The position numbers were made by a program, and so were the translations under genes. Below, in pieces: positions 1-64,000 of a stretch of DNA of 64,000 nt (positions are counted from its first letter, which is position 1; each line of letters opens with the position of its first letter). Under the pieces are notes generated by a model. It was not told the origin of the DNA, did not search any database, and saw only the letters and a list, made by a program, of their open reading frames with translations. Source of the stretch: Sporosalibacterium faouarense (GTDB taxonomy: Bacteria > Bacillota > Clostridia > Tissierellales > VENL01); contig NZ_JAETGO010000037.1 of the NCBI RefSeq assembly GCF_016765695.1, forward strand, positions 1-64,000, given 5' to 3'.

Positions 1-85
1 TAAGTGGGAGAGAAGACTTCTCTTCAGGTGGAGTAGAGTCTCCATCTGAAGCCCCGATGTTCTACTTTAGCAGAACGAGTTCACT
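1..85 (-). repeat. Structured dispersed repeat, copy 1
   Basis: On the minus strand this reads from AGTGAACTCG (85-76) into three successive hairpins: arms at 70-76/59-65 with a TAAA loop, arms at 40-49/24-33 closing a six-base loop, and a short one at 10-22. The segment 41-85 recurs at 24241-24285 with about six mismatches, several of them in or next to the first stem, which still pairs in both copies. It lies about 84 bases downstream of asnA and runs to the window edge, so its far boundary is unknown. I do not recognise a named RNA family. A non-autonomous mobile element or a decayed end of an IS200/IS605-type element is possible but unproven. Confidence 0.6.
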
Positions 86-168
86 TTTTATTTGTTATTA
101 ATTTGCCTTTAATATGACATCCTTTTTAATCTTCTAGGTCCTTTATTAACCTTAACTCAACTTATCTG

Positions 169-1179
169 TTACAACAGATTAATATTCCCCTTTGCACATT
201 CTTCATGCATTTCTTGTGACCACACTGAGGCTTGAACCTCTCCTACATGTGCCTTTCTTAGAAAATACATACAAATTCTTGATTGGCCAATTCCACCACC
301 AACAGTATAAGGTAATTTTCCTTCCAATAGCATTCTATGGAATTCTAATTCCTTTCTTTCCTCACATCCTGCTATTTCTAACTGCTTTTCTAAAGCCTCT
401 TCGTCCACCCTAATTCCCATTGAAGATAGTTCAAATGCTCTTTCTAGTACTGGATACCAGAATATTATATCTCCATTTAGAGTCCAGTCATCATAATCTG
501 GTGATCTGCCATCATGCTTCTGTCCAGATTTAAGCTTCCCTCCAATTTGCATGATAAATACAGCGCCTTTTTCCTTTGCTATCTTATCTTCTCTTTCACT
601 AGGAGTAAGCTCTGGGTACCTGTCTTCCAGCTCTTGTGTAGTAATAAAACTAATCTCTTCAGGAAGTATTTTTTCGTACCCTGATAGTATGTCAAACATA
701 AATTCTTCAACATCTTTGAATACTCCATATATTTTTCTTACTATCTCCTTTAACGTCTTTTCTGTCCTCTGTTCTTTTAATATGATTTTTTCCCAATCCC
801 ATTGGTCTACATAGATAGAGTGAAGATTATCTAACTCTTCATCCTTACGTATAGCATTCATATCTGTGTAGATACCTTCTCCTGGCTTAAAATCATATCT
901 GTGTAGAGCCATACGTTTCCACTTAGCAAGTGAGTGAACTATCTCAGCCCTCTTATCGCCAATTCCTTTAACTTCAAATGAAATGGGCTTTTCACTTCCA
1001 TTTAAGTTATCATTTGTACCTGTTTCTGGAATAACAAATAGAGGTGCAGAGATTCTTGTCAACTCCAGTACCTCTGCGAGATTATTCTCGAAATAGTCCT
1101 TTAATTTTTTAATCGTTACTTCTGTTTCATAAACACTTAATTGAGGCTTATAGCCTTTTGGTATTACTAGATTTTTCAC
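169..1179 (-). CDS. asnA: Aspartate--ammonia ligase (ammonia-dependent asparagine synthetase)
   Basis: Makes asparagine from aspartate, ammonia and ATP in the cytoplasm. The 336 residues match the usual AsnA length of about 330. Recognisable AsnA segments include KPISFEVKG near residue 65, QWDWEK near 125 and the glycine-rich [14 protein letters not shown] near 295-308, which corresponds to motif 3 of class II synthetase-like folds. The start is a GTG eight bases after GGAGG. The gene stands alone behind an Asn-specific T-box leader, so uncharged tRNA-Asn should switch it on. No alternative assignment seems likely. Confidence 0.96.
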
Positions 1180-1204
1180 ATGAATCTCCTCCCTTAATTT
1201 TAAA

Positions 1205-1478
1205 TATAAAAAAGCCCTTCATCCCAAAAGCAAGGGACGAAAGGCTATTTTCGCGGTACCACCCAAGTTAGCATAATGCTCACTCATATCAGTACGGATA
1301 TACAAATATTATACATCGATACTGTCCAATTATAACGGTTTGGCTCCGTCTAAGCCTACTCTTAAGTAATTTCGGTTAGCAACTCAGAGATGTTCTTCAA
1401 TATAGTCTTTGTACTAGTCTTCCACCATCACTAGTTCGCTATAACTTATCTCTATATCTACTCTTCTCATCACAGTTT
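1205..1478 (-). promoter_or_regulatory. T-box riboswitch, Asn-specific, controlling asnA
   Basis: On the minus strand the leader carries the invariant T-box core GGGTGGTACCGCG (1264-1252), followed by a terminator hairpin (arms 1246-1234 and 1225-1213) and a T-run just before asnA. Upstream are the stem I signature GATGGTGG and the specifier region ending CTCTGAGTTGC. The codon in the specifier position reads AAC (1394-1392), an asparagine codon, matching the downstream gene. Known T-box mechanism: uncharged tRNA pairs with specifier and TGGT bulge and prevents termination. Confidence 0.95.
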
Positions 1479-1577
1479 TTATAACTATACATATATTATG
1501 TTTAAATTATCATAATTCTATTACATTTTTTTAATTTTGTCAATGGAAATTTATTCTTTTTTAAACTTTTTGTAATA

Positions 1578-3209
1578 TTATTTTTCTTCCATAAATGGAT
1601 ATCTATACCCTTTAGGAGGATTAAAGTTCTCCTTAATAGTTCTAGGATTCATCCATCTTAAGAGATTAAGACTACTTCCAGCCTTATCATTAGTACCAGA
1701 AGCTCTTCCCCCACCAAATGGTTGCTGTCCTACAACTGCTCCAGTTGGCTTATCATTTATATAGAAGTTTCCAGCAGTATGTGTAAGCTTTTCCTGCATA
1801 TAAACAATAGCATTTCTATCCTGAGCAAATATAGCTCCTGTAAGTCCATAAGGTGATGTAGTATTACATAGGTCTAATGCCTTATCTAATTCATCATCAT
1901 TATAAACATATATCGTTAAAACTGGTCCAAATATTTCTTCCTCCATAGACTTAAATCTTGGTTCCTTTGCAACTATTATGGTTGGCTCTATAAAATAGCC
2001 CTTACTATCATCGTATTTTCCACCACTTATTATCTCAGAATCCTCTGATTCATGGGCAAAATCAATATATGATTTTATCTTTTCAAAGGAGCTTTGATCT
2101 ATAACTGCACCCATAAAGTTAGTGAAGTCTTCAGCATCGCCCATTTTAATAGTTGAAACCTCTTCAACTAATTTAGATTGAAGCTCTAACCAAATACTCT
2201 CAGGTATATATGCCCTAGATGCAGCTGAACATTTTTGCCCTTGAAATTCAAACGCCCCTCTTAATAATGCAATTGCTAGAGCATCAACGTCTGATGATTC
2301 ATGGGCAAATACAAAGTCCTTACCACCAGTTTCTCCAACTATTCTAGGGTAATACTTATATTTGTGAATATTATCTCCTACTGTTTTCCACATGGATTTA
2401 AATACTGCTGTTGAGCCAGTAAAATGTATCCCTGCGAGATTTTCATTATCCATTACAATATTTCCAACTTCGCTTCCTCGACCTGGTATAAAGTTAATAA
2501 CTCCATCAGGAAGACCTGCCTCTTGTAATAGCTTCATTACAAAGTATCCTGAATACACTGAAGTTGAAGCCGGTTTCCAAACTGCTACATTTCCAGCCAT
2601 TGCAGGAGCTGTAGGTAAATTACCAGCAATTGAAGTGAAATTGAATGGTGTAACAGCAAATACAAAGCCTTCAAGAGGTCTATATTCCACTCTATTCCAA
2701 TCATTAGCTGTTGATGCTGGCTGTTGTCCATAAAGCTCTGTTAAGTAATAGGCATTAAATCTAAAGAAATCTATAAGCTCACAAGCCGCATCTATCTCTG
2801 CTTGAAATGCTGTTTTACTTTGGCTTAACATTGTTGCAGCATTTAATGTGCTTCTCCAAGGTCCAGCTAATAATTCAGCAGCCTTTAAGAATACAGAAAC
2901 CCTATGTTGCCAAGGCATTTTCTCCCACTTTTCTTTAGCTTCTAATGAAGCCTCTATAGCCATTTCAACTTCTTCTTTTCCAGCCATATGATATTTAGCT
3001 AAAACATGTTTCTTATCATGAGGAATTATACATTCAGAAGTATTACCTGTAAAGATTTCTTTTCCTCCTATTATGAGAGGGATCTCCATTTCCTTTTCTT
3101 TTAACTCTTTAAGCTTTGCTTTTAACTCAGCCTTCTCACTACTACCAGGTGCATAAGAAAGGATTGGTTCATTTTCAGGTTCTCTTACTTTAAAATATGC
3201 ATTTGACAT
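1578..3209 (-). CDS. Delta-1-pyrroline-5-carboxylate (L-glutamate gamma-semialdehyde) dehydrogenase
   Basis: An aldehyde dehydrogenase that oxidises glutamate-5-semialdehyde to glutamate with NAD+, the second step of proline catabolism. Its 543 residues and the segments VTPFNFTSIAGNLPTAPA (about 186-203), GETGGKDF (general-base Glu, about 292) and FQGQKCSAASRAY (catalytic Cys, about 327) match the P5CDH/ALDH4 subfamily (PruA/RocA). The start ATG follows AGGGGG. It is the last gene of the 6597-1578 operon, 87 bases after the flavoprotein beta subunit. The enzyme could also accept 4-hydroxyglutamate semialdehyde, so the upstream oxidase substrate may be proline or hydroxyproline. Confidence 0.93.
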   Translation of the reverse strand: MSNAYFKVREPENEPILSYAPGSSEKAELKAKLKELKEKEMEIPLIIGGKEIFTGNTSECIIPHDKKHVLAKYHMAGKEEVEMAIEASLEAKEKWEKMPWQHRVSVFLKAAELLAGPWRSTLNAATMLSQSKTAFQAEIDAACELIDFFRFNAYYLTELYGQQPASTANDWNRVEYRPLEGFVFAVTPFNFTSIAGNLPTAPAMAGNVAVWKPASTSVYSGYFVMKLLQEAGLPDGVINFIPGRGSEVGNIVMDNENLAGIHFTGSTAVFKSMWKTVGDNIHKYKYYPRIVGETGGKDFVFAHESSDVDALAIALLRGAFEFQGQKCSAASRAYIPESIWLELQSKLVEEVSTIKMGDAEDFTNFMGAVIDQSSFEKIKSYIDFAHESEDSEIISGGKYDDSKGYFIEPTIIVAKEPRFKSMEEEIFGPVLTIYVYNDDELDKALDLCNTTSPYGLTGAIFAQDRNAIVYMQEKLTHTAGNFYINDKPTGAVVGQQPFGGGRASGTNDKAGSSLNLLRWMNPRTIKENFNPPKGYRYPFMEEK

Positions 3210-3296
3210 TATTACGCCCCCTTAATTTGTATGACTATTAATCATTATATAATAGTTTTCAAATAAATGAAAATATTTAGAATATTTTTATTATAA

Positions 3297-4445
3297 TTAT
3301 ACTACAGAAGGTTCAAGGACTAATTCTCCTCTTTCAAATCTATCCTTATCTAACATACTTATATCAATTGATGTTTTTTCACCTAATATCTGCTCTGCCA
3401 ATAGTAACCCTGTCATTGGTGCTAACATGAATCCATGACCACTAAATCCTATTGCAAGATAAAAGCCATCTAGCTCCTTAACAGATCCTAGTATCGGTTG
3501 CTTATCTGGAGTGATATTATACAGTCCTGCCCACTGTCTTATAACTCTTAAGCCTCCTAAAGCAGGAAGTAGTTCAGTAACAGTCTTAGACATCTCATCA
3601 AGGAATTGCCAGCTTGAAGTTCTTCTTAGGTCTCTAGGCTCATTTGCATCTCCTCTACCCATTATAAATGCACCAACAGGAGTTTGTTGACAATATATAT
3701 TTAAAGAGAATGACATAACCATTGGTCCTTGAGTTGGTTCAACTGGTTCAGTAACTAATATCTGATGTCGTTCCGAATAAACTGGTAAATCAATTCCTAC
3801 CATATCTCCAATTTCCTTAGAGAAACCACCAGCAGCATTGACTACTTTTGAGGTGGCTATTTCACCTTTATTAGTAATTACGCCTGTTATTTTAGTATTG
3901 TCAGTTTTTATTCCAGTTACTTCAGTATTGGTATAAAACTTTACTCCTAATCGCTTAGCTGCCTTTGCATATGCATCTGTAGTTGTAAAAGGATTCAAAT
4001 GACCATCCTTTGGACAGAAAGTAGCACTTATAATGTTCTCTGTATTTAGATAAGGAACTATCTTAGTTGCTTCCTCTGGAGTTATTTGATTAACTTCAAT
4101 ACCTAAGCTTTTTTGTAGTTTTACATTCTTTTTAAACTGCTGGTGTTCTTTTTCCGTAGAGGCTACTATTAGGTATCCCCCTTGTTTAAACTCAATATCC
4201 CCCTCATATTCTAGAACTTCATTGGCCGTTTCATAAAATTTTATACTTTCCATAGCAAGCTTACAGTTCATCTCTGTTCCCCATTGTTGCCTTACCCCCG
4301 CACCACATCTTCCAGTAGCACCACTTGCTAAATAGTCTTTTTCGATAACTACTACATCTTTAACACCTTTTTTAGCTAAATTATAAGCGATTGAACATCC
4401 GGTTATTCCCCCGCCTATAATTACTACTTCTGCAGATTTAATCAT
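3297..4445 (-). CDS. FAD-dependent amino/imino-acid dehydrogenase, beta (catalytic) subunit, DAO family
   Basis: A D-amino-acid-oxidase-fold flavoprotein resembling the beta subunits of dye-linked L-proline dehydrogenase, sarcosine oxidase and HcnC. The N-terminal dinucleotide fold VVIIGGGITGCSIAYNLAKKG (about residues 5-25) binds FAD; the conserved GATGRCGAGVRQQWG follows near 45, and the C-terminal GFSGHGFMLAPMTG (about 345-358) closes the FAD site. I start at the internal ATG at 4445, preceded by GGAGG, rather than a codon 15 bases upstream; this gives an eight-base overlap with the upstream gene. Likely the subunit that oxidises the substrate; proline is inferred from the next gene, P5C dehydrogenase. 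Confidence 0.85.
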   Translation of the reverse strand: MIKSAEVVIIGGGITGCSIAYNLAKKGVKDVVVIEKDYLASGATGRCGAGVRQQWGTEMNCKLAMESIKFYETANEVLEYEGDIEFKQGGYLIVASTEKEHQQFKKNVKLQKSLGIEVNQITPEEATKIVPYLNTENIISATFCPKDGHLNPFTTTDAYAKAAKRLGVKFYTNTEVTGIKTDNTKITGVITNKGEIATSKVVNAAGGFSKEIGDMVGIDLPVYSERHQILVTEPVEPTQGPMVMSFSLNIYCQQTPVGAFIMGRGDANEPRDLRRTSSWQFLDEMSKTVTELLPALGGLRVIRQWAGLYNITPDKQPILGSVKELDGFYLAIGFSGHGFMLAPMTGLLLAEQILGEKTSIDISMLDKDRFERGELVLEPSVV

Positions 4446-4716
4446 TAGACTCCCTCCCATCAGCTATAGTCTTAAGTTTTATACCCATAGTGGGAGGTCT
4501 GTTAGTACAAGGTTGCAAATCATGGATATCCTTACCTGTAATCCTTGAAATCTCCCTTAGTATTAGCTGAGAACAAGTCCTTCCTTGACAGGGTCCCATG
4601 CCAGCTCTTGAAATCCTTTTTATTTCTTCAAGGGAGGTATACCCATCATTTATTAAATCTCTAATATCCTGCAATGATAAATCCGAACATCTACAAATAA
4701 TAGTATTATTATCCAT
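4438..4716 (-). CDS. BFD-like [2Fe-2S] subunit of the split dehydrogenase
   Basis: A 92-residue protein of the bacterioferritin-associated ferredoxin type. The cysteine pattern IICRCSDLS (about 7-15) and GPCQGRTCSQL (about 42-52) gives four cysteines for one [2Fe-2S] cluster. In fused relatives (HcnB, octopine/nopaline oxidase, dye-linked proline dehydrogenase alpha) this domain lies at the C-terminus of the FAD/NAD subunit; here it is a separate gene. It starts from ATG after GGAGG, one base downstream of the ferredoxin gene, and overlaps the catalytic subunit gene, suggesting translational coupling. Predicted role: electron relay between flavins. Confidence 0.85.
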   Translation of the reverse strand: MDNNTIICRCSDLSLQDIRDLINDGYTSLEEIKRISRAGMGPCQGRTCSQLILREISRITGKDIHDLQPCTNRPPTMGIKLKTIADGRESND

Positions 4717-4717
4717 T

Positions 4718-5209
4718 TTAGACCTCCTCCACTTTAATATTTCTAAACTGATAAAGAAAATCTCTATTTACCGCAAGATGAACTATAGGAGTCTTATCAA
4801 ATGATTTTGGATTTTGAACTTTTATAACTTTCACATCTGTAATGTATTCTCCTGCTCTATTTAGTCCCTTAACAATATCCCCCTTGTTAGGAAGAGGTAA
4901 AAACTCATATGGAATTTTAAACAGTACTTCTTCATCGGAATAACTTCCATCAATTACGATTATTGCCAAACCAGGACAAGCACTAATACACATTCCACAC
5001 CCGTTACAGTTTTTATCATTAATACTTGGAGTATCGTTAATATCATTAAACTCTTGTATTGCATCTCTTAAGCATGAAGTAGAACATGGATTGCAAGGTA
5101 TTCTCTGATAGCACTCTATTACTGCTGCTGGACCTTCATTTATTCTATCTTCATTTGGAAATACTGATTTTATATCTTCCATTGTAGGAATTCCTGTCTT
5201 TTTTAACAT
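4718..5209 (-). CDS. Ferredoxin-type [4Fe-4S] subunit of the split dehydrogenase
   Basis: A 163-residue iron-sulfur protein. One cysteine-rich group sits at about 34-46 (ECYQRIPCNPCSTSCLRDA) and a second at about 63-75 (NCNGCGMCISACPG), the latter the classic CxxCxxCxxxCP. Two [4Fe-4S] clusters are plausible. The last 80 residues form a beta-rich domain with no motif I know. The gene sits between the FAD/NAD subunit (three-base gap) and the BFD-like subunit (one-base gap), so it is clearly part of the same complex. Similar polyferredoxins accompany clostridial sarcosine-oxidase-like and proline-dehydrogenase-like clusters; its redox partner is unknown. Confidence 0.85.
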   Translation of the reverse strand: MLKKTGIPTMEDIKSVFPNEDRINEGPAAVIECYQRIPCNPCSTSCLRDAIQEFNDINDTPSINDKNCNGCGMCISACPGLAIIVIDGSYSDEEVLFKIPYEFLPLPNKGDIVKGLNRAGEYITDVKVIKVQNPKSFDKTPIVHLAVNRDFLYQFRNIKVEEV

Positions 5210-5212
5210 ATC

Positions 5213-6295
5213 CTACACCCCCATAACCTTATTAATACCGCTCCTAATCTTAGTTCCAACTGGTCCTGAGCGTAGAGCTTCTAGTTGATTCCTATAATCT
5301 TTCTTTAGTTCTAAATAATTCTCATGTTTAAAGCCTATTTTTTCAGCCGCGCAAAGTCCCGTTAAATAGCCTTCAACCATGGCACTACTGGCTTCCTCTA
5401 CACCTGCTACATCTCCTGCTACGAAAATACTGTCTACTGTGGTTTCATAATTTTCATTTCTTAATGGTGCTATTCCACCTAATTCTGGAACATACATCAT
5501 TTTACATCCAGCTTGTTGTAATAGCTCTGCTAATGGTGATAATCCAACAGATATGCACATTACATCTGTTTCTATTACTTCTTCTGTACCTTCTATTGGA
5601 TTCCAGTTTTCATCAAGCTTGGATATCACGACCTTTTCTAATGTATCATTCCCTATAGCTTCCTTTACAGTGTATCTAGTAAGGATTGGAACCCCCATTC
5701 TTCGCACTTTTGATGCATGTACCAAGTATCCCCCTATTTTAGGTGCAGCATCAATAATTCCAACTACCTCAACACCTGCTTGCATTAATTGATAACTAAC
5801 GATTAGACCAATATTTCCCGCACCGATCATTAATACCTTCTTACCTGGTCTAATACCATAAACATTCATTAAAGTTTGAACAGCTCCCGCTCCATATATT
5901 CCAGGCAAATCGTTATTTGGAAATGCTAGTACCTTTTCGCTGGCACCAGTCGCTATAATGGTAGCTTTTGGTTTGATTTTTACATATTTTTCATCTTTAG
6001 TAGCAGTTATAACACCATCTTCATATAATCCTAAAACAGTAGTGTTATTTAAAATCTCAACATTCTCTTTATAATCGTTCAATTTATCTAACAATATTTC
6101 AGAGATATTAAACCCCCTTTTTGAAGCATATTGCTTTTCTGACCCAAAGAACATATGAGTCTGTTTAATTAATTGCCCCCCAAGCTTTTCATTCCTATCT
6201 ATAAGCAATACCTTAGCACCACTGGATGCTGCACTTATAGCAGAGCATAAACCTGCAGGGCCACCACCTATAATCGCTAAATCTGTATACTTCAT
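5213..6295 (-). CDS. FAD/NAD(P)-binding dehydrogenase, alpha subunit
   Basis: A two-dinucleotide-fold flavoprotein of 360 residues. The FAD-binding fold DLAIIGGGPAGLCSAISAAS is at about 5-24 and the NAD(P)-binding fold VLMIGAGNIGLIVSYQLMQAG at about 155-175, with ATGASEK near 115-121 and a second FAD contact VFVAGDVAG-like stretch (SIFVAGDVAGVEEA) near 290. It matches the NADH-dehydrogenase-like alpha subunit of dye-linked proline dehydrogenase and the sarcosine oxidase alpha core. Its ATG overlaps the TGA of the [2Fe-2S] gene by four bases. Inferred role: passing electrons from the catalytic subunit to a nicotinamide cofactor or the reverse. Confidence 0.88.
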   Translation of the reverse strand: MKYTDLAIIGGGPAGLCSAISAASSGAKVLLIDRNEKLGGQLIKQTHMFFGSEKQYASKRGFNISEILLDKLNDYKENVEILNNTTVLGLYEDGVITATKDEKYVKIKPKATIIATGASEKVLAFPNNDLPGIYGAGAVQTLMNVYGIRPGKKVLMIGAGNIGLIVSYQLMQAGVEVVGIIDAAPKIGGYLVHASKVRRMGVPILTRYTVKEAIGNDTLEKVVISKLDENWNPIEGTEEVIETDVMCISVGLSPLAELLQQAGCKMMYVPELGGIAPLRNENYETTVDSIFVAGDVAGVEEASSAMVEGYLTGLCAAEKIGFKHENYLELKKDYRNQLEALRSGPVGTKIRSGINKVMGV

Positions 6296-6597
6296 AGGAT
6301 TTCACCCTTTCCATTTTGGTTTTCTACAACCATTCCATCCTCCACCATAGTTACACAGGTTCTTACGTTTGGTTCCCCATTTACAACCATAAAACAGGAA
6401 GAACAGTTTCCGATAGCACAATAAAATCCTCTAGGTCTATGCTTAAATATACTCTTGCCTAGAACCTTAACACCTGCAGCATGTAAAGCTGCTGCTATGG
6501 TTTCACCTTGGAAAGCCTCAATTTCTTTTCCGTCAAAGATAAATTTTATCTTTTTCCCCCGTTGAAATTCTAAGATTGGATGCTTATCAATCCTCAT
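6292..6597 (-). CDS. [2Fe-2S] ferredoxin subunit (sarcosine oxidase alpha N-terminus-like)
   Basis: First gene of the proline/amine dehydrogenase operon. The 101 residues carry CAIGNCSSCFMVVNGEPNVRTC (about 60-81), the plant-type [2Fe-2S] cysteine spacing, and an N-terminal beta-grasp fold with GKEIEAFQGETIAAAL. The same domain forms the N-terminus of sarcosine oxidase alpha and the A subunit of HcnABC. Start ATG follows AAGGGGTG. The 225-base upstream gap holds phased repeats and a SigH-like promoter, and the gene overlaps the next by four bases. Confidence 0.87.
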   Translation of the reverse strand: MRIDKHPILEFQRGKKIKFIFDGKEIEAFQGETIAAALHAAGVKVLGKSIFKHRPRGFYCAIGNCSSCFMVVNGEPNVRTCVTMVEDGMVVENQNGKGEIL

Positions 6598-6679
6598 TCC
6601 TTCACCCCTTTATTGTTGAAGTTAACTACCACAAAGACTAACATTGCGAATCTTGTTAATTTTCACAATATTCAATATT

Positions 6680-6745
6680 AAATCTTCTACATAAAATGCT
6701 AAAATCCTTCTTATTTTTGTATGAAATCCTTCTTCTATTTCTATA
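6680..6745 (-). repeat. Three 22-bp phased direct repeats upstream of the proline operon
   Basis: On the plus strand three units start at 6680, 6702 and 6724, each opening with AAATC(C)TTCT; the second and third share the exact 11-mer AAATCCTTCTT. The spacing of exactly 22 bp is about two helical turns, so all copies face the same side of the DNA. They lie 83-148 bases upstream of the first gene start (6597). They could be cooperative activator sites. Read on the minus strand the repeat core GAAGGATTT also equals a SigH -35 element, so overlapping promoters are an alternative. Confidence 0.6.
6684..6710 (-). promoter_or_regulatory. Candidate SigH-like promoter of the proline operon
   Basis: Minus strand -35 GAAGGATTT (6710-6702), 11-base spacer, -10 GTAGAAG (6690-6684). 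The -35 fits the SigH consensus RnAGGAwWW fully; the -10 differs from RnnGAAT at one base. Spacer and layout equal those upstream of spoVS and the spoIIIE-like gene. It overlaps the phased repeats, so its status is uncertain. Confidence 0.4.
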
Positions 6746-6786
6746 TTCAGCCTGTCTATAAAATATTACTATTGTATAAATAAGAA

Positions 6787-6813
6787 AAAGAGTGAAGATC
6801 TTAGTCCTCACTC
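6787..6813 (-). terminator. Rho-independent terminator of purB
   Basis: Arms 6807-6813 and 6788-6794 (AGAGTGA/TCACTCT) followed on the minus strand by TTTTTCTTATTT, ten bases after the purB stop. Confidence 0.8.
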
Positions 6814-6822
6814 TAACTTATT

Positions 6823-8253
6823 TTAAACTTTTAATTTTATATCAATTCCTAATAGATCTTTGTTATCTTCAAGTATTGGCTTAATGTGATCATTCACTAA
6901 GTCCTCTACCTGTTCAGGGGACCTGCCAATAAAGTTCTTAGGGTCAACTATTCCAAGTATTTCTTCTTCAGTTAAATTAAATTTGTCACTTTTAGCTATT
7001 CTGTATAATAAATCGTTTTTATTTCCTTTCTCCTTAACTTCCCTGCTTGCTTCCATTGATAACTTTCTTATTTCCTCATGAAGCTCTTGTCTATCTCCAC
7101 CCTTTTTAACAGCTTCCATAAGAATATTCTCAGTAGCCATAAATGGTAACTCTTCATCTATGTGCTTATTAATTACATTTTCATATACAACTAATCCACT
7201 GAAAATATTAATTCCAATTTCAAGAATAGCATCACAAGCTAGGAATCCCTGAGGTATTGAAAGTCTTTTATTTGCTGAATCATCTAAAGTTCTCTCAAAC
7301 CATTGTGTAGAAGCTGTCATTGCTGGATTCATCATATCGGCAATTATAAATCTAGATAATGCTGCTATTCTTTCACTTCTCATAGGATTTCTCTTATATG
7401 CCATCGCTGATGATCCAATTTGATTTTTCTCAAATGGCTCTTCTATCTCCTTTAGGTGCTGTAATAATCTTATATCATTAGTTATCTTATGTAGTGACTG
7501 TCCTATGCCACTTAATGCATATAGAACATCAAAATCAACTTTTCTTGAGTATGTTTGTCCTGTTACTGGATAAGTACTATCAAACCCTAGTTTTTTAGCT
7601 ACTAGTTTATCAAGCTCATTTACTCTATCGTGATCATTGTCAAATAGCTTTAAGAAGCTTGCCTGTGTACCAGTAGTACCCTTTACACCCCTTAGCTTTA
7701 ATGATTTAATAACATGCTCTAGATTTTGATAATCTATATATATATCATGTAGCCAAAGAGCAGCTCTTTTTCCAACTGTTGTAAGCTGAGCGGGCTGGAA
7801 ATGAGTAAACCCTAAAGTCGGCAATGATTTGTATTCAACTGCAAAACTTGCAATTCTATCCATTAAATTGACTAGCTTTCTTTTTATTACTTCAAGTCCT
7901 CTTCTAATAAGAATGATATCAGTATTGTCTCCTACGAAAGCACTAGTGGCACCTAAATGGATTATAGGTCTTGCCTTTGGACATTGCTCTCCATAAGCGT
8001 GAATATGAGCCATAACATCATGTCTAAATTCCTTTTCCTTTTCAGCTGCAACATCATAGTTGATATTATCTTTATTTGATTTTAACTCGTCAATCTGTTC
8101 TTGAGTAATATCTAGACCTAATTCTTTTTGTGACTCTGCCAGAGCTATCCATAACTCCCTCCATGTCCCAAACTTTGAATCAGGTGAAAAGGTGTTTGCC
8201 ATTTCCTTACTAGCATACCTAGATATCAAAGGATTTTCATAAATAGGTTTCAT
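6823..8253 (-). CDS. purB: Adenylosuccinate lyase
   Basis: Catalyses two fumarate-releasing steps in purine synthesis: SAICAR to AICAR, and adenylosuccinate to AMP. The 476 residues carry the superfamily signature GSSAMAYKRNPMRSER (about 282-297) containing the mobile catalytic serine loop, plus the HLGATSAFVGDN region (about 98-109) with a conserved His, and LPTLGFTHFQPAQ (about 153-165). The length matches the longer, human-like PurB group common in Clostridia rather than the 430-residue Bacillus type. It is a single gene with its own terminator; no other pur gene is nearby. Confidence 0.96.
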   Translation of the reverse strand: MKPIYENPLISRYASKEMANTFSPDSKFGTWRELWIALAESQKELGLDITQEQIDELKSNKDNINYDVAAEKEKEFRHDVMAHIHAYGEQCPKARPIIHLGATSAFVGDNTDIILIRRGLEVIKRKLVNLMDRIASFAVEYKSLPTLGFTHFQPAQLTTVGKRAALWLHDIYIDYQNLEHVIKSLKLRGVKGTTGTQASFLKLFDNDHDRVNELDKLVAKKLGFDSTYPVTGQTYSRKVDFDVLYALSGIGQSLHKITNDIRLLQHLKEIEEPFEKNQIGSSAMAYKRNPMRSERIAALSRFIIADMMNPAMTASTQWFERTLDDSANKRLSIPQGFLACDAILEIGINIFSGLVVYENVINKHIDEELPFMATENILMEAVKKGGDRQELHEEIRKLSMEASREVKEKGNKNDLLYRIAKSDKFNLTEEEILGIVDPKNFIGRSPEQVEDLVNDHIKPILEDNKDLLGIDIKLKV

Positions 8254-8290
8254 AATATATTCTCCTCTCTTTTTTGGATTCCAATAAAAA

Positions 8291-8314
8291 GATATGAGGT
8301 TAAAACCTCATATC
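8291..8314 (-). terminator. Rho-independent terminator downstream of the aminotransferase gene
   Basis: Perfect 11-bp stem (8304-8314 with 8291-8301) followed by TTTTTATTGG on the minus strand, 25 bases after the stop codon. Confidence 0.9.
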
Positions 8315-8338
8315 TTATGATTTCAATATTTCTGACTT

Positions 8339-9532
8339 CTATACATTCAAGAATTGATCAATTCTATTTAATCCTTCTTTTATATTATCCATGGAAGTAG
8401 CATATGAAAGTCTTATATAATCATCAGAACCAAAAGCTAAACCAGGAACCACTGCCACATTAGCCTTTTCTAATAAAACATTTGCTAAATCCACTGAATT
8501 TTCAATAGTTTGGCCATTAATTTCTTTTCCCTTTAATTTAGAAATGTTAGCCATTACATAGAAAGCTCCTTTAGGTTTTTTGCAAGATAAGCCTTCTATA
8601 GAGTTTATTCTATCTACCATAAAGTTTCTTCTCTCAACAAAATGCTTTTTCATCTCTTCTATTACACTTTGGTCTCCTGAAAGACCCTCAACACTTGCAT
8701 ACTGAGATATAGATGATGCATTAGATGTTGTATGGCTTTGTAGATTAGTCATAATTTTAATTATATTTTCATGGGCTGCTGCAATACCAATTCTCCAACC
8801 AGTCATTGCATAAGCTTTTGACATGCCATTAATTACTATAGTAAGATCCTTAATTTTATTATTCAAAGAAGCTATACTTATATGCTTCTCATTATCATAA
8901 ATTAATTTTTCATAGATTTCATCAGATACTACAAAAATATTATTTTTAACTGCCCAATCAGCAATAGCTTCTAATTCTTCTTTACTATAAACTGTTCCCG
9001 TTGGATTGCTAGGGCTATTCAGTATAATCGCTTTAGTTTTATCTGTCAGGGCTTTTTCTAAATCTTCCATTTTATATTTAAAATCATTTTCTTCCTTAGC
9101 TTCAACATCCACTGGAACTCCATCAGCTAGCTTTACTAGCTCAGGATAACTTACCCAGAATGGATTAGGTATTATTACTTCATCTCCAGGGTTTAGTATT
9201 GCACTAAAAGCATTATATAGGGAATGCTTAGCTCCACTGGATACTAAAATATTATTTGGCTTATACTCAAGACCATTATCCCTCTTGAATTTATCACAAG
9301 CTGCTTTTTTCAGTTCAATTATTCCTGGTGTAGCAGTGTATCTTGTATTACCTTTCTCAATAGCTTTAATACCAGCCTCTTGGATATTTTTTGGTGTATT
9401 AAAATCTGGCTCTCCAGCGCCAAAACCAATTACGTCTATTCCTCTACTTTTCATCTCATTAGCTTTAGCTGTTATTTCCAATGTAACTGATGGTGTGATA
9501 CTCTTAGCTTTCTCTGAAAGATTAAAATTCAT
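8339..9532 (-). CDS. Pyridoxal-phosphate aminotransferase, aspartate aminotransferase type (class I)
   Basis: Fold-type I PLP enzyme of 397 residues. Recognisable elements: GFGAGEPDFNTP (about 37-48), NSPSNPTGTVYS (about 170-181, containing the conserved Asn), SDEIYEKLIYD (about 202-212) and the Schiff-base lysine in NGMSKAYAMTGWRIG (about 233-247). These match the AspB/AAT-I gamma group, which transfers the amino group of aspartate to 2-oxoglutarate. Close relatives also use aromatic or prephenate substrates, so the substrate is not certain. Start ATG follows GGAGG; monocistronic, with a strong terminator. Confidence 0.9.
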   Translation of the reverse strand: MNFNLSEKAKSITPSVTLEITAKANEMKSRGIDVIGFGAGEPDFNTPKNIQEAGIKAIEKGNTRYTATPGIIELKKAACDKFKRDNGLEYKPNNILVSSGAKHSLYNAFSAILNPGDEVIIPNPFWVSYPELVKLADGVPVDVEAKEENDFKYKMEDLEKALTDKTKAIILNSPSNPTGTVYSKEELEAIADWAVKNNIFVVSDEIYEKLIYDNEKHISIASLNNKIKDLTIVINGMSKAYAMTGWRIGIAAAHENIIKIMTNLQSHTTSNASSISQYASVEGLSGDQSVIEEMKKHFVERRNFMVDRINSIEGLSCKKPKGAFYVMANISKLKGKEINGQTIENSVDLANVLLEKANVAVVPGLAFGSDDYIRLSYATSMDNIKEGLNRIDQFLNV

Positions 9533-9653
9533 TTTATCCCTCCACTTTATATTGGTTGTATGTATTTTTTACGTATCCATTATACTATAATCACTAGTAA
9601 TCTTCTACAAGAAAATCCGATAAAATGACATTTTTCCTAAATGTTAAGAAAAC

Positions 9654-10037
9654 TTAAATTTTACTATTATATATATCATTCAAAGTATTTTTGACAATAG
9701 TCAAGGAGTCTTCAAATATTGGTTTATATAATAGCTGAACCTTTTTATAATGGTCATATCCTTCATCTGTTAGTTTATAGTATCTAATAGATCTCTTATC
9801 TGGCTCTTGCCATCTTCCCTTTACATATCCATTCTCTTCCATTTCCCTAAGCAATGGATAAATCATTCCAGGACTAGGCTCCCATTTATATTCTAGTCTT
9901 TCCTTTATCTCTTCAATTATTTCATTTCCATAATAACTTTTATCCTTCAATAAGTGTAGTATATAAAGCTTCACAAAAGAAGTTGTACTAATTTTTGAAG
10001 GAAACTGTCTATTTCTTTCATTCTTATATTTACTCAC
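9654..10037 (-). CDS. PadR-family transcriptional regulator
   Basis: A 127-residue winged-helix protein. The PadR features are the N-terminal helix-turn-helix region LYILHLLKDKSYYGNEIIEEI (about 26-46), PSPGMIYPLLREMEENG (about 53-69) and the wing RSIRYYKLTDEGYDHY (about 79-94). It starts with GTG after AAGGGTG, four bases downstream of the PHP gene, so the two are probably co-transcribed. The inducer and targets cannot be told from sequence. PadR proteins usually repress neighbouring genes, but no transporter or phenolic-acid gene is near. Confidence 0.9.
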   Translation of the reverse strand: MSKYKNERNRQFPSKISTTSFVKLYILHLLKDKSYYGNEIIEEIKERLEYKWEPSPGMIYPLLREMEENGYVKGRWQEPDKRSIRYYKLTDEGYDHYKKVQLLYKPIFEDSLTIVKNTLNDIYNSKI

Positions 10038-10041
10038 AAAA

Positions 10042-10878
10042 TCACCCTTGCTTTATTTTTTCTGCTTTATCCCTTAAGTCTTCAACTACTTTAAAGTCTA
10101 CATAATACTCCCCTAGTAGAGGATTGCCGTCTATTAAAACACCATGACAATCAGATCCACCAGTACTAATTAAATTATATTTTTCTGCTAATTGGCATAA
10201 GATCTTTACTTCATCTTTACTATGTTTTGAATGTACTGCCTCTACTCCATCTAAACCAAGACCTTTTATTTCTCTGACTATTCTTTGAGTTTTAATAATT
10301 CCTGGATGGGCCATAACTGCCACTCCCCCAGCTTGATGGATTAAATCTATAGAATTATATACATTCAATTTATATCTATTAGCATATGCCCTCTTACCTC
10401 TTCCTAAATATTTATCAAAAGCTTCTTGTATATTATCAACATATCCTTTTTCAACTAACACTCTTGCAACATGGGGCCTGCCAATAAATCCTTTGTCTGT
10501 TATTTTCTTTACCTCATCTAGTGAAATATCAATGCCTATTTCAATAAGTTTTTCCACCATTTTATGTCCTCTTTCTTGGCGAGACTCCTTTAATTTACGA
10601 GTTTCTTCTTGTAATGCAGCATTATTAATATCTATAAAATATCCCAGTATATGAATCTCTTCTCCACTATAGTCAGAGCTCAATTCGATTCCCGGTACTA
10701 CTAGAAAATCTTCATATTGCTTCGCCTTTTCAATTGCTTCTTCAATTCCAAGGGTCGTATCATGATCCGTTACAGCTATTGCCTTCAAATCTTTCTTTAC
10801 TGCCCAATCTACAACCTCTGAAGGAGTAAATATTCCATCTGATGCTGTTGTATGAACATGCAAATCTACTTTCTTCAT
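10042..10878 (-). CDS. PHP-domain phosphoesterase (TrpH/RNase AM-like)
   Basis: A 278-residue PHP metal-dependent hydrolase. Metal ligands are visible as VDLHVHTTASDG (about 4-15), AVTDHDTTLG (about 35-44), PGIELSSDY (about 62-70), GRPHVARV (about 133-140), VMAHPG (about 192-197) and GGSDCHG (about 240-246). This arrangement matches the YciV/TrpH group, whose studied members are 5'-3' exonucleases acting on short RNA or 3',5'-bisphosphonucleotides. Start ATG follows AAGGAGG. It is paired with a PadR regulator, which does not reveal the substrate. Confidence 0.88.
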   Translation of the reverse strand: MKKVDLHVHTTASDGIFTPSEVVDWAVKKDLKAIAVTDHDTTLGIEEAIEKAKQYEDFLVVPGIELSSDYSGEEIHILGYFIDINNAALQEETRKLKESRQERGHKMVEKLIEIGIDISLDEVKKITDKGFIGRPHVARVLVEKGYVDNIQEAFDKYLGRGKRAYANRYKLNVYNSIDLIHQAGGVAVMAHPGIIKTQRIVREIKGLGLDGVEAVHSKHSKDEVKILCQLAEKYNLISTGGSDCHGVLIDGNPLLGEYYVDFKVVEDLRDKAEKIKQG

Positions 10879-11026
10879 ATTTGTCCTCCTTATATTACCA
10901 TGAAATCTTCATATTTTCTACTTTAAAGTATATGCAATTCCACTTATATTGCTACTTATTTATCTGTTAGAATTATATATCTACAAATTAAATATATTTT
11001 TGCAAGATTATATCCCTATAATTTAA

Positions 11027-11995
11027 TCACCTAAGAATATCTTTAATTACCCTAGCAAAATTATTTCCCATAACTTTATTTATATCCTCTTCCTTAAAGC
11101 CTCTTTTTCTCATTTCATCACTTATTTTATAAATCTGAGATATGTCAGATACATCTTCAGGTACTTTAGCTCCGTCATAATCTGAGCCTAAGCCTACACA
11201 GTCAATTCCACCTAAATTGGCTATATACTCAATATGGTTTACTATTGAATTTACATTTGCTTTTTCAGGCTCATTTTCAAGAAATTTAGTGAAATAGTTC
11301 ACACCTATAACTCCATTTAGTTTTGATACAGCCTTTATCTGATTATCTTTTAAATTTCTATCATTTTGACAAATATTATAAGCACATGAATGAGAGGCTA
11401 TTAGGGGCTTATCAGTTATATCCATAACATCCCAAAAACTCTTTTCAGAGAGATGAGATACATCAACTATTATACCCAATCTATTCATTTCTTTTACAAC
11501 TTCACGACCAAAATGAGTTAATCCTCCACCACTGATATTTTCACCAACTCCATCGGCTATACTATTTCTACCATTCCAAGTTAAAGTCATGCACCTTAAA
11601 CCAAGTTTATAGAGCACCCTCAATACAGCCAAATCATTGCCAATTGGTTCACCACCCTCTAATGCTAAAAGGGCTGACATCTTACCATCTTCTTTATTCC
11701 TAACCAATTCTTCATAATTGTGGATAATAGATATATGATCTGAGTTTTCTTCAAGCTTTCTATATAATAAGTCAATATAATTAAGACATTTTTTTAAGGA
11801 TAATTCAGGGTTATAAATTGGATAAAGCCATATAGCCATAAATTGAAGATCTACTTTAGCCTTCTTCATTTTTTCTAAAGTTATTGCTGTGGAATCATTT
11901 TTATAAAAATCCTTTTCTTCTTTAGTTCTAGTGATATGAGATTTCTCCAATCCCAACAAAGTATCGCAGTGGGCATCTACAATAAAATTACTCAT
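11027..11995 (-). CDS. Membrane dipeptidase-family (M19) zinc dipeptidase
   Basis: Renal-dipeptidase-type amidohydrolase of 322 residues. Zinc-ligand motifs are VDAHCDTLLGL (about 6-16, HxD), a bridging Glu in ALEGGEPIG (about 114-122), DVSHLSEKSFWD (about 177-188), ASHSCAYN (about 199-206) and GLGSDYDGA (about 266-274). Relatives hydrolyse dipeptides including those with D-residues. No signal peptide is visible, so a cytoplasmic role in peptide salvage is likely, as in amino-acid-fermenting anaerobes. Start ATG follows GGAGG; monocistronic. Confidence 0.92.
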   Translation of the reverse strand: MSNFIVDAHCDTLLGLEKSHITRTKEEKDFYKNDSTAITLEKMKKAKVDLQFMAIWLYPIYNPELSLKKCLNYIDLLYRKLEENSDHISIIHNYEELVRNKEDGKMSALLALEGGEPIGNDLAVLRVLYKLGLRCMTLTWNGRNSIADGVGENISGGGLTHFGREVVKEMNRLGIIVDVSHLSEKSFWDVMDITDKPLIASHSCAYNICQNDRNLKDNQIKAVSKLNGVIGVNYFTKFLENEPEKANVNSIVNHIEYIANLGGIDCVGLGSDYDGAKVPEDVSDISQIYKISDEMRKRGFKEEDINKVMGNNFARVIKDILR

Positions 11996-12056
11996 TTACA
12001 TTACCTCCAATATTGAAAATATTATTATTCTATTCTATTTTATTCTAAAAGATAAA

Positions 12057-12081
12057 AAACCTGCTAGTAAGTAGCAGGTTT
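12057..12081 (-). terminator. Rho-independent terminator of spoVS
   Basis: Ten-base perfect stem AAACCTGCTA/TAGCAGGTTT with a T/A-rich tail, seven bases after the spoVS stop codon. Confidence 0.92.
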
Positions 12082-12087
12082 TTCGCC

Positions 12088-12348
12088 TTATCTAGGTTCT
12101 ACTATTAATTTAATTGCAGTTCTTTCCTCGCCATCTATTTCGATGTCAGTGAAAGCCGGAATACAAATTAGGTCAAGGCCACTAGGAGCAACGAATCCTC
12201 TTGCAATAGCTACTGCCTTTACTGCTTGGTTAAGAGCACCCGCACCTATAGCTTGAATCTCCGCATTATTTTGTTCCCTTAGTGCATTTGCCAATGCCCC
12301 TGCAACTTTATTTGGACTTGATTTTGCTGATACCTTTAATACATCCAC
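12088..12348 (-). CDS. spoVS: Stage V sporulation protein S
   Basis: An 86-residue member of the very conserved SpoVS family, recognised from LKVSAKSSPNKVAGALANALRE at the N-terminus, IGAGALNQAVKAVAIARGF (about 36-54) and the C-terminal TAIKLIVEPR. In Bacillus subtilis it acts in spore coat assembly and septation; relatives occur in many spore formers and other bacteria. It is an Alba-like nucleic-acid-binding fold. It starts with GTG after AGGGGG. A SigH-type promoter lies directly upstream, in keeping with control in B. subtilis, and it has its own terminator. Confidence 0.97.
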   Translation of the reverse strand: MDVLKVSAKSSPNKVAGALANALREQNNAEIQAIGAGALNQAVKAVAIARGFVAPSGLDLICIPAFTDIEIDGEERTAIKLIVEPR

Positions 12349-12396
12349 TGTTATAGCCCCCTTATAATATTTTCTTAATATTAGTACATAAGTTAA

Positions 12397-12423
12397 TTTC
12401 TACAAAATTTATTAAAATCCTCT
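12397..12423 (-). promoter_or_regulatory. SigH-type promoter of spoVS
   Basis: Minus strand -35 AGAGGATTT (12423-12415) fits RnAGGAwWW exactly; after an 11-base spacer the -10 GTAGAAA (12403-12397) misses RnnGAAT by one base. It ends 49 bases before the GTG start. SigH control of spoVS is known in B. subtilis. Confidence 0.65.
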
Positions 12424-12489
12424 TTTTTTATTAAAAAATCTTATTTTTTTCAAAAATATTGAATTTTCTGCATATTTTTATTAATAAAA

Positions 12490-12519
12490 AAATAAAGAGA
12501 AGAAATCTTCTCTTTATTT
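12490..12519 (-). terminator. Rho-independent terminator of rny
   Basis: Fourteen-base stem (12506-12519 with 12490-12503) followed by TTTTTATTAAT on the minus strand, immediately after the rny stop. Confidence 0.88.
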
Positions 12520-12525
12520 TATATA

Positions 12526-14052
12526 TTATTTAGCATATTCGATTGCTCTTGTTTCCCTTATAACATTTACTTTAATTTGACCTGGATACTCTAATTCATG
12601 CTCAATCTTCTTCACAATATCTCTAGCTAGATGAATTAGCTCAATGTCATCTATAGAATCTGGCTTAACCATTATTCTTATCTCTCTACCAGCTTGAATT
12701 GCAAATGATTTTTCGACTCCTTCAAAATCGTTAGCAATATCTTCAAGTTTTTCAAGTCTCTTAATATATGATTCCAAAGTCTCTCTTCTAGCACCTGGTC
12801 TTGCTGCTGATATTGCATCAGCTGCTTGTACTAATACAGCTTCTATCGTTTGCGGTTCCACATCTCCATGATGAGCTTCCATAGCATGAAGTACTTCTTT
12901 AGACTCTTTATACTTTCTTGCAATGTCAACACCAATAGCAACGTGTGGTCCTTCTACCTCATGGTCAACTGCTTTTCCTAAGTCATGTAATAACCCAGCT
13001 CTCTTAGCAATTTTTACGTTTGCTCCAATTTCTGCTGCCATAATACCAGCTAACTGAGCTACCTCTATAGAATGCTTAAGTACATTTTGACCATAGCTAG
13101 TTCTATATTTTAATCTACCTAATAGCTTGATTATTTCAGTATGAAGTCCGTGAACTCCTGTATCAAAAGCTGCTTCTTCTCCCTGCTCCCTAATATGGCT
13201 GTCCACTTCCTTCTTAGCTTTCTCAACCATCTCTTCAATTCTAGCAGGATGTATTCTACCATCTACAATCAACTTCTCTAAAGCTATTCTAGCTATTTCT
13301 CTTCTAATCGGATCAAAACCAGAGAGTATTACAGCTTCAGGTGTATCGTCAATAATTAGATCAATTCCTGTCAACGTCTCTAATGTCCTGATATTCCTTC
13401 CTTCTCTACCAATGATTCGCCCCTTCATTTCATCATTTGGTAGGTTAACCACTGTAACAGTTGTTTCAGCTACATGATCAGCTGCACATTTTTGAATAGC
13501 ATAAGAAACAATTTTCTTTGCTCTCTTCTCAGCCTCTTCTTTAGCCTTGTTCTCAATCTCTTTTATCATAATAGCTGCTTCGTGAGTTATGTCTTTTCTG
13601 ATGTTACCTAGAAGTAATTCTCTAGCTTCATCAGAAGTTAGTCCAGATAGTCTTTCAAGTTCTTCTACTTGTTTCTTATAAAGTTCTTCAATTTCCCCTT
13701 CTTTACCCTCAAGATCTTTTAGCTTCTTATTTAGACGTTCATCCTTTTTCTCTAATGATTCACTCTTTCTATCAAGAGTTTCCTCTTTATGAACAAGCCT
13801 TCTCTCTAGCTTTTGAAGTTCATATCTTCTCTCTCTATTTTCCTTTTCAAGATCATTTCTCATTCTATGAACTTCTTCTTTGGCTTCGAGAAGGATTTCT
13901 TTTTTATTAGTTTCAGCTTGCTTCTCAGCATCCTCAACAGTTCTTGAAGCTATTTCTTCAGCGCTATTAATCTTACCTTCAGCTATTATTTTCCTTATAT
14001 AAAAGCCTACCGGTAGTCCTACTATTATTCCTACTATTCCTACTACTACCAT
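12526..14052 (-). CDS. rny: Ribonuclease Y
   Basis: Membrane-anchored endoribonuclease that initiates mRNA decay. Order: N-terminal membrane helix (about 1-18), long charged coiled coil (about 20-185), KH domain with [19 protein letters not shown] (about 211-229) and HD domain with [12 protein letters not shown] (about 353-364). The C-terminus [12 protein letters not shown] is typical. The 508 residues are about a dozen fewer than B. subtilis. The annotated ATG lies 18 bases from GGAGG, which is too far; in-frame ATT codons nine and six bases upstream are better spaced, so the true start may be non-canonical. Single gene with its own promoter and terminator. Confidence 0.95.
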
Positions 14053-14161
14053 CTCAATAATGACAAAGCACCTCCTTCTCTATTTAGTTTTCAAGTTTCG
14101 ATTCAGTTATTTCATCTCAAATCAAAATTACAATATCACACGTCAGTTCACATAAAAGATA

Positions 14162-14181
14162 AACCGAGGAGTCTCGGTTTG
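14162..14181 (-). other. Hairpin in the rny 5' leader
   Basis: Eight-base stem AAACCGAG/CTCGGTTT with a four-base loop, between the rny promoter and start. On the minus strand it is followed by ATCTTTTATG, a weak T-run, so it could attenuate transcription or stabilise the leader. Confidence 0.5.
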
Positions 14182-14254
14182 AGGTCCTACCTTTATTATA
14201 TTGTGGAACTTTTATTAATACTGTATGATGAATATTTACTAATATTCGTCTTTA

Positions 14255-14283
14255 ATTTTATTACTTTTTAACAAATATGTCAA
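14255..14283 (-). promoter_or_regulatory. Vegetative (SigA-type) promoter of rny
   Basis: Minus strand -35 TTGACA (14283-14278), 17-base spacer, -10 TAAAAT (14260-14255). It implies a leader of almost 200 bases. The 326-base gap between rny and recA thus holds this promoter, the leader hairpin and the recA terminator. Confidence 0.75.
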
Positions 14284-14355
14284 GCTATTTTACTTTTTAC
14301 AACGGTTCCAAACACACCATGGTATTGATTAATAACGTCAAATAGGGCAATAAAA

Positions 14356-14375
14356 AAACCCCAAAACTGGGGTTT
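14356..14375 (-). terminator. Rho-independent terminator of recA
   Basis: Seven-base AAACCCC/GGGGTTT stem followed on the minus strand by a T-run, four bases after the recA stop. Confidence 0.92.
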
Positions 14376-14378
14376 AGT

Positions 14379-15428
14379 TTACTTTTTCTTTTTATCGTCT
14401 TTTTTTTCCTTTTCATTTTTAGCTTCTTCTTCTTGATTTTCTTCACCTAACCCATATTGAGCTCTAATTTTAGTCTCTATCTCTTGAGCAACCTCAGGAT
14501 TATCTCTAAGGAAATCTTTAGCATTTTCTCTACCTTGACCTAATCTAGTGTCTCCATAGCTGTACCATGAACCAGCTTTATTTACAATGTCTGCAGAAAC
14601 TCCTACATCTAAGATATTACCTTCCTTTGAAATACCCTGACCGTACATAATATCAAACTCAGCTTTCTTAAATGGAGGAGCGACCTTATTCTTAACAACC
14701 TTAACTCTTGTTCTATTACCTATCATTTCATCACTATTTTTAAGAGTTTCTATTCTTCTAACATCTAATCTTACTGATGCATAGAACTTTAATGCTCTAC
14801 CACCTGGTGTAGTTTCAGGATTACCGAACATTATACCAACTTTTTCTCTTAACTGATTAATAAATATAGCAGTAGTATTCGATTTTTTAATAGCACCAGC
14901 TAGCTTTCTTAATGCTTGAGACATAAGTCTAGCTTGTAGACCTACGTGACTATCTCCCATTTCTCCTTCTATCTCTGCCTTAGGAACTAAGGCTGCAACT
15001 GAGTCAATTACTAGTACATCTACCGCACCACTTCTTACTAAAGCTTCTGCTATTTCTAAGGCCTGCTCACCAGTATCTGGTTGAGAAACTATAAGATTCT
15101 CTACATCTACACCTAATTTTTTTGCATATCCAGGATCTAAAGCATGCTCAGCATCTATAAATGCTGCAGCTCCACCTGCTCTTTGAGCCTCTGCAATAAT
15201 GTGTAATGCAACAGTAGTCTTACCAGATGATTCAGGTCCATAAATCTCTACTATTCTTCCTCTTGGAACTCCGCCTATTCCTAACGCTATGTCTAATTCT
15301 AATGATCCTGTAGGTATTGATTCGATATTTAACTTAGCATTTTCACCAAGCTTCATTATTGAACCTTTACCAAATTGTTTTTCAATCTGACTTATAGCCA
15401 TTTCTAGAGCTTTTTTCTTTTCCATCAT
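14379..15428 (-). CDS. recA: Recombinase A
   Basis: Forms filaments on single-stranded DNA, drives homologous strand exchange and triggers LexA self-cleavage. The 349 residues contain Walker A GPESSGKT (about 66-73), Walker [11 protein letters not shown] (about 140-149), loop L1 [20 protein letters not shown] (about 156-175) and loop L2 with [22 protein letters not shown]-like sequence (about 196-217). The C-terminal 25 residues are almost all Glu, Lys and Asp. Two ATG codons open the frame. The start is separated from the Shine-Dalgarno sequence by a hairpin, and a LexA box overlaps the start of the transcript. Confidence 0.99.
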
Positions 15429-15435
15429 AAATTAC

Positions 15436-15449
15436 CCAGATTTCTCTGG
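15436..15449 (-). promoter_or_regulatory. GAAA-tetraloop hairpin between recA Shine-Dalgarno and start
   Basis: Minus strand CCAGA-GAAA-TCTGG, a five-base stem with a GNRA loop, lies between the only good Shine-Dalgarno sequence, AGGTAGGTG (15462-15454), and the ATG at 15428. Unfolded, the spacing is about 26 bases; folding brings it to about 11. Confidence 0.6.
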
Positions 15450-15472
15450 TTTTCACCTACCTTTCAATGCTT

Positions 15473-15486
15473 CGAACATTTGTTCT
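15473..15486 (-). promoter_or_regulatory. LexA (SOS) box of recA
   Basis: Minus strand AGAACAAATGTTCG matches the Gram-positive SOS consensus CGAACnnnnGTTCG at every fixed base but the first. It sits immediately downstream of the -10, where bound LexA would block transcription. Confidence 0.88.
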
Positions 15487-15492
15487 ACAATC

Positions 15493-15521
15493 ATTATATA
15501 ATACTTTATATTTATGGTCAA
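15493..15521 (-). promoter_or_regulatory. SigA-type promoter of recA
   Basis: Minus strand -35 TTGACC (15521-15516), 17-base spacer, -10 TATAAT (15498-15493), giving a leader of about 58 bases. Located in the 96-base gap between cinA and recA, so recA can be induced independently of cinA. Confidence 0.85.
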
Positions 15522-15524
15522 ATA

Positions 15525-16763
15525 TTATTTTTCCTGTGTTAAAAATTTTATTACTTTGTAAAATGCCATATTAGCAGTTCGATTTTGAACTGTCCTTCTA
15601 TCTCCAGCAAAATTAAATTTCCATACATTTGAATAGTTCTCAGTGGCTAAACCTATAAACACAAGTCCTACAGGCTTTTCATCACTTCCTCCCGTTGGAC
15701 CAGCTATTCCAGTTATAGATACTCCTATATCTATATTCTCTCTTTTTAAAAGCCCTTTAGCCATTTCAAGGGCAGTGTATTTACTAACAGCACCGTATTT
15801 TTTCAAAGTATCTGAACTTACTTTAACCTCTTCTACCTTCGCCTCATTACTATATGTAACTATTCCACGATCAAATATCGAAGACACTCCTGATAATCTA
15901 GTTAATCTACTAGATAACAGTCCTCCTGTACATGATTCACAAAAAGCTATTTTCTTTTCCTCCCTTAGTAAAAGCTTAAAAACAACTTCTTCCAAGGTTT
16001 CTCCGTCAAGAGAGTAAATAAATTCACCTATTCTTTCCTGTATTCTCTCAATAGCATTATCTATTGATTTTTCAGCTTCTTTAAAACTTTCTTTTACCGT
16101 GCTGATTCTAAGCTTAACCTGACCATTACCAGCATAAGTAGCAATGGTTAAATCCTTCTCTTCCTTTATTATATCTTTAATATTTGTCTCTAAAGTTGAC
16201 TCTCCTATACCAGCTGTCATGATAGTTTTAGCTAATATTTTATCTTTAGACTCTTTTTTAAACACTGTATTTAAGTATTGATCTAACATAGGATTTAACT
16301 CATTTGGTGGCCCCGGTAATAAAACAATGTTCTTATCCTTTATATTTATTGCAAGTCCAGGTGCAGTTCCAAAGTCATTGACAAGCTCAATTCCATCCTT
16401 TGGTAGCATAGCCTGCTTTATATTATTTTCTGTCATTTTTACGCCATAGTTTTTAAATCTATCCTTAATCTTATCAAGAATTTCTTCTCTTACCTCTAAC
16501 TTCAATCCCAATGCTTCACATACGCCTTCCTTAGTTAAATCATCTCCTGTAGGCCCAAGTCCTCCAGTGAAAATTAACAAGTCAGACCTCTCTACGCCCT
16601 TTATAGTTGAGTCAATAACATCTTTTAAGTTATCTCCAATTGTAGTATGATAATTAACTCTAACTCCAGACTCATAAAGCTTTCTTGAAATATATTGCGA
16701 ATTAGTGTTAAGGGTATCACCTGATAATAGTTCCTCTCCTACATTAATTATTTCAGCCTTCAT
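15525..16763 (-). CDS. cinA: CinA: competence/damage-inducible protein, nicotinamide-nucleotide amidase family
   Basis: A 412-residue two-domain protein. The N-terminal MoeA/COG1058 domain (about 1-170) has NVGEELLSGDTLNTNSQYIS and FTGGLGPTGDDLTKEG; the C-terminal amidase domain (about 255-412) has AFCESCTGGLLSSRLT and SITGIAGPTGGSDEKPVG. Family members deamidate NMN to nicotinate mononucleotide (pyridine nucleotide salvage) and hydrolyse ADP-ribose. It lies between pgsA and recA, the order found in many Firmicutes. It may feed the same NAD pool as the pncA/pncB pair elsewhere in this window. Confidence 0.95.
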   Translation of the reverse strand: MKAEIINVGEELLSGDTLNTNSQYISRKLYESGVRVNYHTTIGDNLKDVIDSTIKGVERSDLLIFTGGLGPTGDDLTKEGVCEALGLKLEVREEILDKIKDRFKNYGVKMTENNIKQAMLPKDGIELVNDFGTAPGLAINIKDKNIVLLPGPPNELNPMLDQYLNTVFKKESKDKILAKTIMTAGIGESTLETNIKDIIKEEKDLTIATYAGNGQVKLRISTVKESFKEAEKSIDNAIERIQERIGEFIYSLDGETLEEVVFKLLLREEKKIAFCESCTGGLLSSRLTRLSGVSSIFDRGIVTYSNEAKVEEVKVSSDTLKKYGAVSKYTALEMAKGLLKRENIDIGVSITGIAGPTGGSDEKPVGLVFIGLATENYSNVWKFNFAGDRRTVQNRTANMAFYKVIKFLTQEK

Positions 16764-16786
16764 ATTCTCATCCTTTACTTGTTGTT

Positions 16787-17332
16787 TTAATTGGTATTCA
16801 ATACAAAAACATTCTTGTTTTTATAGAAATAATCTACTCCAGAAATTATAGTAAATGCTGCTGATAACCAAATTAAAATCATATCCATAGGAATATTAGC
16901 AAATGAAAATGGGAAGTTGTTTAGTAATACTAGAATGATACCAATCATTTGCGTTATAGTCTTTATCTTACCCCACCAACTGGCAGCAAGAACAATCCCT
17001 TCTGAGGCGGCCAGAACTCTTAGTCCAGTAACTGCTAGTTCCCTTGATATTATTATAACTGTTATCCATGCAGATATTACACCCATTCCAGTAAGGGAAA
17101 TAAGTGCAGCAGAAACTAATAGTTTATCAGCCAAAGGGTCCATAAACTTACCGAATTTAGTTACCATGTTTCTACTTCTAGCAATATGACCATCTAACTG
17201 GTCTGTTATAGCAGCAATTATAAATGTCCCAGATGCAATATATTGTCCATATTTTATATTAGTTAATAAAAAAATCATAAAAACTGGAACCAAAATGATT
17301 CTAAAAATTGTTAACTTATTTGCTAGATTCAT
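16787..17332 (-). CDS. pgsA: CDP-diacylglycerol--glycerol-3-phosphate 3-phosphatidyltransferase
   Basis: Commits CDP-diacylglycerol to phosphatidylglycerol at the cytoplasmic membrane. The CDP-alcohol phosphotransferase signature D-x2-DG-x2-AR-x8-G-x3-D-x3-D is complete, from DQLDGHIAR (about 44-52) to GKFMDPLAD (about 61-69). Four to five hydrophobic helices are evident. I take the ATG at 17332, nine bases after AGGAG, which overlaps the end of rimO by 17 bases; about 181 residues, normal for PgsA. Confidence 0.95.
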   Translation of the reverse strand: MNLANKLTIFRIILVPVFMIFLLTNIKYGQYIASGTFIIAAITDQLDGHIARSRNMVTKFGKFMDPLADKLLVSAALISLTGMGVISAWITVIIISRELAVTGLRVLAASEGIVLAASWWGKIKTITQMIGIILVLLNNFPFSFANIPMDMILIWLSAAFTIISGVDYFYKNKNVFVLNTN

Positions 17333-18656
17333 TAGCAATCTCTCCTATCAAATCATATTCTAATGAGTCGGTTATATTCACAGCAACAAAGCTACCTATT
17401 TCTAATTTTTTGTCACTATGAACATATACAATACAATCTATTTCCGGGCTATCCATATATGTTCTACCTATAAAGACTCCATCTTCCACTTTTTCTTCAA
17501 TTAAAACAGTGTAAGTATTGTTGATTCTATGTCTATTTTTTTCAATAGATATTTCTTGTTGAAGTTCCATTATTTTATTTTGTCTTTGTTCTTTTATTTC
17601 TTCGCCTAAATGACCTTCCATCTTAGCAGCTGGTGTACCTTCCTCTTTGGAGTAGGTAAACGCACCTAATCTATCAAATTTAGCTTCACCAATGTATTCA
17701 TAAAGCTCCATAAACTCTTCTTCGGTTTCTCCAGGGAATCCGACTATAACCGTTGTTCTAATAGTCATGTCTGGAATCTCTTCTCTAAGGTTTGTTATTA
17801 AATCAGTTATCATCTCCTTAGATGTCTTTCTATTCATTCTTTTTAGCACATTATTATTTATATGCTGGATTGGCATGTCCACATAGTTTACTACTTTTTC
17901 ATTATTTTTAATACTTTGAACTAAACTATCAGTAAAAGCATCTGGATAAACATATAATAGTCTAATCCATTTGATTCCATCTATTTTATTTAACTCATCT
18001 AATAATTCAGGTAGCTTATATTCACCATATAAATCAAACCCATATCTACCTGTATCTTGAGCAATTAGGATTAATTCCTTTGTACCATTTTCAGCTAAAG
18101 TCTTTGCCTCTTTTAAAACAGAGTCCATTTTTCTACTTCTATAGCTACCCCTTAATTTCGGTATTATACAATAGGTACAGAAGCTGTCACAGCCTTCTGC
18201 AATTTTTATATAAGCACTGTGTTGTGGTGTTGAAATAACCCTAGGCAAATCTTCGTAATAATCATTATCAATCTTTCCTGTCCTATTAACTTTTTTACCT
18301 TTTAAAGTTTCGTTTATAATTTCATATATTTCATTTATATTTCCTGTGCCAACGACGGCATCCACCTCTGGTAGCTGCTCCATAAGCTCTTCTTTATATC
18401 TTTCAGCCATACAACCTGATACTATTAGAACTTTGCATCTTCCCTCGGTTTTATAATTTTCAGCTTCAACTATGGCATCAATAGACTCCTCCTTAGCTGC
18501 ATCTATAAAACCACAGGTATTAATAATAATTATATCAGCATCTTCCGGGTCATTTATGAATTTAAATCCTTTCTGTTGTAGATTCCCTGTCATCATCTCT
18601 GAGTCAATTAGATTCTTTGAGCATCCAAGGGAAACCATTGCTATGTTATATGTCAT
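17316..18656 (-). CDS. rimO: Ribosomal protein S12 methylthiotransferase
   Basis: Radical-SAM enzyme that methylthiolates the conserved Asp of ribosomal protein S12. The 446 residues show the N-terminal UPF0004 domain with MVSLGCSKNLIDSEMM (about 7-22) and further cluster cysteines in INTCGF and SGCMAER, the radical-SAM CxxxCxxC in EGCDSFCTYCIIPKLRG (about 152-168), and a C-terminal TRAM domain with the YDLIGEI ending. The SLGCSKNLVDSE-type start separates RimO from MiaB. It is co-transcribed with mnmH upstream and pgsA downstream. Confidence 0.96.
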   Translation of the reverse strand: MTYNIAMVSLGCSKNLIDSEMMTGNLQQKGFKFINDPEDADIIIINTCGFIDAAKEESIDAIVEAENYKTEGRCKVLIVSGCMAERYKEELMEQLPEVDAVVGTGNINEIYEIINETLKGKKVNRTGKIDNDYYEDLPRVISTPQHSAYIKIAEGCDSFCTYCIIPKLRGSYRSRKMDSVLKEAKTLAENGTKELILIAQDTGRYGFDLYGEYKLPELLDELNKIDGIKWIRLLYVYPDAFTDSLVQSIKNNEKVVNYVDMPIQHINNNVLKRMNRKTSKEMITDLITNLREEIPDMTIRTTVIVGFPGETEEEFMELYEYIGEAKFDRLGAFTYSKEEGTPAAKMEGHLGEEIKEQRQNKIMELQQEISIEKNRHRINNTYTVLIEEKVEDGVFIGRTYMDSPEIDCIVYVHSDKKLEIGSFVAVNITDSLEYDLIGEIANESSK

Positions 18657-18673
18657 GCTTCTTCTCCTTTCTA

Positions 18674-19720
18674 TTAATGAACATGTTTATTGGCAAATTC
18701 TATTATTTGGTCTACAGCATTTTCTTCATTTTCATATTCAATAATCATATCATATTCTTCTACCTTATTAATAGAGTAGTCATAAAGAGGATCATAATAA
18801 TCCACCATAAGGGTCTCTATTACAGGCGAATAATCTTTATCATTAATCTGATTAATAAGAGTATCAACTTTATTATTACTTAACCTTTTTCTTAGATTTT
18901 CTAAAGCTTTAATTATTCTATCATTTAAATCTGGTACATCGCTGTTAATGTAGTCTTCAATAATATTTTCTATTCTCTTTTTCATATTAGTTTTAATTAA
19001 AATATGATGACAATTCTGCATATTATTATATAAAAAGTCAGGAAGAATAACCTTACCTACTCTTTTACTTTCACTTTCTGTAAATACTAAATTTGATTTC
19101 ATATTTTGAAAGCTTTTAACAAGATGGGATTCAAATCTTTTCTGAGTGCTAGAGTCTCCTTTAAAGGCCAAGCTTCCAAAGACTGAACCTGTGTTTCTAG
19201 CTAATCCCTCTATATCCAACACCGATATATCCTTCTCTTCTAATAGCTTTAATATCTTTGTCTTTCCTACTCCAGTATACCCATGTAGAACTACATAGTT
19301 AAACTTATCTTCATAGGTTACCAAATTATCCATAACATAAGCTCTATAGCTCTTATATCCTCCAGTAATTAAATACACATCCAGTCCCATAGTGCTTAGC
19401 ACATTAGCTATTGAATTACTTCTCATTCCACCTCTATAACAGAATAAAGCTACATCTTTATTTTCATCAATTATTTTCTTTATCTCTGTGTAAAAATGAG
19501 TAAGCTTTTTAGATGCATACTCAAGCCCTGCTTCTTTAGCTTTTTGAGAATTCACTTGCTTATATAAATATCCTACCCTTTCTCTTTCCTTATCATTTAG
19601 TATAGGGATATTAATCGCATTGGGAATAGTATCTACTTGATACTCCTTAGGACTCCTAACATCAATATAAACTATATTCTCCTTATCAAGGGCCTCTTCA
19701 ATATCTATACTTTTTATCAT
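18674..19720 (-). CDS. mnmH: tRNA 2-selenouridine synthase
   Basis: Converts wobble 2-thiouridine in tRNA-Lys/Glu/Gln to 2-selenouridine via a geranylated intermediate, using selenophosphate. The N-terminal rhodanese domain (about 1-130) has YIDVRSPKEY and the active-site cysteine in LFCYRGGMRS (about 97-106); a P-loop GYTGVGKT follows (about 146-153). I choose the ATG at 19720 directly after AGGTGG; 348 residues. Its presence implies a selenophosphate supply (selD), which is not in this window. Confidence 0.93.
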   Translation of the reverse strand: MIKSIDIEEALDKENIVYIDVRSPKEYQVDTIPNAINIPILNDKERERVGYLYKQVNSQKAKEAGLEYASKKLTHFYTEIKKIIDENKDVALFCYRGGMRSNSIANVLSTMGLDVYLITGGYKSYRAYVMDNLVTYEDKFNYVVLHGYTGVGKTKILKLLEEKDISVLDIEGLARNTGSVFGSLAFKGDSSTQKRFESHLVKSFQNMKSNLVFTESESKRVGKVILPDFLYNNMQNCHHILIKTNMKKRIENIIEDYINSDVPDLNDRIIKALENLRKRLSNNKVDTLINQINDKDYSPVIETLMVDYYDPLYDYSINKVEEYDMIIEYENEENAVDQIIEFANKHVH

Positions 19721-19825
19721 TAGTACCACCTGCTTCTACGTATTTAAAGTCTATTACTCAACTTTATTTTTCTTATGCAAATTTAAAAATCTCGTTATCT
19801 CTATATGTTTTTTTGATCCCTCATA

Positions 19826-22219
19826 TTATTCCATATCTAAATCTTCTTCACTTACAAGAACCTTTCTAGGCTTACTACCTTCGTGACCTCCTACTATTCC
19901 CCTTGCTTCCATTTCGTCCACTAATCTAGCCGCTCTATTATATCCTATTCTTAGCCTTCGCTGAAGCATAGATATAGATGCCTGCTGATCCTTTACAACT
20001 AATTCGATTGCATCAGGTAGTAATTCGTCGCTATCATCTGAGCTTAAATCTGCTTCCTTCTCAATATCATCTATTATCTCTTCTTTATAGCTAGTCTCAT
20101 TTTGATTTTTTAAAAAACTAACTATTTTTTCTACTTCTTCTTCATCTATGAAAGCTCCTTGAATTCTAACGGGCTTAGAGGCGCCTACTGGGTGATAAAG
20201 CATATCTCCTTTACCTAATAGTTTTTCAGCACCACCCATACCTAGAATAGTTCTAGAATCTGTTTGTGAAGAAACAGCAAATGATATTCTTGATGGTATA
20301 TTGGCCTTAATAGTACCTGTAATTACATCTACAGATGGCCTTTGTGTTGCAATGATTAGATGAATACCGGCTGCTCTAGCCATTTGAGCTAATCTACAAA
20401 TATAGTCCTCTACTTCTGAAGGTGAAACCATCATTAAATCAGCTAATTCGTCAATAATTATAACTATCTGAGTTAACTTTTCTAGCTCTTCATTATTTTC
20501 TGCCTTCTTATTGTAACTATATATATCACGAACACCATTACTTGCAAATATCTTATATCTATTTGTCATCTCTTGAACAGCCCAATTTAAAGCTCCAGCT
20601 GCCTTCTTAGGGTCAGTAACGACTGGAATTAATAAATGAGGAATATTATTATATACTCCTAACTCAACCACCTTAGGGTCAATCATTAGTAGTTTTACCT
20701 CATCGGGTCTAGCTTTATATAAAATACTTGAAATTAGTGTATTTATACAAACACTTTTCCCTGAGCCTGTAGCACCGGCAATTAAAAGGTGAGGCATTTT
20801 TTCAATATTTCCTATTATAGGTTTTCCAGTAATATCTTTCCCTAAGGCAAAGGGAACCTTGCTCTTCATATTGACATATTCTTCTGATTGCAATACATCT
20901 TTAAGTAATACATTTGCCTTTGATTTATTTGGAACCTCTATACCTATTGCAGATTTACCAGGTATAGGTGCTTCTATCCTAATATCTGAAGCTGCCAATC
21001 CCAATGCAATATCGTCAGATAAATTTACAATTTTACTTACCTTCACTCCAGGTGCCGGTTGAACCTCAAATCTTGTTATAGTTGGGCCTCTACTTATTTG
21101 AGTTATCTTAGCATTAATCCCGAAGTTATCTAAAGTAGACTCTAGCTTTCTGGCCTTTATTAAAATTTCCTTTTTATTACCTGGTTTATTTAGACTCTTA
21201 ATATCATTTAGGAAATCTAAAGATGGAAATCTGTAGTCTTCATAGCTTTCTTCGGTAGCTAAAGGTAACTTATCAGTAGATTCTTCATTCTTTTTTTCTT
21301 CTTTTCTAAGAAGCTTTTTAGTTTCCTCTACCTTATCTTCAACTTTATCCTCTGACTTCGTTTCCTTGGTATAATCGAGAATTCTTATTTTTTTATCCAT
21401 TTCACTTGTATTACTGCTATTATTACTTCCTTCTTTGTTATCAGATTTCTTGCTTTCCTCAATATTATTCTCATCTATCTTAATTAGTTTCTCTAAATCT
21501 TCATCTTTAGATTTACTATCAGCTTTTTTTGCAGTTTTCTTTTCAATAACTAAAGATTCTTTTATAAGCTGCAGTAGTTTTTTGAAAAAAGTAGCTACGT
21601 TTTTAGCAATAAATGAAGTTACATCTACAAAACTTAAATCCGTTAAAACTAAAAAAGAAACTAAAATTAAAGATGTCACTACTATATAAGATCCAATCTT
21701 ACCAAACATACTAAATATAAAGTAAGAGAACATTGCTCCTATTATACCTCCACCAAGGTGGTACTCTTCTCCAATAACCCCTGACTGAGCTACCCTTTTA
21801 ATGAATCCCATTTCGTTTAATGGTGTTCCTGTTTTAGTTAGAACATCATAATATCTATCAAAATTGCTTTGAAAATAATAAACATCTAATATTATTAAAA
21901 AGGAAACAAATATCGTCAATAATGCCAAGGATCTTTTTCCTTCATGTAAATTAAGTCTATTAAATATAAATAATATTCCTATTACAATAACTAAAAAAGG
22001 TATTACATTGCTTCCTACTCCGGCTGCTTGAGTAAAAAACAATCTAATCAGCTTACCGACTGAACCTGTAGAGTTACTATACATACTAACTAAAGATAAT
22101 ATTCCAATAGAAATGATAACAATTCCTATTATTTCTTTATTTATTTCATTCTTCTTTGGTTGTTTGCCTTTATTTGACTTTTTAGAGCTCTTTTTCCTAT
22201 TGTTTTTTATTTTAACCAT
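19826..22219 (-). CDS. DNA translocase FtsK/SpoIIIE
   Basis: Septal ATP-driven DNA pump that moves chromosome out of a closing septum; in spore formers SpoIIIE packages the forespore chromosome. Order: basic N-terminus, four or five membrane helices (about 28-195), acidic/lysine-rich linker (about 210-330), RecA-like motor with Walker A AGATGSGKSV (about 475) and Walker B VIIIDELADLM (about 580), and C-terminal gamma winged helix (LQRRLRIGYNRAARLVDEME, about 745-764). Start is the ATG after GAGGTG at 22219, 797 residues. A SigH-consensus promoter lies 23 bases upstream, suggesting a sporulation role, but FtsK function cannot be excluded. Confidence 0.95.
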   Translation of the reverse strand: MVKIKNNRKKSSKKSNKGKQPKKNEINKEIIGIVIISIGILSLVSMYSNSTGSVGKLIRLFFTQAAGVGSNVIPFLVIVIGILFIFNRLNLHEGKRSLALLTIFVSFLIILDVYYFQSNFDRYYDVLTKTGTPLNEMGFIKRVAQSGVIGEEYHLGGGIIGAMFSYFIFSMFGKIGSYIVVTSLILVSFLVLTDLSFVDVTSFIAKNVATFFKKLLQLIKESLVIEKKTAKKADSKSKDEDLEKLIKIDENNIEESKKSDNKEGSNNSSNTSEMDKKIRILDYTKETKSEDKVEDKVEETKKLLRKEEKKNEESTDKLPLATEESYEDYRFPSLDFLNDIKSLNKPGNKKEILIKARKLESTLDNFGINAKITQISRGPTITRFEVQPAPGVKVSKIVNLSDDIALGLAASDIRIEAPIPGKSAIGIEVPNKSKANVLLKDVLQSEEYVNMKSKVPFALGKDITGKPIIGNIEKMPHLLIAGATGSGKSVCINTLISSILYKARPDEVKLLMIDPKVVELGVYNNIPHLLIPVVTDPKKAAGALNWAVQEMTNRYKIFASNGVRDIYSYNKKAENNEELEKLTQIVIIIDELADLMMVSPSEVEDYICRLAQMARAAGIHLIIATQRPSVDVITGTIKANIPSRISFAVSSQTDSRTILGMGGAEKLLGKGDMLYHPVGASKPVRIQGAFIDEEEVEKIVSFLKNQNETSYKEEIIDDIEKEADLSSDDSDELLPDAIELVVKDQQASISMLQRRLRIGYNRAARLVDEMEARGIVGGHEGSKPRKVLVSEEDLDME

Positions 22220-22241
22220 TGTAATCACCTCTAAAACAGTT

Positions 22242-22268
22242 ATTCTACATTTATTTGAAAAATCCTTT
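22242..22268 (-). promoter_or_regulatory. Consensus SigH-type promoter of the ftsK/spoIIIE gene
   Basis: Minus strand -35 AAAGGATTT (22268-22260) and -10 GTAGAAT (22248-22242) match RnAGGAwWW and RnnGAAT at every position with an 11-base spacer, the same spacing as at spoVS. Confidence 0.72.
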
Positions 22269-22318
22269 TAAATAAGAGCATTTGTAGGCAAGATGAAAAG
22301 CTATAAAAACTAGAATGA

Positions 22319-22348
22319 GTATATCAAATATTTAACGATTTGATATAC
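22319..22348 (-). terminator. Hairpin downstream of uppP, possible terminator
   Basis: Eleven-base stem of GTATATCAAAT type flanking an eight-base loop, 20 bases after the uppP stop. The following T-content is poor, so termination would be weak. Confidence 0.5.
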
Positions 22349-22367
22349 CCATGACAAATTCGTACTA

Positions 22368-23192
22368 TTATAAGAATTGAGTGAGGATTATTATTCCTCC
22401 TATTGCCCAAACATAATATGAGAAGTAATAAAGCTTTCCTCTTTCCAGCACCCTAATTAATATTCTTATAGCGAAAACTCCTGTAACTGTTGAAAGAATC
22501 ACTCCAACCAACAGCGGTAATGAAAATCCTACAGATTGGTCTCCAAATAAAACCTTTAATAGTTCAATTAATGAAGCTCCTCCTATTGCAGGAATTGCCA
22601 TAAGAAATGAAAACTTAGTTGCTAGGGTTTTATCAAAGCCTCTAAAAAGTCCACCTACAATTGTCGACCCAGCCCTTGATACCCCTGGTATTATAGCAAA
22701 CCCTTGAAATAAACCTACAATTATTGCATCAACAATTGTCATGTTTTTAGCAGTTTTACGTCCACTATTTGTTCTCTCTGAAATCATTAATAAGAATCCT
22801 GTAACTATAAGAGCAATACCTACTGCTACTAAGGAGCTATATAAACTCTCAAAGAAATCACCAAATACTATGTAAATCAATCCTGTTGCTATGGTTCCAA
22901 CAATTAGCATTACAGTCAATACCTTGGATTCATTATCTAACCTTACTTTTTCTCTACTAAAAAGTTTCCCAATTATTTGGAAAAAAGAAACTACTATTTT
23001 ACATATATCTTTAAAATAAACAATCAATATAGATATTAATGTACCGAAGTGTAACATTACGGTAAAAAATATTTCTCCTTCGTTAATTTTAAAAATATTC
23101 TCTAACAAAACTAAGTGACCTGAGCTACTAATGGGTAAGAATTCAGCTATTCCTTGAAATATTCCCAATATTACTGCTTGTAATAGTGTCAA
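22368..23192 (-). CDS. uppP: Undecaprenyl-diphosphatase
   Basis: Integral membrane enzyme that recycles undecaprenyl diphosphate to the monophosphate lipid carrier for wall synthesis; it confers bacitracin tolerance. The 274 residues show the family motifs GIFQGIAEFLPISSSGHLVL (about 10-29, with E and S/H active residues) and GLFQGFAIIPGVSRAGSTI (about 160-178), and seven to eight hydrophobic helices. It starts with TTG ten bases after GGGGG. Located between tepA and the DNA translocase, with a terminator upstream closing the previous gene. Confidence 0.96.
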   Translation of the reverse strand: MTLLQAVILGIFQGIAEFLPISSSGHLVLLENIFKINEGEIFFTVMLHFGTLISILIVYFKDICKIVVSFFQIIGKLFSREKVRLDNESKVLTVMLIVGTIATGLIYIVFGDFFESLYSSLVAVGIALIVTGFLLMISERTNSGRKTAKNMTIVDAIIVGLFQGFAIIPGVSRAGSTIVGGLFRGFDKTLATKFSFLMAIPAIGGASLIELLKVLFGDQSVGFSLPLLVGVILSTVTGVFAIRILIRVLERGKLYYFSYYVWAIGGIIILTQFL

Positions 23193-23218
23193 TTTTTATT
23201 CGCCCCCTAAATAAAATT

Positions 23219-23247
23219 AAAGTGTTAATGGTATCCATTAACACTTT
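23219..23247 (-). terminator. Rho-independent terminator of the TepA-like protease gene
   Basis: Perfect 13-base stem (23235-23247 with 23219-23231), loop TACC-type, then AATTTTATTT on the minus strand, in the gap before uppP. Confidence 0.88.
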
Positions 23248-23304
23248 ACTGATGTAATTATAACATATCCTATATAAATATACATTACTTTTATATGAAG
23301 TATT

Positions 23305-24057
23305 CTATTTTTCTTGAAGATTTTCTTTTATCATATCCTTTAATTTATTGAGGGCTGTATTGAATCCGCCAACTTGATTAATTAACCCGTACTTTACAGC
23401 CTCATCTCCTACTAAAATTGTACCTACATCATTAGCAATTTCATCAGTATCATACATAAGCTTCATAAAAGTATCTCTATCAATTTGAGAAGTTCTAAGT
23501 ATAAAATCAACAATTCTTTCCTGCATTTTTTGGAAATATCTAAAGGTTTGTGGAACTCCAATTACCAATCCAGTCATCCTAATAGGATGAATCGTCATTG
23601 TAGCTGTAGGAACTATGTATGAATAGTCACTTGATGTTGCTAAAGGTACACCAATACTATGTCCTCCTCCTAGAACTAGTGATACCGTAGGTTTACTAAC
23701 ACTATTTATCATTTCTGCTAATGCTAGTCCTGCTTCAACATCTCCACCAACAGTATTTAACATCACAAAAATACCATTAATTTTGGGGTTTTGTTCAGCA
23801 GCTACTATTAATGGAATTATATGTTCATATTTTGTAGCTTTTTTCTGAGGAGGTGAAACTGTATGACCTTCTACTTGACCAATTATAGATATAAACTGTA
23901 TATCCTCTGGTGGGGTAGGAATACTAGGCATCCCAACTGCTTTTAAATTTTCTAATTTATTATTAGTAATGCTTGCTTTCTTTTTACTAGGCTTTTTTAT
24001 AGGCTCTTTACCAGGATTTTGATCTGGCGGATCTATACGTTCTTGATTTATTTTCAA
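23305..24057 (-). CDS. tepA: ClpP-like protease TepA/YmfB
   Basis: Serine peptidase of the ClpP fold, about 250 residues. After a lysine/proline-rich N-terminus (about 1-45), NTVGGDVEAGLALAEMI (about 100-116) precedes the nucleophile in GGGHSIGVPLATSS (about 129-142) and the His in TMTIHPIRMTG (about 151-161). B. subtilis TepA is linked to protein export and spore small-protein turnover. I prefer the TTG eight bases after GGGAG (24057) over a GTG that abuts the Shine-Dalgarno sequence. The neighbour FtsK/SpoIIIE gene is also near tepA in Bacillus. Confidence 0.9.
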   Translation of the reverse strand: MKINQERIDPPDQNPGKEPIKKPSKKKASITNNKLENLKAVGMPSIPTPPEDIQFISIIGQVEGHTVSPPQKKATKYEHIIPLIVAAEQNPKINGIFVMLNTVGGDVEAGLALAEMINSVSKPTVSLVLGGGHSIGVPLATSSDYSYIVPTATMTIHPIRMTGLVIGVPQTFRYFQKMQERIVDFILRTSQIDRDTFMKLMYDTDEIANDVGTILVGDEAVKYGLINQVGGFNTALNKLKDMIKENLQEK

Positions 24058-24170
24058 TTCAGACACTCCCTTGATTTAGTATGATTTATATATATTGTTT
24101 ACTAATGTATTAAATATATGCTTTTTGATTATTAAGAAAGGTAATATAATAAAAACAAAACATAATAAAA

Positions 24171-24211
24171 GACCTAAAAGGAATTATAATAATTATAATT
24201 CCTTTTAGGTC
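24171..24211 (-). terminator. Strong hairpin terminator downstream of the pncB repeat
   Basis: Twenty-base perfect inverted repeat (24192-24211 with 24171-24190) with T-rich sequence on both sides, about 70 bases after the pncB stop. It could stop transcription in either direction. Confidence 0.85.
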
Positions 24212-24240
24212 TTTCTTTAATTAATATAAATTATTAGATC

Positions 24241-24285
24241 TCCATCTGAGGACCCGATGCTCTGTTTTAGCAGAACAAGTTCACT
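24241..24285 (-). repeat. Structured dispersed repeat, copy 2 (truncated)
   Basis: Aligns with 41-85 of copy 1 at about 39 of 45 positions. The first hairpin is kept (GTTCTG/CAGAGC arms, 24275-24270 and 24263-24258), while only the first arm of the second remains before unrelated AT-rich sequence. The conserved opening AGTGAACT (24285-24278) contains the TGA that ends the pncB frame at 24283-24281. Confidence 0.6.
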
Positions 24286-25660
24286 GAACTTTCTCTAGCA
24301 TGGAATTATTACATGCCTTTCTTCCAACCTTAGCTAAATCATACCATTTCCCTTTAATTTTAACTCTTACTATATCAGCAGTAAAGTCATTATTTGCTCC
24401 AGTTTTACTTGAATTCTCTAAACAAGAGGATCCTACACCATATATATCTACGGGAGCATTGATTGCTTCAAATCTTTTTATCCTTTCTACATTAAAACCC
24501 CCTGTAACAGATATCTTGATATCCTGACACCATTTTTTTGCCACTCTCTTCATTTCATCGTAATCATTTGATTCTACTTTTTCTAACCAAACCTTCCATC
24601 TTTCATTCATAGCTTCTCTAAGTATATGGACAAGTCTTGGTGTAACTCCATTATCTAGCTTTCTATCTCCTAAAGGCTCAATAGAAACATCTCTCATGCT
24701 TCCGCTAGTATCGGGTCTCACTCCGTATAACTTATATTTTCTAGCTTCTTCTATTTTACCTTCTTTATGTAATTCCCAATATTTATTCCACATACTATCC
24801 ATAGTTTTTAATGTATCTGCAACAGTATCATTATGAAAATCATTTAATACAATCCTTGGTACATCAACTGGCATGATACGAGAGAACTGCATCATGGTTT
24901 CGGCAGTATTTCCTAAAAAAGAAGCTATGGATGAATGGGGAATTGTTCCTGCACCTTTACCTCCCCACCAATCTCCTTGTTCAGCAGTTGAAACAAAGGG
25001 ATTGGCTTCAGCACCAAAATCTTTTTTATATCTTTGAATAGCTAGCCAATAAGCATATCCATGTATACCCTGTAGCTTATAATGGGCAAATCTAGCTGGA
25101 AAGAAAAGTACTGGCTTTCCATTGGCTGCCTTTATAATATTATATACATTTGTAGCTATCCTTGTTGGTTCTCCCAATACTCCAAGATATGGAGTTTCAA
25201 GATGAGCAAAATCTCTATACCTTCCTCTAATTTTTATTACTGGCTGTACATTCATTTTATCTCCCTCAAATATAGTAATAGAACCATCCTGTACTGCCTC
25301 AACCTCTAAATTATTAAATGTATTAATAAAATTGTTTTCATCATCATAGTAACCAGTACATTCTCTTAAAATCTCTATGGCTTCATCTACACCAGCTATT
25401 ACACTTTTTCCAGGTCTACTGGTAAATATCTGCATTTCAATTTCTATATCTCCTATTTCTACATCTCTTACATCAATAACACCATCTAGGTCGCTTTCAT
25501 TATTTCCGAAAATATAACTCTCTTTTGACAATCTAGACAAAATCCAAGTTACATTATTAAAATAAACATCTGAATACCACCCATTTCTAAGTTTTCCCTT
25601 TATATCTTCATCCATTTTAAATGTTTTTTTATCTAATCTCTTACCGTTAAAAATGCTCAT
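24281..25660 (-). CDS. pncB: Nicotinate phosphoribosyltransferase
   Basis: Joins nicotinate to PRPP to form nicotinate mononucleotide in NAD salvage. The 459-residue protein belongs to the NAPRT/NAMPT superfamily, shown by GRYRDFAHLETPYLGVLGEPTR (about 149-170), FFPARFAHY (about 190-198), STAEQGDWWGGKGAGTIPHS (about 225-244) and YGVRPDTSGSMRDVS (about 318-332). Start ATG follows GGAGG, 20 bases after the nicotinamidase gene, which supports nicotinate as substrate. The last codons and stop lie in a dispersed repeat, so the native C-terminus may have been changed by insertion. Confidence 0.9.
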   Translation of the reverse strand: MSIFNGKRLDKKTFKMDEDIKGKLRNGWYSDVYFNNVTWILSRLSKESYIFGNNESDLDGVIDVRDVEIGDIEIEMQIFTSRPGKSVIAGVDEAIEILRECTGYYDDENNFINTFNNLEVEAVQDGSITIFEGDKMNVQPVIKIRGRYRDFAHLETPYLGVLGEPTRIATNVYNIIKAANGKPVLFFPARFAHYKLQGIHGYAYWLAIQRYKKDFGAEANPFVSTAEQGDWWGGKGAGTIPHSSIASFLGNTAETMMQFSRIMPVDVPRIVLNDFHNDTVADTLKTMDSMWNKYWELHKEGKIEEARKYKLYGVRPDTSGSMRDVSIEPLGDRKLDNGVTPRLVHILREAMNERWKVWLEKVESNDYDEMKRVAKKWCQDIKISVTGGFNVERIKRFEAINAPVDIYGVGSSCLENSSKTGANNDFTADIVRVKIKGKWYDLAKVGRKACNNSMLEKVQ

Positions 25661-25680
25661 ATTTTCCTCCCATCTATGGT

Positions 25681-26355
25681 TTAGCTAATACTACTAACTA
25701 TCTCTACTCCATTTCCTTCCATAATACATAAAGCCATTAAGTTTAAGAGGTCTCCTTTGTGAGTATCCAAGTCAAAGGTATCAACCATATCCATAGGCAC
25801 TATTATTCTAGAGTTTTTATTATTCTTATTAAAGTATGCTTTCTGTGTGTTAGCAAATTGCTCGATACATATATCAGTGCAATCACCAACAATTATGAAA
25901 TTTTTAATATTTAAGTTGCTCTTAAGCCAATTCTGGTATTCGTCTTCGAGAAAACCATTTGTAGAGTTTTTCTTAATTAATTTATATCCTCCTATTTTCT
26001 TCAATTCATCGACCATTTCACTTTCTCTAGTACCTTCAAGACAATGTTTAGGGTATGAGGTAAATTCAGGTGAATCTTCAGGATGATTATCTGCAAAGGC
26101 TATAATCTCTATTCCATTGTCAATACATTTTGATAGTAAATCGCTAATTTGTGGAATTAGTTTATCTACTCTATCACTTTTAAGGATTCCTTCCTTGGCA
26201 AATCCATTTATTACATCAATGATAATCAGTACAGTTTCATTAGGGTTAAGGCTATCTATTTTTACGGCTTCCTTTGTTGAAAATTGATTTATCATCTTTT
26301 TTATGAACTCATTAGAGTCTCTTAATAGCTCTTCATAACTCATTATACTTTTCAC
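25681..26355 (-). CDS. Nicotinamidase-like cysteine hydrolase (isochorismatase fold)
   Basis: Probably deamidates nicotinamide to nicotinate, feeding the next gene. The catalytic triad of this fold is visible: Asp in VLIIIDVINGF (about 43-53), Lys in KLIKKNSTNGF (about 125-135) and Cys in VGDCTDICIEQF (about 153-164). Metal-site residues fit AFADNHPEDS (about 86-95). I prefer the GTG at 26355, eight bases after GGGAG, to the upstream GTG; about 224 residues. Isochorismatase-type hydrolysis of another amide is possible, but the adjacency to nicotinate phosphoribosyltransferase favours nicotinamide. Confidence 0.85.
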   Translation of the reverse strand: MKSIMSYEELLRDSNEFIKKMINQFSTKEAVKIDSLNPNETVLIIIDVINGFAKEGILKSDRVDKLIPQISDLLSKCIDNGIEIIAFADNHPEDSPEFTSYPKHCLEGTRESEMVDELKKIGGYKLIKKNSTNGFLEDEYQNWLKSNLNIKNFIIVGDCTDICIEQFANTQKAYFNKNNKNSRIIVPMDMVDTFDLDTHKGDLLNLMALCIMEGNGVEIVSSIS

Positions 26356-26409
26356 TTGAATCACTCCCTATACTATATTAATGATATTATACCCTTAATT
26401 TAGCATTTA

Positions 26410-26433
26410 AAAAAGCCCTTATACGGGCTTTTT
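26410..26433 (-). terminator. Rho-independent terminator of the aspartate kinase gene
   Basis: Nine-base AAAAAGCCC/GGGCTTTTT stem; the 5' arm overlaps or abuts the last codons, and a T-run follows on the minus strand. Confidence 0.92.
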
Positions 26434-27630
26434 AGATAAGTTAAATTCGTGATGCAATGAATTCACTGCTTTTTCTAGGTCTTTATCCTTTATTAAACAC
26501 CAAATTGTTGCATGGGAATCTGATGTCTGTAAAATTTGTATATCTTCCTTTGAAAGAGCTTTAACTATCCTTGACATTACTCCAGGAATACCTTGCATTC
26601 TATTACCAATTATACTTAATTTACAACAATCCTTAACAATATTATAATCACACTCTTCTTTTTTTAAGATTTTTTCCATGGTCTTAATATCCTTTTTATC
26701 AATAGTAAAGACTTTTTTATCAGAAAAAAAATTTATTAAATCGATACTGATATTTTCTCTAGTAATCATATCCATTAGCTTTTCAGTAGAGTTTCCCCTT
26801 TCTTTATCAACAATAATTACTTGAGTTCTGTTCTTTTTATAAGTGATAGCATTGATAATTCTATCCTTTTTTTTATAAGTATTCGAGCAATCCTTATCTT
26901 TAATTAAGGTCCCTTTTCCATCATTAAGTGTATTCCTTATTATTAGTTTGATATGACTCCTCTCTGCAATTTCAACTGCTCTAGGATGAATTATCTTAGC
27001 GCCATCCTCGGCTAGCTGATAAACTTCCGAATAACTCATAATTTCTAATAGTCTGGCATCTGGTACGACTCTAGGATCTGCAGTCATTATTCCATCAACA
27101 TCAGTGTATATTTCAACATATTCACAATTTAATGCTTCTCCTAATAGAACCGCTGTAGTGTCACTGCCTCCTCTTCCCAATGTTGTAATCTCCCCATCTG
27201 AAGTAGCTCCTTGAAAACCTGTGACAATTACTATTTTTCCAAGCTTTAAATCCTTTAAAACTTTATCAGGATTCACTCTTAATACGTCTGCATCTCCATA
27301 TTTATTGTCAGTTATGATACCAGCTTGATATCCTGTAAGTACTGTGGAATCATAACCTTTGTCTTTTAATACATTTGATAGTACTACCCCAGATATTATC
27401 TCACCACATGACATAAGTAGATCCAATTCCCTAGGATTCATTCCTTCTTTATCAACTAGATTCAATAAAGTGTCTGTCGCATAGGGGTCTCCTTTTCTGC
27501 CTATTGCAGAAACTACTACTACAACACTATAGCCAGACTCACATTGCTTAATTATCTTATCTACAACCTTCGTTCTGTTAGTAGTATTTGCAACCGAGGT
27601 ACCTCCAAATTTTTGAATTGCTATTTTCAT
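26419..27630 (-). CDS. Aspartate kinase
   Basis: Phosphorylates aspartate, the first step toward lysine, methionine, threonine and dipicolinate. The kinase domain opens with IAIQKFGGTSVAN (about 3-15) and has VTGFQGATSDGEITTLGRGGSDTTA (about 140-164); two C-terminal ACT domains (about 265-403) end in IQILQTSDSHATIWCLI and bind an effector amino acid. The ATG at 27630, after AGAGGTG, is chosen over an upstream codon with no ribosome site; 403 residues. It lies after ylmC, as dapG lies near ymxH in Bacillus, but no dapA, asd or dpa gene follows. Confidence 0.95.
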   Translation of the reverse strand: MKIAIQKFGGTSVANTTNRTKVVDKIIKQCESGYSVVVVVSAIGRKGDPYATDTLLNLVDKEGMNPRELDLLMSCGEIISGVVLSNVLKDKGYDSTVLTGYQAGIITDNKYGDADVLRVNPDKVLKDLKLGKIVIVTGFQGATSDGEITTLGRGGSDTTAVLLGEALNCEYVEIYTDVDGIMTADPRVVPDARLLEIMSYSEVYQLAEDGAKIIHPRAVEIAERSHIKLIIRNTLNDGKGTLIKDKDCSNTYKKKDRIINAITYKKNRTQVIIVDKERGNSTEKLMDMITRENISIDLINFFSDKKVFTIDKKDIKTMEKILKKEECDYNIVKDCCKLSIIGNRMQGIPGVMSRIVKALSKEDIQILQTSDSHATIWCLIKDKDLEKAVNSLHHEFNLSKKPV

Positions 27631-27656
27631 GATTTCACCTCTGCTCCTAAATAAAA

Positions 27657-27689
27657 AACTATAACACACTGTATAAGTATGTTATAGTT
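27657..27689 (-). terminator. Rho-independent terminator of ylmC
   Basis: Ten-base AACTATAACA/TGTTATAGTT stem with longer imperfect extension, followed by TTTTTTAT on the minus strand. Confidence 0.85.
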
Positions 27690-27719
27690 CATACTATGCA
27701 AAGGCCTTAATAAGTGAGA

Positions 27720-27989
27720 CTAATATGTATATTTCTTTGCTGTAATATTGTTTTCATCAAGCTCAATTATTAACATATCATTTCCAATCTTTCTTATGGA
27801 ATCCCAAGGTATTTCGATTTCGTATTTATCTCCGAAAAATTTAAACTGACTTCTCCTGTCTGGGACTAATAAAGCTAAAATTCTCCCCGTTTTTTCATCT
27901 ATTATTAAGTCTGAGTCAGCTATAACTCCTAATCTACCGCCATCATTTAAATTGACAATTTCTTTTCCACCTAGTTTACTTAACCTCAT
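27720..27989 (-). CDS. ylmC: YlmC/YmxH-family sporulation protein (PRC-barrel)
   Basis: An 89-residue small beta protein. MRLSKLGGKEIVNLNDGGRLG at the N-terminus and the D(L/I)IIDEKTGRILALLVP segment are typical of YlmC/YmxH, PRC-barrel proteins found throughout spore formers. The Bacillus gene lies next to mlpA and the dpa/dapG genes, matching the M16 peptidase and aspartate kinase neighbours here. The exact role is not established. The ATG at 27989 is preferred to the GTG just before it because of GGGGG spacing. Confidence 0.9.
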   Translation of the reverse strand: MRLSKLGGKEIVNLNDGGRLGVIADSDLIIDEKTGRILALLVPDRRSQFKFFGDKYEIEIPWDSIRKIGNDMLIIELDENNITAKKYTY

Positions 27990-28207
27990 CACAATCCCCC
28001 TTTGTATTCTAAATTTATTTTTCTATCTATATATTTCTATGCTTGTATTAATTTAAATATTCTATTAAATGAAATAGTGATATTAAACAATTGTTTTTGT
28101 ATTTAAATCTTTTAGTTTCTTTATAATTTTTATTTAAGGTTTTTTTATATTATAGTTTATCATTTATGATAAGATTAATTATGATATTATATTTGAAAAT
28201 TTTCTAT

Positions 28208-28284
28208 ATTGCTACAAATTAAAAATACTCTCCATTGTAGCAATAGTTTTATCATTTTGACTATCTACTAAATGGAGAGTATTT
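28208..28284 (-). other. Interleaved inverted repeats (pseudoknot-like) between dut and ylmC
   Basis: Stem A pairs 28208-28217 with 28235-28244 (ATTGCTACAA/TTGTAGCAAT). Stem B pairs 28223-28236 with 28271-28284 (14 perfect bases). Their arms interleave, so they form a pseudoknot or compete. After stem B the minus strand runs TTAATTTG, a weak T-tail. It is the only structure I see in the 331-base gap; it may end dut transcripts or attenuate ylmC. The rest is AT-rich with no gene. Confidence 0.6.
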
Positions 28285-28320
28285 CAATTACGTTTATTAA
28301 ATATCTCTATATAATTTTTA

Positions 28321-28755
28321 TTATTTATTTCCAGTATGCCCAAATCCACCTTGTCCTCTTTGAGTATCCTCTAATACCTCTACCTCGAAGAGATTTACTC
28401 TTTCATACTTCATAATAACCATTTGAGCTATTCTATCTCCTCTTTCAATGATAAAATCTTCATTACCAAGGTTGATTAATATTATTTTGATTTCACCTCT
28501 GTAATCACAATCTATAGTTCCTATCCCATTAACTAAAGATATTCCATATTTAATAGCTAATCCACTTCTAGCTCGAATCTGTGCTTCATATCCTTGAGGC
28601 AATTCTATATGTAATCCAGTAGGAACCAATACTCTTTCCATAGGCTTAACGATAATCTTTTTATCATTATTAGCATGTAGATCTAATCCTGCTGACCCCT
28701 CAGTTTTATATTGGGGTAAATCTAGACTGCTATTGTTTATAATTTTTACTTTCAT
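28321..28755 (-). CDS. dut: Deoxyuridine 5'-triphosphate nucleotidohydrolase (dUTPase)
   Basis: Hydrolyses dUTP to dUMP, keeping uracil out of DNA and supplying thymidylate synthesis. All five trimeric dUTPase motifs are seen in 144 residues: AGLDLHAN (about 22-29), [10 protein letters not shown] (about 63-72), [11 protein letters not shown] (about 79-89), [10 protein letters not shown] (about 104-113) and the C-terminal arm [11 protein letters not shown] (about 133-143). Start ATG follows AAGGAGG. Position between the M16 peptidase and ylmC is common in Clostridia. Confidence 0.97.
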
Positions 28756-28843
28756 TTTATCCTCCTTTGTTAATGCATAAAATATAATTAATAGTAAGGT
28801 GTTCGAATATATGTTTCAATCTATGATTCTAATAAGCATTAAA

Positions 28844-28877
28844 ATAAAGACTACTATCTGAAAATAGTAATCTTTAT
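28844..28877 (-). terminator. Rho-independent terminator downstream of the M16 peptidase
   Basis: Imperfect 14-base stem (one mismatch) with loop CTGAAA-type and T-containing tail, seven bases after the stop codon. Confidence 0.7.
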
Positions 28878-28884
28878 AGTAATC

Positions 28885-30156
28885 TTATTTAAAACATATA
28901 TCCCTAATTTTCTCATTGGTACTCTTCTTATTTTTAATTTTTCCTACATAAGCTATATTTAATTTATCGAAGTTGAACACTCTATCGGTTACTTCCTTAA
29001 CTCCTTCAAGAGAAACCTTATCAATTTTTTCAAGAATTTCCCTTGGTGAATTAATTTTACCTAATAATAGTTCAGATTTCCCCAAAGAAGTCATCCTACT
29101 TGATGTACTCTCTAATCCCAAGATATAATTACCCTTTAATTGCTCCTTGGACCTGTATATTTCATCTTTGCTTAGATACACATCCTTTATATCATTTATA
29201 TCCTCTAGAATCAATTCTGTTACGTTTAAGAGCTGATTAGGATTGAGTCCTGCGTATATAGTGAATATACCTACATTTTTATAGGATGAAGGATATGAAA
29301 AGATTGAATAAACTAATCCTCTTTCTTCTCTTACTCTCTGAAATAACCTAGAGCTCATGCTTCCTCCAAAGACATTATTTAGAACTAATAGTGAATATAG
29401 TTCATCACTGCCTTGAGAAACGCCTTCTAGTCCTAGACATAAATGTAATTGCTCTGTGTCCTTGCTTTTATATTTTAACCTTTGAGTCAATTTTGGTGGC
29501 AAATCAATACTAGGTGTACTTCCATTAACATGCCAATTTCCAAAACTTTCTTCTAAAAGCTTTCTAGTTTCCACCATATCAAAATTACCTGCAATAGAAA
29601 TCACAGTATTTCCAGGAATATAATGCATATTAAAAAAATCTATTATATCTTTTCTTGTAAGGTTTTTAACTGTATTAACATCACCTAAAATAGGTAAAGC
29701 CAGAGAATTACCATCGAATATTGTCTTTGATAATAAATCATGGGCAACATCCTCTGGAGAATCGTCATACATATTAATTTCCTCTACCACTACACTCTGT
29801 TCCTTCTTAATCTCCTCTTCATCGAATTTAGAGTTTAACAGCATATCTGATAATACATCTATGGCTATAGGTAAATGATTATCTAGTACCTTTGCATAAA
29901 AGCAAGTACATTCTTTACTGGTGAATGCATTCAATTGACCTCCAATATTATCTATGCTTTCTGCTATTTGTTTTGCTGTCCTCTTCTCAGTTCCTTTAAA
30001 AAGCATATGTTCAATAAAATGAGAGGTACCATTATTATTACTATTTTCATATCTAGAGCCTGCCTCAATCCAAACTCCTATAGATACAGATTTTACATGG
30101 GGAATTTTTTCAGTGACTACTCGTACTCCATTATTTAAGTTAAATTTATCGTACAT
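28885..30156 (-). CDS. M16-family zinc processing peptidase (YmxG/MlpA-like)
   Basis: A 423-residue pitrilysin-type metalloprotease. The inverted zinc motif HxxEH is in TSHFIEHMLFKGT (about 44-56) with the distal Glu in the EEEIKKEQSVVVEEINMYDD helix (about 113-132); the second M16 domain has the R/Y pair in FGGSMSSRLFQRVREERGLVYS (about 264-285). Start ATG follows AGGAGG. The orthologous B. subtilis gene also follows pnp and ylxY. Substrates are unknown. Confidence 0.93.
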   Translation of the reverse strand: MYDKFNLNNGVRVVTEKIPHVKSVSIGVWIEAGSRYENSNNNGTSHFIEHMLFKGTEKRTAKQIAESIDNIGGQLNAFTSKECTCFYAKVLDNHLPIAIDVLSDMLLNSKFDEEEIKKEQSVVVEEINMYDDSPEDVAHDLLSKTIFDGNSLALPILGDVNTVKNLTRKDIIDFFNMHYIPGNTVISIAGNFDMVETRKLLEESFGNWHVNGSTPSIDLPPKLTQRLKYKSKDTEQLHLCLGLEGVSQGSDELYSLLVLNNVFGGSMSSRLFQRVREERGLVYSIFSYPSSYKNVGIFTIYAGLNPNQLLNVTELILEDINDIKDVYLSKDEIYRSKEQLKGNYILGLESTSSRMTSLGKSELLLGKINSPREILEKIDKVSLEGVKEVTDRVFNFDKLNIAYVGKIKNKKSTNEKIRDICFK

Positions 30157-30228
30157 TTTATCCTCCTAATTGACTTCTGATTTTCTTTCTCTATTATAGA
30201 ATAAAAATGTAAATCTTTCAACTTAAAG

Positions 30229-30951
30229 CTATTCTTTAACAATGTCACTTACTTTTCCTATTTCATATCCTTGGTTTTTTAGAGTTTGAACTATTGTGGG
30301 TAAAGCCTTTACAGTTTGCTCTTTTGGATGCATCAATACTATTGCTGAATTGTGAGTCTTACTAACTACACGATTTATTATTTTATCAGATGTACTATCA
30401 TTTCTCCAATCAATAGTGTCAATACTCCACATAATCATATGATAATTTAAGTCATTAGCTGCTTTAATAGTTTCATCATTATATGCCCCTGATGGAGGAG
30501 CAAAAAAATTAGGTTCGATATTTAGTGTCTCACTAATAATATTATGAGCATCTAATATCTGCTTCCTATTGGAAGCATAGTCTAATTTGCTATAGTCCTT
30601 ATGGGAATAGCCATGATTCCCAATTTCATGTCCTCTATTATGTATTTCTTTTAATAATTCTGGATATTTTTTAGCCCATCTTCCAGTCACAAAAAAAGTT
30701 ATTTTTATATTATTTTCATCGAAAATATCTAGCATTAAAGGTATATATTCATTCCCCCAATCTACATTGCAAGTTAAAGCTATTGTCTCTTTATCAATAT
30801 TACCTTTATAAAATACATCTCCATCTCTTTTAAATGTTTCTTGAGCTTTATTCCTATTGACTACTGTAACAATAGTTGCAATAACTATTAAAGCCAAAAT
30901 TACCGCCAATATCTTATATATTGTACTATTCTTTATCATAATGATTTTCAT
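30229..30951 (-). CDS. Polysaccharide deacetylase, PdaB/YlxY-like
   Basis: A membrane-anchored NodB-fold deacetylase of 240 residues, with one N-terminal hydrophobic helix (about 9-28) and the catalytic domain outside. Motif 1 reads TCNVDWGNE (about 59-67), a PdaB-type variant of TFDDG; motif 2 HEIGNHGYSH (about 111-120) keeps both metal-binding His; later motifs are FFAPPSGAYN (about 147-156) and IVLMHP (about 203-208). PdaB is required for stable spore cortex, while YlxY sits next to pnp in Bacillus; synteny supports YlxY, sequence PdaB. Start ATG follows GGAGG by seven bases. Confidence 0.88.
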   Translation of the reverse strand: MKIIMIKNSTIYKILAVILALIVIATIVTVVNRNKAQETFKRDGDVFYKGNIDKETIALTCNVDWGNEYIPLMLDIFDENNIKITFFVTGRWAKKYPELLKEIHNRGHEIGNHGYSHKDYSKLDYASNRKQILDAHNIISETLNIEPNFFAPPSGAYNDETIKAANDLNYHMIMWSIDTIDWRNDSTSDKIINRVVSKTHNSAIVLMHPKEQTVKALPTIVQTLKNQGYEIGKVSDIVKE

Positions 30952-31031
30952 TTATCTCCCTCCAATTATATCTTTACTAATATTAATATTCATCTTAAAG
31001 GGATTTATAAATAGTTTTTTACAAAAAGAAA

Positions 31032-31060
31032 AGACATAAACCTGTCTTAGGTTCATGTCT
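31032..31060 (-). terminator. Rho-independent terminator of pnp
   Basis: Stem AGACATGAACCT/AGGTTTATGTCT-type with one bulge and T-rich tail, directly after the pnp stop. Confidence 0.85.
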
Positions 31061-33157
31061 TTATTTATCATCCTTTTTTTCTTCAGGTAAAGCATCTTTT
31101 CTTGAAAGATTAATTCTTCCTTGGTTATCAATGCCAGTAACCTTTACAAGTATCTCATCTCCAACGGAAAGAACATCTTCTACTTTATCTATTCTATCCT
31201 TAGAAATTTTTGAGATATGAACAAGGCCTTCTTTACCATTAAGAATCTCAACAAAAGCTCCAAAATTTACTATTTTTACAACTTTTCCTAAGTAAATTTC
31301 CCCTACTTCTACATCCTTAACGATTTCTTCAATTATTGATTTAGCCTTTTGTCCAGCTTCCATATCACTAGAAGCTATCATAACTCTTCCTTCATCTTCA
31401 ATATCTATCTTAACACCAGTTTCATCAATTATTCTATTGATTACTTTTCCTCCTGGGCCAATAATATCTCTTATCTTTTCAGGGTCTACGTTCATAGTAA
31501 TAATTCTAGGTGCATAAGGTGACATTTCTTCTCTAGGTTGAGATATAACCTCTTCCATTTTATCTTGAATAAAAAATCTACCTGCTTTAGCTCTTGCTAG
31601 TGCTTCTTTCAAGATATCTCTGTTAATACCAGCTATCTTAATATCCATCTGTATTGCAGTGATTCCATCTCTTGTACCTGCAACCTTGAAGTCCATATCT
31701 CCTAGGAAGTCTTCAAGTCCTTGGATATCAGTTAATATAGCTACCTTATCCTCAGCTTTGATTAGTCCCATAGCAATACCTGCTACTGTTTTTCTAATAG
31801 GAACTCCAGCATCTAATAAAGCTAGTGTACTTGCACATACACTTCCCTGAGAAGTTGATCCATTTGAACTAAGTACCTCTGATACTAACCTTATAGTATA
31901 AGGAAACTCTGTTTCCGATGGAATTACAGGTTCTAAAGCTCTTTCTGCTAAAGCACCATGTCCTATCTCTCTTCTACCAGGTCCTCTTAAGAATCTAGAT
32001 TCTCCAACACTGTAAGGTGGGAAATTATAATGATGCATATATCTTTTGGATTCTTCTTCTCCTAATCCATCTAATATTTGAACATCTCCTGCAGCTCCAA
32101 GAGTTGCTATAGTTAAAACCTGAGTTTGACCTCTATTAAATAATCCTGAACCATGGGTTCTAGGTAATAAACCAGTTTCACATGAAATAGGTCTTACTTC
32201 ATCAATCTTTCTATTATCTGGTCTAACTCCATCTTCAACTATCATTCTTCTAACCTGTTCTTTTGTTATTGTATAAAGAACTTCATTAATATCCTTTTCA
32301 TTATCAGGATATTTTTCAATGAAATGTTTATAGGCTTCTTCCTTAACCTTATCCATATTTTCTTTTCTTTCAAGCTTATCAAAGGTTTGTATTGCTTCAA
32401 CCATTTTATTAGTGGCATACTCCCTTACCTCAGCTTCAATAGCTTCGTCAACTTTAAATAAGTACACATCTTGCTTTTCTTTACCTACTTCTTCTTTTAT
32501 TTTATTGATAAATTGACAAATCTTTTTGATTTCATCGTGAGCTGTCATGATACCTTCTAACATAACATCCTCTGGTACTTCATTTGCTCCAGCTTCAACC
32601 ATCATAATCGCATCCTCAGTTCCTGAAACTACAAGGTGCATTTGAGATTTTTCCCTCTCTTCGCTGGTTGGATTGATTATGTATTTTCCATCAATTAATC
32701 CTACAATAACTGAAGCAGTAGGTCCATTAAATGGAATATCTGATATAGTTAGTGCTATAGACGAACCTATCATTGATGTAACATCAGGTGTACAATCTTG
32801 GTCCACTGACATTACTGTTGAAATAACCTGCACTTCATTTCTATATCCTTTAGGGAATAATGGTCTTATAGGTCTATCTATAAGTCTAGCAGTAAGAACC
32901 GCCTTCTCAGTTGGTCTTCCTTCTCTCTTAACAAATCCTCCAGGAATTTTACCTACTGAATATTGTCTTTCCTCATAATCTACCATTAATGGAAAGAAAT
33001 CAATTCCTTCTCTAGGCTCTTTAGAGGAAGTTGCAGTTACTAATACAACAGTATCTCCATATCTAACTAGACAAGCACCATTTGCTTGCTCTGCTACCTT
33101 ACCAATAGTTATAGATAACTCTCTACCAGCAAGGGTATAGTTAAAAGTCTTTTCCAT
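31061..33157 (-). CDS. pnp: Polyribonucleotide nucleotidyltransferase (PNPase)
   Basis: Trimeric 3'-5' phosphorolytic exoribonuclease of RNA turnover and DNA repair. The 698 residues contain two RNase PH domains (about 1-140 and 305-540, with [23 protein letters not shown] and [19 protein letters not shown]), a KH domain with [16 protein letters not shown] (about 565-580) and an S1 domain (about 618-690). It follows rpsO and a terminator, the usual arrangement, allowing read-through and pnp autoregulation. Confidence 0.98.
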
Positions 33158-33276
33158 ACTCTACCTCCTTAATTAAAAATATTCTAACATTTTATTATTA
33201 TATCCTTGATGTAGAAAAAAATCAAAATACTCTAAATTTTTAGGATATAATTACAAAATAAATGATATAAAACAAT

Positions 33277-33296
33277 AGAGCGGGAACCCCCGCTCT
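33277..33296 (-). terminator. Rho-independent terminator of rpsO
   Basis: Eight-base AGAGCGGG/CCCGCTCT stem followed by ATTGTTTTAT on the minus strand, between rpsO and pnp. Confidence 0.88.
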
Positions 33297-33298
33297 TA

Positions 33299-33568
33299 TT
33301 ATTTTCTTAGACCTAATCTTGAAATTATAGAACGATATCTTTCAATATCTTTCTTTTGTAGGTAGTTAGTAAGTCCTCTTCTACGTCCTACCATTTTTAA
33401 TAGTCCTCTTCTTGAGTGATGATCTTTTTTATGCTCTTTAAGATGCTCATTTAACTTATTAATTCTTTTAGTTAAAATAGCGATTTGAACTTCTGGAGAA
33501 CCAGTATCTCCTTCATGAGTTTTATACTCTTCAATAATTTGTTGTTTTTCTTCATTACTTAAATTCAT
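33299..33568 (-). CDS. rpsO: Small ribosomal subunit protein S15
   Basis: The 89 residues match S15 along the length: [25 protein letters not shown] (about 20-44), [16 protein letters not shown] (about 48-63) and the C-terminal [15 protein letters not shown]15 binds the central domain of 16S rRNA early in assembly. Start ATG follows GGAGG. A terminator separates it from pnp, and a structured leader upstream may give autoregulation. Confidence 0.98.
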
Positions 33569-33596
33569 TTTTCTACCTCCTATTTATTGTTTTCAC

Positions 33597-33634
33597 CTAA
33601 GGCCAAGTAAACGCCGAGGTAACGTGTAACTTAG
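33597..33634 (-). promoter_or_regulatory. Possible structured leader of rpsO
   Basis: On the minus strand CTAAG (33634-33630) and CTTAG (33601-33597) enclose GC-richer sequence than its surroundings, just upstream of the rpsO ribosome site. S15 represses its own mRNA in several phyla through dissimilar leaders; I did not match this to a specific family. Confidence 0.3.
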
Positions 33635-33692
33635 CAAAAGGTAATTACCATTGTAAATTCTATCATATAGTTTTCATTTTGTAAACATTAAT

Positions 33693-34604
33693 TTAAATAG
33701 CTCTTGCCTTCTCAATATCCTTACTTATTTGATAGATTAAATCATCTTTAGATTTAAATTTCATCTCTTCTCTAATAAATTTCTCAAAGATAACCTTGAT
33801 TTCACTATCATATAAATCTCCATTAAAATCAAATAAGAAAGTTTCAACTGTTACTTGATTATTCCCAAAAGTAGGATTACAACCAACACTTGAGATACTT
33901 GAGTATCTTTTTCCTTTATAGAATGTACTCGTTTTATATACCCCAAGTTTAGGTAAAACATAAAAGCTATCTAAATGAAGATTAGCTGTTGGAAAGCCTA
34001 AAACACGCCCTCTCTTTTTACCATTAACTACTGTCCCCTCAAGTGTATAAGGTCTCCCAAGCATTTCATTGACATCTTCTATTTTACCTTCTAATAGGGA
34101 CTGTCTTATCAATGTACTACTTACAACTCTGTCACCAACGGAAACTGGATTTATAACTATTACTTCAAATCCATACTTTTTGCCAAGTGCTTTTAAAGTT
34201 TCATTATCACCCTTACCCATATAACCAAATCTATAATTGAATCCTACTACTACTACCTTTGCTTTTAATTGATTAACCAGGATATCCTTAACAAAAGCTT
34301 CTGGTGACATCTTTCTAATATCATCATTAAAATCTAACATGTAAAAAAGATCTATTCCTATATTTCTTAAAATTTCTTCTTTTTGATTGTCATTAATTAA
34401 ACAACCTACCATTCTACCCTTTTTTAATATCTTAGAGCTAAGGTTTTTAAATGTAAATACTGCTGATGATAATCCAAGCTCATTGCTTTTATCCAAAACT
34501 TTGTTAATTAAGGCTTGATGACCAAGATGAATACCATCAAACCTTCCCAGAGCAATTGCAGTTGGACTATTAAACTTTATACCTTTATCTGTAATAATAT
34601 CCAT
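33693..34604 (-). CDS. ribF: Bifunctional riboflavin kinase/FAD synthetase
   Basis: Makes FMN from riboflavin and FAD from FMN. The N-terminal FAD-synthetase domain (about 1-175) has ALGRFDGIHLGHQALI with its nucleotidyltransferase HxGH and VVSSTLIRQSLLEG; the C-terminal kinase domain (about 180-303) has GRVLGFPTANLHLD and VETFLFDFNGDLYD. I take the ATG at 34604 after AAGGTG, giving 303 residues. It supplies cofactor for the flavoproteins at 3297-6295. Located between truB and rpsO as usual. Confidence 0.95.
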   Translation of the reverse strand: MDIITDKGIKFNSPTAIALGRFDGIHLGHQALINKVLDKSNELGLSSAVFTFKNLSSKILKKGRMVGCLINDNQKEEILRNIGIDLFYMLDFNDDIRKMSPEAFVKDILVNQLKAKVVVVGFNYRFGYMGKGDNETLKALGKKYGFEVIVINPVSVGDRVVSSTLIRQSLLEGKIEDVNEMLGRPYTLEGTVVNGKKRGRVLGFPTANLHLDSFYVLPKLGVYKTSTFYKGKRYSSISSVGCNPTFGNNQVTVETFLFDFNGDLYDSEIKVIFEKFIREEMKFKSKDDLIYQISKDIEKARAI

Positions 34605-34616
34605 AAGCCTCACCTT

Positions 34617-35516
34617 TTATAATAATACTTTATCCATTTTTAGATAATAATTATTTTCATAGTCCTTTATTATGCCTATTCCTATAAAACTATCCATACA
34701 ATAGACCCTAAATTTATCATTTAAATTAAATTGATTATTTGTAATGAGTGTGTTTCTTAATGATACTCTACCACCATTGGAAATAATCTTATAATTTTCA
34801 TCGTTCAACTCTATTTTATCATATTGAGTCAATGCCATATCCATAGGTAGAAGTATGTCATCTATCCTATTGCTTTCAGCAGCTTCCTTTATTTCTTCAA
34901 AGGTAAGAGCTTCATCTATTTCAAACATATCTACTTTTGTTCGAATTAGTACTGACATATATCCATAAGTTCCGAGTTCCTTTCCTATATCATCACATAA
35001 TGTTCTTACATATGTTCCCTTTGAGCATTCAACATCAAATAAAACTTTATTTCCTTCTATATTTAAAATATCAAGGTCATATATTGTTATTTTCCTTGGC
35101 TTTCTTTCAATTGTTTTTCCTTCTCGAGCTAATTCATAAAGCTTTTTCCCCTTATGCTTCAAAGCAGAAAACATAGGAGGAGTTTGAAATATATTTCCAC
35201 GAAATTTATCAAAAGCTTTAATTATATCAGACTCTTTCACATTAACTTTAGCTTCGTTAATTACATTACCAGACTTATCTTGGGTATCAGTTTCCTTACC
35301 TAAAGTTAATTCGGCTCTATACCTTTTTTTCTTATCTAAAAGAAACTGTGATACCTTTGTAGCCTTTCCCACACAAATAGGTAGGACTCCAGCCGCATTT
35401 GGATCTAATGTGCCTGTGTGCCCTACCTTTTTCATATTTAAATTTTTTCTAATAAAGCTCACAACACCGTGAGATGTTATTCCTGTTGGTTTTAATACAT
35501 TTATTATTCCATTCAT
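34617..35516 (-). CDS. truB: tRNA pseudouridine-55 synthase
   Basis: Forms pseudouridine at position 55 of the tRNA T-loop. Motif GHTGTLDPNAAGVLPICVGKATK (about 33-55) contains the catalytic Asp; further conserved pieces are TPPMFSALKHKGKKLYELAREG (about 111-132) and VECSKGTYVRTLCDDIG (about 167-183). At 299 residues the C-terminal domain is of ordinary size. It ends three bases before ribF and begins four after nrnA. Confidence 0.97.
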   Translation of the reverse strand: MNGIINVLKPTGITSHGVVSFIRKNLNMKKVGHTGTLDPNAAGVLPICVGKATKVSQFLLDKKKRYRAELTLGKETDTQDKSGNVINEAKVNVKESDIIKAFDKFRGNIFQTPPMFSALKHKGKKLYELAREGKTIERKPRKITIYDLDILNIEGNKVLFDVECSKGTYVRTLCDDIGKELGTYGYMSVLIRTKVDMFEIDEALTFEEIKEAAESNRIDDILLPMDMALTQYDKIELNDENYKIISNGGRVSLRNTLITNNQFNLNDKFRVYCMDSFIGIGIIKDYENNYYLKMDKVLL

Positions 35517-35520
35517 TTTA

Positions 35521-36504
35521 TCACCTAAGAGCTTTTTTTATTTCTTCTAAGATCATTTCCCTAGCTTTATCTATTTTATCATATATAGTGCATCCCGAAG
35601 CCTTTCTGTGACCTCCGCCACCAAATTTCTCAGCAACATTTGCCACATCAACATCACTTTTGGATCTAAAGCCTACTTTGATTTCTTCTTGCCCATATTC
35701 CTTTAAAATACAAGCTACCTCGACACCATCTATATCTCTGATAAAATCAATAGTACCGTCAATATCCTGTATACTTGCATTGCAGTCATCAATCATATCT
35801 CTAGTTACTGAAGCCATAGCTAGTCTATTATTCTCGTATAATTCCATACTGTTTAAGCTTTTTATTAGTAAATTCGTCCTTTCAAGACTTCTACTTTGAT
35901 ATACATTCCTAGTTATTTCATTTAAGTTAATTTCCTTCTTTAAGAGTTCACTAGCTACTCTAAAAGTATCTGGTGATGTACTATCATATTTAAAGCTTCC
36001 AGTATCTGTAGAAATGGCAACATATAAACAAGTAGCAATATTTTTATCTATATCTAAATCAATAGCTTCTGCTAAAGTAAAAACTATCTCTCCTGTAGAA
36101 CTAAAGTTTGGAAAAACAATATTCATATCACCAAAATAGTCATTACTAATATGATGATCAATATTGATAATATAATCAGCATTGTTTGCGATATATTTAC
36201 CCTTACCTAATCTATTTAAATCACTACAATCTAAAGTAATTAATAGATCGAAGGATTCTTCTTCTTTTGTCGATTCCAAGTATTCAGTTCCAGGTAAAAA
36301 TTTAAAGTTTTTTGGTAACTCGTCATTTAATGCAATCTTCACAACTTTGTCTTTATCTTTTTTTAAAGCTAAACCCAATCCCAATAGAGATCCAATGCTG
36401 TCTCCATCGGGATTAACATGGGCAATCAAGCAAATTTTTTCACTTGAATTTATCTTTTCTTTAATATCATTAAAGCTATTATTCTTCATCTTCATCTGAC
36501 TCAT
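35521..36504 (-). CDS. nrnA: DHH-family bifunctional oligoribonuclease/PAP phosphatase
   Basis: Degrades 2-5 nucleotide RNA and dephosphorylates 3'-phosphoadenosine 5'-phosphate. Metal motifs include [20 protein letters not shown] (start of the DHH domain, about 25-44), TLDCSD, and the eponymous [12 protein letters not shown] (about 115-126); the DHHA1 domain ends with [13 protein letters not shown] (about 293-305). Several start codons are possible; the ATG at 36504, eight bases after AAGGA, is best and overlaps rbfA by 26 bases, suggesting translational coupling. About 327 residues. Confidence 0.94.
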
Positions 36505-36856
36505 CTTTTCTTTCCTTTGAAACTTTATCAATTAATTTTGATATATATATTCCATGCTCAATTGATTCATCTAAATGGAATATTGGTTCAGGAGTATATC
36601 TAAGATTGAGCTTTTCTCCTATTCCTCTACGCACAAAACCTTTAGCTTTTTCTAAAGCCTTAAGAGTTTTATGTTTTTCTGAGTCTTTACCTAATACAGT
36701 AAAATAAATATTAGCATATCTTAAGTCTCTAGTTACTTCAACTCTAGTTACACTGGTCATAGTAGCTATTCTTGGGTCCTTTAAATCATTTCTAATGATA
36801 CTACTAACTATCTTTTTTACTTCCTCTGAAATTCTCCCAATTCTTTTAGAACTCAT
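36479..36856 (-). CDS. rbfA: 30S ribosome-binding factor A
   Basis: Late-acting 30S maturation factor that binds near helix 1 of 16S r[29 protein letters not shown] (about 4-29) and the KH-like [18 protein letters not shown] are diagnostic. The ATG at 36856, preceded by GAGGTG, gives 125 residues; a longer frame has no ribosome site. The C-terminus is very acidic (DESDEDEE) and its DNA overlaps the start of nrnA. Thirty-eight bases after infB. Confidence 0.95.
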
Positions 36857-36894
36857 GGGTTTCACCTCACTTATTGTTCGCAATTATGCAATTA

Positions 36895-39009
36895 TTATCT
36901 TGCAACCTCTTCCATGATATAAGCCTCTATAACGTCTCCTTCTTTAACATCGTTATAGTTCTCTATACCTACGCCACCCTCGTAGCCAGTTTGTAATTCT
37001 CTAACATCATCTTTAAATCTTTTAAGTGACGAAATTTCTCCTTCATGGATTACCACATTATCTCTTAGTAATCTTAAGCTGCTTTTTCTAGTAATCTTAC
37101 CTTCTTGTACATATACACCTGCAACAATTCCTGCATTGGGCACTTTGAAAGTCGCTCTAACTTCGGCACGACCCATAATTACTTCTTTGAATTCAGGTGC
37201 TAACATACCTTTTATTGCTGCTTCAACATCTTCGATAGCCTTATAAATAATTCTATATGTTCTAACATCAACCTTTTCAGTTTCAGCTGTACTTAACGCT
37301 GAAGACGTTGGTCTAACATTAAATCCAATAATTATAGCATTAGAAGCTGATGCAAGCATAATATCTGTATCAGTAATTGCTCCAACTCCTCCATGTATTG
37401 GATTAACCCTTACTTCTTCATGACTTAACTTAAGTAATGACTGTTTTACTGCCTCTATAGAACCACTTACATCTGCTTTTATAATTATATTAAGGTCTTG
37501 TACTTCACCTTCACTTATCTTATCAAATAAATCATCTAGAGATACCTTAGTAGAACTATTAATCTGCTCATCTCTAAGATGTTCTTTTTTCAATTCTGCA
37601 ATTTCTCTAGCTTTTTTATCATCTTCAACTGAATACAAGAATTCTCCAGCATTTGGAACTTCCGACAATCCTAATATTTCCACTGGTGTTGACGGAATAG
37701 CCTTTTTAACTTTTTTACCTTTGTCGTCAAACATTGCACGCACTTTACCGTGGGCAACTCCAGCAACTATTGAATCTCCTACTTTTAGAGTTCCTTTTTG
37801 AACTAATACAGTTGCTACACTACCTCTACCTTTATCAAGCTTAGCTTCTATTATAACACCTTTAACATTTCTATTTGGATTTGCCTTAAGCTCTTGCATT
37901 TCTGCAACTAAAAGCACCATTTCAAGAAGCTCATCCATTCCTTCTTTAGTGATAGCAGAAACAGGAACACATATTGTTTCTCCACCCCAATCTTCAGGAA
38001 CTAATCCGTGCTCAGTTAACTCTTGCTTAACTCTGTCAGGATTTGCTTGCTCTTTATCTATTTTATTAACAGCCACAATAATAGGTACACCTGCCGCTTT
38101 AGCATGGTTTATAGCCTCTACAGTCTGTGGCATAACACCGTCATCAGCAGCTACAACTAAAATAGCAATGTCTGTTACTTGAGCTCCTCTGGCTCTCATT
38201 GAAGTGAAAGCTTCATGTCCAGGAGTATCTAAAAATACTATCTTTTTATTATTAACTCTAACTGTTGACGCACCAATATGCTGAGTTATTCCTCCAGCTT
38301 CACTATTAGTAACATGGGTTTCTCTGATTGAATCTAAAAGAGATGTTTTCCCATGGTCAACGTGACCCATTACGGTTACAACTGGTGGTCTTGATTTTAA
38401 ATCTTTCTCATCATCTTCAAAGTCCAGTCCTAAATCTTCAGGACTTTCTTCCATAACATCATTATTTTCCTCTTCCTTAGTTGCTAGGAAGTCGAACTCT
38501 TCCGCAATTACACTAGCTGTATCAAAATCTATTTCTTGATTAATACTAGCCATAACACCTAATCCAATTAATTTGCTAATAATTTGATTAGCGTTAATAT
38601 TCATTTTTTCTGCTAAATCGCCAACTATAACAGATTCGCCGATTTCAATTTCGTTTAAATTTTCTTGAGATTCCATAGAATCCTTAGACTCATTAGTCTT
38701 ATCATTAGTTTTATTATTAGTTTTGTCATTCATTCTGCTATCACCTGATTTCTTTGTCTTTTCTTTAGTTATTTTCTTTCTTTTTTGCTTTTTCTGTTTA
38801 TTTTCCATTTTCTTTTTATCTTCTAAATCATCATCGTTAGTACCTTTATTATTATCACCTAAAAGCTCTTTTATTACCTTAACCTCTTCATCCTCAATAG
38901 TGCTCATATGACTGCCAATTTCTAAATCCAATTCGTTCAATTTTTCAATTAACTCTTTACTTGACAAATTCAATTCTTTCGCTAATTCATACACTCTGAT
39001 TTTAGTCAA
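36895..39009 (-). CDS. infB: Translation initiation factor IF-2
   Basis: GTPase that places fMet-tRNA on the 30S subunit. TTG at 39009, eight bases after GGGGG, opens [20 protein letters not shown], the usual IF2 N-terminus; 704 residues. A lysine/asparagine-rich linker (about 60-125, including short TND/NKT repeats) precedes the second N-domain, then the G domain with [12 protein letters not shown] (about 217), [15 protein letters not shown] and NKIDK, followed by domains II-IV. The short linker is normal for Firmicutes. Confidence 0.98.
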
Positions 39010-39042
39010 ATACTTCACCCCCTACAATTTTAGAGAAATGCC

Positions 39043-39339
39043 TTAAGCTAACATATCTAAAATTACTTGAGAGAATTTTTCATCTCCAATAGATAATATA
39101 GCAGTTAACTCTTTACCGATTGCGCTCCCTAAGTCCTCTTTCTTACCAAATATTGCATATTTTACGTCATTATTTTCGCATAATCTAGTAAATTTCTTTT
39201 TAGTATTAGCTGAAGAGTCTTCTGCAATAATAATCAAATGGGATTTGTTTCTTTTTACTTCTTGTATACATCCTGTTTCCCCAGAAACTATATATCCTGC
39301 TTTTCTTCCTAGCCCTAACATTGAATATACCTTATTCAT
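39043..39339 (-). CDS. ylxQ: L7Ae-family ribosomal protein YlxQ
   Basis: A 98-residue L7Ae/L30e-fold RNA-binding protein: LGLGRKAGYIVSGETGCIQEVKRNK (about 8-32) followed by LIIIAEDSSANTKKKF (about 35-50). Bacterial members of this family bind K-turns in RNA. Its ATG overlaps the end of ylxR by eight bases; it lies 25 bases before infB. The exact RNA target is unknown. Confidence 0.93.
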   Translation of the reverse strand: MNKVYSMLGLGRKAGYIVSGETGCIQEVKRNKSHLIIIAEDSSANTKKKFTRLCENNDVKYAIFGKKEDLGSAIGKELTAILSIGDEKFSQVILDMLA

Positions 39340-39598
39340 TTTGGTTCAACTCAAGTAATAAATTTTTATAAACCTCTTCAGGAACTTCCATTTTTAACGA
39401 CCTATTTAGTCCTTTAGATTTCTTAGCTTTCTCAAAGCAATCAACATTATTGCAAATATAAACGCCTCTACCATTCAACTTGCCACTTAGATCCACGTTT
39501 ATATCTCCATCTTTACTTTTGACGATTCTTATTAAATCTTTTTTAGGCTTGCTTTCACCGCAACCCACACACTTCCTAATAGGTATCTTCTTCCTCAT
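39332..39598 (-). CDS. ylxR: YlxR/RnpM-family RNA-binding protein
   Basis: An 88-residue protein opening with IPIRKCVGCGESKPKKDLIRIV (about 5-26) and carrying GRGVYICNN (about 44-52), the DUF448 signature. Recent work shows YlxR (RnpM) binds RNase P RNA and modulates its activity. It starts with ATG inside the end of nusA (23-base overlap) and overlaps ylxQ by eight bases, so the three are translationally coupled. Confidence 0.94.
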   Translation of the reverse strand: MRKKIPIRKCVGCGESKPKKDLIRIVKSKDGDINVDLSGKLNGRGVYICNNVDCFEKAKKSKGLNRSLKMEVPEEVYKNLLLELNQNE

Positions 39599-40754
39599 TT
39601 TCCATACCCTCTTTCTCTACTTCCTCTTCAACTACCTCTTCTTTAGATTCCAGTTCATCATTTACTAAAGTATCGGAATCCTCTACTAAGCTATCATCTT
39701 CCAATAATTCTTCTTCTGCCTCTTGGACTTGACTCTCACTTTTAATATCAATTTTCCAATTAGTCAGCTTAGCAGCTAAACGAGCATTTTGACCTTCTTT
39801 TCCTATAGCTAAAGATAATTGATAATCAGGAACGACAACTAAAGCAGACTTTTCGTCTTCTTTAATCACAACTTTTACAACCTTAGCTGGACTTAAACTA
39901 TTTGCAATAAATACTTTAGGGTCATTACTCCAAGTAACAATGTCAATTTTTTCACCATTCAACTCATCAACTATTGCTTTAACCCTTGAACCTTTAAACC
40001 CAACACAAGCACCTACAGCATCTACATTTTCATCATTGGAATAAACTGCAATCTTCGTTCTAGATCCAGCTTCTCTAGATATACTAAATATATCAACTAT
40101 TCCATCATGTATTTCTGGAACTTCAAGCTCAAAAAGCCTTTTAACTAGCCCTGGATGAGTTCTAGAAAGTAGAATTTGTGGTCCCTTAGTTGTCTTTTTC
40201 ACTTCTAAAATATATGTTTTTAATCTACTTCCCTGTTGATAGTTCTCATTAGGTATTTGCTCAGCAGGAGGCAAAATACCTTCAGTTCTACCTAAGTCAA
40301 TTAGAACATTGTTTTTACTGACTCTTTGAACCTGTCCTGTAATTATTTCACTTTCTCTATCCACATATTGATCAAAAACTATTTCTCTTTCGGCTTCTTT
40401 TATTTTCTGCATTACTACTTGCTTAGCCGTTTGGGCAGCTATTCTTCCAAAGTTTCTTGGAGTAACCTCTAACATAACTGTATCTCCAACTTCATAGTTA
40501 CTGTCATGTTGTTTAGCTTCTTCAAGGCTGATTTCTACACCTTCATTTTCAACATCTTCAACAACTTCTCTCTTTGAGTATACAAAAACATCTCCTGTTT
40601 CGTTGTCAATTTCAACCTCTACATTGTGTGAGGACCCAAAATTTTTCTTATAGCCTGAAATCAAGGCTATTTCTATTGCCTCTAATAATTTTTCTTTAGA
40701 AATACCCTTGCTTTTTTCAATTTCTCCAAGAGCTTCTATAAAATCGGCTTTCAT
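39576..40754 (-). CDS. nusA: Transcription termination/antitermination protein NusA
   Basis: Binds RNA polymerase and promotes pausing, intrinsic termination and antitermination. Order: N-terminal polymerase-binding domain (about 1-130, FIEALGEIEKSKGISKEKLLEAIE), S1 domain (about 132-200), KH1 and KH2 (about 205-340; VGACVGFKGSRVKAIVDELNGEK and LAIGKEGQNARLAAKLTNWKID). The last 45 residues are highly acidic. I take the second ATG (40754) on Shine-Dalgarno spacing; 392 residues. Confidence 0.97.
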   Translation of the reverse strand: MKADFIEALGEIEKSKGISKEKLLEAIEIALISGYKKNFGSSHNVEVEIDNETGDVFVYSKREVVEDVENEGVEISLEEAKQHDSNYEVGDTVMLEVTPRNFGRIAAQTAKQVVMQKIKEAEREIVFDQYVDRESEIITGQVQRVSKNNVLIDLGRTEGILPPAEQIPNENYQQGSRLKTYILEVKKTTKGPQILLSRTHPGLVKRLFELEVPEIHDGIVDIFSISREAGSRTKIAVYSNDENVDAVGACVGFKGSRVKAIVDELNGEKIDIVTWSNDPKVFIANSLSPAKVVKVVIKEDEKSALVVVPDYQLSLAIGKEGQNARLAAKLTNWKIDIKSESQVQEAEEELLEDDSLVEDSDTLVNDELESKEEVVEEEVEKEGMENEEEDTY

Positions 40755-40771
40755 CCCCATAAACCTCCCTA

Positions 40772-41236
40772 TTAAAATTTAACTGCTAAATTAATTTTTG
40801 AAACAATTTCTCTGTCAATTTCCACTTGACCTAAAGCAATATTCTCAATAATGAACTTTTCATCATCATAGCTAACTAACTTACCATCTATCCTTTTGTT
40901 ACCCTTTAAAGCCTTGTAAAGATTAACCTCTACTTCCTCATCAATAGCATTGTCGAGATCTTCTTTACTCTTAAGAGGTCTATCTATACCAGGTGAAGAC
41001 ACTTCTAAGAAAAAGTTTTCTTCAATTGGATCAACCTCGTCAAGCTTTTCACTAACTTTTTCACTAACTCTTTGACAGTCATCTATGTTTATTCCACCAG
41101 GTTTATCTATGTACAATCTTAAATATCTATGGGGTCCTTCTTTTACGAATTCTACATCTACTAGTTCAAAATTAAAATCATCTAATATTGGGGTAGTAAT
41201 ATCTTCTGTAATTTTTTCAATTTCTTTTCTCTTCAT
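40772..41236 (-). CDS. rimP: Ribosome maturation factor RimP
   Basis: Helps assemble the 30S subunit head together with S12. The 154 residues show the RimP pattern: DVEFVKEGPHRYLRLYIDKPGGINIDDC (N-terminal alpha/beta domain, about 27-54), LEVSSPGIDRPLKS (about 81-94) and a C-terminal SH3-like domain (about 100-154). First gene of the nusA-infB operon, after a terminator that ends polC. Start ATG follows AGGTG. Confidence 0.96.
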   Translation of the reverse strand: MKRKEIEKITEDITTPILDDFNFELVDVEFVKEGPHRYLRLYIDKPGGINIDDCQRVSEKVSEKLDEVDPIEENFFLEVSSPGIDRPLKSKEDLDNAIDEEVEVNLYKALKGNKRIDGKLVSYDDEKFIIENIALGQVEIDREIVSKINLAVKF

Positions 41237-41313
41237 TTATTTCACCTCCAGATGTTATATTCATATTTTTTTCTTAATAATTTATTTTATTCTGTAATGC
41301 CAAATTAAATAAA

Positions 41314-41338
41314 TGAGAGTGGGAATTCCCCACTCTCA
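41314..41338 (-). terminator. Hairpin terminator between polC and rimP
   Basis: Ten-base TGAGAGTGGG/CCCACTCTCA stem around AATTC; the minus-strand tail TTTATTTAATTT is moderately T-rich. Some read-through into rimP is plausible. Confidence 0.75.
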
Positions 41339-41393
41339 AGATTAATAACTAACTATTCATTTGATTCTAGAATAACACACTTATAGAAAAAAA

Positions 41394-44300
41394 TCAAATG
41401 TTAAATAAACTAAGCTGATTGCTCTGTGACATGCCTTCTAAGCACCCGTGTTCCTTTAGTGCTTCTATTACCGTTTTAGTAACCTTACATCTACTTTGAA
41501 TATCCTCTATCGAAAGGAACTTTCCATTAATTCTTTCTTCAGCAATACTCTTAGCAGCATTTTCACCAACCCCTTGCAATGATTTAAGTGGTGGTAAAAT
41601 GCCATCTTCTTTTATTAAGAATTTATCACTATCAGATTCATATAAATCAACTTTTTTAAAATTGAAGCCCCTCGCATACATTTCTAAAGCTACCTCAAGA
41701 ACAGTTAACAGGTTCTTTTCCTTAGCAGTTTTATTATTACCCATTTCTTCTAATTCATTTATCTTATTAGAAACAGCTTCTCTTCCCTTCGTAATTAATT
41801 CTGCATCAAAATCTACGGCTTTCATAGTAAAATATGTAGCATAGAAAGCTTCTGGATAATGCACCTTAAAATATGCAATTCTAAAAGACATCATCACATA
41901 TGCAGCTGCATGAGCCTTAGGGAACATGTACTTAATTTTTTTACATGAATCAATATACCATTCTGGCACATCAAACTCTCTCATATAATCTTCTTCCTCT
42001 TGAGTTAACCCTTTACCTTTTCTAACCTTCTCCATTATAACGAAGGATCTCTTCTTATCCAATCCCTTATATATCAAATACGTCATAATATCATCTCTAG
42101 TTGAAATAACCTGACTGATTTCAGTTACACCATTTCTCACCAGGTCTTGGGCATTATTCAACCATACGTCAGTCCCGTGGGAAAGCCCACTGATTCTAAC
42201 CAAGTCAGCAAAAGTAGTTGGTTGTGTATCAAGTAACATCTGTATAACAAATTTAGTACCAAACTCAGGTATTCCATATGAACCAGTTTTATTATTAATA
42301 TCTTCAGGAGTAACTCCTAGTGGTTCGGTACTAGTAAATATATCCATAGTTTCTTTATCATCTAGTCTAATTTTCTGAGCATCAACTCCAGTTAAATCCT
42401 CAAGCATTCTGATTATCGTAGGAGTATCATGACCTAGAATATCTAGTTTTAAAATTCTACCACTTATAGAGTGATAGTCAAAATGGGTTGTAATTACCCC
42501 TGATTTAGAGTCATTAGCTGGATATTGAATAGGCGTAAAATCATAAATATCCTTTGTATTAGGAACTACCATAACTCCACCTGGATGCTGTCCAGAGGTT
42601 CTTTTTACTCCTGTACAACCTTGAACTAATCTGTTGGCCTCTGCTCTATTTAAAACCTCTTCTTTTTCATCGAAGTATTTTTTTACAAATCCATAAGCAG
42701 TTTTATCTGCTATTGTTCCTATTGTTCCTGCTCTAAATACATAACCTTTACCGAATAAATCTTCTGTATATTGATGGGCAACAGCTTGATATTCCCCAGC
42801 AAAGTTCAAGTCAATATCAGGCTCTTTATCCCCTTCAAATCCTAGAAAGGTTTCAAAAGGAATGTCGTGTCCATCCTTTAAATAGTCAGTACCACATTTT
42901 GGACACTTCTTATCCGCCATATCAGCTCCCGATCCTACTGAACCATCGGTTATAAACTCACTATGCTTACACTCAGGACAAACATAATGGGGTGGTAGTG
43001 GATTTACCTCAGTAATATCACTCATTGTAGCAACAAATGATGAACCCACCGATCCTCTTGAACCTACCAGATAACCATCCTCCAATGACTTTTTAACTAG
43101 CTTTTGTGAAATAATATATAAAACTGCATATCCATTACTAATTATGGAGTTTAGCTCCCTATCTAGTCTATCCTTAACTATCTCTGGAAGTGGATCTCCG
43201 TATATACTTACGGCTTTTTTATAGGTTATCTCACGAAGTTCTTCTTCTGATCCTTCTATTACTGGTGGAAATGTACCATCAGGAATAGGAATTATATCGT
43301 CGACCATATCTGCTATCATATTAGTATTGTCTATTACAACTTCTTTAGCCTTTTCTGTACCTAGATAACTAAATTCCTCAAGCATCTCATCAGTTGTCTT
43401 CAAATAAAGTGGTGGTTGGTTATCGGCATCAGAAAAGCCCTTACCTGTCATCAATATTCTTCTATACACTTCGTCTTGAGGATCTAAGAAGTGAACATCT
43501 CCAGTTGCAACTACTGGCTTATTAAATTCTTCTCCAAGCTTTACAATTTTCTTGTTTATGTCTCTTAACTCATTTTCATCCTTAACCATTCCATTTTCTA
43601 TTAGGAATTGATTATTACCGATTGGTTGAATTTCAAGATAATCATAATAATTAACAATATTTTTTATATCTGTCTTATTTTTTTTCTCAAGCAAAGCTTT
43701 GTACAGTTCCCCTGCTTCACAAGCGGTTCCAATTATTAGTCCTTCCCTAAACTTAGATAAAATTGATTTAGGAATTCTAGGCTTTCTATAGAAGTAATTC
43801 AAATGGGACTCAGAAACAATCTTATAAAGATTTTTTAAACCAGTGTAGTCTTTTGCAAAAATCACTATATGATAGGACTTTCCAGTCTTATGATTTATTG
43901 TATCGCTAAATAATGTGTTTATATCAGATAAGCTCTCTGCTCCCTTTTCCTTTAATAAATCAACACATTTTAATAATATGTGAGCTGTTGCTTCAGAGTC
44001 ATCTACTGCTCTATGATGATTATCTAAAGTAACATCTAAATGTTTAGCTATCTTATTTAGCCTATGACTTTTAAGCTCAGGAAAGAGCTTTCTACTTAGC
44101 TCCAATGTATCTAATACTGAATTATTTATGCTTTCTCCAACTTCACTGGATTTTTCATACATAAATCCCATGTCGAAGGATGCATTATGGGCAACTAAAA
44201 CAGCATCTTCAATAAAACTTAAAAACTCAGGTAATACTTCTTCTATGCTAGGTTTATCTATCACCATTTCATCAGTTATACCAGTTAACTCTACTATTTT

Positions 44301-45719
44301 CTTAGGAATTTTCCTATTAGGATTTACTAACTGACTAAATCTATCTATGATTTCTCCATTCTTTATTTTTACCGCACCAATCTCTGTTATCATATCATTC
44401 CTAGGCGATAAACCTGTTGTTTCAATATCAAAAACTACATAAGGGCACTCAATAGACTTATCTTTAGGTCTAGATACAATTGGAACCATATCATTAACAA
44501 CATATCCCTCTAGACCATATAGTATTTTAATGCCATTCTTTTTAGCTGCATCCATAGCTTCTGGAAAAGCTTGCACTACACCATGGTCAGTTAATGCAAT
44601 GGCCTTATGCCCCCATTCAGCAGCCCTTTTAGCTAGATTACTAAAGTTACTCATACCATCCATATCACTCATTTGGGTATGAAGATGTAACTCAACACGT
44701 TTTAACTCACTATTGTCAACTCTTCCTACTGGTCTATTCAGCAGCATTATAGTTTTAGCCATTACAACTAATTCTCTTGAGAAACTATCATAAACTACAT
44801 CACCTTGTAATCTAACATAAGTGCCTTTCTTCAGTTTCTCATCCAATACTTCTTGAGATTTAGGATTCCCAAAGACTTTAACTGTTATAGAACTTGTTAA
44901 ATCAGTAATATTGAATATGTAAAGCTTTTTCTTAGATTTAAGTTCCCTAACATCAACCTCAAAAATCTCTCCTTCAAATGCTCCAGTACCAGTATTAGTA
45001 TTTACTTCCGAAATATCGATTACTTCAGTATTTATTTTTCTACCATATATAATGTTAGAATTTGATGAAGGTCTACTTTTATACTTATTCCCTTTGCCAC
45101 TTTTCTTAGGAGTTGAAGTAGATACTATCTTTGATATTTCACTTATAAATTCCTTTTCTTCTTTTTTTATAATACTGTCAAGAGCTTCCCCTACATCTTG
45201 ATTTTCATTACTTTTATGACTTTGGAACTTTACTGATACATCTATATCAAATCTTTCTTTTATATGTTCAGAAATACTAGTATCAATATTTTTATTTTTT
45301 ATGGATTGGGCAGCAAAGTCATTATCTACTAATACCTTCAATATATTTCCATTTACTTCCCAAGCTATATTATTAAGCCAAGCATTGCTGGACGGATTTT
45401 CTTTTTTTATAAGATAAATTAGATTGTCCCAATACTTTTCAATCAGAGAGTTTAAATTCTCTGATAAAATATCATATTTTACTTTTATATCAACTAATTC
45501 TAAATCATCAAACTCTTCCTTTAATTGATTTATGGTTTCATCCATTTTCTCATATGATATTATAGATTGAGACCTTAAGATGATAGTCAGTTGACTCTTA
45601 GTTGTATTTACAAATACTTTTTCAACTAAAGCTTCATATATTTCTTTATCTTTAATGTTAATATTGGTCTTAGTAATAATCTCTCCAAAAACCTTAGTCT
45701 CTTGTGATTCCATCAACAC
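41394..45719 (-). CDS. polC: DNA polymerase III subunit alpha, PolC type
   Basis: Replicative polymerase of Firmicutes with built-in proofreading. Order in 1441 residues: N-terminal tau-binding region (about 1-200), OB domain (about 235-325), PHP domain (VELHLHTQMSDMDGMSNF, about 342-359) interrupted by a DEDD exonuclease (YVVFDIETTGLSPRNDM, about 425-441, to HHRAVDDSEATAHI, about 570-583), zinc-binding cysteines in CPECKH and CPKCGTD (about 915-950), then the C-family palm with DIDLNFAGEYQ (about 970). Starts with GTG after GGGAGG; an ATG two codons later is possible. Confidence 0.98.
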   Translation of the reverse strand: MLMESQETKVFGEIITKTNINIKDKEIYEALVEKVFVNTTKSQLTIILRSQSIISYEKMDETINQLKEEFDDLELVDIKVKYDILSENLNSLIEKYWDNLIYLIKKENPSSNAWLNNIAWEVNGNILKVLVDNDFAAQSIKNKNIDTSISEHIKERFDIDVSVKFQSHKSNENQDVGEALDSIIKKEEKEFISEISKIVSTSTPKKSGKGNKYKSRPSSNSNIIYGRKINTEVIDISEVNTNTGTGAFEGEIFEVDVRELKSKKKLYIFNITDLTSSITVKVFGNPKSQEVLDEKLKKGTYVRLQGDVVYDSFSRELVVMAKTIMLLNRPVGRVDNSELKRVELHLHTQMSDMDGMSNFSNLAKRAAEWGHKAIALTDHGVVQAFPEAMDAAKKNGIKILYGLEGYVVNDMVPIVSRPKDKSIECPYVVFDIETTGLSPRNDMITEIGAVKIKNGEIIDRFSQLVNPNRKIPKKIVELTGITDEMVIDKPSIEEVLPEFLSFIEDAVLVAHNASFDMGFMYEKSSEVGESINNSVLDTLELSRKLFPELKSHRLNKIAKHLDVTLDNHHRAVDDSEATAHILLKCVDLLKEKGAESLSDINTLFSDTINHKTGKSYHIVIFAKDYTGLKNLYKIVSESHLNYFYRKPRIPKSILSKFREGLIIGTACEAGELYKALLEKKNKTDIKNIVNYYDYLEIQPIGNNQFLIENGMVKDENELRDINKKIVKLGEEFNKPVVATGDVHFLDPQDEVYRRILMTGKGFSDADNQPPLYLKTTDEMLEEFSYLGTEKAKEVVIDNTNMIADMVDDIIPIPDGTFPPVIEGSEEELREITYKKAVSIYGDPLPEIVKDRLDRELNSIISNGYAVLYIISQKLVKKSLEDGYLVGSRGSVGSSFVATMSDITEVNPLPPHYVCPECKHSEFITDGSVGSGADMADKKCPKCGTDYLKDGHDIPFETFLGFEGDKEPDIDLNFAGEYQAVAHQYTEDLFGKGYVFRAGTIGTIADKTAYGFVKKYFDEKEEVLNRAEANRLVQGCTGVKRTSGQHPGGVMVVPNTKDIYDFTPIQYPANDSKSGVITTHFDYHSISGRILKLDILGHDTPTIIRMLEDLTGVDAQKIRLDDKETMDIFTSTEPLGVTPEDINNKTGSYGIPEFGTKFVIQMLLDTQPTTFADLVRISGLSHGTDVWLNNAQDLVRNGVTEISQVISTRDDIMTYLIYKGLDKKRSFVIMEKVRKGKGLTQEEEDYMREFDVPEWYIDSCKKIKYMFPKAHAAAYVMMSFRIAYFKVHYPEAFYATYFTMKAVDFDAELITKGREAVSNKINELEEMGNNKTAKEKNLLTVLEVALEMYARGFNFKKVDLYESDSDKFLIKEDGILPPLKSLQGVGENAAKSIAEERINGKFLSIEDIQSRCKVTKTVIEALKEHGCLEGMSQSNQLSLFNI

Positions 45720-45733
45720 TAAGTGCCTCCCTT

Positions 45734-46402
45734 TTATTCTTTATGTGAAACCTCTAGTATGCCTTCTACATTTCTTAAATTATTTAATATATCAAATTTA
45801 GTAACGTTATTTGGAGCCCTTACGACAATATATACAATTATTAACTCACCATCATCCTCTTCTTCAAGATTAATATTTGTTATACTTACTGCCATTTCAC
45901 CTAGAGATGCTCCAATTCTTCCTAATTGCCCTGGACGATTTGCAGATGTAACTTTTATATTATGATAATTTCCTTTTGTCTTAATGTGCTTCTCAACTTT
46001 TGAAAACAAAGCCAATGTTATTAAAACTAAAATAGTTGTAAGAATGGCACCTAAATAAAAACCTGAACCTACTGCCAATCCTATACATGCCACTGCCCAA
46101 AGACCAGCTGCAGTAGTTAATCCCTTTACGGAGCTTCCTTCTCTAATAATTGTACCGGCTCCTAAAAAACCGATACCACTAATCACTTGAGCTCCTAGCC
46201 TGTCAGGCTGTAATGTCGTTAAATCCTTATATTCATGAAAAATAAAAATTGAAACCAGCATGACTAATGTAGAACCAACACAAACCAACACGTGGGTTCT
46301 AAATCCAGCTGGTCTTTTAACACTTTCCCTCTCCAAGCCAATTAAGCTAGATAATGCTATCGAGAGACCTAACCTAATCAACACTTCAACTCCTGATAAC
46401 AT
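45734..46402 (-). CDS. MgtC/SapB-family membrane protein
   Basis: A 222-residue membrane protein. The MgtC signature LIGLERESVKRPAGFRTHVLVCVGST (about 20-45) and GAQVISGIGFLGAGTIIREGSSVKGLTTAAGLWAVACIG-type sequence (about 70-108) are clear, with four to five membrane helices and an ACT-like cytoplasmic domain (about 143-222). Salmonella MgtC inhibits the ATP synthase and aids growth at low magnesium; the role of clostridial copies is unknown. It lies between a glycosyltransferase and polC, outside the usual gene order. Confidence 0.88.
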   Translation of the reverse strand: MLSGVEVLIRLGLSIALSSLIGLERESVKRPAGFRTHVLVCVGSTLVMLVSIFIFHEYKDLTTLQPDRLGAQVISGIGFLGAGTIIREGSSVKGLTTAAGLWAVACIGLAVGSGFYLGAILTTILVLITLALFSKVEKHIKTKGNYHNIKVTSANRPGQLGRIGASLGEMAVSITNINLEEEDDGELIIVYIVVRAPNNVTKFDILNNLRNVEGILEVSHKE

Positions 46403-46410
46403 ATAAACAC

Positions 46411-47067
46411 CTATCCCTTAATATTATTTGACATATTCTTACCTATAAACTTAAAAATATCAAGATACATTTTTATTCTCTCTTTAAATCCCTTTAACAC
46501 ACCCATTTTTTCTTCTTTCATTAAATGAGTAACATTTTCTAGGACCACTTCAACCACTTTGATATTGTTATTCGAAACATAATCAGTGATAGCCATCTCT
46601 ATACCAAATCTAGAAATATCAAGATTAGCTATATCCTCAATAATTTTTCTTTTAAGAGCCCTTTGTCCTGTTAAATATGGAGTTACTATTTGCCCTAAAT
46701 CAGTTATAAATCTTCCATGATTAAATACCCCTAAAGTCATATGAGCATCTTCACGTATTATAGGCAATAAAAGGTCCGTTATATGTTTAGGTGAAAGACC
46801 TAAAAGGTCCGCATCTAAAAACAGAAAAATATCTTCCTCTGATTCATGTAATCCTGTCATTATAGCATTAGCTTTACCTTTGTTTTCTTTAATATCTATA
46901 ACTTTGACCCCAGTAAAACCTTTAGCTATTTCAGCAGTTTTATCCTTGGATCCATCACTCACCACTATAATGTTATCTATTAAGTCAACTTGCTTAATTG
47001 TTTCAATAATATTTCCAATAGTTTTTTCTTCGTTGTATGCTGGAATAATGGCTGCAATTGAATACAT
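46411..47067 (-). CDS. Family-2 glycosyltransferase
   Basis: A GT-A nucleotide-sugar transferase of about 218 residues. IAAIIPAYNEEKTIGNIIETI (about 4-24), IIVVSDGSKDKTAEIA (about 34-49), NKGKANAIMTGLH (about 62-74) and the metal-binding FLFLDADLLGLSP (about 83-95) are standard. There are no clear membrane spans, unlike polyprenyl-phosphate transferases with C-terminal helices, so the acceptor is unclear; dolichol-phosphate-mannose-synthase-like or glucosyl-3-phosphoglycerate-synthase-like activity are candidates. The ATG at 47067 is preferred to upstream GTG codons. Confidence 0.85.
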   Translation of the reverse strand: MYSIAAIIPAYNEEKTIGNIIETIKQVDLIDNIIVVSDGSKDKTAEIAKGFTGVKVIDIKENKGKANAIMTGLHESEEDIFLFLDADLLGLSPKHITDLLLPIIREDAHMTLGVFNHGRFITDLGQIVTPYLTGQRALKRKIIEDIANLDISRFGIEMAITDYVSNNNIKVVEVVLENVTHLMKEEKMGVLKGFKERIKMYLDIFKFIGKNMSNNIKG

Positions 47068-47089
47068 CAATAAACTCACCACCCCATTG

Positions 47090-48136
47090 TTACAGTTTAT
47101 TTATTTCAGAAATAAGCTCATCAATTAAATCTTCTTCTCTAACTTTCTTTACTATCTTTCCCTTTTTGAATATCAGTCCGCTACCGATACCTCCAGCAAT
47201 TCCCAAATCTGCTTCTCTAGCTTCACCAGGACCATTTACAGCACAACCCATAATTGCTAATTTAATAGGCTTATTAATATTTTCAACTCTTCTTTCCACC
47301 TCTTTAGCTAAATTGATTAAATCTATCTGAGTTCTGCCACATGTTGGACATGAAATAATCTCAATTTTATCCTTTAGTAAACCAAGACTTCTCAATATTT
47401 GTTTTCCTACCTTCACTTCTTCTATAGGGTCTCCAGTTAATGATATCCTCATTGTATCACCTATCCCCATAAGTAATATAGCCCCAACACCAATGGAAGA
47501 TTTTATTGTTCCACGCCATTCAGTTCCAGATTCAGTAATGCCTAGATGTAATGGATAATCTACCAATTCTGATATCTTTTTATAAGAATTTACTGTTAGG
47601 TGAATATCAGTAGCTTTAAGAGATATTACAATATCATGGAAGTCCATATCTTCTAAAATTCTAACATGCTCTAAAGCACTTTCAACCATAGAATCTTCAT
47701 TAACTCCACCATATTTCTGTAGATATTCTTTGCTTATGGAGCCTGAATTAACTCCTATCCTTATAGGCACTCCATATTCCTTACAAATCTTAACAACCTT
47801 TTCAACTCTATCTCTAGAACCTATATTACCTGGATTTATTCTTAATCCATCCACACCATTTTTTACTGATTCTATAGCTAATCTATAATCAAAGTGAATA
47901 TCTGCAATCAAAGGGATTTGAATTTCTTTTTTTATATGTTTAATTGCTTTTGCCGCATCCATATCTAATACTGCAACCCTAATAATATCACAGCCTATTT
48001 CTTCAAGGGACTTTATTTGTTCCACTGTTTTCTTTATATCACGAGTATCTGTATTTGTCATGGATTGTACAGTTATAGGGGCATCGCCACCTACACCAAC
48101 ATCACCATAATATATTTTTCTAGTGTTATTTCTCAT
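47090..48136 (-). CDS. ispG: 4-hydroxy-3-methylbut-2-en-1-yl diphosphate synthase
   Basis: Reduces the cyclic diphosphate MEcPP to HMBPP in the non-mevalonate isoprenoid pathway with a [4Fe-4S] cluster. In 348 residues the cluster ligands are in ISCPTCGRTQIDL (about 258-270) and IMGCAVNGPGEAREADLGIAGG (about 295-316); the TIM-barrel part begins VQSMTNTDTRDIKKT. The protein lacks the inserted domain of plant homologues, as expected. It follows rseP and, with dxr upstream, gives two pathway steps in one operon. Confidence 0.97.
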   Translation of the reverse strand: MRNNTRKIYYGDVGVGGDAPITVQSMTNTDTRDIKKTVEQIKSLEEIGCDIIRVAVLDMDAAKAIKHIKKEIQIPLIADIHFDYRLAIESVKNGVDGLRINPGNIGSRDRVEKVVKICKEYGVPIRIGVNSGSISKEYLQKYGGVNEDSMVESALEHVRILEDMDFHDIVISLKATDIHLTVNSYKKISELVDYPLHLGITESGTEWRGTIKSSIGVGAILLMGIGDTMRISLTGDPIEEVKVGKQILRSLGLLKDKIEIISCPTCGRTQIDLINLAKEVERRVENINKPIKLAIMGCAVNGPGEAREADLGIAGGIGSGLIFKKGKIVKKVREEDLIDELISEINKL

Positions 48137-48148
48137 TTTTACACCTAC

Positions 48149-49174
48149 CTAAAAAATATCTAGTCTACTAACGTCTATATAAGTGATAAATACAATTAAT
48201 CCCAATAGGAATATAAATCCTATGAAATGAATAAATCCTTCTTTTTCTTGATCAATAGGCTTTCTTCTCACAAGCTCAATTAGCCCAAACATTATTCTAC
48301 TTCCATCTAGTGCTGGAATAGGTAATAGATTGATAAAACCTAAGTTTATGCTAAGAAATCCAGCAATGTTAAGTAGATTTAAGAATCCATATTGAGCAGC
48401 TTCACCAACTAATGAAATGACCCCAACGGGACCTGCTACATCATTTGCTCCAACATTTCCATGGAATAGTCTTCCAATAAATTCAAACATTAATCCAACA
48501 AAAAAGAAAGTTTTTTGAATACCAGCTTTTATTATATCCCCAAAGCTTCTACTTACCCGTGGGTATATTCCAATAATTATATTGTTGCCTTCAGCATCTG
48601 TTTCTTCTACTACTGGCTTTATATTAAAAGTTTTGGTAGCTCCTTCCCTATCAACAGTAACCTTAATCTCTTCTCCATTTGACATATTAATAAGAGTTAC
48701 AATTTCCTCCCAACTTCCAATATTCTCACCATCAATATTTATTATCTTATCCCCTGCTCTCATACCAGATTGATATGCAGGAAGACTTTCATCTAGTTTG
48801 TCTACAGTGGTTGTTATAGCTCCAACATTAAATGCTATTAAACTAAAAATAACTATTGCCAATAGAAAATTCATTATGGCTCCAGCAGCAAATACAGCTA
48901 TTCTAGCTAATACTGGCTGATTAGTTATACTCCTTGCATCTGTAGATTCTTCATCTTCACCTTCCATCCTAACATAGCCACCGATGGGTAAGGCCCTTAA
49001 TGAATATTCTGTTTCTCCTTTGCCAAATTTAAAGAGTCTAGGCCCCATACCTATTGCAAATTCATGTACCTTTACCCCAACTAACTTTGCAACTGTAAAA
49101 TGTCCAAGCTCATGGACTAATACAATAATCAAGAAAACAAATATAGCGGCTAATGCTGTTACCAAATAAGACAC
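48149..49174 (-). CDS. rseP: Site-2 intramembrane metalloprotease (RseP/RasP family)
   Basis: Cleaves transmembrane segments of anti-sigma factors and signal peptides. The zinc motif HExxH is in VLVHELGHFTVAKLVGV (about 18-34), a PDZ domain occupies about 115-195 (LPAYQSGMRAGDKIINIDGENIG), and the third metal ligand is in NLGFINLLPIPALDGSRI (about 278-295). The GTG at 49174, eight bases after AGGTGG, is the best start; about 341 residues. Between dxr and ispG, the standard clostridial order. Confidence 0.95.
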   Translation of the reverse strand: MSYLVTALAAIFVFLIIVLVHELGHFTVAKLVGVKVHEFAIGMGPRLFKFGKGETEYSLRALPIGGYVRMEGEDEESTDARSITNQPVLARIAVFAAGAIMNFLLAIVIFSLIAFNVGAITTTVDKLDESLPAYQSGMRAGDKIINIDGENIGSWEEIVTLINMSNGEEIKVTVDREGATKTFNIKPVVEETDAEGNNIIIGIYPRVSRSFGDIIKAGIQKTFFFVGLMFEFIGRLFHGNVGANDVAGPVGVISLVGEAAQYGFLNLLNIAGFLSINLGFINLLPIPALDGSRIMFGLIELVRRKPIDQEKEGFIHFIGFIFLLGLIVFITYIDVSRLDIF

Positions 49175-49189
49175 ATAAAACACCACCTA

Positions 49190-50350
49190 TCAATTTAGTT
49201 GTTCTAATACCATTCTTCTTGCCCATTTATCAACTTCTAACACATCTTCTAATGTAGGATTTTTAATGTTATGATGTAAACTCATAACTTTCTCAACCAT
49301 TCTTGCTATATCTATAAATTTTATTTTCCCTTCTAAGAAGAGTTGCACAGCGGATTCATTCGCACCGTTTAATACAGCTGCCATTGTACCTTTCTCTTTC
49401 ATTGCTTGAATAGCCAAGCTTAATGCTGGAAAAGTCTTATTATCTGGCTTTTCAAAATTCAATTGTCCTATATTAGCTAAGTCAAGCTTTTCCAATATAT
49501 TTTCTTTTCTATCAGGATAGTTTAAAGCATATTGAATAGGAATTCTCATATCATGTATACCCAATTGAGCAATTACACTACCATCAATAAACTCTACCAT
49601 TGAGTGAACTATACTCTGAGGGTGAACTAAGACATCTATTTTATTGATATCAATGTCAAATAGCCATTTTGCTTCAATCACTTCTAACCCTTTATTCATA
49701 AGAGTAGCCGAATCTATAGTAATCTTTTTTCCCATTGACCAATTAGGATGATTGAGAGCATCCTTTAAAGTGACTTTCTCAAGGTCATTCTTACTTAATC
49801 CTCTAAAAGGTCCTCCTGAAGCGGTTAATATAAGCTTAGAGACCTCATTCTTTTTACCACTTTTTAAGCATTGAAAAATAGCAGAATGTTCGCTATCTAC
49901 AGGAAGTATAGAAACATTTTTTTCCCTAGCAAGATTCATTACAATCTCTCCAGCAGTAACTAAAGTTTCTTTATTTGCTAGAGCTATTGTTTTTTTTGCC
50001 TTTATTGCTTCTAAAGTAGGTAATAGCCCTACCATACCTACTACTGAATTAAGTACAATATCTGCTGAGTCATAGGTTGCAACTTCTACTAGTCCCTCTA
50101 TACCCGAAACTATGTTGACATCATTACCATGTAATCTCTTTTTTAAGATAAGGGCTTGATCCTCGTCTACCACAGCAACTATTTTAGGACTAAATTCTGT
50201 TATTTGTTTTTCTAATAATTCTATATTTTTATTAGCAGTTAAACCAACAATTTTATAATCACTATTACCTTTAGCTATATCTAAAGCTTGTGTTCCAATT
50301 GAACCTGTCGAGCCTAAAATACTTATTTTTTTCAAACTATCACGCTCCAT
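49190..50350 (-). CDS. dxr: 1-deoxy-D-xylulose 5-phosphate reductoisomerase
   Basis: First committed step of the non-mevalonate pathway, NADPH and metal dependent; the target of fosmidomycin. The NADPH fold ISILGSTGSIGTQALDI (about 9-25), LPVDSEHSAIFQCL (about 150-163), LTASGGPFRG (about 177-186) and NHPNWSMGKKITIDSATLMNKGLEVIEA (about 200-227) are diagnostic. The annotated ATG is only three bases from AAGGA; a TTG at 50335, nine bases after GGAG, may be the real start. Confidence 0.97.
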   Translation of the reverse strand: MERDSLKKISILGSTGSIGTQALDIAKGNSDYKIVGLTANKNIELLEKQITEFSPKIVAVVDEDQALILKKRLHGNDVNIVSGIEGLVEVATYDSADIVLNSVVGMVGLLPTLEAIKAKKTIALANKETLVTAGEIVMNLAREKNVSILPVDSEHSAIFQCLKSGKKNEVSKLILTASGGPFRGLSKNDLEKVTLKDALNHPNWSMGKKITIDSATLMNKGLEVIEAKWLFDIDINKIDVLVHPQSIVHSMVEFIDGSVIAQLGIHDMRIPIQYALNYPDRKENILEKLDLANIGQLNFEKPDNKTFPALSLAIQAMKEKGTMAAVLNGANESAVQLFLEGKIKFIDIARMVEKVMSLHHNIKNPTLEDVLEVDKWARRMVLEQLN

Positions 50351-50362
50351 TTTTCCTTAGTA

Positions 50363-51133
50363 TTATAAAAAGTACTGCATATAATAATATACTATAGGTG
50401 CAGTAAATAATATGCTATCAAATCTATCTAGAACTCCACCATGCCCTGGCATAATATTGCCAAAATCCTTTATACCTGCAATTCTTTTTATCTTTGAAGC
50501 AGTTAAGTCTCCAACCTGAGATAATATTGATGTGAAAAAACTTAAAACACATAACATAATTATATCATCAATCTTAAAAATAAGTGCAAAAATAAAAGTC
50601 GCAATTACACTGGCCACAATTCCTCCTATTGAACCTTCTATTGTTTTCTTAGGGCTAAGCTTCGGAGCTAATTTTCTTTTTCCAAATGCAACACCTACAA
50701 ATAAAGCAAAGGTATCAGTAGCTATTGCTATTACAAAGACTAACCAAATAAGAATATTTCCGTTTAATAATGTAACATGATATAAGAAAAATGGGATATA
50801 TATTCCCCCCAATAATGTCATACTTATATCTTGTATCCTAGCTTTTTCATTAAAAACAAGTAAACATAAAAGAGTGATAAAGTATACAAAAAATAAGACT
50901 TGTATATGTCCATTTACATTAAATAAATTTAAAGCAAATAATCCTAAAGCAAATAAATAGTTGATCTTAGGGAAAGTTCTCATCCCATCAATTTGTCTAA
51001 TTGCATTATTAAATTCATATACTCCAATAATAGAAATTATTAATACTCCTATATCTAACAAAACTCCTCCTATTACTAATATTGTTGCTAATAGAATGCC
51101 CCCTATTATACCACTTATAATACGAACCTTCAT
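50363..51133 (-). CDS. cdsA: Phosphatidate cytidylyltransferase
   Basis: Makes CDP-diacylglycerol from phosphatidic acid and CTP; its product is used by PgsA encoded at 16787. The 256 residues have about seven membrane helices and the C-terminal signature SQVGDLTASKIKR plus IKDFGNIMPGHGGVLDRFDS (about 208-245). Located 12 bases before dxr and after uppS, as in most Firmicutes. Confidence 0.96.
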   Translation of the reverse strand: MKVRIISGIIGGILLATILVIGGVLLDIGVLIISIIGVYEFNNAIRQIDGMRTFPKINYLFALGLFALNLFNVNGHIQVLFFVYFITLLCLLVFNEKARIQDISMTLLGGIYIPFFLYHVTLLNGNILIWLVFVIAIATDTFALFVGVAFGKRKLAPKLSPKKTIEGSIGGIVASVIATFIFALIFKIDDIIMLCVLSFFTSILSQVGDLTASKIKRIAGIKDFGNIMPGHGGVLDRFDSILFTAPIVYYYMQYFL

Positions 51134-51140
51134 ATCCTAA

Positions 51141-51899
51141 TCATCCCTTTATACCCCCGTATCTTCTTACTCTTTTTTGGAAGTCAATTATTGCTCTACA
51201 TAAATGACTTTTTGTAAAATCGGGCCAATAAACATCAGAAAACCAAAATTCTGTATAAGCAATTTGAAATAATAAAAAGTTACTAATTCTCAATTCTCCG
51301 CTGGGTCTAATAAGCAAATCTGGATCAGGTTGTTCTTTTGTATAGAGGTGTTTCTTAAAAATATCTGGAGTTATCTCTTCAACATCTATCATTCCATTTT
51401 TTACTTCAGTAGCGACGAGCTGAGCTGCTCTAGTTATTTCATATCTTCCGCCATAGTTTAATGCAATATTTAGTATAAGCTTATCATTATCTTTAGTCTT
51501 CTTAATTGCCTTGTTTATTTCTCTTCTCGGTAATAGTGGGATTTTCTCAATATCTCCTAATACTTTTATTTTAACTCCATTCTTATGCAAATTGTTGAGT
51601 TCTCCTCTTATATAAAGCACCAATAAGTTCATAAGAGATTCTACCTCATCCTTAGGCCTTTTCCAATTTTCTGTTGAAAAAGCGTATAAGGTCAAATAAT
51701 TAATGCCTAAATCTCCTGCAGCTTTGACGATTTCTTTTACACGCTCAACTCCAGCCTTATGTCCTGCAGACCTAGGTAACATTTTCCCTTTCGCCCACCT
51801 TCCATTTCCATCCATAATTATTGCTATATGTTGTGGCAGTCTATCCAAATCTATTTCTTTCTTTATCTCTTCGAAGCTTTTTGTGTCTTCGTTATACAT
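51141..51899 (-). CDS. uppS: Undecaprenyl diphosphate synthase (cis-prenyltransferase)
   Basis: Extends farnesyl diphosphate with eight isoprene units to the C55 wall-lipid carrier; UppP (22368) later recycles it. Motifs in 252 residues: HIAIIMDGNGRWAKGK (about 24-39, catalytic Asp), LTLYAFSTENWKRP (about 71-84), NIALNYGGRYEI (about 148-159) and DLLIRPSGELRISNFLL with FTEFWF-type sequence (about 198-225). Start ATG follows GGAGG. A terminator lies 32 bases upstream, so expression probably depends on read-through or a promoter I did not identify. Confidence 0.97.
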   Translation of the reverse strand: MYNEDTKSFEEIKKEIDLDRLPQHIAIIMDGNGRWAKGKMLPRSAGHKAGVERVKEIVKAAGDLGINYLTLYAFSTENWKRPKDEVESLMNLLVLYIRGELNNLHKNGVKIKVLGDIEKIPLLPRREINKAIKKTKDNDKLILNIALNYGGRYEITRAAQLVATEVKNGMIDVEEITPDIFKKHLYTKEQPDPDLLIRPSGELRISNFLLFQIAYTEFWFSDVYWPDFTKSHLCRAIIDFQKRVRRYGGIKG

Positions 51900-51930
51900 A
51901 GATTAACCTCCATTACAAAAAATCACTAAA

Positions 51931-51957
51931 AACCCCTTCTTGTTGAAAGAAGGGGAT
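51931..51957 (-). terminator. Rho-independent terminator between the 67-residue gene and uppS
   Basis: Stem of CCCCTTCT/AGAAGGGG with AT extensions and a following TTTTTAGTG on the minus strand, directly after the small gene's stop. Confidence 0.9.
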
Positions 51958-52160
51958 TAGAAATATCCATAAACAACTTCTATATTATCATTAACCTTTG
52001 ACACCCTGATAATTCTAGCGTCATTTAGATTCTCTGATTCAGCTAGCCTGACATTGCTGAACCCAACTGTTTCTAAGGTTATGATATCTAAATCACAGGC
52101 TCTTCTAATATTCCTTATTCCGTCATTTAATTTATATCCGATTACATTGAAGTCATTCAA
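51957..52160 (-). CDS. Small uncharacterised protein between frr and uppS
   Basis: Not recognised with confidence. A 67-residue, soluble-looking protein of mixed charge, with no membrane segment and one cysteine. It starts with TTG about 11 bases after GGAGG, six bases downstream of frr, and ends at a terminator. The pattern near the C-terminus (ARIIRVSKVNDNIEVVYGYF) suggests two beta strands. Short unnamed proteins occur at this spot in other clostridia, which argues that it is real; function unknown. Confidence 0.6.
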   Translation of the reverse strand: MNDFNVIGYKLNDGIRNIRRACDLDIITLETVGFSNVRLAESENLNDARIIRVSKVNDNIEVVYGYF

Positions 52161-52166
52161 TTATGA

Positions 52167-52724
52167 CTATACCTCCATTATTTCTTCTTCTTTCTTTACT
52201 CTTAGCTTTTCAATTTCTTCTATGTATTTGTCTGTTAGTTTTTGAACTTGATCTTCAGCTAATTTTAAATCATCCTCAGTTAAATCTCCTGCCTTTTCCA
52301 TCTTTTTAAGTCCATCATTAGCATCTCTTCTCTCATTTCTGATAGCTACTTTTGCTTCTTCAGTGACTTTTTTTAAGACCTTGATAATGTCTTTTCTTCT
52401 TTCTTCTGTTAACTGTGGAATTGATATTCTGACAACTTTGCCATCATTTGAAGGATTTAACCCAAGATCAGCAACCTGGATTGCCTTTTCAATATCTGCT
52501 ATTGCACTAGCATCCCACGGTTGAATCAATAATGATCTAGGCTCAGGAGCTGATACGTTGGAAATCTGCTTAAGTGGAGTAGGTGTGCCATAATAATTAA
52601 CCATTACTCTGTCTAATAAAGATGGATTAGCTCTCCCTGCTCTTATACTCTTTAACTCATCTTGGAAAACCTTTACAGTTTTTTTCATTTTTTCTTCTGC
52701 TGTCTTATGAATTTCTAAATACAT
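52167..52724 (-). CDS. frr: Ribosome recycling factor
   Basis: Splits post-termination ribosomes with EF-G. The 185-residue protein matches the family throughout: [32 protein letters not shown] (about 20-51), [23 protein letters not shown] (about 92-114) and [18 protein letters not shown] (about 130-147). Length is exactly typical. ATG follows GGAGG; two bases after pyrH. Confidence 0.98.
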
Positions 52725-52725
52725 A

Positions 52726-53442
52726 TTATTCCTCCTTCACATAAGTTCCTATTTTTTCTCCTTTTACTACCTTTAAAATATTATCTGTCTGATCAATACC
52801 AAAAACAATTAATGGTATTTTATTGTCCATACATAGAGAAGTTGCAGTAGAATCCATTACCCCTAAACCTCTATTAAGAATATCAATGTATCTTAAGCTA
52901 TGAAATTTTTCTGCATTAGGATTTTGATGGGGATCTGAATCATAAACTCCATCAACACCTTTTTTCGCAAGTAAAATAACTTCTGCTTCAATTTCAGCTG
53001 CTCTAAGAGCTGCTGTTGTATCTGTAGAAAAGTATGGATTTCCTGAACCAGCTGCAAATATTACAACTCTTCCTTTTTCTAAATGTCTAACTGCTTTTCT
53101 TCTTATATATGGTTCAGCAATTTGGCGCATTTCAATGGCAGTTTGTACTCTCGTCATTATATCTATTTTTTCTAATGCATCTTGCAGAGCTAAAGCATTA
53201 ATAATGGTTCCAAGCATTCCCATATAATCAGATGTAGTTCTATCCATCCCTTCTGCACTTATTCCTCTCCAGAAGTTACCTCCACCTACTACTACAGCTA
53301 CTTCAACACCTATTTGTCTTATTTTCTTGATTTCACCTGCTATTTCTCCAATTACTTTTTCATCTATTCCGAAGCCTCTATCTCCTGATAAAGCCTCACC
53401 ACTAAGCTTTAGAATAATTCTATTATATACTGGATTATCCAT
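52726..53442 (-). CDS. pyrH: Uridylate kinase (UMP kinase)
   Basis: Hexameric bacterial UMP kinase producing [22 protein letters not shown] (about 6-24), [11 protein letters not shown] (about 52-62), [31 protein letters not shown] (about 140-170) and [20 protein letters not shown] are all family motifs. I reject about 33 upstream in-frame codons: the ATG at 53442 has AGGAG nine bases before it and gives 238 residues, the normal size. It follows tsf after a terminator. Confidence 0.97.
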
Positions 53443-53539
53443 TAAAACACTCCTAATTCTATATATTCTATAAACTAGTAAAATTCCCTCTATTTTTATT
53501 CTATAAAGTATTATCTCCATTAGTTCCACTAAGTTATTC

Positions 53540-53568
53540 AAATGGAGAACACAAAGTGTTCTCCATTT
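53540..53568 (-). terminator. Rho-independent terminator of tsf
   Basis: Perfect 12-base AAATGGAGAACA/TGTTCTCCATTT stem, five bases after the tsf stop, with an AT-rich tail; the T-run is weak. Confidence 0.8.
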
Positions 53569-53573
53569 ACTAA

Positions 53574-54221
53574 TTAACCATTAATTTGCTTAGCAACCTC
53601 ATCTGCGAAGTTTTCTTCTTTTTTCTCTATACCTTCGCCTACTTCAAATCTTACAAATCTTCTTATTTTAATGTTTTCCCCAATTCTAGCAATCTTTTCT
53701 GTTAGTAAATCGCTTATTTTAACATCTGGGTCTTTGATGAATTCTTGCTCTAATAAGCAAATCTCTTTATAATATTTTTCTATTCTACCTACAACCATTT
53801 TATCAACAATATGTTCTGGTTTTCCTTCATTTAAAGCTTGTTGTTTTAAGATTTCTTTTTCTTTTTCTATTTCTTCTTGAGGAACATCTTCTCTAGAAAC
53901 ATATTTAGGATTTTGTGCTGCAACTTGCATAGCCATATCTTTAACAAAATTTTGGAATTCTTCATTTTTAGATACGAAGTCAGTTTCACTATTAACTTCA
54001 ATTAGAACTCCAATTCTTCCACCATGTATGTAAGAATCTACAATACCTTCTGCTGCGATTCTTCCAGCTTTTTTAGCAGCCTTAGATAATCCCTTTTCTC
54101 TTAAATACTCAACAGCTTTATCAATATCTCCATCTGTTTCTACTAATGCTTTCTTACAATCAAGCATTCCTACTCCTGTACGTTCTCTTAACTCTTTAAC
54201 TTGTGATGCTTTTATCGCCAT
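53574..54221 (-). CDS. tsf: Elongation factor Ts
   Basis: Exchanges GDP for GTP on EF-Tu. The N-terminal domain begins [42 protein letters not shown] (within about 3-44) and the core has [15 protein letters not shown] (about 74-88). At 215 residues it is the short, single-core form common in Clostridia and Thermus-like bacteria, compared with about 290 in E. coli. It follows rpsB after a hairpin. Confidence 0.98.
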
Positions 54222-54251
54222 TTTTTTCCCTCCTACCTATTATTAAACAAA

Positions 54252-54294
54252 ATGGTAAGAGCAGTAAGGGAAAACTCCCTTAGACCCTTACCAT
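54252..54294 (-). terminator. Attenuator-like hairpin between rpsB and tsf
   Basis: Outer stem ATGGTAAG/CTTACCAT and inner stem TAAGGGA/TCCCTTA form a long hairpin with a tail of TTTTGTTTAAT on the minus strand, six bases after rpsB. Likely sets the rpsB:tsf ratio. Confidence 0.75.
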
Positions 54295-54299
54295 AAAAT

Positions 54300-54998
54300 T
54301 TACTCTTCTATTTGTTCGCCTTGCTTACCTTCAATTACAGCATTTGCCATAGTTTCAGTAAGTAGCTTAACCGCTCTGATAGCGTCGTCATTACCTGGAA
54401 TAACGAAATCTATTTCATCAGGATCACAGTTAGTATCTACAATACCTACAACTGGTATACCTAAAATATGAGCTTCTTTAACAGCAATTTTTTCTTTTCT
54501 AGGATCTACTACAAATAAAGCACTAGGTAACTTTTTCATATCCTTTATACCGCCAAGGAATTTTTCAAGTCTTTCAGCTTCATGACGTAGTTGTATTACT
54601 TCTTTCTTAGGTAATACATCAAACGTTCCATTTTCTTCCATTTCTTCAAGCTTACGAAGTCTATCAATTCTTTTCTTAATAGTCTTATAGTTAGTAAGCA
54701 TTCCTCCTAACCATCTTTGACTAACAAAGTGCATGCCACATCTCTTAGCTTCACTTTCAATTGATTCTTGAGCTTGTTTCTTAGTTCCAACGAAAAGAAT
54801 CTCTCCATTGTCTTCTACGATTTCTTTAACAAATTTGTATGCATCTTCTACCATCCCTACAGTTTTTTGTAGGTCAATGATGTAAATCCCATTTCTTTCT
54901 GTAAAAATATATTCTGCCATCTTAGGATTCCATCTTCTAGTTTGATGTCCAAAATGAACACCAGCTTCTAGTAATTGTTTCATAGTAATTACTGACAT
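54300..54998 (-). CDS. rpsB: Small ribosomal subunit protein S2
   Basis: The 232 residues match S2: [41 protein letters not shown] (within about 6-47), [19 protein letters not shown] (about 86-104) and [24 protein letters not shown] (about 187-210). Start ATG follows AGGAGG. It begins a new transcription unit behind a SigA promoter and a roughly 105-base structured leader. Confidence 0.98.
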
Positions 54999-55105
54999 AC
55001 ATTCACCTCCTATTGTTTTTTGCCTCCACCCTACTCAGCTTCCTAAGGAACCTAAATATATAGGCACACCTTAAAAATCCTAGAGTGTGTGTTTTTGCAC
55101 CTTAA
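54999..55105 (-). promoter_or_regulatory. Structured rpsB leader, possible S2 autoregulatory element
   Basis: The minus-strand leader contains three consecutive small hairpins: CACAC/GTGTG arms around a 14-15-base loop, CCTA/TAGG, and TTCC/GGAA, before the AGGAGG. TTAAGGTG occurs twice. Ribosomal-protein leaders often bind their own product; I cannot assign a known family. Together with the terminator and AT-rich spacer to 55346 this accounts for the 348-base gap. Confidence 0.4.
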
Positions 55106-55107
55106 GT

Positions 55108-55136
55108 AGTATATCATAACTTTTTTTTTTTAGCAA
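55108..55136 (-). promoter_or_regulatory. SigA-type promoter of rpsB
   Basis: Minus strand -35 TTGCTA (55136-55131), 17-base spacer containing a ten-A run, -10 TATACT (55113-55108). The A-tract spacer could add intrinsic bend or growth-rate control. Confidence 0.7.
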
Positions 55137-55320
55137 TAATAATTTCAGTTTTTCTATAAAAGTTTTAGTTTTATTCTTTAAAAAGTGCAATCTACTTAGT
55201 CATAAAAAATGGATATAATGTTATAATTTCCTTGAAGCATGTTTTTATACAAAATATATAGTTATTTTATCTACAAGTTTTAATCTTATTAAACTATTAA
55301 TCTAATTTTTATTAAAAAAC

Positions 55321-55363
55321 AGTAACAATCACTATTAAATAAATAATTAATTGAGATTGTTAC
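55321..55363 (-). terminator. Terminator of the chemotaxis/sigma operon
   Basis: Ten-base AGTAACAATC/GATTGTTACT stem with a long AT loop and a GTTTTTTAAT tail on the minus strand. Its first arm lies within the last codons of the upstream gene. Confidence 0.75.
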
Positions 55364-55907
55364 TATTCTTAAGTTTCATCATCTTAGTAATTATATCTAT
55401 CTCTCTAACACCTTTTCCCAATTTCTTAGCTATTTCACTGTTAGATAATCCTAGTTTCTTTAATTCCTTAATTTCTTCCTTCAACGTCTTAGGTTTTTCT
55501 TCAGAATTTTTCTTCAATTTCACTGATTCGTTAGCACCTTCACCTAAGCTAGATTCTTCATCAATATTTTTGTCTTCTAGTTCAAGATTTTTATCTTCTG
55601 CCCTATTATCCTCTTCATTTAAATTTAACTTTTTCGCATTAACTTGTTGTATTTTTTGTCCCTTTAGCTGAAGGTTTTGATTATTAATTTTTTCTTCTAA
55701 CATGTTATATTTATCAAAGACAGTATCAATTAAGGAATCCATATTATCGATGATTTCCTCCATAGTATCAGTGTAGTCCTTTATATCATTGTATTTTATT
55801 AAAATATCTTTATATATTTCTTTTTCATTTTTATTGTTTTTATTAATAAAAAACAGAGCTATTAATATGAAAATAATCCCTATTGTAATAGTTAAAATTC
55901 CGTCCAT
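55347..55907 (-). CDS. Membrane-anchored protein with C-terminal helix-turn-helix-like segment (DUF6115-like)
   Basis: A 186-residue protein with one N-terminal membrane helix (about 3-22), a helical and then acidic/lysine-rich middle (about 30-145), and a C-terminal segment LKKLGLSNSEIAKKLGKGVREIDIITKMMKL (within about 148-180) that looks like a small helix-turn-helix. Similar proteins follow fapA/fliA in many clostridial motility operons; the DUF6115 label is from memory. The role is unknown. Last gene of the operon: a terminator stem begins in its final codons. Confidence 0.75.
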   Translation of the reverse strand: MDGILTITIGIIFILIALFFINKNNKNEKEIYKDILIKYNDIKDYTDTMEEIIDNMDSLIDTVFDKYNMLEEKINNQNLQLKGQKIQQVNAKKLNLNEEDNRAEDKNLELEDKNIDEESSLGEGANESVKLKKNSEEKPKTLKEEIKELKKLGLSNSEIAKKLGKGVREIDIITKMMKLKNSNNLN

Positions 55908-55919
55908 ACTATTCCCTCA

Positions 55920-56258
55920 CTATATTTTAATATCTATATTTTTTCCAAGAAAGCCTTTTGCAATCTGCTTTTTTTCATTTTTATCATTTGTCTTATCATT
56001 ATCTTTTTTATTACCTTTACTTCTTGGCTCTCCATATTTATTTTTCTTGTTTTTATCCTGATTATCTTTCTTTATCTTCTTATGTTCTGTTTTCTCTGAA
56101 TCATTAACTTTTTTCATTTTTCTATCAATTTTATTATTATTCTGATTCATTTGATTATGTAAAGTATTTCTATTTAGATTATTTTCATTTTGTTTTATTT
56201 GTGATAATTGCTGAGTCTTAGGAAATATGGTCTTCATGTCTATTGGTGTTGGACACAC
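55920..56258 (-). CDS. Lysine/asparagine-rich small protein of the motility operon
   Basis: A 112-residue, highly basic and low-complexity protein: the centre (about 40-100) is nearly all Lys, Asn, Asp and Glu and likely disordered. Only the ends look constrained: PIDMKTIFPKTQQLSQIKQNE at the N-terminus and GKNIDIKI at the C-terminus. I recall similar small proteins with this end pattern after fapA in other clostridia, so I think it is translated. GTG start after GGGGTGG. Function unknown; possibly a flagellar or chemotaxis accessory. Confidence 0.6.
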   Translation of the reverse strand: MCPTPIDMKTIFPKTQQLSQIKQNENNLNRNTLHNQMNQNNNKIDRKMKKVNDSEKTEHKKIKKDNQDKNKKNKYGEPRSKGNKKDNDKTNDKNEKKQIAKGFLGKNIDIKI

Positions 56259-56276
56259 GGTACCACCCCATTATTA

Positions 56277-58109
56277 TTATTCATAAGAACCAATCTTAAT
56301 TTCTCCATCCTCTAAATAAATACTACAATGTTTAATCTCTTTTTTAACAAACATTATATTTTTACCAATCGTAATCTTTACACCAGGATATATTATGTCC
56401 TTAGCAAGTATTTTACCCTTTGAAAGCATTTCAATTTGATTTTCAATATCTAATAATTCCTCTTTCAGCTCATTCAAAGTGTTTGTTAACGTATTCCTAT
56501 CACTTATACACTTAATGAGTAATTGCTTCTTATCTTTTGTAATCTGATTGTTTTTAGCTAGTCTATTTAATAAGGTTATAGATTTTTTCAATTTATCTAT
56601 ATTAGTTTCAGTTGCATCAATTTCCCTAGATATATTTTCATATTCAGCTTTAATATTGGGATCAACTCCAACTTCTAATTCTGTTGCTGTTGCCATAGTA
56701 GACCCGATTGTTTTTGCACGAATTTCATGTTTAGCTTTACAAACCCCTCCAACTAATAATCCTTTTTTGCCAGCTATTTCAATAGTTCCCTTACTAAAAA
56801 TTTGACTATGCATAATTGCTTCAGCCTGTATATTACCATCTGAGAATAGATAAGTATTTTCTAGGTATTTAGCGACTATATCTCCTTTTGCAATTAATTT
56901 ACCATCATTATGTCCCTGCATACCACGCTTAAGTATAATATTTGCACCACTTTCTAAATAAGCAGCTTCTACTACACCATTTACCTCTATATCTCCTTCT
57001 GCTTTTATATTGAATCCAGTCCTAACATTTCCCTTTACTTTAACTATACCATTAAAATCTATGTTTCCAGTAGAATTATCCACATTAGCTTGGACAACAT
57101 AAACCTCTCTAACGGTAACTTTTCCCCCTTCTATAGTTACCTGTCCATCACATTCTGCAATTAGCTTTAATTCGTCTTCTGAAAGCCGTACGTTCTTACC
57201 AAATCTTAAAGACTTTAGTTTCCCTTCCTTTGCTGCAAGAACTTCTCCAGTAACAGTAAATCCCTCTTCTCCCTTAGTAGGAAGTGTCATCTCGGCAAGA
57301 ATATCTCCTTGGTTTACATTTGTAATTAAGTTTAAATTTCTATAATCAACACTGCCATCTTCCATTACTGTTACCCTATTATCAGTTTTTTCTATATCGA
57401 AATTATAAGTAATTGTTCCATCTTTTCCATGAATTGGGTCTTTTCCTTTTGCAATTAAGGTCTTCTTGTTGTATATCTCATTTACTATGACTTCTTTTAC
57501 TTCTTCATAAAAAATTCCATAGCCTAGCTTTTCTTCAATTATAGCTATAGCTTCATCAAAAGTAATATTCTTACCGCCTAGAGGTGGTAACAACGTCATA
57601 TAAGCAAACATATTTTTATCAAATATCTCTATTACTATTTCTGAATTCTTCTTTTGCTCTTCTTGTGGAGGAGCAATCTTGATAGAATCTTCATTTTTTA
57701 ATTCTATTGCCTCTTTAATTGCATTTACATCATAATCCTGAATTTTTTTTCTCGAAATTCTGCTCATGATCCTATTAGTTAAAATTTCATCACTCGATAT
57801 GATTTTGTAAACTGATAAGTAAACTCCATCTTCTAAGTATTTGATTTCAAAGGACTTCCTACTATTGCCTCCAATTTCATCTAAGTGCTGAAGAACATTA
57901 TCTATCTCTTCTTCATCGATGTTCTTCTCAGCTTCTCCCTTTATTGTCATCTTAATTTTACTGTTTTTCTTAAAAAGTCCAATTATTGATTTTCCTTCTT
58001 CAATTACTTCAATCTCAACTTCATTCTTAGATTTATTAAGTTTATCCAGTCCTTCATTGATAAGCTCGTCCATGTCCTTGCCTTCAAGTATAATGTAGTT
58101 CTTATCCAT
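56277..58109 (-). CDS. FapA-family (DUF342) protein with N-terminal Jag-like domain
   Basis: A 610-residue member of the flagellar assembly protein A / DUF342 family. The N-terminal about 50 residues resemble the Jag_N fold (ELINEGLDKLNKSKNEVEIEVIEEG... GLFKKNSK); the middle and C-terminus form a right-handed beta-helix (about 240-480, repeated IxGxV-type strands such as GDIEVNGVVEAAYLES) and a coiled coil (about 495-560). FapA takes part in flagellar placement in Vibrio; in clostridia its role is unclear. The ATG at 58109 follows GGTGATATT. Directly follows fliA. Confidence 0.88.
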   Translation of the reverse strand: MDKNYIILEGKDMDELINEGLDKLNKSKNEVEIEVIEEGKSIIGLFKKNSKIKMTIKGEAEKNIDEEEIDNVLQHLDEIGGNSRKSFEIKYLEDGVYLSVYKIISSDEILTNRIMSRISRKKIQDYDVNAIKEAIELKNEDSIKIAPPQEEQKKNSEIVIEIFDKNMFAYMTLLPPLGGKNITFDEAIAIIEEKLGYGIFYEEVKEVIVNEIYNKKTLIAKGKDPIHGKDGTITYNFDIEKTDNRVTVMEDGSVDYRNLNLITNVNQGDILAEMTLPTKGEEGFTVTGEVLAAKEGKLKSLRFGKNVRLSEDELKLIAECDGQVTIEGGKVTVREVYVVQANVDNSTGNIDFNGIVKVKGNVRTGFNIKAEGDIEVNGVVEAAYLESGANIILKRGMQGHNDGKLIAKGDIVAKYLENTYLFSDGNIQAEAIMHSQIFSKGTIEIAGKKGLLVGGVCKAKHEIRAKTIGSTMATATELEVGVDPNIKAEYENISREIDATETNIDKLKKSITLLNRLAKNNQITKDKKQLLIKCISDRNTLTNTLNELKEELLDIENQIEMLSKGKILAKDIIYPGVKITIGKNIMFVKKEIKHCSIYLEDGEIKIGSYE

Positions 58110-58126
58110 AATATCACCATCCCCCA

Positions 58127-58873
58127 CTAATACAAATCGTCAATGCCAATTTTATTCAAACTTCCTTTCATCTTTAGTATAGCCTTACTATGAATTTGTG
58201 ATATTCTCGACTCTGACAAATCTAAAACTTCCCCGATTTCTTTATACGTTAATTCATCGAAATAATACATTGATATAATCATCTTCTCTTTCTCAGGCAA
58301 AGAGTCTATTGTTTCTTTAAGGATTTTTTTGATTTCTTCCTTACTAATTTTTTCCTCGGGTGTCAATTGGCTCTGATTAGCTGAATAGTAATCGCCCTTT
58401 AAACTAATCAATTCTTCAAAAGAAACTATGTTAAAGGTTGAAATCTCTGCAAGGGTGCTCTGTACTTCTTCTTTACTTACATTTAATTCATTAGCTATAT
58501 CATCTACAGTTACATTTTTAAATAGCTTGTTTTCTAATTTACTTATTACAGCCTCATATTCTTTTGACTTTTTTCTTAAAGACCTAGGCACCCAATCAAG
58601 CTTTCTAAGACTGTCTATAATTGATCCTCTAATTCTAATTTGAGCATAGGTTTCGAATTTAATATCTCTTTTTACTTCGAACTTCTCTATTGCATCAATA
58701 AGTCCAAATATACCAAAACCTAATAATTCATCAAACTCTACATTACCACCATAGAAATTATACATCCTTCCAGCGACAATTCTAACAAGAGGAACATATT
58801 TCTCAATTAATTCCTGTTTATAAAAAATGTCAGAAGTATTTTTATATTTTTGCCAAATCTCTTCTATGGTCAT
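58127..58873 (-). CDS. fliA: RNA polymerase sigma factor SigD/FliA (sigma-28)
   Basis: Directs polymerase to late flagellar and chemotaxis promoters. Region 2 (GNVEFDELLGFGIFGLIDAIEKFEVKRDIKFETYAQIRIRGSIIDSLRKLDWVPRSLRKK, within about 40-105) and region 4 (LPEKEKMIISMYYFDELTYKEIGEVLDLSESRISQIHSKAI, about 195-236) are clear; the WVPRS motif marks the FliA group. ATG at 58873 follows GGAGG; 248 residues. Located between cheD and fapA. Confidence 0.96.
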   Translation of the reverse strand: MTIEEIWQKYKNTSDIFYKQELIEKYVPLVRIVAGRMYNFYGGNVEFDELLGFGIFGLIDAIEKFEVKRDIKFETYAQIRIRGSIIDSLRKLDWVPRSLRKKSKEYEAVISKLENKLFKNVTVDDIANELNVSKEEVQSTLAEISTFNIVSFEELISLKGDYYSANQSQLTPEEKISKEEIKKILKETIDSLPEKEKMIISMYYFDELTYKEIGEVLDLSESRISQIHSKAILKMKGSLNKIGIDDLY

Positions 58874-58898
58874 AAAAAGTGCCTCCATTTAGGTAATT

Positions 58899-59381
58899 TT
58901 ATATAGTACGTACTCCATGCCCTATAGTTTTAACCATTAATGAGCCATCTGATGTGTCTAAAACTATAGTTCTTCCATAATTCCCACCAGTATCCTCACC
59001 CAAAATAGGGATACTAAGCTCTTTCAACTTTCTCTTAGTTGCATTTACATTTCTTTCGCCTATTCTTAAAACATCACTCTTTGATTGAAAGCTAAACATC
59101 TGAGATCCACCTGCAATTTTAGCTTTAAGATTTTTTCGCCTTGCACCTAAAGCTATCATTTCTTTAAGTAATATATCAATTGCAGTATCTGCAAATTTAG
59201 CTTTATTGGAATTGTTTTTAATTTCTTCGCTTGAAGGTAGCATTATATGTGCTAATCCTCCGACTTGACTTAATTTATCATATAATGCTATACCTACACA
59301 TGAACCTAGTCCTAAAGTTGTTAAATTGTTTGGTGACTTAACAGCAGCTAAATCTGCCATCCCTACCTTTACAGACTCCAT
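58899..59381 (-). CDS. cheD: Chemoreceptor glutamine deamidase CheD
   Basis: Deamidates receptor glutamines and stimulates CheC phosphatase. The catalytic pieces are visible in 160 residues: Thr and Cys in NLTTLGLGSCVGIALYDK (about 19-36), His in GLAHIMLP (about 43-50), then AKIAGGSQMFSF (about 88-99) and GRTIVLDTSDGSLMVK. Its gene is two bases downstream of cheC, consistent with the known CheC-CheD complex. Confidence 0.96.
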   Translation of the reverse strand: MESVKVGMADLAAVKSPNNLTTLGLGSCVGIALYDKLSQVGGLAHIMLPSSEEIKNNSNKAKFADTAIDILLKEMIALGARRKNLKAKIAGGSQMFSFQSKSDVLRIGERNVNATKRKLKELSIPILGEDTGGNYGRTIVLDTSDGSLMVKTIGHGVRTI

Positions 59382-59382
59382 T

Positions 59383-59991
59383 TTAACTAACCCCTAGTTT
59401 CTTCATCATTTTTCCAAAAGAGTCTATCTTAGGTATTAAGAATAAGTCCCCTGCAACTCTTTTATCATCTTCTTCAAATTGTGTTTCAATAAATAGGATT
59501 TTATCTCCTAATTGACCAAATTCAACCGCAGGTACACTTAAAATTGCCCCTGCCATGTCAATATTGATTGAAGGTATAGATATTTTTAAAGTCATTCCCG
59601 TCAAAGAACTCAAAGAGTTTATATATGATGCTGCCAAAATATTCCCAACTTCAGATAATGCTGACATATCCATTTCTTCTAAATTATCATTGGAATTTGC
59701 CCTATTAAACAGCATATTAACTAGATTTACTGCTGATTCATAATTAAGAATAAACATGATATTTCCATCAATGTCTCCTGACATTTCAAAATATATGCCC
59801 ACAACAGGAATTTCAGCTCCCCCAAGAACATCTGTTATATCTTTGAACTCTAATATTTTAACCTGTGGCACATCCATATCAACTTTTTTATCTATCATTG
59901 AAGCTAGTGCTGTTGCTGCATTACCTGACCCAATATTTCCTATTTCTTTCAATACATCTAATAACATTGAATTCATATTGTCAATATTCAT
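59383..59991 (-). CDS. cheC: CheY-P phosphatase CheC
   Basis: Dephosphorylates CheY-P in the Bacillus-type chemotaxis system. Both CheC/FliY/CheX phosphatase motifs are intact in 202 residues: LKEIGNIGSGNAATALASM (about 14-32) and LSEVGNILAASYINSLSSL (about 110-128), each with the E-x2-N pair. Start ATG follows GGTGTG. Pairing with cheD and cheW indicates a CheC/CheD/CheV-like adaptation layout; no cheY or cheR is in this window. Confidence 0.95.
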   Translation of the reverse strand: MNIDNMNSMLLDVLKEIGNIGSGNAATALASMIDKKVDMDVPQVKILEFKDITDVLGGAEIPVVGIYFEMSGDIDGNIMFILNYESAVNLVNMLFNRANSNDNLEEMDMSALSEVGNILAASYINSLSSLTGMTLKISIPSINIDMAGAILSVPAVEFGQLGDKILFIETQFEEDDKRVAGDLFLIPKIDSFGKMMKKLGVS

Positions 59992-60003
59992 ATAGTCACA
60001 CCT

Positions 60004-60468
60004 TTACATATCTTCTAAATCATCGTGAATTCCAATAACTTTTTCCAAATCCAATAGCATTATCAATCTACCATCTTGCTTTCCAATTCCTTTAATAAAC
60101 TCTTCAGTTATCTGCTCCCCTATATTAGGAGTATTATCTATTTCACCTTTTACAAGAGTAAGCACTTCAGAAGATGAGTCTACTAATAGCCCAACCACAA
60201 TATCCTTTATCGATACTATTATTATCCTTACTTCTGCTTCGTCTACATTTTCAGATTCGATGCCAAATCTCTTTACAAGATCAATTACTGGTACAACTTC
60301 TCCTCTTAGATTAATGACACCCTTTACATAATCTTCTGAATTTGGAACTCTAGTATAATTAGTAACTTTTTCTATAACCCTAACATTATAAATATCAATT
60401 CCATAGTTTTGACCGGCTAGTTTAAAAATAACAAATTTATTGTCCGTATCTGAACTAGTAATATTCAT
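60004..60468 (-). CDS. cheW: Chemotaxis adaptor protein CheW
   Basis: Couples CheA to chemoreceptors. The 154-residue protein is a single CheW SH3-like domain: KFVIFKLAGQNYGIDIYNVRVIEKV (about 11-35), VPNSEDYVKGVINLRGEVVPVIDLVKRFG (about 41-69) and GIGKQDGRLIMLLDLEKVI (about 127-145). ATG follows GAGGTG; 18 bases after cheA. Confidence 0.96.
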   Translation of the reverse strand: MNITSSDTDNKFVIFKLAGQNYGIDIYNVRVIEKVTNYTRVPNSEDYVKGVINLRGEVVPVIDLVKRFGIESENVDEAEVRIIIVSIKDIVVGLLVDSSSEVLTLVKGEIDNTPNIGEQITEEFIKGIGKQDGRLIMLLDLEKVIGIHDDLEDM

Positions 60469-60486
60469 AGAATCACCTCACAATCA

Positions 60487-62532
60487 TTAAAATAACGAAT
60501 TTACGTCTAAAATTAGTGATATTTCTCCATTTCCAAGAATTGTTGCTCCAGCAATGTATTTTATTCCGGTTAAATATTTTCCTAATGATTTAATAACAAT
60601 CTCTTGTTGTCCAATTAAATTATCAACAATTACTCCTGCTTCTTTATCACCTTTTTTCACAATAACTGCAATTAACTCTTCTTTATCTTTTTTCTGCTCT
60701 AAACCTAATTTCTTATTTAATCTTACAATTGGAAGTGTTCTATTTCTAAATAAAACAACTTCTTGGTCTTGAACCTTTGTAATATCTTTGCTTGATATAG
60801 GACTTATTTCTCTTATCGAACTAATTGGTATAGCATATATTTCATCTTGAAGTTTTATTAATAAAGCTTGAATTATAGCTAATGTCAATGGTAGTCTGAT
60901 AATAAATTTAGACCCCTTATTAGTATTAGTTTCTACCTCAACATTGCCTCCGATTGATTCTATCTTGGTTTTAACTACATCTAAACCAACACCTCTTCCA
61001 GAAATATCTGATATTTGGTCTGCTGTACTAAACCCTGCACTAAATAGAAGCTCTACTGATTCTTCCTTAGATAAGTTCTTAGCCTGATCCTTAGAAATAA
61101 CACCTTTACTAATTGCTTTTTGCTTAACCTTCTCTATATCTATTCCTTTACCATCATCGGCAACCTCAATAACAACATTATTACCATCAGGATAAGCAAT
61201 AAGCTTAACTGTTCCTTCTTCATCCTTACCATTCTTAGTTCTCTCTTCTGGACCTTCAATTCCATGATCTATTGAATTTCTAATGAGGTGTATCAATGGA
61301 TCTCCAATTTCATCAATTACTGTTCTATCAACCTCTGTTTCTTCTCCTGACATTTCAAGATTAATAGACTTCCCTAACTCCTTAGATAAATCTCTAACCA
61401 TCCTTGGGAATCTATTGAATACTCTTTCAATTGGAACCATTCTAACCTTCATAACTGCATCATGTAAATTAGTAGTTATTCTTTCAAGGTATTCTATTGC
61501 TTCATTCATATTCTGTCTCTCAGATGATTCTCCAATGTCTTCCATTCTTGTCTTAATTATAATTAACTCACTTACTAGATTCATCAAGTTATCAAGTCTA
61601 TCTATATCAACTCTTACAGTTTTTCCAAATCTATTTGTAGTTTTTTTCTTATCTTGGCTTTTAATTTCGATTTCTTTTTCATCTGATTCTTCTTCTTTTG
61701 GTTTTTCATCTTCTCTTCCTTCAATATTCTCTTGACTATCCTCAATTTCTCCAAGATCTATTGATGATACAACAACATTATTTATCTCAGAAATAGACAT
61801 TATATCATCTTCTATTTCTTTTTTATTAGTTCTTGTAACTAAAACTATAGAAAAGCTATCTTCAAATTTTTCATCTTCAATATCCTCAGCTGGAGGATTT
61901 GATTGAATAATTTCAGAATGTCTTTCTAACTTATTGAATACTATGAAAGCTCTAGCAGCTTTAAGCATACAACTTTCATCTACTGTTACGTCAACTTTAA
62001 AAGCATTTAAATCTTTTTCTTTAGCCTTATTTAAAACATTAAGTACATATTCATTTGCATTTTCTAATTTTACTCCATTACTTGATACTTGTATTTTATT
62101 ATCTGCTGTTTCAATACTTTCATTATTTGAACCTTCTACCTTACTACTTTTATTATTTAATATGTCATTTAAGGCTTGTACTAAATGTTCAGTTTCTAAA
62201 TCACCTTCCTCACCTGTTGTACTAATATTTGTTACATATTCTTCTAAAGCATCAAAACATTCAAAAAGTATATCAATGATTTCAGATGTGATTTCTTTTT
62301 CTCCATTTCTCACGGCATGAAGTAAGTTTTCCATCTCATGAGTTAGATTAGATACTTTAGAAAAACCCATGGTACCAGCCATCCCCTTAACTGTATGGGA
62401 CACCCTAAATATTTGATTTAACAAGTCTTTGTCATTTGGATTTTTTTCTAGTTCTAATAAGCTTTCATTCATACTAAGCAAGTGCTCTTTAGCCTCTTCA
62501 ATGAAAATATCCAAATATTGATTCATATCCAT
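60487..62532 (-). CDS. cheA: Chemotaxis histidine kinase CheA
   Basis: Receptor-coupled kinase phosphorylating CheY and CheB. Order: HPt domain with RVSHTVKGMAGTMGF (phospho-His, about 43-57), P2 response-regulator-binding domain (about 160-262), acidic linker, P3 dimerisation (about 303-365), P4 ATPase with N-box HLIRNSIDHGIEGPEER (about 412-428), G1 VADDGKGIDIEKV and G2 ISGRGVGLDVVK, and C-terminal P5 CheW-like domain (about 545-681). ATG at 62532 begins one base after the cheB TAG, so I drop three upstream codons. About 681 residues. Confidence 0.97.
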   Translation of the reverse strand: MDMNQYLDIFIEEAKEHLLSMNESLLELEKNPNDKDLLNQIFRVSHTVKGMAGTMGFSKVSNLTHEMENLLHAVRNGEKEITSEIIDILFECFDALEEYVTNISTTGEEGDLETEHLVQALNDILNNKSSKVEGSNNESIETADNKIQVSSNGVKLENANEYVLNVLNKAKEKDLNAFKVDVTVDESCMLKAARAFIVFNKLERHSEIIQSNPPAEDIEDEKFEDSFSIVLVTRTNKKEIEDDIMSISEINNVVVSSIDLGEIEDSQENIEGREDEKPKEEESDEKEIEIKSQDKKKTTNRFGKTVRVDIDRLDNLMNLVSELIIIKTRMEDIGESSERQNMNEAIEYLERITTNLHDAVMKVRMVPIERVFNRFPRMVRDLSKELGKSINLEMSGEETEVDRTVIDEIGDPLIHLIRNSIDHGIEGPEERTKNGKDEEGTVKLIAYPDGNNVVIEVADDGKGIDIEKVKQKAISKGVISKDQAKNLSKEESVELLFSAGFSTADQISDISGRGVGLDVVKTKIESIGGNVEVETNTNKGSKFIIRLPLTLAIIQALLIKLQDEIYAIPISSIREISPISSKDITKVQDQEVVLFRNRTLPIVRLNKKLGLEQKKDKEELIAVIVKKGDKEAGVIVDNLIGQQEIVIKSLGKYLTGIKYIAGATILGNGEISLILDVNSLF

Positions 62533-62533
62533 T

Positions 62534-63619
62534 CTATACACCTACCTTCTTATTTAAATGTGGAGCTATCTTATCTAAGGACAATATCTCTTCAATTGCC
62601 CCTAAGTTAACAGCGACTTTTGGCATACCATATATAACACATGTTTCTTCATTTTGTGCAATGGTATAACCTCTATTATTTCTAATCTTTTTCATACCTT
62701 TTGCACCATCACCACCCATACCAGTTAGTATAACTCCATAAATATTTACTGATGTTATATCTGCTACGGAATCCATTAAGACATCAACTGAAGGTCTATG
62801 CCCTGAAACTACACTGTCTTGTGTAAGCTTAATGTATAATTTATTGCCTTTCTTTTCAACTTTCATGTGATGGTCACCAGGTGCTATGTAACACCAACCC
62901 TTTATAATTTCTTCACCATGTTCAGCTTCTTTTACTGTCACTTGACTCAATCCATCTAATCGATTAGCAAGGGATTTAGTGAAACCAGGTGGCATATGTT
63001 GAACTACCAAAATACTTCCATTTATATTTTTATTAAAATATGGTATCACTGATTGTAAAGCTCTTGGACCACCAGTTGAAGTTCCAATAGCTATCAAATT
63101 TGCAACTTTTTCATCTCTTTTGATAAAGCCAGTAGATTTAGACCTATTGAAAATTGATCTTCTAGTAGATTTTCTTTCTGGTATTTTAGCTGGTTTTTTA
63201 GTCGGAGCTTTAGGTGGGATTTTCACCTTAGCAATACCCTTTATTTTATCTATTAGCTCAGTTTTTTTAGAATCACTATCCATATCAAAAATACTACTAG
63301 GCTTTGTAATAAAATCAATTGCTCCTAGTTCAAGAGCTTTAAGAGTTGCTTCAGCTCCTTCCACTGTTATACTACTTAACATTACGACAGGTATTTCATA
63401 GTTAGACATGATTTCTCTTAATGTTTCTATACCATCCATTACCGGCATTTCAACATCCAATGTCACAATATCTGGTTTAATAACCTTTAGTTGCTCTAGA
63501 GCATCCTTTCCATTTTTCCCTGTCCCAATAACTTCAATCTCTTCATCTAAACTAAGGATATCACTTATTATTCTTCTCATAAAAGCAGAATCGTCTACTA
63601 CAAACACTTTAATAGCCAT
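62534..63619 (-). CDS. cheB: Protein-glutamate methylesterase/deamidase CheB
   Basis: Response regulator that removes receptor methyl groups when phosphorylated. Receiver domain (about 1-120) has DDSAFMRR, phospho-Asp in DIVTLDVEMPVMDG (about 53-66) and conserved Lys; a lysine/proline-rich linker (about 132-165) follows; the esterase domain has catalytic Ser in IGTSTGGPRAL (about 175-185), His in VVQHMPPGFT (about 202-211) and Asp in TGMGGDGAKG (about 298-307). Its ATG shares the last base with the PilZ gene stop codon. Confidence 0.97.
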   Translation of the reverse strand: MAIKVFVVDDSAFMRRIISDILSLDEEIEVIGTGKNGKDALEQLKVIKPDIVTLDVEMPVMDGIETLREIMSNYEIPVVMLSSITVEGAEATLKALELGAIDFITKPSSIFDMDSDSKKTELIDKIKGIAKVKIPPKAPTKKPAKIPERKSTRRSIFNRSKSTGFIKRDEKVANLIAIGTSTGGPRALQSVIPYFNKNINGSILVVQHMPPGFTKSLANRLDGLSQVTVKEAEHGEEIIKGWCYIAPGDHHMKVEKKGNKLYIKLTQDSVVSGHRPSVDVLMDSVADITSVNIYGVILTGMGGDGAKGMKKIRNNRGYTIAQNEETCVIYGMPKVAVNLGAIEEILSLDKIAPHLNKKVGV

Positions 63620-64000
63620 TATATCAAACCCTTTTTCCTTAATTTTCTTTGTTGATTAAATATAAATTTAATTATTCTTTCTCTATCAGTATCATCTATT
63701 TCAGAAAATTTAACCCCCAATGTATATTTGTATTGTGGATTATTAGCGTTGTCTATCCTTACTATTTTTCCATGAATAGTTATTACAAATCTATCAAGTT
63801 CTAACTTTAACTCAACTAAGTCACCTTTATCATGAGAATAGTTACTAAGTAAACCTATTCCACCACCACTAATATTTTCAGTAGAGCATTCTTCCTTTAT
63901 TTCTTTTTCTATACCATCCTTTGTTATCTTATATATCTTCAAGGCTGGCAAAGAATAGTCTAAACGATAAAAATTTCTCTGTTGAATTTTTCTTATCTTC
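63619..64000 (-). CDS. PilZ-domain c-di-GMP-binding protein (YcgR-like), partial at window edge
   Basis: The reading frame stays open to the window edge, so the gene start lies beyond 64000. Translating upstream of the first TTG gives ...QQRNFYRLDYSLPAL, which contains the RxxxR c-di-GMP motif, followed by NISGGG, the second PilZ motif (D/N-x-S-x-x-G). The visible part is a complete PilZ domain, the usual C-terminal half of YcgR/MotI-type flagellar brakes. Position directly before cheB supports motility control by c-di-GMP. The N-terminal YcgR domain, if any, is outside. Confidence 0.9.
   Translation of the reverse strand, partial: KIRKIQQRNFYRLDYSLPALKIYKITKDGIEKEIKEECSTENISGGGIGLLSNYSHDKGDLVELKLELDRFVITIHGKIVRIDNANNPQYKYTLGVKFSEIDDTDRERIIKFIFNQQRKLRKKGLI

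Follow-up and report, generated by a model that had tools for sequence, protein, structure and literature searches.

What is the structured repeat that stands behind two different genes, on the same strand, of contig NZ_JAETGO010000037.1 of Sporosalibacterium faouarense? The window, i.e. the whole stretch of 64,000 nucleotides analyzed, contains it twice, and the initial annotation had offered two readings: a multi-copy non-autonomous element with ends of the IS200/IS605 type, or an undescribed RNA module at the 3' ends of genes. The analysis below places the two copies, so far unexplained, in a family of mobile elements that occurs in several lineages of Bacillota and whose boundaries, target and structure are known. 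The family is new, although its kind is known, and one of its ends is unusual. The repeat is very probably a non-autonomous palindrome-associated transposable element (PATE) of the IS200/IS605 type, moved in trans as single-stranded DNA by a putative Y1 transposase.

Copies, extent and structure of the element

Comparison of the window with itself aligns 39–85 with 24239–24285 at 87% identity over 47 nt without gaps, so the match reported initially is real. The core pattern occurs twice, compared to 0.03 occurrences expected from shuffles. As also observed before, each copy follows a codirectional gene; for copy 1 this is asnA, and for copy 2 a gene whose stop codon the copy supplies. The features concerned are given below in gene-sense orientation.

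1–85, minus strand: copy 1, 5' 85 nt only, cut by the contig end at base 1
59–76, minus strand: copy 1 hairpin 1, GTTCTGC-TAAA-GTAGAAC; right-end hairpin in transposition orientation
22–51, minus strand: copy 1 hairpin 2, CTTCAG-A-TGGAG...CTCCA-C-CTGAAG; expandable middle of the element
1–10, minus strand: copy 1 hairpin 3, first arm (CTCCCACTT...); left-end hairpin in transposition orientation
169–1179, minus strand: asnA (aspartate--ammonia ligase), upstream of copy 1; ends 84 nt before the element
24239–24285, minus strand: copy 2, shortened and diverged; 5' ~47 nt with hairpin 1 and part of hairpin 2, right half absent
24281–24283, minus strand: TGA within AGTGAAC of copy 2, the stop codon of the upstream gene (GTT CAG TGA)
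24281–25660, minus strand: nicotinate phosphoribosyltransferase-like gene, 459 aa, upstream of copy 2

A T-box leader (RF00230, 127.8 bits) lies upstream of asnA on the same strand (1230–1482, minus) and is the only match in an Rfam search of the window.

The extent of 1–85 proposed initially is too short: the complete element measures ~109 nt plus a 5-nt target, and the window starts inside it, with the second arm of hairpin 3 and the target of copy 1 falling beyond the contig end. Contig C46 shares its first base with the window, likewise starts inside copy 1, and is one of many contigs of the S. faouarense assembly that end inside the repeat. The cut in copy 1 is an assembly break, not biology, and the element explains assembly breaks in such genomes. 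A complete minus-strand copy reads AGTGAACTCGTTCTGCTAAAGCAGAACATCGGGGCTTCAGATGGAGACTCTACTCCACCTGAAGAGAAGTCTTCTCTCCCACTTATAGAAGTGGGAGTCTTATCAAAAG, followed by ATAAA, which is target and not element. At ~110 nt, the element is too short for a transposase and has no coding capacity.

The first 100 bases match the whole S. faouarense assembly at no fewer than 40 places by BLAST, a 114-nt consensus does so at 41 or more, and a covariance model of the 5' half finds 31 copies. The copy number in S. faouarense is thus at least 31. An order-level search of 249 genomes gave BLAST matches in 12, some of which share only the CCCACTTATAGAAGTGGG hairpin, and covariance-model matches in 9; the other high-copy genome of the order (G247) belongs to the same family as S. 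faouarense. A pattern scan of public genomes, which demanded an intact AGTGAACTCGT and so favours copies whose AGTGA is under selection, matched at least 118 stretches. Among the matches listed are Desulfosporosinus (many), Acididesulfobacillus, Desulfotruncus arcticus, Herbivorax, Acetivibrio alkalicellulosi, Clostridium tepidiprofundi, Paenibacillus piri, Anaerobacillus and Tepidibacillus. Three hits of the scan in other phyla lack the structure and are chance matches. Searches of IMG/VR, INPHARED and PLSDB gave no match to the element, and a viral, phage or plasmid origin is rejected on these databases. A known Rfam RNA family is likewise rejected, no match reaching the gathering score, and no common protein was found among 414 neighbours of 123 copies.

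Copy 1 folds better than shuffled sequences (z = −2.5, 1/200); the shortened copy 2 folds no better than its shuffles (z = −1.0). The hairpin 1 arm differences between the two copies had been taken as paired changes. They are single-sided, with one G.T pair in copy 1 and changes on one arm only in copy 2 (family consensus GTTCTGC/GCAGAAC), and true compensatory changes appear only between genomes. There, three hairpins are supported when 36 distinct full-length copies are aligned. Scored against this explicit structure, 92.7% of the cells pair and two-sided changes occur at 16 of 27 pairs; the covariation score is 0.313 compared to 0.124 for shuffled alignments and at most 0.10 when partners are slid. 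Palindromes near both ends are characteristic of PATEs, and hairpins 1 and 3 are conserved here with two-sided changes; in hairpin 1, TTCTGC/GCAGAA is replaced by TTCAGC/GCTGAA, TTCAAC/GTTGAA, TTTAGC/GCTAAA, TTTTGC/GCAAAA or TTCATC/GATGAA. The initial annotation had named a count of only two copies, a lack of covariation or an Rfam match as outcomes speaking against it, and each of the three turned out otherwise.

On the gene-sense strand, the stems hold 38 A.C mismatches and 21 G.U pairs, so that A.C is not rarer, although the cells are not independent and the comparison is only indicative. Selection on RNA from this strand predicts the opposite; the A.C excess, if real, therefore points to the other strand. 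This count bears on the RNA module, which would be a transcribed structured element that ends, protects or processes mRNA behind genes, having spread somehow and been kept by selection. Such a module should favour G.U over A.C on the sense strand. In addition, hairpin 3 has no following U-run, Rfam holds no counterpart, and many copies lie far from genes or ahead of divergent ones.

Insertion sites, target and ends

Empty sites in relatives, found in Desulfosporosinus, define the boundaries (^ marks the junctions). At L221, in an aspartate kinase operon, the filled site reads TTAGGTATTTG^AGTGAAC...AAAGTG^AATATAAGCCAAAGAATTGGG, and the empty site in relatives at 94% and 90% identity reads ...TTTG^AATATAAGCAAA. 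Two further empty sites rest on relatives that are only 82–84% identical: at L191, CTTTCTG^AGTGAAC...GATTG^AATAACGTTGGCGAGGG corresponds to CTCTCTA^AATAAAGTTGGCGAGGG in an 84% relative, and at L159 the extra sequence of an 82% relative amounts to exactly five bases, ATCGA, in place of the ATCAA of the filled site. At all three sites the insertion is precise, with neither duplication nor deletion of the target. The element is inserted directly 5' of (A/G)ATNAA on the gene-sense strand; on the other strand it follows TTNAT (TTTAT, TTGAT and others), which is found in nearly all of 74 right ends. The N of the target differs among near-identical copies (ATAAA in L144 and L161, ATCAA in L203, ATGAA in L207, elsewhere also ATTAA), and no consensus extends beyond target and ends on either side. 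ATNAA is usually preceded by a G, which may belong to the element or to the target. The L221 target, AATAT, falls outside the TTNAT consensus, and this copy is internally deleted. GC skew revealed no significant lagging-strand bias in orientation.

The reverse assignment, with AGTGA as the native target and the element to its right, was at first favoured because genes end exactly at AGTGA. The empty sites of L221 and L191 led to its rejection, the native sequence there being AATAT or AATAA rather than AGTGA. The ends, AGTGAAC and ...G^ATNAA, are unrelated to each other; with neither terminal inverted repeats nor target duplication, a classical MITE of the DDE type is rejected as well.

Read on the plus strand of the window, the order is TTNAT, ~12 nt ending in AAGA, hairpin, a middle made of variable hairpins, hairpin and GAGTTCACT. 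The left-end hairpin on this strand is CTCCCACTT...AAGTGGGAG, preceded by the short AAGA-bearing linker. The orientation of the constant AGTGAA edge is the reverse of that assumed initially: the edge is the right end, which would read GTTCAC on the active strand. A genuine IS200 of a carrier genome has a similar left-end layout (TTTAA-C...AAGAAGT ahead of a CCCCCACC hairpin), and genuine IS605 copies in carrier genomes end in GTAGTTCAC (GTTCAC), as the right end of the element does. IS200/IS605-type elements of Firmicutes and the related group A IStrons use TTGAT, ATTAT or TTTAT as targets (PMC4227781), and PATEs of Haloquadratum have palindromic ends, no target duplication, and target bases that are the extra bases of the empty strain (PMC3119063). 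Copy number, covarying hairpins, exact empty sites, the TTNAT target and the architecture of the ends support the mobile element of the initial annotation, and by its mode of working we provisionally file it as a member of the IS200/IS605-type PATEs.

We propose that the plus strand of the window would be the active strand, the element beginning directly after 5'-TTNAT. A Y1 (HUH) transposase acting in trans would recognize both end hairpins, excise the element as single-stranded DNA and join it 3' of another TTNAT, leaving the target unduplicated. Known boundaries, target and structure make it possible to search for the missing enzyme. Y1 genes are present in 19 of 20 carrier genomes tested; carrier G256 has no Y1 match. 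The S. faouarense genome has no match to PF01797 (Y1) or PF07282 (TnpB), where an autonomous copy could have been lost at assembly breaks. None of ~70 Y1 loci examined is flanked by both element ends, so that no parent emerged among them, and for these loci an origin of the element as the ends of IS200 or RAYT-like Y1 genes is rejected.

Two further accounts were considered. In the first, the repeat would be a remnant of IS605 elements, the scaffold of a TnpB guide RNA (omega RNA) that may even now act with TnpB in trans. It shares the GTTCAC right end with IS605 copies of the same genomes, and TnpB occurs in most carriers tested. The 3' regions of tnpB, however, form other hairpins and give no match to the element model as an end, and neither the S. 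faouarense genome nor G187 has TnpB. A guide-RNA end is rejected on the tnpB 3' ends read, and we consider this account extremely improbable. Alternatively, the repeat could resemble REPs, with the long (~270 aa) Y1 proteins of many carriers acting as RAYTs. Long Y1 genes occur in most carrier genomes, and two of these genes are directly followed by a copy; these copies, however, look like ordinary insertions at stop sites, the long Y1 genes are flanked by a different inverted repeat (GGGGACGGTTCTT), and a Y1 gene is not detectable in S. faouarense. This makes a REP/RAYT pair very unlikely, if slightly less so than the guide RNA. The ~270 aa proteins (L357, L359, L361, L362, L364, L374, L379) are bounded by inverted GGGGACGGTTCTT and AAGAACCGTCCCC, apparently their own ends. 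By the tests made, the element is not a known RNA, a guide-RNA scaffold or a partner in a REP/RAYT pair.

Copies at stop codons

The position tally covers 104 scored copies, with right ends not found for 40 copies. Twelve of the 104 overlap a codirectional stop codon in the frame in which AGTGA supplies the TGA, seven overlap a stop codon otherwise, and twelve lie within 14 nt behind one. Per 1000 available target sites, these classes correspond to 162, 226 and 112 copies, respectively, compared to 12–14 in distant intergenic DNA, 0.4 inside genes and ~13 antisense behind stops. The density at or within 14 nt of codirectional stops is thus ~10 times that elsewhere per available target site, in position data where retention and targeting are not separable. 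The difference between sense and antisense behind stops has p = 4e-6 (p = 1e-4 with four instead of two antisense copies). In S. faouarense, 5 to 6 of 26 copies are in the stop-supplying frame, including copy 2 of the window.

The genes at these stops, including those whose stop codon the element supplies, are full length. FakA reaches 550/550, compared to models ending at 530/530 and 549/549, and LysS, HtpG, CooS, S1 and aspartate kinase end within a few residues of the model ends. TTTAT and TTNAT are the antisense of ATAAA and ATNAA, so that genes ending in TAA often offer a target. Seen from the gene, the right end reads AGTGA; landing therefore turns xNA TAA into xAG TGA and the stop is kept in frame. 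At L191, the target in the empty relative contains a TAA stop (AAA TAA); the site probably read G^AA TAA before insertion and now reads G^AG TGA.

With one end rebuilding the stop codon, the element could spread at gene ends almost without harm, which would account for the position bias. The AGTGA edge may then be an adaptation, in that the stop, and in many cases the final amino acid as well (xAA to xAG), survives the change from xNATAA to xAGTGA. The element, a single-strand DNA transposon, would have sense-oriented stop codons as its normal niche and would be harmless by a route unlike the splicing of IStrons, possibly with later use as a 3'-end module. We hold this adaptive reading tentatively, at somewhat below even odds. 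In this element, the rebuilding of a stop codon by a transposon end can be put to the test.

The sense-over-antisense bias just behind stops is not explained by rebuilding alone, and a benefit at the 3' end or an insertion preference is therefore possible; it raises the question of what restricts the copies behind genes to a single orientation. The enrichment 0–14 nt behind stops, in sense, is what an RNA module would lead one to expect, as is the retention of old insertions. A copy lies directly behind htpG in three Desulfosporosinus species (L155, L425, L430) at different stages of decay, indicating that some insertions are old. Precise insertion at TTNAT nevertheless suffices to explain the presence of the copies. 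The RNA module proposed initially is thus not needed, the stems giving it no preference for G.U, and we regard it as unlikely as the primary nature of the repeat; given the sense accumulation behind stops, an additional role at the 3' ends is conceivable.

Relation to known repeats and variants

Among the closest known systems are the PATEs of Haloquadratum walsbyi, which likewise have near-terminal palindromes, no terminal inverted repeats, no target duplication and a retained targeting sequence of 4–5 nt, are too short for a transposase, and are mobile although the tnpA genes of the host are broken (PMC3119063). This likeness is drawn from features, and the present element differs in spanning several Bacillota genera, in its expandable middle and in the clustering of sense copies at stop codons. 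IS200/IS605 elements and group A IStrons of Firmicutes share insertion 3' of T-rich pentamers and subterminal hairpins, and IStrons are likewise made harmless, there by self-splicing (PMC4227781). The element contains no tnpA, tnpB or intron, and its harmlessness would come from the rebuilt stop codon. REPs, too, are palindromic extragenic repeats of high copy number for which movement by Y1-type proteins has been proposed (PMC2817692, PMC8266576). They are described as 20–40 bp long with a GTAG or CGTC tag (PMC3733652), compared to ~110 nt here; moreover, the two end hairpins of the element differ from each other, and no RAYT bearing these ends is linked to it. BOX, RUP and SPRITE of Streptococcus pneumoniae are small structured non-coding intergenic repeats as well (PMC10969869). 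The target and mobilization of our element are different from theirs. The BOX repeat is modular, and we know of no sequence relation between the element and any of these three.

Several variants were observed. In Desulfosporosinus copies (e.g. L127, L173, L174, L128), the middle hairpin is enlarged by nested extra hairpins such as GTGACGAAAGTGTCCAGTGGACACTTTCGCC, to up to ~250–350 nt overall, as if smaller palindromes insert into, or grow from, the loop of this hairpin. In one copy of G247 (L068:1433–1552), the loop of hairpin 1 is extended by ~50 bases that form a hairpin of their own. Other dispersed palindromic repeats with a CTCCCACTTATAGAAGTGGGAG hairpin occur in G005/G007 (L062, L064, L069, L070, L077, L078) and G199 (L066, L072, L079); the type in G005/G007 ends in ATCGGATAA and may be a sister family.
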